Origin: Deltaproteobacteria bacterium
Lineage (GTDB): Bacteria; Desulfobacterota; Desulfobaccia; Desulfobaccales; 0-14-0-80-60-11
Reading direction: 5' to 3'
Assembly (NCBI GenBank): GCA_016874975.1
Contig: VGSQ01000009.1
Location: forward strand, 1 to 49,107
Length of the DNA stretch: 49,107 bases
Below are positions 1 through 49,107 of the stretch, piece by piece (position 1 is the stretch's first letter; each line of letters opens with the position of its first letter). Position numbers and translations under genes: made by a program. The notes beneath the pieces were generated by a model that was not told where the DNA came from, made no database searches, and saw only the letters and a list, made by a program, of their open reading frames with translations.

Positions 1-14
1 AATCCCATAACGCC

Positions 15-45
15 AAAAAGGCCGGGAACATATGTTTCCGGCCTT
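15..45 (-). terminator. Rho-independent terminator for the nuclease gene
   Basis: A near-perfect palindrome occupies 18-45 (arms AAGGCCGG and CCGGCCTT around an AT-rich centre). Read on the minus strand it is followed directly by TTTTT (complement of 15-19). It lies about 90 bases past the stop of the minus-strand gene at 133-1161, so it most likely ends that transcript. Confidence 0.7.
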
Positions 46-132
46 AGAGCGGAGCCAGAATTTCGTAGCGAAATACGGGTTCGCTGCAAGGCATTGTTCT
101 GCCATAGGCCAAATGTTATCAGACCCGTCTAG

Positions 133-1161
133 TTATGTGTTGATCTTAAGAATTGCTTTTATCTCTGGAATAATTGCGTCATTTATTTTAAAAAATTTTC
201 CACCTCTAACCTTATCGTCACCATCATTTGTTGCCAATCCCCAATATGTCAAGTAAAAGCAAAATCCCGCAACGCCTTTTTGTTTAAAATGCCAAAGGTC
301 TTTAAATTCTGGTGACGACATCCGTTTTCTTTCAATAAATTGCAACCACAGTTCTCTCTTTTCTATTATATTTCTCTCTATGCTTTTTTTCTCAGCCTTA
401 CCTGGATATTGAAAAAGCTTTTTTCGTAAGTTTTGGAATTTTGTCGAATTGGGGTCTTCAATGTGTTCTATAATTGTTGGCCCAATCTCTTCACCTATTT
501 TTATTTTTTCCATAATCTTATCTAAAACATCCTGATCTAAGTTATCATCGGGGTAGCTCTCACTAAAATTTTCTTGGAGAAGTGTCCTAAACTCATCGCT
601 ATATAGAGTGTTTTTCAGCACATTCGTTACTCTGGTTTCTTTTAGTTTTTGTTCTGCGAACCTTCTCAGAACACCGGATTGTATGGCCTCAGGGGTTAAT
701 AACTGCAAATAAGCTATGAATTGACTTAATGTCTGCTCTTCATGCACGGAATCAGATAGTGTGACTTGGAATACTTCTCTTTCCTCCTCAGGAATACTCT
801 CGTCAATCATCAATACAGCTATACTATCGCCGTTAGTGGCTATCACCCAAGGTACTTTTTCTTGAACTGCCTTTTTCATCCCATCTTTTTTTGCTACATC
901 GATATTCTCATTGATTCGTTTTGCTTCAAGGAAAAGGCAAGGCTTCCTTTCAAATTTCAAAGCGTAATCAACAGGCTTATTTTCTCCTTCTAAAAAGACA
1001 GGGAACTCTGGTTCAACACTATCAACATCTGCAAAGTCCCATCCGATCACCTTAAAAAGCGGCTCAATAAATCCATTCTTTGTGGATGCTTCATTAAGAT
1101 TTCTTTTCCTATAGTCCTCTATTTTCTTTGATAGGGCTTTTATATCATTTTTTTCTGACAT
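133..1161 (-). CDS. Stand-alone HsdR-N-like restriction endonuclease domain protein
   Basis: 342-residue protein resembling the N-terminal nuclease domain of type I restriction R subunits. Residues about 1-150 carry a PD-(D/E)xK-type active site: D65 in PVDYAL, then E79-A80-K81 in FLEAKR, preceded by the pattern KNGFIEPLFKVIGWD typical of this family. No helicase or ATPase domain follows; the C-terminal half (about 160-342) is charged and helical and I do not recognise it. The gene is clearly AT-richer than tyrS or argH, suggesting transfer. A terminator lies downstream and the HigBA-like pair is divergent. No HsdM or HsdS gene is in view, so it may be a solitary defence nuclease or an orphan. 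Family call fairly sure; biological role not. Confidence 0.7.
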   Translation of the reverse strand: MSEKNDIKALSKKIEDYRKRNLNEASTKNGFIEPLFKVIGWDFADVDSVEPEFPVFLEGENKPVDYALKFERKPCLFLEAKRINENIDVAKKDGMKKAVQEKVPWVIATNGDSIAVLMIDESIPEEEREVFQVTLSDSVHEEQTLSQFIAYLQLLTPEAIQSGVLRRFAEQKLKETRVTNVLKNTLYSDEFRTLLQENFSESYPDDNLDQDVLDKIMEKIKIGEEIGPTIIEHIEDPNSTKFQNLRKKLFQYPGKAEKKSIERNIIEKRELWLQFIERKRMSSPEFKDLWHFKQKGVAGFCFYLTYWGLATNDGDDKVRGGKFFKINDAIIPEIKAILKINT

Positions 1162-1291
1162 GAAAGTCTCCTCTTAAAGAATTCAGACATAGACTAATAG
1201 TCAAATTTGTGGCACTCTCATATGAAGCTCTTATCGTTCAAATAGCATAGTTTCTCACCTTTGGGAAACCAATTCTTAATGATTTTCCCCT

Positions 1292-1390
1292 CGTTCCCAA
1301 GCTCCTGCCTGAAAACCAGCAACCCCTTTCCGCGAGCAGGGAGGGTGGTGATCGGAGGGCAGGGAGGTCACCTCCCCCATCCCCCAATCA
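1292..1390. repeat. Degenerate interspersed repeats in the divergent gap
   Basis: The gap 1162-1443 contains a half copy of the 'GTTCCCAAGCTCCTGC' palindrome family (1292-1315) and a G-rich/C-rich inverted pair (GGGAGGT...ACCTCCC, near 1362-1377), both matching repeats found in other gaps of the window. Confidence 0.5.
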
Positions 1391-1410
1391 TATCTGTGGA
1401 TAAAAAATGG

Positions 1411-1438
1411 TTGACAATAGTAACATAAAGGTTACCAT
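1411..1438 (+). promoter_or_regulatory. Promoter and operator of the toxin-antitoxin pair
   Basis: TTGACA at 1411-1416 and TACCAT at 1433-1438 (16-bp spacing) form a plausible sigma-70 promoter. A perfect inverted repeat GTAAC-N6-GTTAC (1420-1435) lies in the spacer and runs into the -10, as expected for an autoregulatory antitoxin operator. The predicted start point is close to the toxin ATG at 1444, so the transcript may be leaderless; no Shine-Dalgarno sequence is visible before that ATG. Confidence 0.5.
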
Positions 1439-1443
1439 AAAAT

Positions 1444-1767
1444 ATGACGATAACCGTTCGGGAATATTTGGACCCGGGGGGTAAGTCCCCTTTCGCCAGC
1501 TGGTTTGAAGGTTTGCCTTCACTGGCTGCGGCTAAGATGGCCGCGGCTCTTTACCGATTGGAGCAAGGCAATTTTTCCAATGTCAAAGGCGTGGGCGGTG
1601 GTGTCTACGAGTGTAAGATTGATTTTGGTCCCGGTTACCGGGTTTATTTCGGCAAGGATGGGGATGGCCTGATTATTTTACTGGGCGGCGGGTCCAAGAA
1701 GCGCCAGGCCGCCGATATTGCCGCGGCCTTATCCTGCTGGCAGGATTATAAGCGGCGGAAATCATAG
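1444..1767 (+). CDS. RelE/HigB-type toxin (Gp49-like)
   Basis: 107 residues, the usual length for HigB/Gp49-like addiction-module killers. The family pattern is clear: 'SPFASWFEGL' near the N terminus, 'RLEQGNF' in the middle, 'GGGVYECKIDFGPGYRVYF' in the core beta-sheet, and 'LILLGGGSKKRQ' near the end, where basic residues usually contact ribosome-bound mRNA. Predicted to be a ribosome-dependent mRNA interferase in the cytoplasm. Eleven bases separate it from the downstream antitoxin gene, giving the toxin-first order typical of higBA. The start was chosen by family alignment; it has no visible ribosome binding site. Confidence 0.85.
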   Translation: MTITVREYLDPGGKSPFASWFEGLPSLAAAKMAAALYRLEQGNFSNVKGVGGGVYECKIDFGPGYRVYFGKDGDGLIILLGGGSKKRQAADIAAALSCWQDYKRRKS

Positions 1768-1778
1768 GAGGTGAAGCC

Positions 1779-2093
1779 ATGGCCCTGACCAAGGAATTTC
1801 GGGCCACCCTGATGGAACGGGCCCGGCGGGACGCGGCGTTTCGCCAGGCCATGCTCAAGGAAGGCATCGACGCCATGTTGAGCGGCGACGTGGAAACCGG
1901 CAAGGCCATTTTGCGCGACTATATCAATGCGGCGGTGGGATTTGGAGATCTGGCCCAGGCGACTCAAATACCGGCCAAAAGTCTCCTGCGCATGTTCAGC
2001 CCCAAGGGCAATCCCCGGGCTGATAATCTGTTTCAGATCATCAAACACCTGCAGGCCCGGGAAGGCATCCATCTGGAAGTGGCTCCGGCCTGA
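1779..2093 (+). CDS. HigA-type helix-turn-helix antitoxin
   Basis: 104 residues. An N-terminal helical stretch precedes a helix-turn-helix region near residues 50-90 ('GDLAQATQIPAKSLLRMFSPKGNPRADNLFQII'-type, only partly quoted: AKSLLRMFSPKGNPRADN), characteristic of putative addiction-module antidotes partnered with Gp49-like toxins. A strong ribosome binding site (AGGAGGTGA) precedes the ATG. This favours antitoxin synthesis over the poorly initiated toxin upstream. Likely neutralises the toxin and represses the shared promoter through the GTAAC-N6-GTTAC site. The gene ends 43 bases before the convergent Tim44-like gene. Confidence 0.85.
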   Translation: MALTKEFRATLMERARRDAAFRQAMLKEGIDAMLSGDVETGKAILRDYINAAVGFGDLAQATQIPAKSLLRMFSPKGNPRADNLFQIIKHLQAREGIHLEVAPA

Positions 2094-2136
2094 AGAGGAA
2101 GATTTTTCGGTACCTTCGCCAGGATAGCTCAGGCCA

Positions 2137-3183
2137 TCACTGGCACCCGCAAGATTCAGCCTGCGCCGCCCCGTCATGCCCCCCCGCCTTCACCCCCCCG
2201 CCGCCTAGATGCAGGGGGTCGGCGGTCTTCTCCGCCAGGTCGTCGATGCTCTTCACCCGCCACTCCTGACTCCCCCCGTTCCTCTCAAAGGTCCACTCCT
2301 CCTCCAGTGGGGCGGGCGTGGTGAGGCTGCCGGCCAGGACCTGGTGGCGGGAGCGGTGCATGATGTAGTCCGTGACCTCGCCCACGAGCCTCAGGGTGAG
2401 GAATTCCCCGGTGCCGTTCCGGCCGGCCCGGGTCACCTCCATGGTGTGCAGGCGCAGCTCCTCCAGGCGGCTGACCTCCTCCCGCAGGTGCAGCACTTTC
2501 TGGCCCAGGCGCAGATAGTCCAGAATGGTGGGGGCCAGCAGACCGGTGAGGGCGTCCAGTTCCTCGCGGTTCCAGGCATTGTGGAGGGTGGCGATGACCC
2601 GGCAGGCGTAGTCCCCAAAGGACGGCAGGTCAAAATCCGGGTTTTTCCGGGAAATCTCCTGGAGGCCCGGCATGGCCTGGGGATGCACCGTCAGAGTCAC
2701 CGGACCGGGGCACACCGGTTTCATGAAAAGCTTTCTGCGTCGGACCAGGTCTTCTTCACCGGGCCTGGTCCGCCGGTAAAGGCGGAAACCGAGGTAGCCC
2801 AGGGCAAAGAGGACCGCCAGGTCCAACAGCCCGAAGGGGAAGGCCTCTTCCCAGAGCGCGGCGGGGGTGGGATAGCCGAAGATGCGGGACCACAGCAGGG
2901 TGGCCAGAACCCCTCCCGCCAGGAAGCCCATCAGCCGATGCGTGGACAAGGGAGAGGCAAGGGACTGGTGGAAGGGGGTGCTCCGGTTGCGGGGAGGTTG
3001 CAGGCGCGGCTCCACCGCGGCCGCCGGGACCGCAGGGGGGAGGCCGGCACGGACCAGGGCCCCCTGGCCGCGGGGGTGATGCGGCCCCGCCGCCGCCGGG
3101 GCGGAGGCCCAGACCAGTCCGGCCAGGCCGCAGAGGACGGCCGCCAGACCTATCCGCAAAAAGGCGGACCGGCAGGTGCGCAT
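2137..3183 (-). CDS. Tim44-like domain membrane protein
   Basis: 348 residues. The N terminus is a signal peptide or signal anchor (about residues 8-33, ending ASAPAAAG), then a proline-rich linker. Two hydrophobic segments follow (about 85-105, LMGFLAGGVLATLLW; about 118-138, LLDLAVLFALGYLGF). The C-terminal 190 residues are a Tim44-like domain, marked by FDLPSFGDYACRVIATLHNAW, shown here only as FGDYACRVIATLHNAW, and by the conserved W in EEWTFER. Bacterial members sit in the inner membrane; their role is unclear. The domain superfamily suggests membrane-associated binding rather than catalysis. Convergent with the antitoxin gene and upstream of nothing obvious. Confidence 0.75.
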   Translation of the reverse strand: MRTCRSAFLRIGLAAVLCGLAGLVWASAPAAAGPHHPRGQGALVRAGLPPAVPAAAVEPRLQPPRNRSTPFHQSLASPLSTHRLMGFLAGGVLATLLWSRIFGYPTPAALWEEAFPFGLLDLAVLFALGYLGFRLYRRTRPGEEDLVRRRKLFMKPVCPGPVTLTVHPQAMPGLQEISRKNPDFDLPSFGDYACRVIATLHNAWNREELDALTGLLAPTILDYLRLGQKVLHLREEVSRLEELRLHTMEVTRAGRNGTGEFLTLRLVGEVTDYIMHRSRHQVLAGSLTTPAPLEEEWTFERNGGSQEWRVKSIDDLAEKTADPLHLGGGGVKAGGHDGAAQAESCGCQ

Positions 3184-3246
3184 CGCCCGGAAACGCTCCG
3201 TCAGTAATTAATCGACCCCGCGGGGAGAGGCGTGCCACGGTTCACC

Positions 3247-4476
3247 CTAATTATCGGCTGTTATGGTGATGCGCTTGAACCTTCTTTTGCCCACCTGCAC
3301 CAGATAGGTGCGATTGCCGGGCAGTTCCAGTTCCAGGTCCGTCACCTTGTGGCCGTCCACCTGCACCCCGCCCTGGGTGATGAGGCGCCGGGCCTCCGAG
3401 GTGCTGGGCGCCAATCGGGCCGCCACCAAGAGGCGCGGCGGGGCCAGACCGGACGCGCCCGACGCCGCGGCCACGGTCACCTCCTCGATGTCGTCGGGCA
3501 GCCCCCCTTCCCGGAAGATGCGGGCGAACTCCGCGGCCGCCTCCCGGGCCGCCCCGGCCCCATGGTAGCGGGCCACCAGCTCCACGGCCAGGGCCTCCTT
3601 GGCGTCCCGGGGATGCCGGGCGCCGGACTCCAGGTCCTGCCGGAGCTGGGCCAGCGCCGTCGGCGTGATGTCGCTCAACAATTCATAGTAGCGCAGCATC
3701 AGGACGTCGGAGATGGACATGAGCTTCCCGAACATGGCCTGGGGCGGCTCGTCGATGCCCACGTAGTTGCCCAGGGACTTGCTCATCTTCTGGACGCCGT
3801 CCAGGCCCTCCAGCAGCGGCAACGTGATGACCACCTGGGGCGCCTGGCCGTACTCCCGCTGGATGTCCCGGCCCACCAGCAGGTTGAACTTCTGGTCCGT
3901 GCCCCCCAACTCCACGTCGGCCTGGAGCGCCACCGAATCGTAGGCCTGGATCAGGGGGTAGAGGAACTCGTGGATGCTGATGGGCGTCTGGGAGACATAG
4001 CGCTTGTGGAAATCGTCCCGCTCCAGCATCCGGGCCACGGTGTGCCGCGCCGCCAGGCGGATCAGGTCCTGGGCGCGCATGGGCTTCATCCAGCGGCTGT
4101 TGAAGTCGACCACGGTCTTTTCCGGGTCCAGCACCTTGAAGATCTGCCGCTCGTAGGTGACGGCGTTGGCCTTCACCTCCTCTTCGGTGAGGGGCGGCCG
4201 GGTCTCGCTCTTGCCCGAAGGGTCGCCGATCAGCCCCGTAAAGTCGCCGATGAGAAAGATGACCTGATGCCCCAAATCCTGAAAAGTTTTCAGCTTGTGG
4301 AGGAGCACCGTGTGCCCCAGGTGCAGGTCCGGCGCGGTGGGGTCGAACCCGGCCTTGACCCGCAGGGGCGCGCCGCCGGCCAGAGACTTGGCCAATTTTT
4401 CGGTAAGCTCTTCTTCCCGGATGATTTCCTGAACGCCCTTCTTGATGCGGGCCAACTGATCGCTCACAGATTGCAC
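3247..4476 (-). CDS. tyrS: Tyrosyl-tRNA synthetase
   Basis: 409 residues, the usual length of the bacterial TyrRS subtype with a C-terminal S4 domain. Class I signatures are intact: HLGH at 52-55 within [11 protein letters not shown], and KMSKS at about 230-234. The block [17 protein letters not shown] is typical of TyrRS. The final 65 residues ([20 protein letters not shown]) form the S4 RNA-binding domain. It charges tRNA-Tyr in the cytoplasm. The next gene downstream (same strand) is the Tim44-like protein, 63 bases away. Confidence 0.97.
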
Positions 4477-4755
4477 TGCCGATGATCTCCCATCTTTTGT
4501 AAAGGTGCCGCTATTTCCCGGCGTGCGAAATTCTCAAGGACCGGCCATCCTGTCCTGAAGCGGACCGGCCCCCTCCGGGGACGCGGATTTTTCCTCGCGC
4601 CGGCATGACCGCAGAGCAAGATATAACACAAAGATTCCCAAAGACCAAAGACCTGCCGGGCGGCGTCCCCCGCCGGGAGCAGGGGGCATCCGGCAGCGAC
4701 CTTTTGGGTAGGGATGGATGCGTTTCGCTTTCACGCTATGGTCCCAACTAGTTCT
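4477..4755. other. Gap upstream of tyrS without a supported gene
   Basis: About 280 bases. A 74-codon frame on the minus strand (4534-4758) has a proline/glycine/arginine-rich, compositionally random translation and no homolog I recognise, so I do not call it. The tyrS promoter should lie here but I cannot pick a convincing one. Confidence 0.4.
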
Positions 4756-4885
4756 CATCCGGAAAGGTTTTTGCCTTTAAAAGTCCCCCTTTTTTAAAGG
4801 GGAATTTAAAGGGATTATAGAGGCTTACATAATCCCCCCAGCCACCCTTTAGAAAAGGGGGGAGTTTTTAAGGAGTTTCCGGATG
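4756..4885. mobile_element. MITE-like 130-bp element
   Basis: Perfect 10-bp terminal inverted repeats: CATCCGGAAA at 4756-4765 and TTTCCGGATG at 4876-4885. The interior is itself an extended imperfect inverted repeat (AAAAGTCCCCCTTTTTTAAA near 4780 against CCCTTTAGAAAAGGGGGGA near 4846). No ORF inside. It sits 8 bases from the stop codon of the restriction gene, exactly between tyrS and the restriction-modification pair. No certain target-site duplication is visible. Could alternatively act as a transcription terminator for the restriction operon. Confidence 0.6.
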
Positions 4886-4893
4886 GACACTAA

Positions 4894-5844
4894 CTACTTA
4901 TCGCTATGAGGGTCAAGAAATCGCGGTCCGTTAAAATGAATAAGATGTGACGGCGCATCTGCAACCCAAACTTCGGTTTCCCAAGCTATGTCCCGGAAAT
5001 AACGGGTCATAACTGAGCGCGAAGGAAAAGCCGTAACATATATCAAGCCCGCCGTTGCGCCAGTAAATAACCGAGCAAGTTCTATTTGGCGCTTTCCGTC
5101 AATAATGCCACTATGGGTTACAGATTCAATTAATAAAAGCCAATTTTTTTCAGGGTAATAGAAAACAACATCCGGCATTTTACCATGTTCATCGACCGTC
5201 ACGCCCAGCGTTGTCAGCAGTTCTTTATCAAAATAGCCCCATTTTTTGCCGGTATCGCCCACATAAACCAAATTGGCGCCTGGTACAAAGCGTGCAGCAA
5301 AAACCTCCACAATCGCCTTTATAAGCTCACTGTGTTGTCCGGGACTTATATTGATTATTTTACCAGGTGCGATTTTCACTGGTACAAGCTTTTGCATACG
5401 CTCTTTTGCGTAGCGCTCTGCAAGAGTCTTCCTTATAGAAAGATACTGTTTTAAATAGGTCTCCCATTTTTTCGTTTCATAGGTTTTCAGAAGTGTGAGT
5501 GTTTCAGGTAATATCTGGTAAACGGTATCAGGGCTGTTGGGTGGTCTTTCAGGCTTGTCGGGATTACAAATGGCTATGGCAGCTTCTACAAAAGGTTGTA
5601 CAGAATGTTTTCTTATGGTTTCACGTGTGTTTGGGGCGTATTTCTTGCCATAATGATTCCGGATGAAATCCATCATGGGCGTGATCCCGATAAGCGGATT
5701 TTCAGCCTGAGCCCACTTCTTTTCAGAAGTCAGATTTAATAGCGCCAATAGGCAAAGGGCTGAACGCTCGTTCCTTTGTGGCCTTGGAAGCCCGAGAGCT
5801 TCAAGGATTTTAAGAGCGTTTTTTATATGTTCGTTTCCTTCCAT
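4894..5844 (-). CDS. BsuBI/PstI-type type II restriction endonuclease
   Basis: 316 residues, the typical length of the BsuBI/PstI family, whose known members cut CTGCAG. The C-terminal nuclease half shows the family signature: LVYVGDTGKKWGYFD, then LGVTVDEHGKMPDVVFYYP, then NWLLLIESVTHSGIIDGKR (only sub-20 segments quoted), with the PD at about residue 222 and the E of IES acting in the PD-(D/E)xK-like site. The N-terminal part is helical. Its ATG lies inside the last codons of the methyltransferase gene (22-bp overlap), implying one operon with methylation translated first. Base composition is poorer in GC than neighbours, as usual for a mobile restriction-modification unit. Specificity CTGCAG is inference from family. 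Confidence 0.9.
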   Translation of the reverse strand: MEGNEHIKNALKILEALGLPRPQRNERSALCLLALLNLTSEKKWAQAENPLIGITPMMDFIRNHYGKKYAPNTRETIRKHSVQPFVEAAIAICNPDKPERPPNSPDTVYQILPETLTLLKTYETKKWETYLKQYLSIRKTLAERYAKERMQKLVPVKIAPGKIINISPGQHSELIKAIVEVFAARFVPGANLVYVGDTGKKWGYFDKELLTTLGVTVDEHGKMPDVVFYYPEKNWLLLIESVTHSGIIDGKRQIELARLFTGATAGLIYVTAFPSRSVMTRYFRDIAWETEVWVADAPSHLIHFNGPRFLDPHSDK

Positions 5845-7316
5845 GCGAGGCTTTCGATTTTCTTGTCAATTTCCTGTTGGTTCAGTTCTCCTTGACCTTT
5901 TGCCCAAACGCCAAGGCGAGTTAAAATCTCACGGCTTGGATATTTAAGCAAACGCAAGTCGGTTGCGTTTACCTGCGTATGACCACTAAAAAGGCGGAAT
6001 TGCTCATCAACCGCCGTGGAATTAAGGAACAACGTCAGGCCGCGGGCAAGATTTTCAGGAATCCCCTGTTTCCCGGAATGGAAGACATTGAGGTGATTTT
6101 CAAAGCCAAGCATAGAGCTACCATTAAAGGCGTCTGGAAAAACGACACTCGCCACAACACGACGCTTTTCTTCCTTAGATGAAAACCTCCTTACCACAAC
6201 ATAATATCCGTTCGGATAAAGCCATTTTTCAGTTTCAGCATTCTTCAGAATTGCGTTCGGTTTTTTCGCACCCGGCTTAGGCCAGTCAATAGCCTGCCCT
6301 GAAAAATGGGCGGGATAAAGAAGGGGCACAGTGCCCCTCTCCGGCATTTGTCGGAGATGAAACTTTAACCTAAAATCAACAACCGGCCCTGTTGAGACTT
6401 CAAGGCCAATTTCGGCAAGCGAAAAACGGATAGCCGGTGAAGTCTCAAGATGATTGCGTTCAGGGGAAGTGGGAACGTGAATGAAGCTCTCGGGATCATC
6501 GGGAAAAACGATCCTGTCAAAAGGGTAAACATTGGTTTCCATGTCAGTAAAACTATCGTCTGTTGATGTGGAGACGGTAACACTTCCCTGGGGTGCGTCC
6601 CGTTCAAGAAAAATAATGATATTTTCCTGTAATACATCATCATCTCTGAAGGCACGGTTACGGGCGGCGAATAAGTGAATGTACTTAATTGCCGTTTCAG
6701 CAAGGATAAGCTCGCGAAATGGCCGATAGTAAGGGCCATTGCAAAAACTGCGCGGGATAATCGCAACAATTTGGCCGCCCGGGTGCATGAGTCTTATTGT
6801 GAGAGCAACAAAGGCGGAATATAAGTTGACGGTTTCAATACCGACCCGGCGAAGCAAAAACCGATGACGGGACGCACTATGAATTTTTCTATAAGGAGGA
6901 TTCAGAATTGCATGAGTAAAACGCAATTCCCCTTGAAAAATAAGATTTACCGCCTCTTCAATAAAATCCCCCCGCCGTATGGAAATATCTATGTCAAAAC
7001 AGCCCTGATATTTTGCTAGTGTTTCGGCTAATAACTCCCGTAACTTAGGGTCAATCTCATAGGCCACGACTTGAACATGTTGAAAAGCGAACCCCTCTGC
7101 GAAGCGGTCTAAAGCAGCCCCTGACAGCGCACCCATGCCCGCGCCGGCATCTAAGAGAAAAACTGTTTTTAGGGTTGAAGGCGAGAACAGGGAGGCCATA
7201 AAGCGGGCAACCGTTGCGGGGGTCATAAACTGCCCCAGCTCGGATTTTCTTTTCTGGCTTATCTGCTGTCCCACTTTTTTGCGGACAGTTTCAGCTTGTT
7301 CAAGCAAGTGGGGCAT
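5823..7316 (-). CDS. N6-adenine DNA methyltransferase of the BsuBI/PstI-type system
   Basis: 497 residues. SAM-binding motif I is DAGAGMGALSGA (about 56-67), the catalytic motif IV is NPPY (139-142), and motif X-like GQFMTP lies at 28-33, an arrangement seen in gamma-type amino methyltransferases. The C-terminal half would be the target-recognition domain. It should protect host DNA from the overlapping downstream endonuclease by methylating adenine in the same site. First gene of the pair; a perfect inverted repeat precedes it at 7341-7360. All catalytic motifs are intact, so the system may be active. Confidence 0.92.
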   Translation of the reverse strand: MPHLLEQAETVRKKVGQQISQKRKSELGQFMTPATVARFMASLFSPSTLKTVFLLDAGAGMGALSGAALDRFAEGFAFQHVQVVAYEIDPKLRELLAETLAKYQGCFDIDISIRRGDFIEEAVNLIFQGELRFTHAILNPPYRKIHSASRHRFLLRRVGIETVNLYSAFVALTIRLMHPGGQIVAIIPRSFCNGPYYRPFRELILAETAIKYIHLFAARNRAFRDDDVLQENIIIFLERDAPQGSVTVSTSTDDSFTDMETNVYPFDRIVFPDDPESFIHVPTSPERNHLETSPAIRFSLAEIGLEVSTGPVVDFRLKFHLRQMPERGTVPLLYPAHFSGQAIDWPKPGAKKPNAILKNAETEKWLYPNGYYVVVRRFSSKEEKRRVVASVVFPDAFNGSSMLGFENHLNVFHSGKQGIPENLARGLTLFLNSTAVDEQFRLFSGHTQVNATDLRLLKYPSREILTRLGVWAKGQGELNQQEIDKKIESLAWKETNI

Positions 7317-7340
7317 ACTCTTCCTTTATCCTAATAACCA

Positions 7341-7360
7341 TTCAACCGTCTCTGGTTGAA
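7341..7360 (-). promoter_or_regulatory. Inverted repeat upstream of the methyltransferase
   Basis: TTCAACC (7341-7347) and GGTTGAA (7354-7360) form a perfect 7-bp inverted repeat with a 6-base spacer, 25-44 bases before the methyltransferase start. It is well placed for an operator. No separate controller (C) protein gene is present, so the methyltransferase itself or a host factor would have to bind it. The rest of the 7317-7546 gap shows no gene. Confidence 0.4.
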
Positions 7361-7546
7361 GGCATGATATCACAATTTTTGATCGGATAGGTCAGGATTT
7401 AACCTTACATATTTTAAACCTTTGGTTCTGGCTCATATACTCTCCTTAATCAATATGTTGCAAGGACATTCGTTTCCCCCAAGATGCTGAGATTGTTTTA
7501 ATATTCCATGTGCGAGGCGCGGTGTCAGCGGTCCCCTGCTCTGAAC

Positions 7547-8761
7547 TCAGCTATTTTCTTCGGCCAGAACCGCCAGGAGGGAGGCCGAAGCCTTGAGGCC
7601 CACGGGGAGGGCGGCTTCGTCGGGGTTGAACAGGGGGGAGTGGAGGGGCTCGCCTTTGGCCCCGGGGGTGCGCACCCCCAGAAAGAAGTAGAAGGCCGGG
7701 GCCTTGGCGGCGAAGTAGGAAAAATCCTCGCTCCCCATGGCGGGCTGGTGGGCCTGCACGTGACGGGCGCCCAGGACCCGGGTCAGCACCGCCGCGGCCC
7801 GCTCCGCCAGGGCGGGATCGTTTTTGAGGATGGGGTAGATGTCGGTGGTGGCCAGGTCGAGCTCCACCTCCAGGGCCTGGGAGAGGCCCGCCAGGCGGCG
7901 CTTCAGGCTGCGCAGCACCTTCTGGCGCACCCGTTCGTCCAGGAAGCGCAGGCTCCCCTCCAGGACCACCCGGTCGGCCAGGATGTTGAAGCGGGCGCCG
8001 CCCTCGATCTTCCCGAAAGTGAGCACCACGGGATGGCGGGCGTCCACCTCGTGGAGGAGCACCGCCTGGACCTGGGCCAGCACCTGGGCGCTGGCGGCGA
8101 TGGCGTCCACGCCCCGGTGCGGGGTGGCGCCGTGAGCCGCCTTGCCCTGAATGGTGAGCACCAGGTGGTCGGAGCCGGCCATCACCACTTCGGGGCAGTA
8201 GCGCACCTGGCCCACGTCCAGTTGCGGCGCCACGTGCAGGCCGATGACCGCCGCCGCGGGCGGGCCGTTCAGCACCCCCGCGGCCACCATGCCCCGGGCG
8301 CCGCTGGCGTTCCCCCGGGGCGGGCCCTCCTCCGCGGGCTGGCACAGGAAGCGGATCTCCCCGGCCAGGCGCTCTCTCATACCGCTCAACAGCCGTGCGG
8401 CCCCCAGGGCGATGCTCAGGTGCAGGTCGTGGCCGCAGGCGTGCATCACCCCGGGCGCCCGTGAGCGCCAGGCCGACTCCACCCCTTCTTCCAACGGCAG
8501 GGCGTCCATGTCGGCCCGGTAGGCCACCGCCCGCCCCGGCCGGCCCCCTTTGAGCACCCCCATGACCCCGTGCCCCGCGATGCCGGTGGTCACCGTGAGC
8601 CCCAGCCCGGCCAGATAGTCCGCGGCCACCCGGGCGGTGCGCTCCTCTTCATGGGAGAGTTCGGGGTGCCGGTGGAAATCGCGGCGCAGGCGGACCACCT
8701 CCCCGGCCAGGACCGTCGCCTGCCGGTCGATCTCCGCCAGCAACGCCTCAAGGTGCGCCAT
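7547..8761 (-). CDS. M20D-family amidohydrolase (hippurate/N-acyl amino acid hydrolase type)
   Basis: 404 residues, typical for this metallopeptidase subfamily. Ordered motifs: RDFHRHPELSHEE near residue 27, AYRADMDALP (about 80), the metal-binding MHACGHD (about 105-111), CQPAEEGPP with the catalytic glutamate pair (about 139), KAAHGATPHRGVDA in the dimerisation/lid domain (about 208), and GSEDFSYF near the C terminus. It would cleave N-acyl or N-acetyl amino acids in the cytoplasm; the exact substrate cannot be read from sequence. Monocistronic, with a repeat-filled gap separating it from the nucleotidyltransferase gene upstream on the same strand. Confidence 0.88.
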   Translation of the reverse strand: MAHLEALLAEIDRQATVLAGEVVRLRRDFHRHPELSHEEERTARVAADYLAGLGLTVTTGIAGHGVMGVLKGGRPGRAVAYRADMDALPLEEGVESAWRSRAPGVMHACGHDLHLSIALGAARLLSGMRERLAGEIRFLCQPAEEGPPRGNASGARGMVAAGVLNGPPAAAVIGLHVAPQLDVGQVRYCPEVVMAGSDHLVLTIQGKAAHGATPHRGVDAIAASAQVLAQVQAVLLHEVDARHPVVLTFGKIEGGARFNILADRVVLEGSLRFLDERVRQKVLRSLKRRLAGLSQALEVELDLATTDIYPILKNDPALAERAAAVLTRVLGARHVQAHQPAMGSEDFSYFAAKAPAFYFFLGVRTPGAKGEPLHSPLFNPDEAALPVGLKASASLLAVLAEENS

Positions 8762-8788
8762 CAGGAAACCTTTTGTTGGAGAAGCTTA

Positions 8789-9110
8789 TGTGGAGGAGGG
8801 GGCCAGGGGTCAATAGACCTCTGCCCCCTCCCCCACACCCCCTCCCCCAACCCCTTAACTTTGGGCTGTAGGGGCGGTTCGCGAACCGCCCCTACGAGGG
8901 GGTAGGACCGTAGGGCGGGAAAGCGAAGCGCATCCCGCCGGGCTTGCCGATGAGCAAAGCAGAGGTTTGCCGGCAATCCGGTTCCCAAGCAGGAGCCTGG
9001 GAACCAGAGAAACCGCCGGCGAGATGCCCACGAGGACATGGCTTTCCGTGCTCTGGGCGTGCACCCGCATCCCATCCCTGGCACCTGGCACCTGACACCT
9101 GCTCTCCCCC
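8789..9110. repeat. Cluster of four palindromic repeat families
   Basis: This 352-base gap is built of repeats. 8789-8837 is a G-rich/C-rich hairpin (TGTGGAGGAGG against CCCCCTCCCCCACA). 8868-8895 is a perfect 28-bp palindrome with 14-bp arms (left arm GTAGGGGCGGTTCG). 8911-8939 is the TAGGGCGGGAAAGCG...CATCCCGCC family. 8980-9005 is the GGTTCCCAAGCAGGAGCC...GGGAACC palindrome. 9079-9105 is a short tandem (CCTGGCACCTGGCACCTGAC). All recur elsewhere in the window. No gene seen. Confidence 0.8.
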
Positions 9111-9113
9111 CCC

Positions 9114-10178
9114 TCAAAACTCCACCACCGCGTCGTCGCCCAGGAGGAGTTGCAGGCAGCGGTGGCGGTGGTGCCGGGCCACCCTGGCCTGGCGGCCCAG
9201 GAGGCTGTCTTCCAGCCGATCCACGTGGGAGATGGTGACTTCGGCCAGCAGCACCGAATGTTCGATGACCGAGGCCTCCACCCGGGAGTGGTCGCCGATG
9301 CTGGTGAAAGGGCCGATGAAGCTGTCCCGGATGACGCAGTGCTCGCCGATGACCGCGGGCCCCCGGATGGTGGAGTTGATCACCCGGCTGCCGGCGCCCA
9401 GGGAGACCCGGCCGCTCACCGTGCTGTCCCCGTCCACCTCGCCCTGGATGTCCCGGCGGCTCCACTCGTCCAACACGTGGGTGTTGGCGGTGAGCAGGTC
9501 GTCTTTCTTGCCCGTGTCCAGCCACCAGCCGTCCAGGGTGCGCCACGTGACGCGCCGCCCCCCTTCCAGGAGGCGCTGGATGGCGTCGGTGATCTCCAGT
9601 TCGCCCCGCCAGGAGGGCTTGAGCCCGGAGATGGCCTCATGAATGGCCGGCGTAAAGAAATAGACCCCCACCAGGGCCAGGTTGGTGGGCGGCTCCTTGG
9701 GCTTCTCCACCAGGCGCACCAGCCGGCCGTCCGGCCCCACTTCGGCAATGCCGAACTGGCTGGGATTGTCCACCTCCTTCAGCAGCACCATGGCGTCGGC
9801 CGACTCCTGTTGAAAATCCTGGAGGAACTTGGTGATGCTGTTGCTGATGAGGTTGTCCCCCAGGTACATGACAAAGGGGGCCTCCTGGAGGAAGGGCCGG
9901 GCCGTGGACACCGCGTGGGCCAACCCCGCGGGCTTGTCCTGGAGGAGGTAGGTGATGGCCACGCCCCAGCGTGAGCCGTCCCCCACCGCCTCCTGGATGG
10001 AGTCCCCGGTCTCCGGGCTGATGATGACGCCCAGGTCGCGGATGCCGGCCCGCACCAGGTTTTCGATGACGTAGAAGAGAATGGGTTTGTTGGCCACCGG
10101 CACCAACTGCTTGGCCGCCGTGTGGGTGAGGGGACGGAGACGCGTCCCCTTGCCGCCGCTCAGGATCAAGCCTTTCAT
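9114..10178 (-). CDS. Glucose-1-phosphate thymidylyltransferase, long form
   Basis: 354 residues, matching the long RmlA/RfbA type with an added left-handed beta-helix. The nucleotidyltransferase signature is at the start: [18 protein letters not shown], followed by [10 protein letters not shown] and the metal/product site GDNLI (about residue 112). The beta-helix hexad region occupies about 245-340 ([27 protein letters not shown]). It would make dTDP-glucose or a related nucleotide sugar for surface polysaccharide, consistent with the polysaccharide genes at 34-49 kb, though it is not linked to them. Archaeal-type bifunctional relatives also have this layout, so the sugar specificity is uncertain. 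Confidence 0.85.
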
Positions 10179-10473
10179 GCACCCTCCGGGCTTCTGAAAC
10201 CTTGCTTTCCTATTATCGACTAGAAGAGCTTAAATTTTAACCCCATTTTCACCTGGCTCCGGCTTCTGCGCACCCCTGGCCGATTGCAAAGCCCCGGCGA
10301 ATATGATACCGTCTGCCAGGAATTGCTTGAGATTTCCCGACAATGATGGCTTTGGGTCGGCGCGGCCGCACCCCCGCGCCCGAATATACCCTGACCGGGG
10401 ATGGGCGGAAGGCAAGGTATGCGTGCGCCTGTTTACGGCTTGCCGGTGGCCCCCGCTCCTGGAGGAGAATCGC

Positions 10474-10722
10474 TTGAACATTGCCGACGACTCTGCCGAG
10501 GCGGCCCTGGCCGATAAGGTGCGCCCTCTGGTGAACGACATTTTAGCCCGATTCAACAGCGAAGGCATCACCCCCCAGGAAGCGGGAATGGTGATCCTGG
10601 CCCTGACCCATCGGCTCCTGGGGGTTCTGAAGGACCATCCGGAAGATCGTCAGGCCTTTGTCATGAAATTCATCAACCTGGTCAACACCTTCCTGGCCGG
10701 TCAGATGGCGCCACCGGCCTGA
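10474..10722 (+). CDS. Small hypothetical helical protein (82 aa)
   Basis: I chose the TTG at 10474 because a strong ribosome binding site (GGAGGAGAA) lies just before it; an in-frame ATG at 10303 gives an N terminus of random composition. The 82-residue product is acidic at the N terminus and helical, with a hydrophobic core (EAGMVILALTHRLLGVLK) and no signal peptide or known motif that I recognise. It ends 34 bases before the cysteine synthase-CysRS fusion on the same strand and is probably cotranscribed with it. Confidence 0.6.
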   Translation: MNIADDSAEAALADKVRPLVNDILARFNSEGITPQEAGMVILALTHRLLGVLKDHPEDRQAFVMKFINLVNTFLAGQMAPPA

Positions 10723-10756
10723 GTCGGATTTTCCTATTCCCGGCGGGATCTCAGCC

Positions 10757-13060
10757 ATGCCCGGCATAGCCTCTTCCATCCTGGAGACGATGGGCGCCAC
10801 TCCCATCGTCCGCCTGAACCGCCTCAACCCCAACCCCCGGGTGGAGGTCTGCGTCAAGCTGGAGTACTTCAATCCCGGCGGCTCCGTCAAGGACCGGCCG
10901 GCCCTGGCCATGATCGAAGCCGCAGAGGCCGCCGGCCACCTCACCCCGGATAAGACGGTGCTGGAGGCCACCAGCGGCAACACCGGCATCGGCCTGGCCA
11001 TAGTCTGCGCGGTCAAGGGCTACCGGCTGCTGTTGGCCATGCCCGAGTCCGCCAGCCTGGAGCGCAAGCGCATCCTCAAGGCCATGGGAGCGCAGCTCCT
11101 CCTCACCCCGGCCCACCAGGGCACCGACGGCGCCATCGAGGAGGCCTACCGCCTGGCCCGGGAAAACCCGGAGGCCTACTTCCTGGTGGACCAGTTCAAC
11201 AACCCCCACAACCCCGTATCTCACGCCCACACCGCCCGGGAAATCTGGGAGCAGACCGGGGGCCGGGTCACCGCGGTGGTGGCCACCATAGGCACCTGCG
11301 GCACCCTCATGGGGCTGACCCGCTACCTCAAGGAAATCAATCCCGCCGTCCAGGTGGTGGGGGTGGAGCCCTACCTGGGCCACGCCATCCAGGGGCTGAA
11401 AAATCTGAAGGAATCCTATGTGCCGGGCATTTTCGTCAAGGGGCAGGCCGACCGGATCGTCAACGTGGAGGACGAAGAGGCCTTTGAAACGGCCCGGCGC
11501 CTGGCCCGGCAGGAAGGCCTCTTTCTGGGCATGAGCTCCGGGGCGGCGGTGGCTGTGGCCCTGCGTCTGGCCCGGGAGATGGACTCCGGCCTCATCCTGG
11601 CCATCGCCCCGGACAGCGGCGAGCGGTACCTGTCCACACCCCTCTATTCCGAAAAGGAAGCCCCCAGCCTCCACTTTTACAACACCCTGTCCCGGAGCAA
11701 GGAGCCCTTCCAGCCCCTCAAGCAGGGGGAGGCGGCGCTGTTTGTGGACGGCCCGGCCCTGCACGCCAACCTCACCCTGGGGATGGCCCGGCGCCTGGTG
11801 CTGGCCGATCTGGTGCAGCGCTCCCTGCAATTCCGGGGCTTCACCATCCACCGGCTGGTGAGCCTCATCGACGTGGACGACCGGGCCATCGCCGGGGCTG
11901 AAGCCGCGGGCCAGGACCTGGCCCGCTTCACCACCCGCTTCCGGGAGGAGTTTACCGAAGACCTGGCCGCCCTGCGCATCCTTCCCGGCGGCCACTTCCC
12001 CCTGGCCTCCCGCCACATGGACGACATGGTGGACTTCACCCGGCGGCTCCTGGAGCGGGGCTTTGCCTATGAAAAACTGCGCTCCGTCTATTTCGACATC
12101 TCCCGCTTCAAGGATTACGGGCGCCTTTCCCGCCTGGACCTGACCAAGATCAGGGTGGGCAAGACCGTGGATCTGGACGAATACGCCAAGGAGAACCCCC
12201 GGGACTTCACCCTGCTGAAACGGGCCAAGCTGGGAGAGCTGAAAAAGGGCATTTACTACACCACGCCCTGGGGGCAGGTGCGCCCCAGTTGGCACCTCAT
12301 CTGCGCCGCCCTGGCCCTCAAATACCTGGGCGGCGCCGCCGATTTCCACGTGGGCGGCATCGAGTCCCTCTTCCCCCACGAAGAGAACGAAAACGCCCTG
12401 TTCACCGCAGCTACCGGCAAGCCCCTGGCCCGGTTCTGGCTGCACAGCGAGCACGTGCTCAGGGACGGCCGCCCCTTAAGGGAAACGGGCGAGGTGACGG
12501 TGCGGGATCTGCTGGCCCAGGGGAGCCGGGGCGAGGATGTGCGCTATTTCCTGCTCTCCACCCACTACCGCAAGCCCCTCACCTTTACGGCGGAGAGCCT
12601 GGCCGCCGCGGCCCGGGCCCGGGCCCGCTTCGACCACCTGCTGCTCAGGCTGTCCCTGACCGAAGGCGACGACGCCCCCACCGGAGCCCTGGAAGAGCGC
12701 CTTTTCCAGGCCAAGAAAGAAGTGACCGCGGCCCTGGACGACGACCTGAACGTGGCCCGGGCCCTGTCCCACCTCTTCAACCTGGCGGCCGAGGTCAACG
12801 CCGACCTGGACCGGGGCCGCCTGGGGAAGAACGGGGCCGCCGCGGTCAAGTCGCGGCTGGCCGAACTGGACGAAATCCTGGGGGTGATGAACCCGCCCCA
12901 ACATATGCGGGACGAAGCCGTGGAGGCCCGCCTGGCGGAGCGCGAAGAGGCCCGGCGGCGCCGGGACTGGGCCACCGCGGACCGCATCCGGGACGAGCTG
13001 GCCCAGGCCGGCATCGACGTCACCGACACCCCCGCCGGCCCCCGCTGGCAGCGGCGGTGA
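10757..13060 (+). CDS. CysM-type cysteine synthase fused to a catalytically degenerate CysRS-like domain
   Basis: 767 residues. Residues 1-302 are a PLP fold-type II cysteine synthase: PLP lysine K45 in NPGGSVKDR, TSGNTG at 71-76, phosphate loop GTCGT at 178-182, SSGAA and PDSGERYLS near the end. The stretch after VGVEPYLG (IQGLKNLKESYVPGIF) is closest to CysM. Residues about 303-767 align over the whole length of cysteinyl-tRNA synthetase (HFYNTLSRSKEPFQPL at the start, AERE-type tail at the end). Both class I catalytic motifs are lost: HIGH is TLGM (340-343) and KMSKS is replaced by PLRET with a two-residue deletion (573-577). Of the four zinc ligands that bind cysteine, one cysteine is D331 but C516, H541 and E545 remain; the anticodon-binding end is retained. 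The synthase looks active; the CysRS part probably cannot adenylate cysteine and may sense or bind cysteine or tRNA. It could be mistaken for cysS. Confidence 0.9.
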   Translation: MPGIASSILETMGATPIVRLNRLNPNPRVEVCVKLEYFNPGGSVKDRPALAMIEAAEAAGHLTPDKTVLEATSGNTGIGLAIVCAVKGYRLLLAMPESASLERKRILKAMGAQLLLTPAHQGTDGAIEEAYRLARENPEAYFLVDQFNNPHNPVSHAHTAREIWEQTGGRVTAVVATIGTCGTLMGLTRYLKEINPAVQVVGVEPYLGHAIQGLKNLKESYVPGIFVKGQADRIVNVEDEEAFETARRLARQEGLFLGMSSGAAVAVALRLAREMDSGLILAIAPDSGERYLSTPLYSEKEAPSLHFYNTLSRSKEPFQPLKQGEAALFVDGPALHANLTLGMARRLVLADLVQRSLQFRGFTIHRLVSLIDVDDRAIAGAEAAGQDLARFTTRFREEFTEDLAALRILPGGHFPLASRHMDDMVDFTRRLLERGFAYEKLRSVYFDISRFKDYGRLSRLDLTKIRVGKTVDLDEYAKENPRDFTLLKRAKLGELKKGIYYTTPWGQVRPSWHLICAALALKYLGGAADFHVGGIESLFPHEENENALFTAATGKPLARFWLHSEHVLRDGRPLRETGEVTVRDLLAQGSRGEDVRYFLLSTHYRKPLTFTAESLAAAARARARFDHLLLRLSLTEGDDAPTGALEERLFQAKKEVTAALDDDLNVARALSHLFNLAAEVNADLDRGRLGKNGAAAVKSRLAELDEILGVMNPPQHMRDEAVEARLAEREEARRRRDWATADRIRDELAQAGIDVTDTPAGPRWQRR

Positions 13061-13064
13061 GGGC

Positions 13065-13400
13065 TGTGGGGGGAGGACGGGGGAGCAATGGCTCCTGTGG
13101 CGCAGGCGTCTCGCCTGCGGACCCCCCCCACACCCCCCTCCCAACCCCCATTAGTGGGGGACGGAGAATCCCACTGGTTCCCAAGTTGAACTTGGGAACC
13201 AGATAGCGGGGAGCCCCCAATGAGGGGGGTGAAGAGGAGGCTGGGGAGGAAGCCGGGGCAGGCGCCCCGGCCTGGTTCCCCAGCTCCTGCTTGGGAACCC
13301 ACTTGCCCTCCGAGCAGACCTGCTATAGCAAGCAGGTCCGCACTGGTTCCCCAGCTCCTGCTTGGGAACCCCCTTGTCCGCCAAGCTCTGCTTGGCGAAA
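13065..13400. repeat. Repeat cluster downstream of the fusion gene
   Basis: The 389-base gap 13061-13449 holds a G-rich/C-rich arm pair (13065-13150) enclosing a GCAGGCG...CGCCTGC palindrome (13102-13119), a perfect palindrome with 13-bp arms CTGGTTCCCAAGT (13174-13202), two near-identical copies of GGTTCCCCAGCTCCTGC (13274-13300 and 13345-13371), and CCGCCAAGCTCTGCTTGGCG (13379-13398). No gene is supported. Confidence 0.8.
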
Positions 13401-13449
13401 ACCTGACAATTGCAACAAAGCGAAGCTTTCCCCGACAAGGACGCATCCC

Positions 13450-13692
13450 ATGGATTACGCGCACTATTGGTGGGGCCCCTGGATGATCTTCCCCGTGGTC
13501 ATGCCCGTGGTCATGGTGGTGGCGCTGGTGGTCTGCCTCTATTTCTTTTTCGGCCGGGGCTCCCGGCCCCCCCTGGGCCAGACGCCCGGCCCCTACCCGG
13601 ACAACGCCCTGAATATCCTCAAAGAACGCTACGCCAAAGGCGAGATCAGCAAAGAAGACTTTGACCGGATGAAGCAGGATATTCTGAATTGA
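13450..13692 (+). CDS. SHOCT-domain small membrane protein
   Basis: 80 residues. One transmembrane segment (about 12-34, MIFPVVMPVVMVVALVVCLY) follows a short aromatic N terminus (MDYAHYWWGPW). The C-terminal 30 residues (ALNILKERYAKGEISKEDFD) are a SHOCT motif, which occurs at ends of many small bacterial membrane proteins and is thought to mediate oligomerisation. Function unknown. The ATG at 13450 was chosen because upstream in-frame codons run through interspersed repeats. Confidence 0.8.
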   Translation: MDYAHYWWGPWMIFPVVMPVVMVVALVVCLYFFFGRGSRPPLGQTPGPYPDNALNILKERYAKGEISKEDFDRMKQDILN

Positions 13693-13794
13693 GGCCGACG
13701 GAACAGGGCCGGCCCTCCGTGCCCGACGTCTGTTGCCAAACCTCTATTGTTACAAAATTGTCATTAGCGGGTTCTGCCCGCCGGCGACACCCGG

Positions 13795-13821
13795 CAACGG
13801 TGCCTGAGACGCACCCTGCGG
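13795..13821. repeat. GGTGCGT palindrome family copy
   Basis: Degraded copy of the family whose core is GGTGCGT-N3-ACGCACC followed by CTACGG; other copies are at 22546-22571, 22641-22665, 25889-25913 and 39692-39717. It lies just before the ribosome binding site of the lipoprotein gene at 13848. Confidence 0.6.
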
Positions 13822-13847
13822 ACGGAAAAACTTATCAGGAGAGGAAT

Positions 13848-14558
13848 ATGAAACGGGGCGTTCTCTCCGGCAAAGGCATTTTTTTCCTGGTCTTTCTCCT
13901 GCTCGGCTGCGGCCGGGAGCCTGACCTGGACACCTATTACCCTCTGACAGAGGGGATGCGGCGCACCACTCAGACGAAAATCACCGAGACCGCAGGCCCG
14001 GACAAGATGGAAGAGCGGGAATCCAGGGCCAGCCTGATCTATCTCCCCGCCCAGGAGCTTCAGGGAAAAACCGTTTTCCCCATGAAATCCAACCAGATCG
14101 GCGGACCCAAGGATATTACCATAGTGATTTATCTGGGAAAGGACCAGGAGGGAATTTTCCTGGTCGGCCATCAGATAACCCTGGACAAAAAAATTCGTGA
14201 GCCGAAATTCATGGAGAGAAAAGATTACCTCCTGAAAAAGCCTCTGAAAGTCGGCAATGAATGGTCCGCTGAATCGGGTAGTTATCTGAAACCACCTGAA
14301 AAAGTGCAGTTAAAAGTTGTAATAGAAAGCCTGGACGAAACCATTTCGGTCCCGGCCGGGACTTTCAAGAAGTGCCTGAAATTGACCAAAAAAGGGGATA
14401 AAACTTTGAAAAACGGGGCTGCCGTCAAAATAGAACAGACTTTGTGGTATGCTCCCGGCGCAGGCTTCGTGAAGTTCATCGACCTGCAAACGATGACGGA
14501 AGACGGCAAGACGAAAATAAGAAAATCGGTGACGCAACTGGAGTCCATAGAGAAATAG
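13848..14558 (+). CDS. Hypothetical lipoprotein
   Basis: 236 residues. A lipoprotein signal peptide (MKRGVLSGKGIFFLVFLLLGC) puts the lipobox cysteine at residue 21, so the mature protein should be anchored in the envelope. The ATG at 13848 follows a good ribosome binding site (AGGAGAGGA). The mature part is beta-rich with YYPLTEGMRRTTQTK, KPLKVGNEWSAESG and VPAGTFKKCLKL, a pattern seen in conserved hypothetical lipoproteins of Desulfobacterota and related groups, but I cannot assign a function. Lower GC than argH next to it. Confidence 0.7.
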   Translation: MKRGVLSGKGIFFLVFLLLGCGREPDLDTYYPLTEGMRRTTQTKITETAGPDKMEERESRASLIYLPAQELQGKTVFPMKSNQIGGPKDITIVIYLGKDQEGIFLVGHQITLDKKIREPKFMERKDYLLKKPLKVGNEWSAESGSYLKPPEKVQLKVVIESLDETISVPAGTFKKCLKLTKKGDKTLKNGAAVKIEQTLWYAPGAGFVKFIDLQTMTEDGKTKIRKSVTQLESIEK

Positions 14559-14585
14559 GCAGCTCCCCAAGGGAACGGTTCACCC

Positions 14586-14740
14586 CCTGGTTCCCAGGTT
14601 CAACCGGGGAGCCAGGGGATAAGATTGCACACCCGAGGGCGGGTGTCCTGCATAAGAAAGCGATAAGGGGTTGGGGGCGTGGGGCAGGGGTGCAGGGGTC
14701 TGTGATCCCTGGCCCCTCCCCCACCCGCAAATTTTCCCAG
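14586..14740. repeat. Palindromic repeats upstream of argH
   Basis: 14586-14617 is a copy of the CTGGTTCCCAGG...CCAGG palindrome. 14665-14740 is a G-rich/C-rich inverted element (GGGGTTGGGGGCGTGGGGC ... CCCTGGCCCCTCCCCCACC) that matches the element inside the next lipoprotein gene at 16174-16246. The element ends 13 bases before the argH ATG, leaving little room for a conventional ribosome binding site. Confidence 0.7.
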
Positions 14741-14752
14741 TCAGGAACAACC

Positions 14753-16132
14753 ATGAGCGATAAACCCTGGGGCGGGCGCTTTGAGGGCGCCACCGAAAAG
14801 AACGTGGAGGAGTTCACCTCCTCCCTGCACTTCGACCGGCGGCTTTATCGCCAGGATATCCGGGGCTCCATGGCCCACGCCCGCATGCTGGCCCGCCAGG
14901 GGGTCATCAGAGCGGCCGAAGCCGAAGCCATCGTCGGGGGGCTGGAAGAGATTCTGGCCGAGATCGAGGCCGGCCGGTTCGCCTTCGACCCGGCCCTGGA
15001 GGACATCCACATGGCCGTGGAGGCCCGCCTCACCGAAAAGATCGGCGAGACCGGGCGCAAGCTCCACACCGCCCGGAGCCGGAACGACCAGGTGGCCCTG
15101 GACGTGCGCCTCTTCCTGGCCGAGGCGGTGGAGGAGTTGCTCGCGGCCCTGGCCGACCTGCGCCGGGCCGGGGCCCGCCTGGCCCGCCGCCACTTCGGAC
15201 TCATCATGCCGGGCTACACCCACCTGCAGCACGCCCAGCCGGTGCTCGTGGCGCACCATCTGCTGGCCTACGACGAAATGTTCCGCCGGGACCAGGCGCG
15301 TCTCAAGGAATCCCTGGCCCGCATCAAGGTCTCGCCCCTGGGGGCCGCGGCCCTGGCCGGCACCACCTTTCCCGTGGACCCGGAAGGCGTGGCCCGGGAG
15401 TTGGGGTTCCCCCAGGTCTTCCGCAACTCCATGGACGCGGTGAGCGACCGGGACTTCATCCTGGAGTTTCTGTCGCACGCCGCCATCCTCATGGTGCACC
15501 TGAGCCGCCTGTCCGAAGAGCTCATCATTTGGAACTGTCCGGAATTCGGCTTCGTGGAGATCGCCGACGCCTACGCCACCGGGTCCTCCATCATGCCCCA
15601 GAAGAAAAACCCGGACGTGGCCGAACTCATCCGGGGCAAGGTGGGCCGGGTGGCGGGGAGCCTCATGGGCCTGCTCATGACCGTCAAGGGCCTGCCCCTG
15701 ACCTACAACCGGGACCTGCAGGAGGACAAGGAGCCCCTGTTCGACGCGGTGGACACGGCCCTGGGTTCGGTGCGCCTCATGACCGGCATGCTGGAGGGCC
15801 TCACCCTGCGCCCCGAACGCCTGGCCGCAGCCCTCAAAGGCGGCTTCCTCAACGCCACGGACATGGCCGACTACCTGGTCAACCAGGGGGTGCCCTTCCG
15901 CACCGCGCACGAGCAGGTGGGCCGGGCCGTGCGCTACGCCGAATTCCAGGGGAAGGAGCTCCAGGAGCTGACCCTGGAGGAGCTGCAGCGCTTCGCCTCC
16001 CAGGCCGGGCCGGACCTTTTCGACTGGCTCAAGCTGGAGAACGTGGTGGCCCGGCGGCGCTCCCCCGGCGGCACCGCGCCCGAACGGGTGGAAGCGGCCC
16101 TGCGCAAAGTGGAGAAGGAGCTGGGCCTATGA
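14753..16132 (+). CDS. argH: Argininosuccinate lyase
   Basis: 459 residues, standard length. [10 protein letters not shown] at the start is the usual ArgH N terminus. [10 protein letters not shown] (about 104-113) and the fumarase/aspartase-superfamily signature [12 protein letters not shown] (about 277-288, flexible catalytic loop with the active serine) are intact. It splits argininosuccinate to arginine and fumarate in the last step of arginine synthesis. The stop overlaps the ATG of the following lipoprotein gene (ATGA), so the two are translationally coupled, and lysine-pathway genes follow on the same strand. Confidence 0.97.
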
Positions 16133-17289
16133 AGAAGGCTTCCTCCTTTGCCATCATTTCTCTCGTGACCCCATTCAGGGGTTGGGGGAGGGAGTTTGAG
16201 GGAGGGTGCAGGGGGCTATGCTCCCTGGCCCCCTCCCTCAAAATTACTTTCCTCCTGCTGGCCGCCGTCTGCCTGCTGGCCGCCTGCGGCAAGAAGCTGG
16301 AGCCCCTCTCCCCCGACGCGGTGCTCCCCGGGCCGGTGCGGGAGTTCCGCCTGACCCAGGAGGGCGAGAGCCTGGTGCTGAGCTGGCTCATCCCCCAGGA
16401 GAACCTTCTGGGGCAGCCCCTCACCCAGGTCCAGGGGTTCCGCCTTTACCGGGCCGAACTGCCGGGGCCGGCTCCGCAGCCCGGCTGCATCCCCGACTTC
16501 CGCCTGCTGGCCGACATCGATCTGGCCTATCCCCGGGCCGGCCGGGTGCAGGGCGAAGCCGTGCTCTACCAGGACGCCGGCCTTACGCCTGACCGGCGCT
16601 ACGAATACCGCGTGGCCGCCTACGTGCACGACCGCTACCTGGGGGCCTGGTCCCCCACCCTGAGCCACGCCTGGGGCGCCCTGCCCCGGGCGGTGCGGGG
16701 GCTTCAGGCCGAAGCCGGGGACCGGGCCGCCACCCTGACCTGGGAGCCGGTGAGCCGCCGCGCCGACGGCGCCCCCCTGACCGACCTGGCGGGCTACCAC
16801 CTCTACCGCCGGTCCGACCGGCAATCCTGGCGCCGGATCACTCCCCAGCCTCTGGCCGCCACGGCCTATCATGATGTAGCGCTCACCAACGAAGTGGCTT
16901 ATAATTATAGAATTCGGGCGGTGCGCCGTCTCGGGGGCGACCTCCTGGAGAGCCTCGATGCTCCGGACGTCACCGTGACGCCGGTGGACCTGACGCCGCC
17001 GCCGCCGCTCCTCAACCTGGTGGCCGCGCCCACCCCCCGGGGGGTGGAGCTGCGCTGGGACGAAAGCCCGGCCACCGACCTGGCCGGCTACCGGGTCTAC
17101 CGCCGGGTTCCGGGCGAGGCCCAATACCGCCGCCTGACCCCGACCCTGCTGAACAAACCCTATTTTTTGGACGATGCCGCGCCCCGGGGCCGGACGTACT
17201 ATTACGTCGTCACCGCGGTGGACGACTCCAAACGGGCCAACGAGAGCCTGCCCTCCGAGGAGGCGGAAGTGGCTTATGAGATACGATAA
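16129..17289 (+). CDS. Fibronectin type III-like lipoprotein
   Basis: 386 residues. The lipobox LLAAC is at Cys53, much further in than usual, because an interspersed repeat (16174-16246) is read in frame between [15 protein letters not shown] and the hydrophobic stretch ITFLLLAAVCLLAAC. Three fibronectin type III-like modules follow at about 65-185, 187-285 and 290-386, each with the motif GYxLYRR or GFRLYRA and a YxYRVxA strand. Likely an envelope-anchored, protein-binding or structural lipoprotein. Start at 16129 overlaps the argH stop. No better in-frame start is seen after the repeat, so the odd signal sequence is probably real, though cleavage efficiency is uncertain. Confidence 0.75.
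   Translation: MKKASSFAIISLVTPFRGWGREFEGGCRGLCSLAPSLKITFLLLAAVCLLAACGKKLEPLSPDAVLPGPVREFRLTQEGESLVLSWLIPQENLLGQPLTQVQGFRLYRAELPGPAPQPGCIPDFRLLADIDLAYPRAGRVQGEAVLYQDAGLTPDRRYEYRVAAYVHDRYLGAWSPTLSHAWGALPRAVRGLQAEAGDRAATLTWEPVSRRADGAPLTDLAGYHLYRRSDRQSWRRITPQPLAATAYHDVALTNEVAYNYRIRAVRRLGGDLLESLDAPDVTVTPVDLTPPPPLLNLVAAPTPRGVELRWDESPATDLAGYRVYRRVPGEAQYRRLTPTLLNKPYFLDDAAPRGRTYYYVVTAVDDSKRANESLPSEEAEVAYEIR
16174..16246. repeat. Interspersed repeat inside a coding region
   Basis: Copy of the G-rich/C-rich element also at 14665-14740: shared blocks GGGGTTGGGGG, AGGGTGCAGGGG, CTCCCTGGCCCC and a trailing CAAAATT. It encodes residues about 16-38 (FRGWGREFEGGCRGLC and following) of the lipoprotein and preserves the reading frame. 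Confidence 0.7.
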
Positions 17290-17317
17290 CATTGCCGATT
17301 TCTTGAGTAGGATTATC

Positions 17318-18025
17318 ATGAAAATTCCACCCTCGTTGAAGCAAATTGCGAATGCTTTGCCTTTTTCGGAATACTTGAAGGGAAAAGTCAGGTATTTTAT
17401 CTGGTCTCAGGAAAAACAAAAAAGATACGGGTCCCTGGGCGAAGGGGAAACGTTCTATGGTTACCAGGGGGAAACATTCAAGGCGAGAGCCAGGAGAATG
17501 CGGGAGGGGTTTTTTGAAAAGTACTCCCGCGGCAAAGGCCTGGACATCGGCTTCGGGGGGGACCTGCTGACAAAGAATTGCCGGGGATGGGACTTTGAGG
17601 ATGGCGATGCCCAGTACCTGCGGGGATTGAAAGACCATTCCTTTGATTTTGTGTATTCCTCCCATACCCTGGAAGACCTTCCGGACTTGGAAGCAGCCCT
17701 GAAAAATTGGTGGAGGGTCTTGAAACCGGGCGGTTTTTTTATTCTATATCTCCCTGAAAGGGACTTGTATGAAAAGAAGCTGACCCTGCCCTCCCGATGG
17801 AACCCTGGCCATAGACACTTTTTCTTGTTGGACCGAGATGAAAAGCCTCACACCGTCGGCCTTCTGCCTTTGATCGCCAGGACCATATCCGATTATGAAT
17901 TGATTTATGCCAAGGTTTGTGACGAAGGCCATACCATTACCGATCCCGAGCAGCACAGTGACGGAGAATATTCTCTAGAAGTGGTGCTTAAAAAACTTTT
18001 GACAACTAAAGCAAAGAAGAAGTAA
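17318..18025 (+). CDS. Class I SAM-dependent methyltransferase
   Basis: 235 residues from the ATG at 17318, which has TAGGA five bases upstream; an alternative ATG at 17276 overlaps the preceding gene and adds 14 residues. Motif I is GLDIGFGGDLL, motif II/III region is the DGDAQYLRGL segment, and the post-I block HSFDFVYSSHTLEDLPD with WWRVLKPGGFFILYLPE matches the Methyltransf_11 family. Substrate unknown. The gene is visibly AT-richer than argH and lysA on either side, suggesting recent acquisition into the operon region. Confidence 0.8.
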   Translation: MKIPPSLKQIANALPFSEYLKGKVRYFIWSQEKQKRYGSLGEGETFYGYQGETFKARARRMREGFFEKYSRGKGLDIGFGGDLLTKNCRGWDFEDGDAQYLRGLKDHSFDFVYSSHTLEDLPDLEAALKNWWRVLKPGGFFILYLPERDLYEKKLTLPSRWNPGHRHFFLLDRDEKPHTVGLLPLIARTISDYELIYAKVCDEGHTITDPEQHSDGEYSLEVVLKKLLTTKAKKK

Positions 18026-18110
18026 TACTATGCTGCCGACAAGATCTTTTAACCTCCATGGCTTCCGACTGCCTTCGTGATTTGCGGTTCCATATGCGAA
18101 AAGGGTTCTT

Positions 18111-19376
18111 ATGCACCATTTCCACTACGTCAACGGCGAGCTGTATTGCGAAGACGTGCCCGTGGCGCTCATCGCCGAGAAGGCGGGGACCCCCTTCTAC
18201 CTTTACAGCCACGCCACCCTGAGCCATCATTACCGCATCTTCGACGCGGCCTTCGCGGGCTTTCCGCATCTGGTCTGCTTCGCGGTCAAGGCCAACTCGA
18301 ACCTGGCCATCCTGCGCACCCTCATCGCCCTGGGGGCCGGGGTGGACATCGTCAGCGGCGGCGAACTGTACCGCTCTTTGCAGGCCGGGGTGGACCCCAT
18401 GAAGGTGGTCTACTCCGGCGTGGGCAAAAACGAGGCGGAAATCCGCCAGGCCCTCAGGGCCGGCATCCTGATGTTCAACATCGAATCCTCCCAGGAGCTG
18501 GCGGAGATCTCCCGGCTGGCCGGGCGTCTGCGCACCACGGCCCGCATCGCCCTGCGCATCAACCCGGACATCGACCCCCAGACGCACCCCTATATTTCCA
18601 CGGGCCTCAAGAAAAACAAGTTCGGCATCGACATCGAGCGGGCCCTGCAGGACTACCGCCGGGCCCGGGAGCTGCCGCATCTCGACGTGGTGGGCGCGGC
18701 CTGCCACATCGGCTCCCAGATCACCGAACTGCGCCCCTTCCTGGAGGCGGTGGGGCGCCTAAAGAGCCTCATCCGCGAGCTGGCCAAGGAAGGCATCGCC
18801 ATCCGTTTCCTGGACCTGGGCGGCGGGCTGGGCATCACCTACGACCGGGAGACGCCCCCCCACCCCCAGGAATACGGGCAGGCGCTGGTCAAGGAACTGC
18901 AGGGGCTGGACGTCACCCTCATCCTGGAGCCCGGCCGGGTGCTGGTGGGGAACGCCGGCATCCTGGTGACCCGGGTGCATTACACCAAGGACACGGAGGC
19001 CAAGCATTTCATCATCGTGGACGCGGGCATGAACGACCTGGCCCGCCCCAGCCTCTACGGCTCCTACCACGCCCTGCACCCGGTGGTGGAGCGCCCCCGG
19101 CCCGAAGTGGAGGCCTCCCTGGTGGGCCCCATCTGCGAGTCCGGCGACTTTTTGGCCAAGGACCGGCTCATGCCCGCGTTCACGCCCGGCGAACTGGTGG
19201 CGGTGATGAGCGCCGGGGCTTACGGCTTTTCCATGAGCTCCAATTACAACTCCCGGCCCCGGGTGGCGGAAATCTTGGTGAAAGACACCGAGTTTTATGT
19301 TATCAGAAAGCGCGAAACCTACCGTCACCTCATTCAGGGAGAAGCCATACCCGACTTTTTGAAGGAAGCGCCGTGA
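18111..19376 (+). CDS. lysA: Diaminopimelate decarboxylase
   Basis: 421 residues. PLP lysine K60 in [15 protein letters not shown] (about 203), the glycine-rich phosphate loop LDLGGGLGI (about 241), [11 protein letters not shown] (about 278), and the C-terminal catalytic [13 protein letters not shown] (about 342) all fit alanine-racemase-fold LysA. It decarboxylates meso-diaminopimelate to lysine in the cytoplasm. Its TGA overlaps the GTG start of dapF (GTGA), and dapA and dapB follow, so the lysine branch is expressed as a unit. Confidence 0.97.
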
Positions 19377-20215
19377 CCGCCGACTCCTCCCGACGCCGTC
19401 TGCCGTTCTTCAAGATGCACGGCGGCGGCAACGATTTCGTGCTGGTGGACCACCGCCTCCCCATCCTGGCGGAGGCGGACCAGCCCGCCTTTGCCCGCCG
19501 GGTCTGCCACCGCCAGACCGGGGTGGGGGCCGACGGCCTGATTCTCTTGGAACTGTCCCGGTGCGCCGACCTGCGCTGGCGTTTTTATAACGCGGACGGC
19601 TCCCAGGCCGAGATGTGCGGCAACGGCGCCCGCTGCGCCGCCCGCTTCGCCGTCCTGCACGGCATGGCCGGGCAGAATCTGAGCCTGGAGACCCTGGCCG
19701 GCATCATTCACGCCGAGGTGCACGACCACCGGGCCCGCATCACCCTGCCAGGGGTGGGCGAGGCCCGCCTCCACCTGGACGTGCCCATAAATGACCTTAC
19801 ACTCCACGGCCATTTCCAGCCGGTGGGGGTGCCCCATGTGGTCTTTCCGGTGGCCGACCTGGAGGACGCGCCCGTCACCCAGTGGGGCCGGGCCGTGCGC
19901 TTCCACCGGCTGTTCCAACCCGCGGGCACCAACGTCAACTTCATCCGGGTCACCGGCCCCCACGCCCTCACGGTGCGCACCTACGAGCGGGGCGTGGAGG
20001 ACGAAACCCTTGCCTGCGGCACCGGCGCCGTGGCTTCGGCCCTGGTGGCGGCGCGGCTCGGCCAGGTGAGCTCCCCGGTCCTGGTGGAGACCCGGGGCGG
20101 GGAGGTGCTCACCGTCTCTTTCGCAAGGCAGGGCGAAGCCCTGACCGATATCCTCCTGGAAGGCGAGGCCCTGGTGGTCTTCCAGGGGGACCTGTGGCTG
20201 GAGGAACTCAAGTAA
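19373..20215 (+). CDS. dapF: Diaminopimelate epimerase
   Basis: 280 residues. The GTG start at 19373 overlaps the lysA stop. The two catalytic cysteines are present: C82 in EMCGNGARC and C215 in ETLACGTGA; the N-terminal [12 protein letters not shown] motif is also conserved. It converts LL-diaminopimelate to the meso form, the peptidoglycan precursor and lysA substrate. It acts immediately after the DapL product, whose gene is 3.7 kb downstream. dapA begins 11 bases later. Confidence 0.97.
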
Positions 20216-20226
20216 GGAGGAGGTCC

Positions 20227-21099
20227 ATGTTTCAGGGAGCCATCACCGCCATCGTCACCCCCTTCAAGAACGGCGCGCTGGACGAAGCCGCGTATCGGGA
20301 GCTCATCGAGTTCCAGATTCAGGGGGGCATCAACGGCATCGTGCCCTGCGGCACCACCGGCGAATCCGCCACCCTGTCCCACGAGGAGCACCACCGGGTG
20401 GTGGAGATCTGCCTCGACCAGGTGAAAAAACGCGTCCCCGTCATCGCCGGCACGGGTTCCAACAACACCGCCGAGGCCCTGGCCCTGACCAAACATGCTG
20501 AGAAAGCGGGCGCCACCGCGGCCTTGATGATCACTCCTTACTACAACAAACCGACCCAGGAGGGCCTGTACCGGCACTTCAAAACCATCGCCGACGCCAC
20601 CAAAATCCCCATCGTGGTGTACAACGTGCCCGGGCGCACCAGCGTCAACCTGCTGCCGGAAACGGTGGCCCGGCTGGCGGCCTTCCCCACCATCATCGGC
20701 ATCAAGGAGGCCACCGGCGACCTGAAGCAGTGCGCCAAGGTGGTGGAACTGTGCCCGCCGGACTTCTGCGTGCTCTCCGGCGACGACTTCACCGTGCTGC
20801 CGCTCCTGGCCGTGGGCGGCCGGGGCGTCATCTCCGTCACCAGCAACGTCGCCCCCGGCGACATGGCCGGCATGTGCAAGGCCTTTTTCCAGGGCGACCT
20901 GGCCGAGGCCCGGCGCCTGCACTACAAGATGTGGCCGCTGATGGAGGCCATGTTCTACGAAACCAACCCCGCGCCGGCCAAGACCGCGCTCAAGATGATG
21001 GGCAAGATCACCGGCGAGGTGCGCCAACCCCTGTGCCCCATGTCTTCGGCCAACGAGGACAAACTCCGGGGCGTCATGCAGAAGTACGGGTTGATCTGA
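20227..21099 (+). CDS. dapA: 4-Hydroxy-tetrahydrodipicolinate synthase
   Basis: 290 residues. Schiff-base lysine K160 in IIGIKEATGD, catalytic tyrosine Y132 in VYNVPGRT, and GTTGESATL near residue 42 are all conserved. It condenses pyruvate with aspartate semialdehyde. A strong ribosome binding site (AAGGAGGAGG) lies between dapF and the ATG. A repeat and an AT-rich lipoprotein gene separate it from dapB. Confidence 0.97.
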   Translation: MFQGAITAIVTPFKNGALDEAAYRELIEFQIQGGINGIVPCGTTGESATLSHEEHHRVVEICLDQVKKRVPVIAGTGSNNTAEALALTKHAEKAGATAALMITPYYNKPTQEGLYRHFKTIADATKIPIVVYNVPGRTSVNLLPETVARLAAFPTIIGIKEATGDLKQCAKVVELCPPDFCVLSGDDFTVLPLLAVGGRGVISVTSNVAPGDMAGMCKAFFQGDLAEARRLHYKMWPLMEAMFYETNPAPAKTALKMMGKITGEVRQPLCPMSSANEDKLRGVMQKYGLI

Positions 21100-21107
21100 G
21101 GCGGAGG

Positions 21108-21180
21108 GGGGAGGGCCAGGTCCGTAAGGGCGGGTTTTAAACCCGCCCCTACACGCCCTCCCCTTTTCCACCCCTCCCAA
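21108..21180. repeat. Palindromic repeats between dapA and the lipoprotein gene
   Basis: An outer G-rich/C-rich arm pair (GGGGGGAGGGCCAGG against CGCCCTCCCC) encloses the palindrome at 21124-21152 (GTAAGGGCGGGTTTT against AAACCCGCCCCTAC), a member of the family seen at 8868-8895. A further inverted repeat (AGGTATGA / TCATACCT, near 21199-21222) follows and could serve as a terminator or operator before the lipoprotein gene. Confidence 0.65.
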
Positions 21181-21264
21181 CCAGCGGATGACGTTTGAAG
21201 GTATGACTTTTCATACCTTCAAACGCTTTATAAAATAGTTAAATGTTTAAAGGAGGATTATTTA

Positions 21265-21597
21265 ATGGTTAAGCATGTCGCAATAGTTTTGGGATTTCTA
21301 TTTTTATTTGCATGTGCTACTGCAGAAATCGGTCAACAATTCAACAAATCTGCTGCCGAACAGATACAAATCGGAAAAACTACCGAGGCTGAATTAATTT
21401 CTATGTTGGGTAGGCCGTTGAAGGAAAGGCAGGGGCAGGACGGAGTAAAGGTTTATACTTATGGATATATAAAATCTCAGGCAACAGCAGTTCCATTTGC
21501 TTCTAAGGGTTCTGTTTCAGGGGATAAATTGATAGTTGTATTTGACAAGAAAGGAATTGTATCATCGATTGAGAAAGGTTCTCTTCCGGAGAGGTAA
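21265..21597 (+). CDS. SmpA/BamE-like small lipoprotein
   Basis: 110 residues. Signal peptide MVKHVAIVLGFLFLFAC gives lipobox Cys17. The mature part has QIQIGKTTEAELISMLGRP, the pattern of SmpA/OmlA (BamE-like) domains, and a strand VKVYTYGYIKSQA. Probably an outer-membrane-facing lipoprotein; BamE function itself is not implied. AAAGGAGG lies before the ATG. The gene is strongly AT-rich against dapA and dapB on both sides, so it looks inserted into the dap operon. Confidence 0.75.
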   Translation: MVKHVAIVLGFLFLFACATAEIGQQFNKSAAEQIQIGKTTEAELISMLGRPLKERQGQDGVKVYTYGYIKSQATAVPFASKGSVSGDKLIVVFDKKGIVSSIEKGSLPER

Positions 21598-21638
21598 ATA
21601 CCCCCCCGGCCGAATCTGCAAAAGGAGATTGAGGTTTT

Positions 21639-22442
21639 ATGATTAAGGCAATCGTCTCAGGTGCGGCCGGCCGCATGGGCGGGCGCATCATCCACATGAT
21701 GGAGGGCGTGCCCGGCATTATGCTGGCGGGCGCGGTGGAGCGGCCGGACCACTTCGCGGTGGGCCAGGACGTGGGCGAAGTGGTGGGGCTGCCCCGGAAG
21801 AACCTTCCCGTGTCGGGCTCCCTGGCCCAGGTGGCGGCCCAGGGTGACGTGGTCATCGAATTCACCCACCCGGAACCCACCCTGGCCAATCTCAAAGTCG
21901 CGGCCGAAGCGGGTAAGGCCGCGGTCATCGGCACCACCGGCCTCTCCGCCCCCCAGGTGGAGGAGCTCAAACGCCTGGCCGCCGGCGCCCGGGTGGTCTT
22001 CGCCCCCAACATGAGCGTGGGCGTGAACCTGCTTTTCAAGGTGGTGGCGGACATCGCCTCCGTGCTTACCGAAGGCTACGACGTGGAGATCGTGGAGGCG
22101 CACCACCGCCTGAAAAAGGACGCCCCCAGCGGCACGGCCCTCAAACTGGCCCAGGTCATCGCCCAGGCTCTGGGCCGGAACCTGGACAAAGTGGGGGTTT
22201 ATGCCCGCCACGGCATGATCGGCCAGCGCACCGACCCGGAAATCGGCATCCAGACGGTGCGGGCCGGGGACATCACCGGCGAGCACACCGTGATTTTCGG
22301 CGGCATCGGCGAGCGCCTGGAGGTCATCCACCGGGCCCACAACCGGGACAATTTCGCCAAGGGCGCGGTGCGGGCCGCGCTGTGGATCGTGAACCAGAAA
22401 CTCGGTCTCTATGACATGCAGGATGTGCTGGGGCTGAAGTGA
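21639..22442 (+). CDS. dapB: 4-Hydroxy-tetrahydrodipicolinate reductase
   Basis: 267 residues. The N-terminal nucleotide-binding motif is GAAGRMGGRI, the catalytic signature is EAHHRLKKDAPSGTA (about 153-167), and IGTTGLSAPQ is also typical. It reduces the DapA product to tetrahydrodipicolinate. The next enzyme, DapL, is encoded 1.5 kb downstream. A good ribosome binding site (AAAGGAG) precedes the ATG. Confidence 0.97.
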   Translation: MIKAIVSGAAGRMGGRIIHMMEGVPGIMLAGAVERPDHFAVGQDVGEVVGLPRKNLPVSGSLAQVAAQGDVVIEFTHPEPTLANLKVAAEAGKAAVIGTTGLSAPQVEELKRLAAGARVVFAPNMSVGVNLLFKVVADIASVLTEGYDVEIVEAHHRLKKDAPSGTALKLAQVIAQALGRNLDKVGVYARHGMIGQRTDPEIGIQTVRAGDITGEHTVIFGGIGERLEVIHRAHNRDNFAKGAVRAALWIVNQKLGLYDMQDVLGLK

Positions 22443-22810
22443 GGAGGGAGTAAGCAGTAAGCAGTCGCGCATGGGCCTTCGGCCCACCCGTAACACATGA
22501 AAAGGGCGGTGGGGCGGGCGTCTCTGCCCGCCGCCAGCGCCTGGCAATGGTGCGTGAGACGCACCCTACGGAAGGACTTTTCAAGACAGTTCCTCATGGG
22601 CCTTGGGCTCACCCATAAATTATGAAAAGTTAAGCATGCTTATGGTGCGCAGTGCGCACCCTACACAAAACTTTTCGCAGCAGTGAGATGTAAATTGGAA
22701 GCTGTAAGCTGTTAGTGGTAAAGAAGGGGCGTGGGGGAGGAGAGAGCCCGGGTTCCCAAGCTCCCGCTTGGGAACCCGATTGCCCGCCAAGCTCTGCTTG
22801 GCCGGAGCGT
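22443..22810. repeat. Repeat-filled gap after dapB
   Basis: 413 bases without a gene. GGTGCGT-N3-ACGCACC family copies lie at 22546-22571 and 22641-22665. A GTTCCCAAGC palindrome is at 22750-22777 and CCGCCAAGCTCTGCTTGGCC at 22784-22803. Small frames here translate the repeats and are not called. Confidence 0.75.
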
Positions 22811-22855
22811 CATGTCGGATATCAGGCTCCATCGAGATGGCATTCCATAAAAAGC

Positions 22856-23098
22856 ATGCACCAATCTTTCGTTATCTGCCTTCGCCATGATGATTACCCT
22901 GCTTCCCTGGGGAGACGTAAGATTTATGTCAGGCTTCACGATCCGGAGGCGGAACAACATCATTACGTGAGGGTGATTGACGAATCGGGTGATGATTATC
23001 TCTATCCCGACGCATACTTCATGGCCATTACCTTGTCTGAGGAATTACAACGGGCGGTTATTGACGCGGCTTATAATGATGCGAGAGCAAGAGATTAA
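22856..23098 (+). CDS. Small conserved hypothetical protein (80 aa)
   Basis: 80 residues beginning MHQSFVICLRHDDYPASL. The pattern RKIYVRLHDPEAEQHHYVRV followed by IDESGDDYLYPDAYFMAI resembles a widespread small protein family of cyanobacteria and Deltaproteobacteria that I know only as hypothetical, often found near toxin-antitoxin or mobile genes. The fold looks like a small beta barrel. It ends 9 bases before the FAH-family gene. AT-richer than neighbours. Confidence 0.65.
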   Translation: MHQSFVICLRHDDYPASLGRRKIYVRLHDPEAEQHHYVRVIDESGDDYLYPDAYFMAITLSEELQRAVIDAAYNDARARD

Positions 23099-23107
23099 GG
23101 CGTTCAG

Positions 23108-23872
23108 ATGAAAATCGTCCGCTTCACCGAAGCCGGCCGCACGGCCTACGGCATCCTGGACGGCGAGCAGATCAAGGCCCTGTGGACCACGCCGTTTGAG
23201 GGCCTGGCCACGGGCTGGGAAGTCCATGCCCTGGGGGAGGTGGAGCTGCTGGCCCCCTGCGAGCCCACCAAGATCGTGGCCCTGGGCCTCAATTACCGGG
23301 ACCACGCGGTGGAGTTCGGCCGAGAGGCGCCTGACGAGCCCCTCATCTTCCTGAAGCCCGGCACCTCCGTCATCGGCCCGGAGGCGGAAATCATCTACCC
23401 GAGGATGTCCCGCCGGGTGGACTACGAGGCGGAACTGGGCGTGGTCATCGGCAAAACGGCCCGCCACGTCACCGAAGCCGAGGCCCTGGATTACGTCCTG
23501 GGCTACACCTGCGTCAACGACGTCACCGCGCGGGACCTGCAGAAGAAAGACGGTCTGTTCACCCGGGCCAAGGGCTTCGACACCTTCGCGCCCCTGGGGC
23601 CTTGGATCGAAACGGAGATCGCCGACCCGGACAACCTGACGGTGGAGGCGTACCTGAACGGCGAGCGGCGCCAGCATGGCAACACCCGGGACATGGTCTT
23701 CGGGGTGCGCCGCCTCATCTCTTTCATCTCTGAGATTATGACGCTGCTCCCCGGTGACGTCATCGCCACCGGCACGCCCTCGGGCGTCGGCCCCATGCGT
23801 GTGGGCGACGTGGTGGAGGTGCGGCTGGAAGGCGTCGGCGCCCTGCGCAACCGGGTGGCGGCGGAGAAATGA
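23108..23872 (+). CDS. Fumarylacetoacetate hydrolase-family protein
   Basis: 254 residues, typical of the short FAH-fold hydrolases/decarboxylases. Conserved blocks: [26 protein letters not shown], the metal-binding glutamates in [22 protein letters not shown], and the C-terminal [10 protein letters not shown] loop. Members act on acylpyruvates, oxaloacetate or homologous dicarboxylates; the substrate here cannot be determined. It sits between dapB and dapL, possibly cotranscribed with the upstream small protein. Confidence 0.88.
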
Positions 23873-23876
23873 AGCT

Positions 23877-23931
23877 TGTGGGGGGAGGGGGCAGGGTTCC
23901 ATGAATCCTGGCCCCCTCCCCCCACCACAAA
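23877..23931. repeat. Long G-rich/C-rich hairpin repeat
   Basis: TTGTGGGGGGAGGGGGCAGG pairs with CCTGGCCCCCTCCCCCCACC followed by ACAA, a stem of more than 15 pairs directly after the FAH stop. Clear member of the family also at 8789-8837 and 47970-48030. May terminate or stabilise the transcript. Confidence 0.75.
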
Positions 23932-23954
23932 CTTTTCAAAACTGAGGTGCGGAT

Positions 23955-25121
23955 ATGAAGATGTTCGAGCCTGCCCAGCGGTTGAAGTTGATCCCTCCCT
24001 ATCTGTTCAAGGATATCGACGAAAAGAAAGAGCAGGTGCGGGCCCGGGGGGTGGACATCATCGACCTGGGGGTGGGCGACCCGGACCTGCCCACGCCGTG
24101 GTTCATCGTGGAAAAGATGCAGCAGGCGGTGGCGGACCCCCGCACCCACCGCTACCCCCTCTATTCGGGGCTCTCCACCTTCAAGGAGGCGGTGGCCCGC
24201 TGGTACCGGCGCCGTTTCGACGTGGAGCTGGACCCGGACACCGAGGTCCTCACCCTCATCGGCTGCAAAGAGGGCATCGCCCACCTGCCGCTGGGGGTCA
24301 ACGATCCCGAAGACATCAACCTGATGACCACCCCGGCCTATCCGGTCTACCACATGGGCACCCTCTTCGCCGGGGCCAACTGTTTCATGCTGCCCTTGAC
24401 CGCGGAAAATAACTTTCTGCCTGATTTTCACGAAATACCCCCATTGGAGGCCCGGGACGCCAAGCTCTTTTTCTTCAATTATCCCAACAATCCCACCGGG
24501 GCCACGGCGACGCTGGAGGATTTTCAGAAGATTATGGATTTTTGCCGGGAGTACCGCATCACCCCGGTGCATGACGCCTGCTACACGGAGATGGCCTTCG
24601 ACGGCTTCTCGCCCCCCAGCTTTTTGCAGCTTCCCGGCGCCAAGGAGATGGGCATCGAGTTCCATTCGCTTTCCAAGACCTACAGCATGACGGGCTGGCG
24701 CCTGGGCATGGCCGTGGGCAACCGGGAGGTGCTGGCCGCGCTGGGGAAAATCAAGAGCAACATCGACTCCGGCGCCTTCGACGCCATCCAACTGGCGGGC
24801 ATCGCCGCGCTGGACTCGGACCAGAGCTGCGTCCGGGAATACAACGCCATCTACCAGGAGCGCCGGGACCTTTTAGTGACCGGCCTGCAAAAATTGGGCT
24901 ACCAGGTGACGCCGCCCAAGGCCACCTTCTACGTCTGGATGCCGACGCCCCCGGGGTTCACCTCCATGAGCTTCGCCGCACACCTGCTGGAACACGCCGG
25001 CATCGTGGGCGTGCCCGGCGTGGGCTTCGGCGACCCCGGCGAGGGCTACCTGCGCCTGGCCCTGACCGTGGTAAAAGAAAGGCTGGAAGAGGCCCTGGCG
25101 CGCCTGGCCAAGGTGGGATGA
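23955..25121 (+). CDS. dapL: LL-diaminopimelate aminotransferase
   Basis: 388 residues, class I/II fold type I aminotransferase. PLP lysine K241 lies in SLSKTYSMTGWRLG; LGVGDPDLPTP near residue 38, YPLYSGL (about 74), and FNYPNNPTGA (about 173) are DapL-type signatures. It converts tetrahydrodipicolinate directly to LL-diaminopimelate, bypassing the succinyl/acetyl steps; no dapD, dapC or dapE is in this cluster, which supports the assignment. A related LL-DAP or aspartate/alanine aminotransferase remains possible. With dapA, dapB, dapF and lysA it gives a complete aspartate-semialdehyde-to-lysine route. Confidence 0.9.
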   Translation: MKMFEPAQRLKLIPPYLFKDIDEKKEQVRARGVDIIDLGVGDPDLPTPWFIVEKMQQAVADPRTHRYPLYSGLSTFKEAVARWYRRRFDVELDPDTEVLTLIGCKEGIAHLPLGVNDPEDINLMTTPAYPVYHMGTLFAGANCFMLPLTAENNFLPDFHEIPPLEARDAKLFFFNYPNNPTGATATLEDFQKIMDFCREYRITPVHDACYTEMAFDGFSPPSFLQLPGAKEMGIEFHSLSKTYSMTGWRLGMAVGNREVLAALGKIKSNIDSGAFDAIQLAGIAALDSDQSCVREYNAIYQERRDLLVTGLQKLGYQVTPPKATFYVWMPTPPGFTSMSFAAHLLEHAGIVGVPGVGFGDPGEGYLRLALTVVKERLEEALARLAKVG

Positions 25122-25215
25122 TCGGTTGTGGGGCGAGGGCCAGGGAGGTGACCTCCCCGCCTTCCCCCGCACCCCCTCCCCACCCAAGTAGGGCCGGTTC
25201 GCGCACCGCCCCTGC
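25122..25215. repeat. Two repeat-family copies between dapL and folK
   Basis: GGTTGTGGGGCGAGGGCCAGGG-type element (25123-25187, contains GGGAGGTGACCTCCC, a perfect palindrome) followed by a degraded GTAGGGGCGG palindrome (25188-25215). Confidence 0.65.
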
Positions 25216-25232
25216 CATCCTGCTGACAGCGT

Positions 25233-25763
25233 ATGCCCCTGGGAGACCCGGATATCACCGCGCTGAAACCGGTCATCGCCTACATCGGCCTGGGGGCCAA
25301 CCTGGGCGACCCCCGGCGGCAGGTGGAGGCGGCCCTGCGGCTGTTGGGAGAGGCCGACGAGGTGGAGGTGCAGGCGGTGTCGTCCCTCTACCGCACCCCG
25401 CCCCTGGGGCCGCCGGGCCAGCCGTGGTATATCAACGCCGCGGCCCGGGTGCGCACCCGGCTCACGGCCGAAGAGCTGCTGCGGGTGCTGCACCGCATCG
25501 AAGCCGACCTGGGCCGGGAGCGCCGGGAGCGCTGGGGCCCCCGGCTCATCGACCTGGACCTGCTGCTCTATGGCGGCGAAATCCTGACGGGGCCGGACCT
25601 GACCCTGCCCCACCCGGAGATGCACCGCCGGGCCTTCGTGCTGGCGCCCCTGGCCGAGATCGCCCCGGACGTCCGGCACCCGGTGCTGGGACAGGCCGTC
25701 CGGGATCTTCTGGCGGCCCTGGACCCCCGTGAGGTGGCCGCACTGGAGCGTCTGGGGGACTGA
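25233..25763 (+). CDS. folK: 2-Amino-4-hydroxy-6-hydroxymethyldihydropteridine pyrophosphokinase
   Basis: 176 residues. YIGLGANLGDP (about 17) and the HPPK signature GPRLIDLDLLLY (about 104-115) with its two metal-binding aspartates are intact; LPHPEMHRRAFVLAPL follows. It transfers pyrophosphate from ATP to the pterin precursor of folate. A linkage after dapL is common in this lineage as far as I know. An internal start near VIAYIGLGANLG is possible. Confidence 0.95.
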   Translation: MPLGDPDITALKPVIAYIGLGANLGDPRRQVEAALRLLGEADEVEVQAVSSLYRTPPLGPPGQPWYINAAARVRTRLTAEELLRVLHRIEADLGRERRERWGPRLIDLDLLLYGGEILTGPDLTLPHPEMHRRAFVLAPLAEIAPDVRHPVLGQAVRDLLAALDPREVAALERLGD

Positions 25764-25888
25764 AGGATTTCCGACGCCGAGTTGCAATGATAAGGCAATC
25801 TTTCGCAGCCGCAGGGTTCAGCCTGCGCCTGCACCGCGCCGGAAAGCCGGTGCTCCTGAATTTGGGATTCAGTCCTGAAAAGTCGTTC

Positions 25889-26000
25889 CGTAGGGTGCGT
25901 CTTACGCACCATTGCTCCGGGCTGGCGGCGGGCGGTGCCCGCCCTCCCCTGCATCTTGCTGAAAGTCTGTAGTGGATGAGGGCCAGGGGCGGCGGCCCCC
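25889..26000. repeat. Palindromic repeats upstream of the YHS-like gene
   Basis: GTAGGGTGCGTCTTACGCACC palindrome at 25891-25910, then GGCGGCGGGCGGTGCCCGCC, then a GGGGCGGCGGCCCC hairpin near 25986-25999. The 266-base gap holds no supported gene. Confidence 0.6.
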
Positions 26001-26029
26001 GGTCCCTTCTTTCCGGATGAGGAGACATC

Positions 26030-26314
26030 GTGCTCTGGCGTCTGTTGTTGGGCATGGTCTTGGGGTACGCGGCCTTTAAGGTGTACCACAAGGTGAAGGG
26101 TTCTCTCTCTCACAAAGGGAAAGCTCCGGACGCCCCTCCCCTGGGGGAGCCGGACACCCTGGTCCAGGACCCCATGTGCCGCACCTTTATCCCCCGGCGG
26201 GAGGCCTTGAAGCTCTCCTGGGACGGGAAAGACTATTTCTTTTGCTCCGAAGGCTGCCTGAAGCGCTTCCGCCGGGTGGGCCCGGGGGCATCAACGGATA
26301 AGGAGAAATCATGA
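26030..26314 (+). CDS. PP0621/YHS-like small membrane-anchored metal-binding protein
   Basis: 94 residues from a GTG preceded by GATGAGGA. One N-terminal transmembrane segment ([19 protein letters not shown]) and a C-terminal YHS/PP0621-like zinc motif: [14 protein letters not shown], then [15 protein letters not shown], with Cys at CR, FC and GC positions. May bind a metal near the membrane; function unknown. Its TGA overlaps the transaldolase ATG (ATGA), so the two are translationally coupled. Confidence 0.7.
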
Positions 26315-26964
26315 AATTTTTTATCGACACGGCCAACCTGCAGGAGATCCGCACCGCCTACGCCCTGGGGCTGGTGGACGGGGTGACCACCAACCCCAGT
26401 CTCTGCGCCAAGGAGGGAGTCCGGGGGCCGGAGGATTTTCGGGTGCACATCCGGACCATCTGCGAGTTGGTGCAGGCGCCGGTGAGCGCCGAAGTCATCG
26501 CCACCGACGCCGAGGGCATGGTGAAGGAGGCCCGGCAACTGGCCGGCATCCACGACCAGGTGGTGGTGAAGATTCCCATGACCACGGACGGCCTCCGGGC
26601 CACCCGCACCCTGGCCGAAGACGGCATCCGGGTGAACGTCACCCTCATCTTCCAGCCGGTGCAGGCCCTGTTGGCCGCCAAGGCCGGCGCCGCCTATGTC
26701 AGCCCCTTCATCGGCCGTCTGGACGACATCATCCAGCGGGGCATGGAGCTGGTGGAGCAGACGCTGGCCATCTTCAACAACTACGGCTATGAAACGGAAA
26801 TCATCGTAGCTTCGGTGCGCCACCCCTTGCACGTCCTGGAGGCGGCCCTGAGCGGCGCCGATGTGGCCACCATCCCTTACAAAGTGCTGCTCCAGCTTAT
26901 CCAGCATCCCTTGACGGACCTGGGACTACAAAAATTCCTGCAGGACTGGAAGGGCAGCCACTGA
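26311..26964 (+). CDS. Transaldolase, TalC/fructose-6-phosphate aldolase type
   Basis: 217 residues, the short-subfamily length. [21 protein letters not shown] and Schiff-base lysine K87 in VVVKIPMT define the family; [19 protein letters not shown] and the C-terminal [14 protein letters not shown] also match. It moves three-carbon units in the non-oxidative pentose phosphate pathway; sequence alone does not separate transaldolase from aldolase activity. pgsA follows two bases after the stop region. Confidence 0.93.
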
Positions 26965-26965
26965 G

Positions 26966-27538
26966 ATGAGTGCCGGCCTGCGCCAGCATCCCGACTGGAC
27001 GCTGCCCAACATCCTCACCGGGGTGCGCGTCCTGGCCATCCCTCTGGTGGTGGTGCTCCTGTGCTTTGAGGGTCGCCTCCCCAGCTTGCTGGCCGCCCTC
27101 TGCTTCTCCCTGGCCGGGGCCACCGACTTTCTGGACGGCTTCATCGCCCGGCGCCAGCAGTTGGTGAGCCGCTTCGGCAAGTTCATGGACCCCCTGGCGG
27201 ACAAGCTCCTGGTGTCCGCCGCCCTCATCATGCTCATCCCCCTGGACCGGGTGCCCGCCTGGATAGCCTTCGTCATCATCGGCCGGGAACTGGCCGTGAC
27301 GGGGCTCCGGGGTCTGGCCGCGGCGGAAGGCCACATCCTGGCCCCGGACCGCTGGGGCAAGGCCAAAACCTTTCTGCAGATTGTGGCGCTCACTGCCCTG
27401 ATTCTGCATTATCCCTATCAGGGGGTGGACTTCCACCAGGTGGGCCGGGTTTTGCTCTGGGTGGCCCTGGCCATCACCGTGGCCTCCGGGGTGGGCTACT
27501 TTCACGCCTTTTTGTTGCAGACCAGCGAGGATTCCTGA
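26966..27538 (+). CDS. pgsA: CDP-diacylglycerol-glycerol-3-phosphate 3-phosphatidyltransferase
   Basis: 190 residues, integral membrane. The CDP-alcohol phosphatidyltransferase motif D-x2-D-G-x2-A-R-x8-G-x3-D-x3-D is complete in ATDFLDGFIARR...FGKFMDPLAD (about 51-76). N-terminal NILTGVRVLAIP is typical of PgsA. It makes phosphatidylglycerophosphate for anionic phospholipids. Tightly linked downstream of the transaldolase. Confidence 0.93.
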   Translation: MSAGLRQHPDWTLPNILTGVRVLAIPLVVVLLCFEGRLPSLLAALCFSLAGATDFLDGFIARRQQLVSRFGKFMDPLADKLLVSAALIMLIPLDRVPAWIAFVIIGRELAVTGLRGLAAAEGHILAPDRWGKAKTFLQIVALTALILHYPYQGVDFHQVGRVLLWVALAITVASGVGYFHAFLLQTSEDS

Positions 27539-27603
27539 ACGGCGACCGCCCGGGACCGGACCGACGGCGGCTGATACCGGCATCGCGGGGCGCGGTTTTT
27601 TCC

Positions 27604-27647
27604 CTGACGCCCCTTGACAAAAAGGCTATGGTAGGGGAAAGTTAGAT
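27604..27647 (+). promoter_or_regulatory. Probable rpsT promoter region
   Basis: Two overlapping readings: CTGACG (27604-27609) with TATGGT (27627-27632), 17-bp spacing, or TTGACA (27614-27619) with TTAGAT (27642-27647) at a long spacing. The first has correct spacing. The gap 27539-27671 otherwise shows nothing. Confidence 0.4.
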
Positions 27648-27671
27648 GTTACAAAAATGGAGGTGACAACG

Positions 27672-27941
27672 TTGGCGCGACATGTTTCTGCCATGAAACG
27701 GGCCCGGCAGAGTGAAAAGCGGCGGGTCCGCAACCAGAGCCGCAAGACCCGGGTCAAACGACTGGTGCGGGAAGTGCGCCAGGCCCTGGCCCAGCAGAAC
27801 GCCGCCGGGGCCGAGCAGGCGCTGCAGAAGGCCGTTCCCCTCATCGCCCGGGTGGCCGGCAAAGGCACCCTCCACTGGCGCACCGCGGCCCGCAAAATCT
27901 CCCGCCTCACCCGGCAGGTCAACGCGGCCAAACAGGGCTGA
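27672..27941 (+). CDS. rpsT: 30S ribosomal protein S20
   Basis: 89 residues from the TTG at 27672, chosen because GGAGGTGA lies six bases upstream and the resulting start (LARHVSAMKRARQSEKRR) matches S20; the ATG at 27657 falls in the ribosome binding site. KRARQSEKRRVRNQSRKTRV binds 16S rRNA. Rare TTG starts are known for S20 and may allow autoregulation of translation. Convergent with holA. Confidence 0.95.
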   Translation: MARHVSAMKRARQSEKRRVRNQSRKTRVKRLVREVRQALAQQNAAGAEQALQKAVPLIARVAGKGTLHWRTAARKISRLTRQVNAAKQG

Positions 27942-27968
27942 GCCGGCCCGCCGCGTCCCCACATAATG

Positions 27969-28009
27969 CGGCGAAGGCAGGGCCTTCCGGGTCCTGACTG
28001 CGCCTTTTT
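27969..28009 (+). terminator. Likely rpsT terminator
   Basis: GGCGAAGGCAGG pairs imperfectly with CCTGACTGCGCC and is followed by TTTTT (28005-28009), 28 bases after the rpsT stop. Confidence 0.5.
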
Positions 28010-28025
28010 GTGCTTGAAATAATTT

Positions 28026-28219
28026 GTTGCGGAGAAGGGGGACAGGGGTCATATTTCCCTGGTCCATCTCCCCCACCCCGGAGCATCTTATTGTAGGGCG
28101 GGAAAGCGGAGCGCATCCCGCCTTCAGCCTGTCACCCAATACCACGGCCGATAACGCAGTTCTGCGTCTGGACCGGAAATCTCGGGACCGGCGGGATGCG
28201 CTGCGCTTTCCCGCCCTAC
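28026..28219. repeat. Repeats between rpsT and holA
   Basis: 28026-28076 is a G-rich/C-rich hairpin element. 28093-28122 (GTAGGGCGGGAAAGCG...) and 28191-28219 are the same 29-bp family in opposite orientation, forming a large inverted pair around about 70 bases. No gene seen in 28010-28277. Confidence 0.7.
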
Positions 28220-28277
28220 GTTTTTCCAGCCTGTGCCGGGGTAGTCTTAACGATACCAGGTTCCTGCCCCTCTCGCG

Positions 28278-29279
28278 TCACCCCGGCCCCATCTCCAGCA
28301 CCAGGCATTCCAACCACAGGCGCGGGCTGGAGGCCCCCGTTTTCAGCATCAGGTCGGCCTGGTGGAGCCGCGTCAGGTGGCGCAACAAAGCCCGCCGGGA
28401 GAAGGCGGCCGCCTGGCGCTCCAGCTTCCGCACCAGAAACGGCGCCAGGTTGACGCTCCGGGCCAGGTCCGGGGCGGAGGTGCCCGGCGGCGCCTCCTTC
28501 ACCCGCAGGAGCAGGCGGATTTGCCGGGCCAGCATGGTGAGGATTTTGAGCGGCGGCTCCCCCAGGTCCAGCAATTGGGCCAGGGCTTGAAGGCGCCGCT
28601 GGCTGGACCGCTCCCCCAAAGCCTCCACCAGGGCGAAGATGGTGTAGGTGCGGCTGTGGGTGGCCAGTTGGTCCACCAGGGCCGGCGTCAGGTGCCGCTC
28701 CTCCCCGGCGAACAGCGCCAGTTTTTGCAGCTCCTGGCTCAGGTCGCCCAGGTTCTGGCCCACCACTTCCACCAGGCGCTGGGCCGCCGCGGGGCTCAGC
28801 GCCTTGCCCAGGGCCTTGGCCTCCTGGGCCAGCCAGGGGAGCAGGTCGCCCTCCCGCAATCGCCCAAATCCCACCGCCATTTCGTTTTTCAGGAGAAGAC
28901 TCCACACCGGGTGCTTCTCCATCTTCTGGGCTTTCAGGCCGGGGGCGGTGAGCACCACGGTGGACCGGGGGGCGGGGTGCTTGAGGTAGGGGGGGATGAG
29001 GGCCAGCGTCTCGTCCGGGTAGGCCTCCACCCGGCGCAGGATGAGGAGCTGCCCGGCACCCCACAGCGGGGCCAGGCGGGCCTCGCCTAAAAACTCCGCC
29101 AACCCGGTCTCGGCGGAACTCAGCACCACCTTGTGGGGCGCCTCCCCGCTCTTCTCCCGCAGGGCCTCCTCCAGCCGGCGGCAGGCCCGGTCCACCAGAA
29201 ACTCTTCTTCGCCGAAGAAGAGATAGAGGGGCTTGAGCTGGCCACGTTCCAAATGGCGGGCGATAAGGGGATGGGTCAT
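28278..29279 (-). CDS. holA: DNA polymerase III delta subunit
   Basis: 333 residues, usual length. N-terminal LYLFFGEEEFLVDRA, middle LKNEMAVGFGRLREGDLLPW and the domain III segment LALFAGEERHLTPALVDQL fit HolA; the C-terminal part (PPLKILTMLARQIRLLLRVK) is strongly conserved. It is the clamp-loader subunit that opens the sliding clamp. Normally follows lptE; here a foreign-looking gene lies between them. Confidence 0.92.
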   Translation of the reverse strand: MTHPLIARHLERGQLKPLYLFFGEEEFLVDRACRRLEEALREKSGEAPHKVVLSSAETGLAEFLGEARLAPLWGAGQLLILRRVEAYPDETLALIPPYLKHPAPRSTVVLTAPGLKAQKMEKHPVWSLLLKNEMAVGFGRLREGDLLPWLAQEAKALGKALSPAAAQRLVEVVGQNLGDLSQELQKLALFAGEERHLTPALVDQLATHSRTYTIFALVEALGERSSQRRLQALAQLLDLGEPPLKILTMLARQIRLLLRVKEAPPGTSAPDLARSVNLAPFLVRKLERQAAAFSRRALLRHLTRLHQADLMLKTGASSPRLWLECLVLEMGPG

Positions 29280-29387
29280 AGGGAAGTCTAATGTAGAGTG
29301 TTGATACTTGTTATTTGGAACATCATGAATATTTTTAAAAGATCATGGCCATTATGTATAGATAATAATAAAGTTGATATGTTATAA

Positions 29388-29870
29388 TCAAAAAATTAAC
29401 ACATTAATAAAATTATTAACATAACCACAAAAAACAAAGTGTTCCTTATACAAAAACACTAATGATAGTAAAATTAGGACAAAATTGACAAATACAACAA
29501 TAGTCAATAATAAATTTAATAAAAATTGACCTGAATTAATTTTCAATCCTCTCGATAGAAGCCATAGCTCTGGAAGTTGATTCATATAGTGATATAGGTC
29601 TGTTATTTTAAGGCAATGGTTTCTGTCCTTTATAGTTTTTGAGTTTATTCTCCAAATAATAATTATTATTATTGTTCCTATTGAAATTAATGATAGCCTT
29701 AACTGTATGGCATGATTGCTAAAAAAGCCAGCTATTGTAGCCAACTCTATTGTAATGCACCATGTAACCCTACTCCAAATTAATTGGTTTTGATGAATCC
29801 ATAATCTAATATAAGCTGTATAAATATCCTTATTATCAAACTTGCAAAGTTCCCTTTCTTCATCGTGCAT
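29388..29870 (-). CDS. AT-rich hypothetical membrane protein
   Basis: 160 residues with about four hydrophobic segments: near 37-50, 56-73 (SLISIGTIIIIIIWRI), 113-136 (LLNLLLTIVVFVNFVLILLS) and the C terminus. The soluble stretch contains YIRLWIHQNQLIWSR and DLYHYMNQLPELW, reminiscent of RipA-like or other small effector-type membrane proteins, but I cannot assign it. Base composition is far more AT-rich than lptE and holA on either side, a sign of transfer. The 109 bases to holA are also AT-rich. Confidence 0.55.
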   Translation of the reverse strand: MHDEERELCKFDNKDIYTAYIRLWIHQNQLIWSRVTWCITIELATIAGFFSNHAIQLRLSLISIGTIIIIIIWRINSKTIKDRNHCLKITDLYHYMNQLPELWLLSRGLKINSGQFLLNLLLTIVVFVNFVLILLSLVFLYKEHFVFCGYVNNFINVLIF

Positions 29871-29905
29871 TTCTTGTCCCTTAAAAACCTATGTACTTGA
29901 TGATT

Positions 29906-30499
29906 CTAAATCACCATCATCACCTTGTCCATGACCCGCCGGGCCAGGGTGGCGGCCCCCCGGCGGATGCCCATGGCCTTGGTGGCCTCCCCGATCTGGT
30001 AGTTGTTGTCCACGGCGTAGTCTTCCTGGAAGACGTCGCTCTCCTTCCAGATTACTTTGCCCCCCGACTTGCGGGTCAATTGGAGATCCACCCGGATGGT
30101 CACCCGGCGCACCAGGGAGCGGTTGATGTCGAAGAAGGCCACCGAAGAGCTCTCGATGGAGGAGACCTTGCCCTCCAGCACCAGGTCCGCCTCCTCGGGC
30201 CGGGTCACCACCCGCCAGCCCCGGTTCTGGGCGAAGGTGTTGATGAAGGCGTTGGCCATCATGGTTTCCAGGCCGATCTCGGTGGTGCGGTTGCCGAAGG
30301 GGGGGATGGCGATGGTGGGGCGCTTCTCCACCGGCAGGGACTCGGTGCCCACGGGACGGTAGCCGCAGCCGGACAGCACCAGGAGGACCAGCAGCAGGCG
30401 CCACCCTACCGGGCCGGGCCGACGGGTGAGACAAAGACCATCGGTCCCGGCCGGGAAAATCATGCCTCTCAGGCGACAGTTGGTCCTCATCATGTTCAT
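29906..30499 (-). CDS. lptE: LPS-assembly lipoprotein LptE
   Basis: 197 residues from the ATG at 30499; upstream in-frame codons translate interspersed repeats. The lipobox is LVLSGC with GYRP directly after it, the LptE hallmark. IAIPPFGNRTTEIGLETMMAN and a C-terminal helix (RRGAATLARRVMDKV) are family features. It pairs with LptD in the outer membrane to insert lipopolysaccharide, implying a didermic, LPS-bearing cell. The start may instead be one of the downstream ATGs (MMR or MIF). Confidence 0.88.
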   Translation of the reverse strand: MNMMRTNCRLRGMIFPAGTDGLCLTRRPGPVGWRLLLVLLVLSGCGYRPVGTESLPVEKRPTIAIPPFGNRTTEIGLETMMANAFINTFAQNRGWRVVTRPEEADLVLEGKVSSIESSSVAFFDINRSLVRRVTIRVDLQLTRKSGGKVIWKESDVFQEDYAVDNNYQIGEATKAMGIRRGAATLARRVMDKVMMVI

Positions 30500-30515
30500 C
30501 TCGCCGCTCGGAAAA

Positions 30516-30835
30516 ATTGTTGGTGGGGAAGGGGGCCAGGGGTCAGGTTCTCGTTCCCAAGCTCCTGCTTGGGAACGAATATTTTCCCCCAAGCTCTGCT
30601 TGGGGACCTTACGACCCCTCGTCCCTGTCCCCTCCTTAAGCAGCACCGGTCCCGCCAAGCGGGAGCTTGGCGGGCAAGCCGGTTCCCAAGCAGGAGCTTG
30701 GGAACCAGAAGTGAGTCATGCAATCCCGGCCGTCCTCAGAAAAGGCTACTTATGATGGCCTCGTAAAAAGTCCATTCACCCCCTCACCCCAGCCCTCTCC
30801 CCCAAGGGGGAGAGGGTGTTAATGAGGCATATCAA
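30516..30835. repeat. Repeat cluster between lptE and leuS
   Basis: 438-base gap. CGTTCCCAAGCTCCTGC palindrome at 30552-30577; CCCCCAAGCTCTGCTTGGGG at 30586-30605; CCCGCCAAGC/GCTTGGCGGG at 30651-30674; GGTTCCCAAGCAGGAGC palindrome at 30681-30706; CCCTCTCCCCCAAGGGGGAG hairpin near 30796-30815. No gene supported. Confidence 0.8.
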
Positions 30836-30937
30836 TCAGTTATCAATGGGAGCGAGAGCCACCTTTTGGAGATAGTACGGCCTTTTTTACTTTTTACGAT
30901 TCCATCACTTATGGATGAAGCATTTCCCCCCGGCCTC

Positions 30938-33424
30938 TCAGACGACAATATTCACCAGCTTCCGCCGGGCCAGCACCACCCGTTTGGGGGTCTTGCCGGC
31001 CAGCCACTTCTGCACGGCCGGTTGTTCCACGGCCCAGGCGGTGATTTGCTCGTCGGTGGCCGAGGCCGGCGCCGCCATCTCCCCCCGCACCCTGCCGTTC
31101 ACCTGGAGCACCACGGTGATGGTGGACTCCACCAGCGCCGCCGGGTCCGGCGCGGGCCAGGCCGTCCGTTGCAGGGAGGCGTCATGTCCCAGGGCCTGCC
31201 AGAGCTCCTCCGCCAGATGCGGCACCATGGGGTGCAGCAGTTTCAGCATGGTCTCCAGGGCTTCCCGCCAGACCCGGCCGGCGAGTTCGTCATCGGGGAC
31301 GCTCTCCAGGGCCTGGTAGCAGGCGTTCACCAGCTCCATCACCGCAGCGATGGCGGTGTTGAAATGAAAGCGGGCCTCGATGTCGTCCGTCACCTTCTGG
31401 ATGGTGCGGTGCACCTTGTGGCGCAGCTCCCCCAGGGCGGGGGGCAGGTCCGTGCCCGGTCCCGCGTACGCCGCCGCCCCCTTGACCCGGGGCAGCAGCG
31501 TCCGGGCCAGGGTCCAGACCCGGTGCAGGAAGCGGTGCGCGCCCATGACCCCCTGGTCGTTCCAGTCCAGGTCCCGCTCCGGCGGCGCCGCAAAGAGCAG
31601 GAAGAGCCGGGTGGTGTCGCTGCCGAAGGCCTCGATCATTTCGTCCGGGTCCACCACGTTCCCCTTGGATTTGGCCATCTTGGCCCCTTCCTTGAGGACC
31701 ATGCCCTGGGTGAGCAGCCGGGTGAAGGGCTCGTCGATTGTTATGTAGCCCAGGTCCCGCAGCACCTTGGTGAAAAAGCGGGCGTAGAGCAGGTGCAGCA
31801 CCGCGTGTTCGATGCCGCCGATGTACTGGTCCACCGGGGCCCAGTAGTTCACCGGCCCCCGGTCCAGCACGCCCTCCCGGTAGTCGGGGCAGGCGTAGCG
31901 CAGGAAGTACCAGGAGGACTCCACGAAGGTGTCCATGGTGTCCGCCTCCCGGCGCCCCGGCCTGCCGCACGTGGGGCAGGGGACGTGCAGGAAGGACTCC
32001 AGCTTCCCCAGGGGCGAGGCGCCGATGGCGTCGATCTCCACGTTGAGCGGCAGGACCACGGGCAGGTCGCGCTCGGGAACCGGCGCCAGGCCGCACTTGT
32101 CGCAGTAAATGATGGGGATGGGCGCGCCCCAGTAGCGCTGCCGGGAAATGCCCCAGTCCCGCAGGCGGAACTGCACCGCGGGGCCGCCCAGGCCCTGCTC
32201 CGCCAGGTGGCGGGCGATGGCCTGACGGGCCGGGGCGCTGGCCAGGCCGCTGAAGTCGCCGGAGTCGGCGAGCACGCCGTCCTCTTCCCAGGCGGCGGTG
32301 AGGCCGGCGGCCTCCAGGGTCTCCCCCGGCGGATTGACCACCACCTTGACGGGGAGGCCGTATTTTTGGGCGAACTCGAAGTCCCGCTGGTCATGGGCCG
32401 GCACCGCCATCACCGCGCCGGCGCCGTACTCCATGAGCACGAAGTTGGCCACATAGACGGGCATCTCCCAGCCCGTCACGGGATTGACGCAGTTTCGTCC
32501 GGTGAAGACCCCCTCCTTGGTGATCTCCTCCAGGGCCCCCCGACTTCGGTTCTGGGCCCGCCAATGCTCCACGAAGCGGCGCACTTCGCCTTCCTGGGGC
32601 GTGCCCGCGGCCAGGTCCAGGGCCAGGGGGTGCTCCGGGGCCAGGCTCATGAAGGTGGCCCCCCACAGGGTGTCGGCCCGGGTGGTGAACACGGTGATGG
32701 GGTCGCCCCCACCTGCCAGAGGGAAGCGAATCTCCGCCCCCTCGGAGCGCCCGATCCAGTTGCGCTGCATGGTCAGCACCCGTTCGGGCCAGTGGGGCAG
32801 ACGGTCCAGGTCGGCCAGCAGTTCGTCCGCGTAGGCGGTGATCTTGAAGAACCACTGCTCCAGTTCCTTCAGGACCACCTCGCTGTCGCAGCGCCAGCAG
32901 GCCCCGCCCTCCACCTGTTCGTTGGCCAGCACCGTCTGGCAGGCGGGGCACCAGTTCACCGGGGCCATCTTTTTGTAGGCCAGCCCCCGCCTGAACATCT
33001 CGATGAAGACGAGCTGCTCCCAGCGGTAGTACTCCGGGTCGCAGGTGGCCAGCTCCCGGCGCCAGTCGTAGCTGTAGCCCAGGGCCATAAGCTGCCGGCG
33101 CATGACGGCGATGTTGTCATAGGTCCAGGCCGCGGGGTGGAGGCGCCGGGCCAGGGCCGCGTTCTCCGCAGGCAGACCGAAGGCGTCCCAACCCATGGGG
33201 TGCAGCACGTTGAAGCCCCGCATCATTTTATAGCGGGCCACCACATCGCCGATGGTGTAGTTGCGCACGTGCCCCATGTGGATGCGGCCGGACGGGTAGG
33301 GGAACATCTCCAGCACGTAATATTTGGGCCGCGCCGGGTCGGCCTCCACCTCAAAGAGGCGGGTCTCCTGCCAGAGCTGCTGCCATTTGGCTTCCACCCG
33401 GCGGGGTTCATAGCGGACTGCCAT
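30938..33424 (-). CDS. leuS: Leucyl-tRNA synthetase
   Basis: 828 residues from the ATG at 33424, preceded by GAGGAG; longer in-frame extension lacks homology. HIGH motif is HMGH in [15 protein letters not shown] is KMAKSKGN, an accepted variant. The CP1 editing domain has [14 protein letters not shown] and VPAHDQRD with the editing aspartate. A zinc-type module, [18 protein letters not shown] with CWRC, is present. Charges tRNA-Leu. First gene of leuS-lptE-holA. Confidence 0.97.
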
Positions 33425-33582
33425 AATCGGACCGGTCTCCTCGCGCAAAATCGTAACATAAATTTTTATCACAGAAACCGGGCTCCTGGCCACCAATTTG
33501 TGGGTCCCGCCCCCGGGGTTTCACCTGTAAATTTCGAGAAATTCTGAGAGGTTTTTACCGTGAAAATCTCTTGTCTAAATGT

Positions 33583-33765
33583 GGAGCAGACGACCTCGCC
33601 TGCTCATTAAAAAAACAGCCGGGGGCGGCTGTTCTACATTTTTTCATTTCCGGGGGTGGCCCTAGTGAGGGCCATGACCGTTTATTAGACCGGATTGAAA
33701 TGCTGACGGCCCGGACAGGGCCACCCCCGAGGATGAAAACCCGACCGCAGGGTCGGGTTTCAAAC
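33583..33765. other. Nested hairpins upstream of leuS
   Basis: In order on the plus strand: GAGCAGACG...CGCCTGCTC (33583-33605), AACAGCC/GGCGGCTGTT (33614-33633), a perfect 12-bp pair GGGGGTGGCCCT (33653-33664) and AGGGCCACCCCC (33717-33728) enclosing smaller inverted repeats, and AAACCCGACC/GGTCGGGTTT (33738-33760). The first two resemble REP copies placed head to head. Together they could fold into a structured RNA on the minus strand, 160 to 340 bases upstream of the leuS start. Confidence 0.55.
33609..33633 (-). terminator. Terminator-like hairpin upstream of leuS
   Basis: On the minus strand AACAGCCGCCCCCGGCTGTT is followed by a run of T. It would stop transcription arriving from the treZ remnant and glycosyltransferase gene before leuS. 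The opposite strand also carries a T run (33640-33645), so it may be bidirectional. Confidence 0.6.
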
Positions 33766-33922
33766 CCTCGGCGACGGAATGCTTTTTCATGCCGGATTGC
33801 CTGGAGCGCGGCCGAAGGAGAGAGCCAAGGGGAACTCCATGAATAGCTCGGCGAGGGCTAATGACGGCGATGGCGCACTGGGAAGGGAGGTGGTCGTCCT
33901 GCCGGAAAAAATATTCAGGAAC

Positions 33923-34217
33923 AGTGCTGTCCGGTAGGGATTTTGCATGAACGCGCTTTTTAAGCCCCCTCCCCATGGTGGGAGGGGGTTGGGGGGAGGG
34001 GGGCGAATAAGGCAACCATCCGTCATTACGAAAAATTCACCACCCCCACCCCACCCCTCCCCCATCAAGGGGGAGGGAGCCTGATATGCAGGCTCTTCCA
34101 TGTCCGGAGGCCTTTTTGATATGCGCCTCCTTTTCTCTCAGGGCCGAAGCATCAAGGATAGAAGGCAATATCCTTGTCAGAGATGCCTTATGCGCAAAAA
34201 TCGTGCCGGACAGCACT
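33923..34217. repeat. Inverted repeat flanking repeat-rich DNA
   Basis: AGTGCTGTCCGGTAGGGATT at 33923-33942 is repeated inverted, with mismatches, at 34191-34217 (GCCGGACAGCACTGA on the plus strand). Between them are two G-rich/C-rich hairpins (33969-34005 and 34046-34078) of the kind found in other gaps. The outer arms may be the ends of a small mobile element that interrupted treZ. Confidence 0.5.
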
Positions 34218-34640
34218 GATTCTCCGGAATAAATGAAACCTTCACGCCAGCCCTGGGCGAGTTGCTCCAGGCTGCCGAAATCCTGATAATAGCCGGCCTG
34301 CTCGGCGGTGAGCAGCGTATGCAAGGCGTGATGAAAATCGTCATTCCAATGGGCATCCAGACCATACCCACCCGATTCGGGGGTCCGGATCAGACGCACG
34401 TCGTTGAGATCGCTTTCCGCCATCAGATAGAATTTCCGGCCCCGGCGCTCCCGAGCCCGGCGCACCGTTTCCGCCAGTTCAGCCACGAAGGGTTGGGGCG
34501 ACAGGTCCACGATGGCGTGCAGAGCATCCAGGCGCAGGGCGTCAATGTGGTAATCAGCGGCCCAGAAGAGGGCGTTCTCCAGGAAGAAGCGCCGCACCTC
34601 ATCGCTGTCCGGGCCGTCGAAATTGAGGGCCGGCCCCCTG
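34215..34640 (-). pseudogene. treZ remnant (malto-oligosyltrehalose trehalohydrolase)
   Basis: About 140 residues match the central catalytic region of TreZ: GPALNFDGPDSDEV, FLENALFWAADYHIDALRLD (nucleophile Asp region), ARERRGRKFYLMAESDLND (acid Glu region), GLDAHWNDDFHHALHTLL and GSLEQLAQGWREGFIYSG. A full TreZ is about 600 residues; the N-terminal and C-terminal parts are absent. Homology stops near 34215 at the inverted repeat and near 34640 at another repeat, although the reading frame stays open to 34037. Almost certainly a dead fragment. A TreZ elsewhere in the genome cannot be excluded. Confidence 0.8.
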
Positions 34641-34787
34641 TTGGAAAAAGTTCCTTATCCCCCTCTCCCCCGACGGAGGGCCGGGGAGAGGAGGTGGAAA
34701 CCTTCGCCAGGTCGTGTGGTGATGAGTCGAATCCTGGTCGAATAACAAGAAACCCGAGTGCAGGGGCGCCGGAAAGGGAAGACAATC

Positions 34788-37700
34788 TTACCCGGGCCGC
34801 TCCAGGATGTGCCCGTCGGGTTGAAAAGGAATGTCCGGAGCCTGGTGCGCCGGGTTTTGCTTCTCCAGCACCCTTTTCAGTTTGGCCTCCAGAGAAGCGG
34901 CGGGGTATTCCGCCAGGATGGTGCGGTATAAGAACGCGGCCTTGTCGAGTCTGCCCAGAATTTCATGGAGAGCGGCGATTTCTTCAGCGATGGTTATTTT
35001 CCGGGGGTCATAAGGGTTGAATTTGTAAGCCAGTTCATACTGCGCCAGCGCCTCTTCATATTTTTGCAGGTGCTTGTATTGCTGAGCCTTCCTCCAAAAA
35101 TGATTTTCGTTCTCGTCATGCAGATACAGGATTAATTTTCCTCTATGTAATAGTATCTCTTTGGCAATTCCGTCTTGTTGATAATAGTAATCCTCATCCG
35201 GCATAAGGGAGTGGTGCCATTTGTTCAGGAATCTGAGGGCATTTTCCCTTTCATTATCCTTTCTTCCCGGGGTTTTGCTCTCCAGATGGTAAATCTGGCT
35301 GTGTGGAGTGTAGATGATTTTATAACCAAGCTTACTTATCTGAAAACAGAGGTCCACGTCTTCGAAGCCGTTGCGATATTGTTCATCAAAAAGGCCGGCC
35401 TCGAAAAAGACTTGGGGCTTGACGAGGAGGCACGCAGCCGTGACGCATTGGTATTCTCTTTCTTTATTTACGGCAGGATGGTCCTTATGGAAATTCCGAT
35501 AAATGTGGAACACATGTTTTTCAGGATTGAACGCTACCCCGGCGTGCTGAATCGTGTCATCCGGGTAGAGGAGTTTTGCCCCCACTGCGCCGATATCGTT
35601 ACGCTTCCGGGCGCAGTCTGTCAGTCCCTGCAGCCAGCCGGGCAGCACCTTGGTGTCGTTATTCAGAAAGACGAGGAACTCGCCGGCGGCTGCTTCGGCT
35701 CCCTGATTGCACGCCTTGGCGAACCCCAGATTCCGGGGGTTATGGATGGCCTGCAGCCGTCCCGTTTCTTCCTGTCGGCGCAGGAATCCGCCGGTGCCAT
35801 CGGTGGAGCCGTTGTCGATCACCAGGACCCGAAAATCCCCGGGCTCGGTGTGCTCCCAGATGGACTCCAGACATTGGCGGGTCAGGGCAAGATTGTTGTA
35901 AACGGGGATGATGATGGAGGCGGCCGGCGCCGGCGACCCGGGGGTTATGGGGGCAGGCTGCGGCTTTGGGGTTGCCGGCGCATCTCCTGAGCCCTCGGAA
36001 GCTTCGGGCGGCGCTTGGCCTCCGATGGTGGCGGATTGCAGGCGTGAAATCCCGGGGGGCAGAAGCTGCCGATAGAGGGAGAGCAATTCCTCGGCATCCG
36101 CGGCGATGCTTTTGACCGGCCTGATGCGGCGCCGAAAAGCGGCGACAGCTTCGGGATGGTCCACAAAAAAGCGCAGCTTTTCCGCCAGATGCTCCGGGTT
36201 GCCCGGTTCAAAGAGGAGGCCGTTGACGCCGTCCTCGATGATTTCCGGAATGCCGCCCACCCGGGAGGCGATCACCGGCACCCCGGCGTGGAGACATTCC
36301 CGGGTGACGAAAGAATAGCTTTCAAACCGGGAGGGCACCACCGCCACGTCGGTCCGGGCCAGAATCTCGGGCAGATCCTCTGGGGTGTAGGGGCCGTGCT
36401 GGGCAAGCCGCACCCCCGGTTTCACCAGCGCCATCACCCGGCGGAACTGGTCGGCGGTGAGGCCCAGGATATCACCGTAGAGGTCCAGTCGGGCCTTGGG
36501 GGAGTCAAGCGCGTTAAAGGCGCGGATCAGGATGTCCAGCCCCTTGGTGTAATTCAGGTACCCCAGAAAAGTGAACCGCACCGCGTCGCCGGAGGGTTGC
36601 CGGGGCAAGGTGGGGAAGGGCTCGAGGCCCAGCGGGGAGACCAGGAAGCGGGGATGATCAATGCCGTGGCTCCTCAGAAGGTCCCGCAGGAAACGGGAGG
36701 GGGTCAGGAGGGCCTGCACCGCCTGCACTGCTTCCGGCAGATACCGGCGGCGCAGGGCCACCCGGTGAATCAACCGGGGCAGCTTCTGCCCGGCAAGGTG
36801 GTCGGGATGGCGCGCCAGGATGCATTCCACGCATTTTTCCACAGTGGCCGGCCCCTCCTGACAATACCCCCCCTCCTTATGGATGAAGTGACACTGTTCG
36901 CAGACCAGCCAGGCGTCATGGGCGGTCAGAACCGCAGGAATCCCCTGCCGGGCGCACTCTTCCAACGCCAGGGCGGAAATGCCGAGGAGATGATGAAAGT
37001 GCACCAGGTGGGGGAGCTTCCGGGCCAGATACTTTCCGAAGCCCGCCGCCGCCCTGCGGTTTTTAAAGGTTTTGAGGAAGCCGGACCCAGGGGTCACATT
37101 GATCCTGGCAAGCTCAAGACCTTCATGCTCCGTCTCGGTGATCTCGCCTTCCGCCGCATCATGGCGATAAACAGGATAAAGCATCCCCACCCGATGGCCG
37201 CGGCGGCGCAATTCCTGGGCAAGATTATAGGTGTAGATTTCCGTGCCGGCCAATCTTTCGCCCCGGAAGGAATGGGCCACCAGGAGCAGGTGCAAAGCCT
37301 CCGGGCTTTCCGGCCGGGAAGCAGGCGGGCAGGACGGCTGCGGCAGGGGAGCGATCGCCGCCGGGTGATGCCTCCGGACCTGAAGCCGCGGCCGGTTCCG
37401 GCCCGCCGCCCCGTCCCCGGAGTGGTCGAGGGGCCGGTGCAGCCGGGACGGTCGCCGGCTCTCCGACGGCACGATGTCCCACATCCGCCCGGTCCGGAAC
37501 ATTTCCACCAGTTGCGGCAGGTAGTGGTTAAAACTCAACCGTCGGTCAATGAGTCGTCTTCCTTTTCCTTTAATCCTTTCCCGTTCTTCGGGGTGCGCCA
37601 ACAGGTAAGCCACTTTCTCCCGGAGGTCGTCGAAGCCGCCGGTCCACACCACCGCGTCGCCGAACAACTCTTCGGCCCAGGGCAGGTGGTCGGAAACCAC

Positions 37701-39575
37701 CACGCCGTCGCAGCCCAGGGCCTCCCAGAGGCGGGAGGTGGGGACATTGTGCCGCCGGTGCCAGGCGGTGTGGGTGGAGAGGATGATGGCGGCGCTGGAA
37801 TAGAGAGCCGGAACTTCCGTGGGCCGGATGGGCCCCCGCACCGCTGCCTTCAGCTCGGGAAAGCGCTCCCAATGCGAGCCGAAGACGGCCAGCCCCAGGT
37901 CCACCAGCGGCGTCAGATACCGGTGCACCTCTTCCGGCGCCCTGATGCCGCCGTTGCCGCAGAAGACCACGGGATGGGCCAGGGCCTCCACCGGCGCGCG
38001 GGGTCGGTAAACCTCCCGGTCGCAGGACATGGGCATCAGGGCGATCTTCCGGGCCGGCGCCCCCCAGGACAGGAGGTGCTGCTTCAGGGCGGGGCCGGCC
38101 GCGAAAAACCCTTCATAAAGGGCCAGGCAGCGGCGCCACTCCGGGTTGGCGGTCCACTCCTCCGGCACCCGGGCCTGGTACCACCAGTAGTGCCGGGGAC
38201 CGGGCACCGGACGGAGCAGGGGAAACGGATAAAAGTGGAGGATGACGTCCAGGTTGTCGTGTACGGTGACGGGATCGTAGACCTCGGCAAACTCCACCTG
38301 TTCCAGACCGGACAGGACCCGGGCCATGCCCACGGCCATCACTTCGTCGCCGTCCACCGCCCCCTCGAAGGTATTGATGTTGGGCAGCTGCAGACCCAGG
38401 CGCAGAGGCCCGGCCACCGCCGCGGCGGCGGGCGCGGACAGAAAGACCGGCGCGGCTGCCGGGGCGGGAGCGGTTTCTCCCCGCCGATGGCGCAGCTCCT
38501 CCCAAACCTGTCGGGTTCTCCCCGTCAGCATTCCCTGGAAAATGTTCAGGCACCGGCGACCCACGCTGGCCGCAGAAAAACGGGTGCGGAAACAGACCCT
38601 GGCCTGCTTTTGCACCTGTTGGTAGAGGCTGGGGACGCCGTACAGGCGATTCAAGGAAGCGATGGAGCGCACCCCGGTTTCGCCGTCCCGGATCACCTCT
38701 CCCAGGGAGCCGCCCGCGGCCAGGACCGGCGTCCCCAGGGCCAGGCACTCCACCGGGAAGCTGCCGGGAGAGGCGATGGTGGCGGCGGTGAGGGCGAAGA
38801 AGCTGCGGGCGATTTCCCGGAACAGGGCTGTCCGCGGCAGATTGCTCAGATAATCAATCGGATAGCGTTTACCGAGGGCCTCCGCGATCCTCAGCGCGGT
38901 CTTGCTGCCCCGAGAAACCAGGAGAAAGCGCTCCATGGGGGTCTCTTCAAAGAGCCGGGGCAAAATCTTTGCGAAACGGTCGGCGCCCTTATACCAGGCG
39001 TCCAACCCGCCGCCGAAGATGCCCCGGTTGAGACGCTTCTCCGGCTCATAGGACTCCAGGTCGGGCACCTCCACGGGGGCTTCCATGGCCAGGAAACAGG
39101 TGTCCCCTCTGGTCAGGGCTTCCTCCTGACGCCGGTCCGACAACAGGCCGGACAACAGGAAGGGCACTTTGGCCGCATACGCGCTTTCCAGGATTTCCGG
39201 GGTGGGGATTTCCAGATAACCCACCAGGGGCGGTTTGCCGGGCATTTGGGAACTGAGGATATGCGCCAGGGGGAAATTGTTTTCATGCCAGAACCAGACG
39301 ATCTGCGGGTCAAAAACTTTGGCCAGGGAGAGCGCGGCGCTCAGTTTTTTCCCGGCCTGGTCCCACATCTCCGGGATGTCCCGATAGAGCCGGGAAATCC
39401 ACAGGCGTCCCAGCCTTTCTTCACGGGGGGCGGGGACTCCGCCCTCGGTCGCGTCCGCACATTGGGGGGCGATGACCAGCACCTGATGTTCCGGAGTCCG
39501 GGCAAAATATTCGTACAGGTGAAACTGGCTGTCCCTGGCGGGATCGCAGGCTGTAGTCAATACCAGGATGCGCAT
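34788..39575 (-). CDS. Giant multidomain glycosyltransferase (four GT domains plus TPR-like tail)
   Basis: 1595 residues, starting MRILVLTTACDPARDSQF after an AGGAG site. Residues about 1-360: GT-B fold glycosyltransferase, GT4-like, with FPVECLALGTPVLAAGGSLG. About 390-715: CgeB-like GT with STHTAWHRRHNVPTSRLWEA and YLLAHPEERERI. About 765-1165: GT4 with GTEIYTYNLAQELRRRGH and SRFESYSFVTRECLHAGVPV, IPEIIEDGVNGLLFEPG. About 1215-1440: GT2, with IIIPVYNNLALTRQ, DNGSTDGT, NNDTKVLPGWLQG and FEDVDLCFQISKLGYK. About 1480-1570: TPR-like helices (KYEEALAQYELAYKFNP). Alanine/proline-rich linkers separate the domains. No transmembrane segment, so it is cytoplasmic and probably assembles a polysaccharide or O-glycan repeat. 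Donor and acceptor sugars unknown. Confidence 0.9.
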   Translation of the reverse strand: MRILVLTTACDPARDSQFHLYEYFARTPEHQVLVIAPQCADATEGGVPAPREERLGRLWISRLYRDIPEMWDQAGKKLSAALSLAKVFDPQIVWFWHENNFPLAHILSSQMPGKPPLVGYLEIPTPEILESAYAAKVPFLLSGLLSDRRQEEALTRGDTCFLAMEAPVEVPDLESYEPEKRLNRGIFGGGLDAWYKGADRFAKILPRLFEETPMERFLLVSRGSKTALRIAEALGKRYPIDYLSNLPRTALFREIARSFFALTAATIASPGSFPVECLALGTPVLAAGGSLGEVIRDGETGVRSIASLNRLYGVPSLYQQVQKQARVCFRTRFSAASVGRRCLNIFQGMLTGRTRQVWEELRHRRGETAPAPAAAPVFLSAPAAAAVAGPLRLGLQLPNINTFEGAVDGDEVMAVGMARVLSGLEQVEFAEVYDPVTVHDNLDVILHFYPFPLLRPVPGPRHYWWYQARVPEEWTANPEWRRCLALYEGFFAAGPALKQHLLSWGAPARKIALMPMSCDREVYRPRAPVEALAHPVVFCGNGGIRAPEEVHRYLTPLVDLGLAVFGSHWERFPELKAAVRGPIRPTEVPALYSSAAIILSTHTAWHRRHNVPTSRLWEALGCDGVVVSDHLPWAEELFGDAVVWTGGFDDLREKVAYLLAHPEERERIKGKGRRLIDRRLSFNHYLPQLVEMFRTGRMWDIVPSESRRPSRLHRPLDHSGDGAAGRNRPRLQVRRHHPAAIAPLPQPSCPPASRPESPEALHLLLVAHSFRGERLAGTEIYTYNLAQELRRRGHRVGMLYPVYRHDAAEGEITETEHEGLELARINVTPGSGFLKTFKNRRAAAGFGKYLARKLPHLVHFHHLLGISALALEECARQGIPAVLTAHDAWLVCEQCHFIHKEGGYCQEGPATVEKCVECILARHPDHLAGQKLPRLIHRVALRRRYLPEAVQAVQALLTPSRFLRDLLRSHGIDHPRFLVSPLGLEPFPTLPRQPSGDAVRFTFLGYLNYTKGLDILIRAFNALDSPKARLDLYGDILGLTADQFRRVMALVKPGVRLAQHGPYTPEDLPEILARTDVAVVPSRFESYSFVTRECLHAGVPVIASRVGGIPEIIEDGVNGLLFEPGNPEHLAEKLRFFVDHPEAVAAFRRRIRPVKSIAADAEELLSLYRQLLPPGISRLQSATIGGQAPPEASEGSGDAPATPKPQPAPITPGSPAPAASIIIPVYNNLALTRQCLESIWEHTEPGDFRVLVIDNGSTDGTGGFLRRQEETGRLQAIHNPRNLGFAKACNQGAEAAAGEFLVFLNNDTKVLPGWLQGLTDCARKRNDIGAVGAKLLYPDDTIQHAGVAFNPEKHVFHIYRNFHKDHPAVNKEREYQCVTAACLLVKPQVFFEAGLFDEQYRNGFEDVDLCFQISKLGYKIIYTPHSQIYHLESKTPGRKDNERENALRFLNKWHHSLMPDEDYYYQQDGIAKEILLHRGKLILYLHDENENHFWRKAQQYKHLQKYEEALAQYELAYKFNPYDPRKITIAEEIAALHEILGRLDKAAFLYRTILAEYPAASLEAKLKRVLEKQNPAHQAPDIPFQPDGHILERPG

Positions 39576-39656
39576 GGCCTCTCCTGTGGTTCAGAAGCGT
39601 TTGGGGCGGGGGGGAGCCGTGTTGCCCCGTCACTCCCGCTTGGAGGAACGTCCCAT

Positions 39657-39822
39657 TCAATGCAGATGCGCATGGCGCTTCAGGCCCAATCAATGGTGCG
39701 CGGTGCGCACCCTACGGCACTCCGGCGCCGAAGCAGAGCTTCGGGAGCAAGGGCGTTCCCAAGTGGCAGCTTGGGAACGAGGGTTGAACGACGTCTCAAT
39801 GCAGGTGCGCATGGCGCTTCAG
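39657..39822. repeat. 27-bp direct repeat bracketing an inserted repeat element
   Basis: TCAATGCAGATGCGCATGGC... at 39657-39683 recurs with a single mismatch at 39796-39822. The second copy is the last codons of the radical-SAM remnant. The 112 bases between hold a GGTGCGC palindrome (39692-39717), a CCGAAGCAGAGCTTCGG hairpin (39729-39745) and a CGTTCCCAAG palindrome (39754-39779). Confidence 0.8.
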
Positions 39823-40326
39823 TTCCTCGGCCGTCAGGGTGTCCGTGTCCAGGACGTAGCCCCGGGCGCCGTCCAGGTCGCTCCAATCCACCAGGCGCTG
39901 GTCCTGGGTCCGGTGCGCCATCTCATAAAAAGGCGTCCCCGGGAAGGGCGTGCAATAGCTCTGCTGGACGCTGTCCGGCTGCAGCCGGCGGACAAACTTC
40001 CGGGTGCGGCGGATGGTGTCCAGGGTTTCGCCGGGCAGGCCCCAGGTAATGGTGAGGTGCACGAAGATTCCCAGTGATTTTAGATAAATCACCATGTCCT
40101 CCACCACCTCCAGGTTCAGTTGTTTGCGGCGCCGGTCCACCAGTTCCTGGCAGCCGCTCGCCACCCCCGATTTCACCGCGCAGCAGCCCGACTCCCGCAT
40201 GGCCCGGCAGGTTTCCCGGTCGCCGGCGTCCACCCGGCGCCTGGCCGGCCAGGGGATTCCCATGCCCCGCAGGCCGGCGCGGTGAAGGGCCGACGGGAGC
40301 CGGCCCGGATGCCCCAGCGGCGGCCG
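39796..40326 (-). pseudogene. Truncated B12-type radical SAM protein remnant
   Basis: About 175 codons match the second half of BchE/P-methylase-type radical SAM proteins: LHRAGLRGMGIPWPARRRVD, CRAMRESGCCAVKSGVASG, LTITWGLPGETLDTIRRTRK and SYCTPFPGTPFYEMA. The B12-binding domain and the CxxxCxxC cluster motif that should precede are absent. The remnant starts immediately after, and in the same frame as, the stop of the SDR gene at 40327, with no start codon of its own before an internal ATG at 40263. A deletion seems to have removed the 5' half and joined the rest to the SDR gene. Not expected to be functional. Confidence 0.8.
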
Positions 40327-41457
40327 TCAGCCGCAAATCGGGGCGGATTGCCGAGCAAGACTTTGATAACCCGGAGTCCCTGGCCTTCGGGCCTGAAACC
40401 AGCGCTCTTTGTTGTGCAGAAAAATTCTGGTGAGGATGTCGTGGATATCCCTGTTGAGGGACCACTCGGGATAATCGGTCTTAAAACGGGTCAGGTCGCT
40501 GATCCACCAGATATGGTCCCCCCGGCGATGCTGCGGGCTGTATGCATAATGCATCGGCAACCCGGTGATTTCTTCACACATCCGGATGGCCTCCAGCATG
40601 GAGCAATGGCTCTTTCGCCCGCCGCCGATATTGTAAACCGCCGCCACCCGGGGCTTGCGGTAAAAGGAGACGAAGGCCCGGACCAGGTCCTCGCAGTCGA
40701 TGTTGTCCCGCACCTGCTTCCCCTGATAACCGAAGATGGTGTAAGGGATGCCGCCCAGGGCGCACTTCATGAGATAGGAGAGGAAGCCGTGCAGTTGCGC
40801 CCCGGCGTGGGCCGGGCCGGTGAGGCAGCCGCCCCGGAAGCAGGCGGTGTACATGCCGAAATAGCGCCCGTATTCCTGCACCATGACGTCCGCCGCCACC
40901 TTGGAGGCGCCGAAGATGCTGTGCCGGGTTTCATCCAGGCTCATGGATTCGTCGATCCCCCGGAAGTAAGGATGGTCTTCGGGCAGCTCCCAGCGGGTCT
41001 CCCGTTCCTCCAGGGGCAGGGCATTGGGCCGGTCGCCGTACACCTTGTTGGTGGAACAGTGAATAAACACCGCCTGGGGGCAATATTGCCGGGCGGCCTC
41101 CAGCAGATGGAGGGTGCCCGTGGCGTTCACCGCGAAATCCGTCAGGGGCTCCCGGGCCGCCCAGTCATGGGAGGGCTGGGCCGCGGCGTGCACAATCACC
41201 CGGATGTCGCGGCCATAGTCCGAAAAGACGCGCTTGACGGCTTCCCAGTCCCGGATGTCCAGGTCGAAGTGGCGATAGTGGCGGATTTCCTCCCGCAGCC
41301 TCTCAATCTGTCCGGAGGTGGAAGCCTCGTCGCCGAAAAAATAGCGGCGCAGGTCATTGTCCAGGCCGATGACCTCGTGGCCCAGGGCCGCGAATTGCCG
41401 GACGGCTTCGGAACCCACCAGACCGCCGGAACCGGTGACGAGGGCGACAGCAGGCAT
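40327..41457 (-). CDS. NAD-dependent epimerase/dehydratase, SDR family
   Basis: 376 residues. The start at 41457 is preceded by AAGGAGTTG. Nucleotide-binding motif [27 protein letters not shown] and [16 protein letters not shown] mark a nucleotide-sugar epimerase family seen in polysaccharide clusters. The catalytic YxxxK is FGASK here ([15 protein letters not shown]), so the usual tyrosine is phenylalanine, which I recall as a trait of this family. The C-terminal 20 residues ([19 protein letters not shown]) look unlike the family and may come from the deletion that truncated the next gene. It begins 19 bases after the other epimerase gene. Confidence 0.85.
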
Positions 41458-41476
41458 ATCGTCAACTCCTTGGCTT

Positions 41477-42532
41477 TTATCTGAGGGAGCTGAGCAGTTG
41501 CTCCCGGTATTCCCTGATCCAGTCAAACATCTCCGTGAAGGTCTGCGGCACGGTGCGTTGGGGTTGCCATCCCAGGTCCGCCTCCACCCGGTTGCAGTCC
41601 GACACGTACCAGGGGATGTCCGCCCATCTCTCCTCCGGCACCGGGGCAATGGGCACCGTGTGGCCGGTGAGGCTTCGGCAGAGGTCGGTGGCCTCCAACA
41701 GCGAGAGGCTGTTGGTCGCGCCCCCGCCGACGTTGTAGGTCTTGTGGCGCGCCACGTCCAGACGGGTTATCTGCCGCGCCAGGAGTTCGGCCAAGTCGTC
41801 GACGTGCAACAGGTCCCGCACCTGTTTGCCTGCGCCGCCATAGCCGATGTACTGCAGCGGAGATCGCAGGTAGTGCTGCAGGAGCCAGTACATGAAGACC
41901 CCCTGGTCCGTCTTGCCGAACTGCCAGGGGCCGGTGATCACCCCGCACCGGTTGATGACGTAAGGGAAACCGTACATGTCGGCGTATTCCACCAGCAGCA
42001 GCTCCGCGGCCAACTTGCTGGCCCCGTAGAGGGAACGCCGCCCCGGCAGAGGAAAGTCCTCGGACACCCCCTCCGGTCCGGCGCCGGGCAGGTTCGGCCC
42101 CTGCCACAGCAGGCGGGTTTCCCCGGTTATCAGGGGCGCCTGCCGCAGGCGATCATAGGGGTAGACCCGGCTGGTGGAGAGGAAGACCACCGCGGCTCCG
42201 GCCTGCCGGGCCCATTCGCAGCAATTGACCGCCCCCACCAGGTTGGTGTCAACCAGATAGCGCCCCTGGCCCTGGTTTCCCGCCAGCACCGAGGGTTCGG
42301 CGGAGCATTCGAGGAGTACGTCGGCCGGGGGCAGGGCCGCCAGATCGTCCCACAGGCGGACGTCGCCATGCACAAACGTGATGCCGTGTCGCTTTAACCG
42401 GGGGAGGCTGAGCTCCGAGCCCCGCCTCTTGAGATTGTCCAGGCAGACGACCTCCGCCCCCAGGGCCTCCCTCAGCCGCACCGCCAGCGAGGACCCCACA
42501 AAACCGGCGCCGCCGGTGATCACCAAGCGCAT
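41477..42532 (-). CDS. CDP-paratose 2-epimerase-like SDR
   Basis: 351 residues. [13 protein letters not shown] is the NAD-binding motif and [12 protein letters not shown] carries the intact Yxxx[21 protein letters not shown] with [20 protein letters not shown] is the block characteristic of CDP-paratose 2-epimerase relatives. It would epimerise a nucleotide sugar; the actual substrate is unknown because no CDP-sugar genes are in view. First gene of the minus-strand polysaccharide run; its promoter should lie in the repeat-rich gap 42533-43794. Confidence 0.87.
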
Positions 42533-42597
42533 AGCCCGGAACCCTTCCTCGTTTTGCGCAGGGGGCGCCCGGCGCTCCCGGCAGGGTGTCGGAAATG

Positions 42598-43331
42598 GAT
42601 TGCCGGGGGGAGGGTTACGCAGGCGGGACGCCTGCGCCACAGGAGTCGCCGCTCCCCCGGTCCGCCCCCCGGAAGCCGCTCTTCACCTTCAACAGAGAGC
42701 CGCAGCACCCCTCCTCGCTCCCAAGCTGTTGAGAAAATATCTGAAGACGTTTATGCAGGACACCTGCCCCCGGGTGTCCTGCCAAAACTCCTAGGGCGGC
42801 CCGCGGCCGCCGCTCCCGGCGTGCACGGCGCGACCTCTGACCATGGATGACACCTGCCGGGATGTCCCGTCGCAGGCTGGAAGCCTGCGCCACCACGGTT
42901 TTTCATCCTTATCGGAGGGAGCCGCAGGCTCAGCACCGACTGCCGGAGTTTGCCGGTCCGGCAGATGAGCAATAATACTCAAAACGCCTGACCGAACGGC
43001 TGCCCCCGGGGTTGGGTCAATATCCGGCGGGCGGTCCGGCTTCCCAGGCAGACCCCTGCCCCCTCTGTCCGGTCCCGCCCCTGCCGCGCCGCAGGCCCAG
43101 GGTCCCCCGGCCGCCGTCGGCTCCGGGGGCGCACCTGCGGTGCATGCAAAACCAGGACCAGGCGCCCCGTCATGATAAAACCTGTAAGAGCCGTAAGTTA
43201 TGGTAATTAAGGCCGCCGCCGCGGGAAAAATATGCCGGTCTCCGCCGGACGGTTGTGCCCCTTTCCCTGGGGCCGCGGGCCTGAGGCTCAGGACCCCCGC
43301 CGCACCCCGGGGGCGGCGGCCGCCCCGGGGT
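42598..43331. repeat. Repeats in the divergent polysaccharide promoter gap
   Basis: The gap 42533-43794 (1262 bases) has no supported gene. GCAGGCGGGACGCCTGCGCC at 42619-42638 and GCAGGCTGGAAGCCTGCGCC at 42874-42893 are one family. 43305-43330 is a GC-only hairpin with near-complete 12-bp arms (CCCCGGGGGCGGC against GCCGCCCCGGGG). Small frames through the region are proline/glycine/arginine-rich and not called. Confidence 0.65.
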
Positions 43332-43567
43332 CGGGTCGGCGGCAACCTGACGGCAGCCTTGGGAAATGCCCAATTCTTACCAGGAACATCGGCCGTCTCA
43401 GGGTTAACTTGATGGGAAAACGTGGGTGTGGTGGCGAGGGGGGAAGCCGGGGGGGCGCCGCCGCGTCTCCCGGAACCCTGACACTATGTCCGGAAAAGTG
43501 AACAAACCGGGGAGGGCTATTTTTAAGACCTATTGTAAATCCATACACTTATAAAATGAGTCGTTTA

Positions 43568-43583
43568 TGGCACCGGAATTGCT
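43568..43583 (+). promoter_or_regulatory. Sigma-54 promoter of the polysaccharide operon
   Basis: TGGCACCGGAATTGCT is an exact match to the RpoN consensus TGGCAC-N5-TTGC[AT], with the GG and GC dinucleotides at the required spacing. It lies 211 bases upstream of the tyrosine kinase start, on the same strand, in a gap without other genes. An imperfect palindrome TGTAAATCCATACA lies at 43534-43547. Expression would need an enhancer-binding activator; its site is not identified. Confidence 0.7.
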
Positions 43584-43642
43584 CCGGCAGGGGGAGGCGC
43601 CCTTGCAGGACCGGGGCCGCCGGCGGCGCCGCTGCGGCCGCC

Positions 43643-43683
43643 TTGCCAATCAATGACATGCATGCTATATATGTGAATTGGCA
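43643..43683 (+). promoter_or_regulatory. Second promoter with flanking inverted repeat
   Basis: TTGCCA (43643-43648) and TATATA (43666-43671) are 17 bp apart, a good sigma-70 promoter. Perfect 7-bp inverted halves TGCCAAT (43644-43650) and ATTGGCA (43677-43683) overlap the -35 and the start site, a layout suited to a repressor. Confidence 0.55.
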
Positions 43684-43794
43684 GTTGCGCCTCCAGGTTC
43701 CTCCCGGCGGGGTTCACGCCCCCCTTCCTGAGAAGAGGCAGTTAGGCGCGACCTGACCGTCACCACCCTTTACCTTTGGACATAAGGAAGTGCC

Positions 43795-46002
43795 ATGGAC
43801 CGCAATGTCCCCTCACCCTTGGTGGTTTCCGCCAGTCCGGTGGCGTCCAAAACGCCGGGCTTCGATTATGAGGCGGACCTGCAGCAGCAACACAGCCTGC
43901 GCGCCTATTGGACCATTCTCAAGAAGCGGAAGTGGTGCGTCCTGGGCGTGTTGTTCGCCGTGGTGGGTCTGGTGGGGTTCTTCACCTTTCTCCAAACCCC
44001 CATTTACCGGTCCTCCACCACCCTGCAGATCATGCAGGACAACACCTCGTCCATGGTGTCCGAGCGCGACCCCATGAACATGATGGCCTGGTACACCTCG
44101 GACCGTTTTTATGAGACCCAGTTTTCCGTCTTGAAGAGCCGCCCCCTGGCTTACAGTATCATCGAGGCTCTCAACCTCAAGGACCACCCCTACTTCCAGG
44201 GCTTCGGGGGGAAGTCCAAGCAACCGTCGCCCCAGGAGTTGCGCTCCGACATGGCGGACATCTTTCTCGCCAACCTGGAGGTGCGGCCCTATAAACGGTC
44301 TTACCTGGTGGAAATCGCCTTCCGCTCCCCGGACAAGTATCTGGCCCAGCAGGTGCCCAACGCCATTTATAACGAGTACGTCAACTTTTCCATGAAAACC
44401 CGGCACCACTCCTACAAGCTCATCAAGGAGTGGCTGGAGCGGGAGATCCAGGTTCTGGCCAGCAAGGTGGAGGCCTCGGAGCGCAAGCTCTATGAACACG
44501 GCCAGCGCAAGGATTTCCTTTCCCTGGAGGGTGACCAGAACGTCATTGTCAAGAAGTATGTGGAGTTGAGCAAACTGCTCACCACGGCCCAGGCCGAACG
44601 CGCCGCCAAGGAGGCCATGTTTCGCCAGGTCAAGGAAAAGGGGGCGGACGCCCCCCTGGTGGTGAACAACATGCTGGTGCAGCGGCTGCGGGAGGAAACC
44701 ATCGCCCAGGAAGCCAAAGTCTCCAGCATGAGCAAGATTTATGACGTGAACTATCCCCAGCTCCAGGTGGAAAAGGCCAAGCTGGCGGAGTTGCGGGGCC
44801 GTCTGGGGGGAGAGGTGCGGCGCCTGGCCACCAGCATCCAATCGGACTATGAGGCGGCCGTCAGAGCGGAAAATCTGCTCAAAGAAAGCCTGGAAGCCCA
44901 GAAAGAGCAGGTCAAGGACCTGCAACACAACCTGGTGCAACACCACAACCTGCTGCGGGACCTCACCACCAACGAACAGCTCTACAAGGGCTTGTTGGCC
45001 CGGATGAAGGAGGCTTCCATAGCCAGCACCATGGTGTCGGGCAACGTGGCGGTGATCTCCCCGGCGGAGTTGCCCCTGCAGCCTTACAGCCCCAACAAGG
45101 CCCTCAACCTCTCCCTGGCCACCCTCATCGGGCTGCTGGGGGGCATCGGTCTGGCCCTCCTGAGGGAGCATCTGGACGACTCCATCAAGAGCGCGGAGGA
45201 GTTGGAACGCACCTGCCGCATCCCCTCCCTGGGGATGGTGCCCAGCCTGGCCGGCGACATCAAGGGTCTGCCCGAACTCAGGCCGCAGGAGGTGCCCCTG
45301 GCCGTATTCAAGGAACCCCGCTCCATCATCAGCGAGGCCATCTACCACGTCCGCACCTCCATCCTGCTGTCGCTCTCCGGGGGGCCGCCGGCGGTAATCA
45401 TGGTGACCAGCGCCAACCCCAATGAGGGCAAAACCACCATCACCAGCAACCTGGCGGCCTCACTGGCCATGAATGACCGCAAGGTGGTGATTCTGGACTG
45501 CGATCTGCGCAAGCCCTCCCTGCATCCGGTGTTCCAGCAGCCCCTGGCGCCGGGCCTGAGCAGCCTGCTCACCGGCAATGCCGTCAAGGAGGAGGTGATC
45601 CGGACCACCCCGGTTCCCAACCTCTTCTTTATCCCGGCGGGGCCGGTGCCCCCCAATCCGGTGGCGCTCCTCACCTCCCAGGAGTTCATGGATTTCCTCA
45701 AGGAGCTGCGGCAGGAATTCCAAAACATCATCGTGGACACCCCCCCGGTCATCGGCTTTGCCGAAGGGCGGGCCCTGTCCTCCCAGGTGGACGGCGTTAT
45801 CCTGGTGGTCCGGCACAACGCCACCTCCCGGGACTCGGGCCGGTTGGCCATGCAGCTTCTGAGCCAGGTGAACGCCCAGATCCTGGGAGGCATCTTCAAC
45901 ATGGCCGACAGTTCCCGCATGGGCTACGGGGCCTACCTGGGGCATTACAAACACTACGCCCGGAGTCACCAGGAGTCCGGCGAGTCCAGGCAACTCAGGT
46001 AG
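43795..46002 (+). CDS. Wzc-type polysaccharide co-polymerase and tyrosine autokinase
   Basis: 735 residues. Two transmembrane segments (about 47-66 and 440-460) flank a periplasmic Wzz/GNVR domain with a long coiled coil (about 200-400). The C-terminal BY-kinase has Walker A ANPNEGKTTITS (about residue 540-551), Walker A' VVILDCDLRKP and Walker B NIIVDTPPV; a tyrosine-rich tail (YGAYLGHYKHYARS) is the autophosphorylation cluster. It controls chain length and export in Wzx/Wzy-type systems in the inner membrane. Heads an operon with sugar aminotransferase and priming transferase genes. Confidence 0.95.
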   Translation: MDRNVPSPLVVSASPVASKTPGFDYEADLQQQHSLRAYWTILKKRKWCVLGVLFAVVGLVGFFTFLQTPIYRSSTTLQIMQDNTSSMVSERDPMNMMAWYTSDRFYETQFSVLKSRPLAYSIIEALNLKDHPYFQGFGGKSKQPSPQELRSDMADIFLANLEVRPYKRSYLVEIAFRSPDKYLAQQVPNAIYNEYVNFSMKTRHHSYKLIKEWLEREIQVLASKVEASERKLYEHGQRKDFLSLEGDQNVIVKKYVELSKLLTTAQAERAAKEAMFRQVKEKGADAPLVVNNMLVQRLREETIAQEAKVSSMSKIYDVNYPQLQVEKAKLAELRGRLGGEVRRLATSIQSDYEAAVRAENLLKESLEAQKEQVKDLQHNLVQHHNLLRDLTTNEQLYKGLLARMKEASIASTMVSGNVAVISPAELPLQPYSPNKALNLSLATLIGLLGGIGLALLREHLDDSIKSAEELERTCRIPSLGMVPSLAGDIKGLPELRPQEVPLAVFKEPRSIISEAIYHVRTSILLSLSGGPPAVIMVTSANPNEGKTTITSNLAASLAMNDRKVVILDCDLRKPSLHPVFQQPLAPGLSSLLTGNAVKEEVIRTTPVPNLFFIPAGPVPPNPVALLTSQEFMDFLKELRQEFQNIIVDTPPVIGFAEGRALSSQVDGVILVVRHNATSRDSGRLAMQLLSQVNAQILGGIFNMADSSRMGYGAYLGHYKHYARSHQESGESRQLR

Positions 46003-46100
46003 CCGGTCCGCCGGCTACCGGGACGGAGAGGGGAGGAGGACGCCGGGGCTCCCCGGCCCGCCGCCCTCCCGTTCCGCCTCGCCGCCGGCGGCTTGAGTCC

Positions 46101-47324
46101 ATGTCCATGCGCAGCACCTTTTTGCCCTTCGCCCTGCCCGATCTGGATGAGACCGAGCTTCAGGAGGTCCGGGAAGTCCTGGCCTCGGGCTGGCTCACCA
46201 CCGGACCCAAGACCCGCCAACTGGAAGAGGATTTCCGGCGGCTGGTGGGGGCCGGCCACGCGGTGGCGGTGAACTCCTGCACCGCCGCCATGCACCTGGC
46301 CCTGGAGGCGGTGGGGCTGCGCCAGGGGGACATCGTCCTCACCACCCCTTACACCTTTGCGGCCACGGCGGAAGTGGTGCGGTATTTCGACGCCCTGCCC
46401 GTCCTGGTGGACGTGGAGCCCGAAACCCTCAACCTGGACCCGGAGCGCCTGCGCGAGCGGGTGGCCGCCCTGGTGTTGCACGGCAAGGAAAAACGCCTCA
46501 AGGCCGTCATGCCGGTGCACCTGGCCGGCCATGCCTGTCAGATGGAAGCCATCGCCCGGGTGGCCCTGGAGCATAATCTGGCGATCATCGAAGATGCGGC
46601 CCACGCCTTTCCGGCCAGCTTCCGGGGGCGCATGATCGGCCTGCCCCCCCCCCCGTTCGCGGCGTCTCCCGGCCCCCCCCCTTCCCTGGTCTGCTTTTCC
46701 TTTTACGCCACCAAGACCATCACCACCGGCGAAGGAGGCATGATCCTCACGGAGGACGAAGCCCTGGCCGAGCGCTGCCGGCTCATGAGCCTGCACGGCA
46801 TCAGCCGGGACGCCTGGAAGCGCTACACCCAGGAGGGCTCCTTTTATTACGAAATCATCGCCCCGGGCTACAAGTACAATTTGCCGGACCTGGCTGCGGC
46901 CGTGGGCCTGGCCCAATTGCGCAAGGCTCATGCCATGCGGCGGCGGCGGGAGGAGATCGCCCGGCGCTACACCGCCGCCTTTGCCGGCGAACCGGCCCTG
47001 GAGACGCCCCGGGTCAACCCCGAGGTGGAGCACGCCTGGCACCTGTATCTCCTGCGCCTCCGCCTGGAGGCCCTGCGCCTTGACCGGACGCAATTCTTCG
47101 ACGAACTGAAGCGGCGGCAGATCGGCGCCAGCGTCCACTTTATCCCCCTGCATTTACACCCATATTATCGGGGTCTTTTTCACTACCGGGCGGAGGACTT
47201 CCCGGTGGCTTACCGGGAGTACCTGCGGGTGATTTCTTTGCCCCTCTATTCGAAAATGACCGACCAGGACGTGGAGGACGTGATCGCCGCGGTCCTGGAG
47301 ATCGTGGAGGGGCACCGGGCGTGA
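46101..47324 (+). CDS. DegT/DnrJ/EryC1/StrS aminotransferase with poly-C tracts
   Basis: 407 residues. PLP lysine K205 in FYATKTITTGEGG; VNSCTAAMHLALEA and IIEDAAHAFPASF are family blocks. It aminates a nucleotide keto-sugar. Between the DAAHAF block and the lysine is an unusual proline-rich loop (GLPPPPFAASPGPPPSL) encoded by runs of 11 C (46644-46654) and 9 C (46673-46681). As read, the frame is intact. A change of one base in either run would abolish the lysine and everything after it. The stop overlaps the GTG of the next gene. Confidence 0.92.
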   Translation: MSMRSTFLPFALPDLDETELQEVREVLASGWLTTGPKTRQLEEDFRRLVGAGHAVAVNSCTAAMHLALEAVGLRQGDIVLTTPYTFAATAEVVRYFDALPVLVDVEPETLNLDPERLRERVAALVLHGKEKRLKAVMPVHLAGHACQMEAIARVALEHNLAIIEDAAHAFPASFRGRMIGLPPPPFAASPGPPPSLVCFSFYATKTITTGEGGMILTEDEALAERCRLMSLHGISRDAWKRYTQEGSFYYEIIAPGYKYNLPDLAAAVGLAQLRKAHAMRRRREEIARRYTAAFAGEPALETPRVNPEVEHAWHLYLLRLRLEALRLDRTQFFDELKRRQIGASVHFIPLHLHPYYRGLFHYRAEDFPVAYREYLRVISLPLYSKMTDQDVEDVIAAVLEIVEGHRA

Positions 47325-47965
47325 CGGCGGCGCGGCCGGGGGGCGGCGGATGCCGCCGGGACTCCTCCGGGGACGAAGCCCGGCGACGGATCCTGGACGT
47401 GGCCGCCTCCCTTACCGGCATCGCGCTACTGTCCCCCCTGCTGCTGGTCGTGGCCGCCCTGGTGAAATTTCAGGACGGCGGGCCCGCTTTTTACCGGGGC
47501 GTCAGGGTGGGCCGGGGGGGGCGGCTCTTTCGCATCTATAAATTCCGCACCATGGTGCCGAACGCCCATCTGCTGGGGCCGGGCCTCACCACGCGCCGGG
47601 ACCCCCGGGTGACGCCTCTGGGACGGTGGCTGCGGCGCACCAAGCTGGACGAATTGCCGCAGCTCTTCAATGTCTTGCTGGGTGACATGAGCCTGGTGGG
47701 GGCCCGCCCCGAGGACCCGCGCTACGTGGCCGTATACACGGACCGGCAGCGGGAAATTCTGCGCCACCGGCCGGGCATCACCAGTCCCGCCTCCCTGAGC
47801 TTTCGCCGGGAGGAGGAACTGCTGACCGGCCCTGGTTGGGAGCAGCGGTATCTGGAGGAAGTCCTGCCGGCCAAGCTGGAGATGGACCGGGCTTATCTGG
47901 AGCGCCGCACCGTACCGGACGACCTGTGCCTCATCGCCCGCACCCTGCGGGCCTTGTTGGCTTGA
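47321..47965 (+). CDS. Priming sugar-phosphate transferase (PglC/WcaJ-type)
   Basis: 214 residues, the short monotopic type. GTG start overlaps the previous stop. One N-terminal membrane segment (LTGIALLSPLLLVVAALVKF), then YKFRTMVPNA, KLDELPQLFNVLLGDMSLVG with the catalytic Asp-Glu, and RPEDPRYV / RHRPGITSPASL. It transfers a sugar phosphate from a nucleotide sugar to undecaprenyl phosphate, starting each repeat unit. A run of 8 G (47514-47521) occurs near its N terminus. Confidence 0.93.
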   Translation: MTAARPGGGGCRRDSSGDEARRRILDVAASLTGIALLSPLLLVVAALVKFQDGGPAFYRGVRVGRGGRLFRIYKFRTMVPNAHLLGPGLTTRRDPRVTPLGRWLRRTKLDELPQLFNVLLGDMSLVGARPEDPRYVAVYTDRQREILRHRPGITSPASLSFRREEELLTGPGWEQRYLEEVLPAKLEMDRAYLERRTVPDDLCLIARTLRALLA

Positions 47966-47969
47966 CTAA

Positions 47970-48030
47970 AGCTGTGGGGGGAGGGCCGGGGAAGCGCAGC
48001 TCCCCCACCCTCCTCCCCCACATCACATTC
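47970..48030. repeat. G-rich/C-rich hairpin repeat
   Basis: AGCTGTGGGGGGAGGGCCGG with a complementary CCCCCACCCTCCTCCCCCAC arm, directly after the sugar transferase stop. Same family as 23877-23931. The next gene starts 16 bases later. Confidence 0.7.
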
Positions 48031-48045
48031 TTCGGGATAGGAACT

Positions 48046-49107
48046 ATGCAGGCACCCAAACGGTTGGATTTCATCGATCTGAAGGCGCAGCAGAGGCTGA
48101 TCCTGCCGGCGCTGCAGGAGCGGATGGCCCGGGTCCTGGCCCACGGCCAATACATCATGGGACCGGAGGTCATGGAGCTGGAGGAGCGCCTGGCCGCCTA
48201 CGTGGGCGTGAGCCAGGCCGTCACCTGCGCCTCGGGTACGGATGCCCTGCTCATGATTCTCATGGCTTACGGGGTGGGGCCGGGGGACGCGGTCTTCACC
48301 ACGCCCTTCACCTTCATCGCCACCGCCGAAGTCATCGCCCTGCTGGGGGCGACCCCGGTCTTCGTGGATGTGGACCCCGTCACCTTCAACATCGACCCGG
48401 GGAACCTGGCCCAAAAAATCGCCGGCCTGAGCGCCGACCCCCGCACCGCCGGCCTGCGGCCCCAGGGGATCATCACCGTGGACCTGTTCGGCCAGCCCGC
48501 GGACTACGACCGCATCAACGCCCTGGCCCGGGAGCACGGCCTCTTCGTGCTGGAGGACGCGGCCCAGTCCTTCGGGGCGACCTATAAGGGGCGGCGGGCC
48601 GGCGCCCTGGCGGACGCGGCGGCCACCTCCTTCTTCCCGGCCAAGCCCCTGGGCGGCTACGGCGACGGCGGCGCCATCTTCACCGACGACGCGGAGTTGG
48701 CCGGGGTGCTGCGCTCCATCCGCAACCACGGCCAGGGGGCGCACCGCTACGAACACGTGCGCCTGGGCCTCAACGGCCGCCTGGACACCATGCAGGCCGC
48801 GGTGCTGCTGGTCAAGCTGGACCTCTTCGATCAGGAGTTGGCCGCCCGCCAGGAGGTGGCCCGGCGCTATGAACAAGCCCTGGCCGGCGTGGTGGAAGTT
48901 CCCCGGGTGGCGCCGGAGTGCACCTCGGCGTGGGCGCAATATTCCGTCCAGAGCGATGACCGGGCCGGATGGCAGGAGAAGCTGGCCGCCGCGGGGGTGC
49001 CCACGGCCATCTATTACCCGGCGCCGCTGCACCTGCAGCCCGCTTTTGCCTATCTGGGGTATGGCCCCGGCGACTTCCCGGTGAGCGAGCGCCTGGCCGG
49101 ACGCATC
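48046..49107 (+). CDS. DegT-family sugar aminotransferase, WbpE-like (partial, window end)
   Basis: 354 codons are visible, nearly complete for a family of about 360-390. MQAPKRLDFIDLKAQQRLI matches the WbpE/WlbC N terminus. PLP lysine K200 in FFPAKPLGGYGDGG, VTCASGTDALLMIL and VLEDAAQSFGATYKG are conserved. It probably makes a 3-amino-sugar such as a 2,3-diaminoglucuronate precursor; partner oxidoreductase and acetyltransferase genes would lie beyond the window. The ATG at 48046 follows GATAGGAAC. The stop codon is not in view. Confidence 0.92.
   Translation, partial: MQAPKRLDFIDLKAQQRLILPALQERMARVLAHGQYIMGPEVMELEERLAAYVGVSQAVTCASGTDALLMILMAYGVGPGDAVFTTPFTFIATAEVIALLGATPVFVDVDPVTFNIDPGNLAQKIAGLSADPRTAGLRPQGIITVDLFGQPADYDRINALAREHGLFVLEDAAQSFGATYKGRRAGALADAAATSFFPAKPLGGYGDGGAIFTDDAELAGVLRSIRNHGQGAHRYEHVRLGLNGRLDTMQAAVLLVKLDLFDQELAARQEVARRYEQALAGVVEVPRVAPECTSAWAQYSVQSDDRAGWQEKLAAAGVPTAIYYPAPLHLQPAFAYLGYGPGDFPVSERLAGRI

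Follow-up and report, generated by a model that had tools for sequence, protein, structure and literature searches.

Architecture of the locus

The window, that is, the whole stretch of 49,107 nucleotides which was analysed, carries a 767-residue open reading frame on its forward strand (10757–13060, + strand), which starts with ATG, has no internal stop and encodes two protein halves in one frame. It is a real gene, in one open frame: a fusion of a CysM-type cysteine synthase and a CysRS-like domain, as seen from the two-domain NCBIfam and Pfam matches, an alignment of 33 members (A1) and a wider survey.

The first half (residues 1–300; 10757–11656, + strand) is a PLP-dependent cysteine synthase domain of the CysM type, whose predicted fold matches CysK and CysM structures. 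Residues 9–297 match the cysKM model TIGR01136 with 365 bits (E 2.9e-109), above the cut-off of 344 bits. The synthase was described as intact in a preliminary description of the sequence, and indeed K45 at the PLP-binding lysine position (10889–10891, + strand), the TSGNTG loop (72–77) and the GTCGT motif (179–183) are all present; K45 and SGNTG are invariant in A1. The second half (residues 301–767; 11657–13057, + strand) is a CysRS-like pseudo-synthetase. Residues 305–766 align with the entire cysS model TIGR00435 (E 1.3e-94), so that the synthase does run directly into a full-length CysRS homolog, the score of which (318 bits) is below the curated cut-off of 340 bits. Pfam recognises PALP, the CysRS catalytic domain, DALR_2 and the CysS anticodon-binding domain, and no single model among the 25 best matches listed from NCBIfam spans both halves. 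Nor does the protein qualify as an MshC, which is defined by the cut-off of TIGR03447 and by ATP-binding motifs: it scores 150 bits for a cut-off of 485 bits.

The AlphaFold model of the whole protein has a mean pLDDT of 87.4 and a pTM of 0.67, and the packing of the two domains against each other in this model is uncertain. The model matches chain B of 1u0b, the CysRS from the complex with tRNA-Cys (486 columns, E 2.6e-37), as well as CysK and CysM structures.

A small ORF lies just upstream of the fusion (10303–10722, + strand). It has no match in Pfam. At 16 loci, drawn from the same family and the sister family, its C-terminal ~75 residues are found conserved beside the fusion, which makes it a putative partner only. 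No operon partner of the fusion is conserved across the phylum, and no dedicated tRNA-Cys paralog occurs near the fusion in 58 loci or in the window. Downstream, a perfect 25-bp palindrome, GGTTCCCAAGTTGAACTTGGGAACC (13176–13200), separates the fusion from the gene of a SHOCT protein; together with similar GGGAACC stretches nearby, it suggests a repeat element. The window also contains a lone gene for a DNA methylase of the Eco57I/N6 type (5823–7316).

Loss of the catalytic motifs

The alignment with E. coli CysRS confirms the motif losses that were first described. The HIGH position is occupied by TLGM (T340 to M343; 11774–11785, + strand) and that of KMSKS by PLRE (P573 to E576; 12473–12484, + strand), with a deletion of two residues, so neither signature of a CysRS is present. 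The zinc ligands C28, C209, H234 and E238 correspond to D331, C516, H541 and E545, as had been proposed, and three of the four ligands are retained. The CysRS-like half of this protein most probably no longer activates cysteine.

We aligned the CysRS-like domains of 93 fusions with standalone CysRS. HIGH, counted as kept when H37 and G39 are present, is found in 38 of them, KMSKS (K266, M267 and S268) in 30, and the complete zinc quartet in 41. Both catalytic motifs are gone in 51 fusions. The minimum numbers of changes on a tree of the CysM half only are 14 for HIGH, 10 for KMSKS and 9 for the zinc quartet; the survey of this architecture across genomes thus reveals losses of HIGH and KMSKS that are repeated, independent and phylum-wide. 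The persistence of three ligands, which the preliminary description had emphasised, holds for the protein in the window and not as a trait of the family. V replaces E238 in the sister family and K does so in four near relatives, four have S instead of C209, and C28I, C209I and E238L occur together in a far relative. The most degenerate member found, L194, combines C28I, H37D, C209I and E238L with a deletion of KMSKS. H234 is nevertheless kept in 93/93 fusions, and W205 in 90/93.

Both HIGH and KMSKS are kept in 26/93 fusions, 19 of which also have the zinc quartet. The ancestor of the family was therefore probably able to activate cysteine, and the lineages that keep the motifs may still aminoacylate. 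The loss of the motifs has no apparent link with the presence of a second CysK across the fusion genomes compared.

Distribution, origin and selection

A profile made from 33 fusions has matches in 156 of 395 sampled genomes, which belong to 99 genera; the survey covers families sampled within Desulfobacterota. There is one copy per genome, nearly always full length, and only a few copies are truncated at a contig end or interrupted by a frame break. The fusion is also present in closed chromosomes (e.g., G024 and G055). These 156 genomes and the closed contigs rule out the possibility, raised at the outset, that an assembly error joined two genes. In one single-contig genome (L089, G041:C1:2737672–2739059), the fusion is interrupted by a frame break that lies within the CysRS-like half and is followed by an in-frame TGA; this could be decay, recoding or a sequencing error.

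A tree built by a quick method from the CysRS domains of 34 fusions and 39 standalone proteins separates the fusions from the rest by a branch whose SH-aLRT support is full, which indicates a single origin of their CysRS-like domain. In ten pairs of relatives that have lost the motifs, the dN/dS ratio of this half is 0.11–0.29, higher than that of the CysM half; these values indicate that the CysRS-like half is under purifying selection and is not decaying.

The canonical CysRS

Among 59 genomes close to the source genome, those of the same family and the same order carry a canonical CysRS (~500 residues, about 525–590 bits) in addition to the fusion (~780 residues), the exceptions being drafts of lower completeness in which a copy is broken or absent. 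In a set of 60 other fusion genomes that are at least 90% complete, every one has a CysRS match apart from the fusion. This match is full length in 58 genomes, split at contig ends in G092, and canonical where complete; in G067 a piece of 251 residues, located away from the fusion, is the only CysRS match of any kind at the threshold used. The fusion and canonical cysS genes are not neighbours.

The preliminary description had called for a search for a canonical cysS, the absence of which, together with aminoacylation by the fusion, was to count against a new function. No CysRS other than the fusion was found in the source genome (94.28% complete, 217 contigs), and such an absence therefore does apply to this draft, whereas a second CysRS-family match exists in 60/60 of the other fusion genomes. 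As all of these have a separate match, the gene is probably missing because of an assembly gap. An indirect route by SepRS and SepCysS was considered as an explanation and ruled out: in the source genome these two models give only weak matches, far below both cut-offs. The cysS gene of relatives is found close to uvrB and rimI. In the source genome, these two genes are on a contig fragment of 3,980 bp that lacks cysS and has another gene as their neighbour, which fits either a gap or a rearrangement, neither of which is proven.

The repeated loss of the motifs, the purifying selection and the presence of a canonical CysRS alongside support the initial proposal of a catalytically dead CysRS-like domain that would have acquired a new job.

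The retained anticodon reader

In the E. coli complex, as reported in PMC12684709 (citing Hauenstein 2004), R427, D436 and W432 contact G34 of tRNA-Cys, and R423 does so through water. The anticodon-binding domain of the window protein (residues 715–767; 12899–13057, + strand), recognised by Pfam and by the alignments, retains all of these contacts: R729, R733, W738 and D742 correspond to R423, R427, W432 and D436, and D757 to D451. In the family, R423, D436, R439, D451 and an aromatic residue at position 432 (W, F or Y) are found in 93/93 fusions, and R427 in 91/93. All 51 fusions which have lost both catalytic motifs retain R423, R427 and D436, and even the degenerate L194 keeps R423, R427, F432, D436, R439 and D451. 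On the tree of the CysM half, R423, D436 and D451 never change, and R427 changes twice. The extreme C terminus, W458 included, is missing in some lineages (e.g., L124 and L154).

The sites that are invariant in canonical CysRS have a mean retention in fusions of 0.95 in the anticodon domain (seven sites) vs 0.65 in the catalytic core (seventy sites), a difference with p=0.002 in a rank test. The loss is thus selective, as was first noticed; the part that has been retained is mainly the anticodon reader, and not the cysteine site. The anticodon reader is the common denominator of the fusion family. The recognition of tRNA-Cys, one of the jobs suggested in the preliminary description, gains strong support from these residues, although they could matter for folding as well.

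Conservation is low over much of the CysRS-like domain. Its best-conserved part is a segment of the connective peptide (residues 437–498; 12065–12250, + strand; YEKLRSVYFD...VGKTVDLDEYAKENPRDFTLLKRAKLGELKKG), which was delimited from the alignments and has near-invariant residues that are specific to the fusions, namely S443, T470, R489, L495 and K496.

Substrate of the synthase half

The substrate loop of the synthase, HAIQGLKNLKESYVPGIF (residues 209–226; 11381–11434, + strand), was defined from the alignment and from local matches. G213, K215, N216, E219, P223 and I225 are found in 100% of the 93 fusions, and the motif GLKNMKES has local matches only to the CysM of E. coli and Salmonella and to that of M. 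tuberculosis.

The fusion is the only CysK/CysM (E 1e-60) in 31 fusion genomes from 20 families. No CysE that would supply O-acetylserine is detected (E 1e-15) in 30 of these 31; the exception, G078, has a weak match only. In contrast, CysE is present in 28/28 fusion genomes which have an extra CysK (Fisher p=5e-16, an optimistic value since the genomes are not independent). CysE thus accompanies the extra CysK and not the fusion, and according to this phyletic pattern the fusion synthase is independent of CysE and has no need of O-acetylserine. SerA, which catalyses the first step toward O-phosphoserine, is present in 30 of the 31 fusion-only genomes. O-phosphoserine is the likely substrate, because CysE is not needed, SerA is nearly always present and the loop resembles that of M. 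tuberculosis CysM; serine itself or another activated serine is possible. In the source genome, a cysE adjoins a standalone cysK (G000:C8:20593–22079), so the O-acetylserine route has been retained beside the fusion.

Possible function of the fusion

We propose that the fusion is a CysE-independent cysteine synthase which binds tRNA-Cys, and whose activity is tuned by the level or the charging state of this tRNA; we regard this proposal as having an even chance of being correct. In the N-terminal PLP domain, sulfide would react with an activated serine, most likely O-phosphoserine, whose source is not CysE, to give cysteine. The C-terminal half would not activate cysteine; it has preserved its fold, together with the DALR/anticodon-binding domain and those residues which read G34. 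It would most likely dock tRNA-Cys without charging it, as its residues suggest, and the level or charging state of the docked tRNA would be coupled to the synthase, in the manner of the HisRS-like domain of Gcn2 or of HisZ with HisG. We favour a regulation of the enzyme by the bound tRNA-Cys over a pure scaffold. More tentatively, tRNA-Cys might exert allosteric control over cysteine biosynthesis in much of the phylum, its GCA anticodon being read by the fused pseudo-CysRS; this would be a post-translational counterpart of the T-box, located in the enzyme itself.

The same retention of the anticodon residues would be expected if the domain held tRNA-Cys, or contacted the canonical CysRS, for an efficient loading of cysteine without any allostery, and the fusion-specific segment of the connective peptide is a possible contact surface. 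Such a complex is hypothetical, however, and the separate location of the two genes argues against it; this scaffold is rather unlikely. Cysteine channelling or storage, two other jobs suggested at first, are conceivable. The same low probability is assigned to a feedback sensor, also put forward in the preliminary description, in which the old cysteine/zinc pocket would bind cysteine and inhibit the synthase with no involvement of tRNA. The conservation of H234 and W205, the three remaining zinc ligands of the window protein and the precedent of HisZ, a HisRS paralog that gives feedback control (PMC9437257), are in its favour. It is weakened because the ligands are not conserved: the quartet is incomplete in most fusions, and C28, C209 and E238 have been repeatedly lost, also within the order of the source organism. 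A sensor would moreover give no reason for the anticodon reader being the best-kept part. More doubtful still is the idea that the synthase needs its C-terminal half, as a structural relic, for folding or oligomerisation alone. The dN/dS of this half, above that of the CysM half, and the low conservation of much of the domain are consistent with this idea, but almost all of the 93 proteins, across tens of families, have the base-reading residues unaltered, including those with a destroyed active site.

The fusions that keep both motifs, most of them with the quartet, could point to a drifted ligase which aminoacylates tRNA-Cys or has an MshC-like activity. This is very unlikely, given that the window protein lacks HIGH, KMSKS and C28, that its MshC score is far below the cut-off, and that both motifs have been lost in more than half of the fusions while the gene is under purifying selection; the MshC-like ligation suggested at first can hardly be maintained without HIGH and KMSKS. 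Least probable of all, and scarcely credible, is a cysteine persulfide synthase. E. coli CysRS has been reported to have such an activity, which is assisted by PLP and requires the lysines of KIIK and KMSK (PMC5660078), and here a CysRS-like half is fused to a PLP enzyme. These lysines are missing from the window protein, which has R376 at the position of K73 and replacements of K266 and K269; among the 93 fusions, K73 is kept in 38 and K76 in 6.

Comparison with known systems

Paralogs of tRNA synthetases that work outside translation are known: HisZ, Gcn2 and MshC. One close analogy is with HisZ, a paralog of HisRS which is the regulatory subunit of the ATP phosphoribosyltransferase HisG (PMC9437257): in both cases, a non-aminoacylating paralog of the cognate synthetase is attached to a biosynthetic enzyme of the same amino acid. 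The two are not homologous. HisZ is a separate subunit of the class II type that mediates feedback by histidine, whereas the pseudo-synthetase half of the fusion is of class I, belongs to the same chain as the synthase and still has its anticodon-binding domain, much of the amino-acid site being gone. The HisRS-like domain of Gcn2 has been retained within a fused regulatory protein, where its task is to sense uncharged tRNA (PMC4335047). Gcn2 is a eukaryotic kinase, while the fusion is a biosynthetic PLP synthase whose tRNA sensing is deduced from its residues.

MshC, involved in mycothiol synthesis, is also a CysRS paralog with a non-translational role and a similar fold (3c8z). However, it is an ATP-dependent ligase, unlike the fusion, which has neither HIGH nor KMSKS, keeps the anticodon domain and does not reach the MshC cut-off. 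As to the first half, the M. tuberculosis CysM (3dki), an O-phosphoserine sulfhydrylase, shares with the fusion the CysM fold, the LRNM/LKNM loop and a chemistry that is independent of CysE; it is a standalone enzyme and works with the carrier protein CysO.

In the literature covered, which leaves out most subscription journals, no account was found of an amino-acid synthase that is fused to its own cognate synthetase in a dead form with the anticodon reader kept, so that an earlier mention is possible. The statement that this combination has no described function stands within that coverage. If tRNA-Cys does control the fusion or dock on it, the demand of translation would feed straight back on the synthesis of an amino acid within one polypeptide. 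The fusion also bears on the way in which cysteine is made without CysE in Desulfobacterota. Automatic labels such as "cysteine synthase" or "cysteine--tRNA ligase" conceal this protein.

Other non-canonical CysRS have been described in the same phylum. The CysRS* of Desulfobacterales is an active enzyme that charges SelC* and has no anticodon-binding domain (PMC9437257). Like the fusion, it occurs beside a canonical CysRS; the fusion is its reverse in having the anticodon-binding domain, and would be so with respect to activity and to the charging of SelC*. Four genomes have extra CysRS-type matches of ~420 residues (G158:C61:164356, G291:C6:115358, G294:C34:19106 and G313:C32:31336), which lack the last ~55–65 positions of the profile and could be CysRS* of Desulfobacterales. 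Lastly, L080 (G047:C1:594025–595398) is a further CysRS, with HLGN and KMAKS, followed in the same 742-residue frame by what looks like a family 2 glycosyltransferase region, and it is another unusual CysRS fusion.
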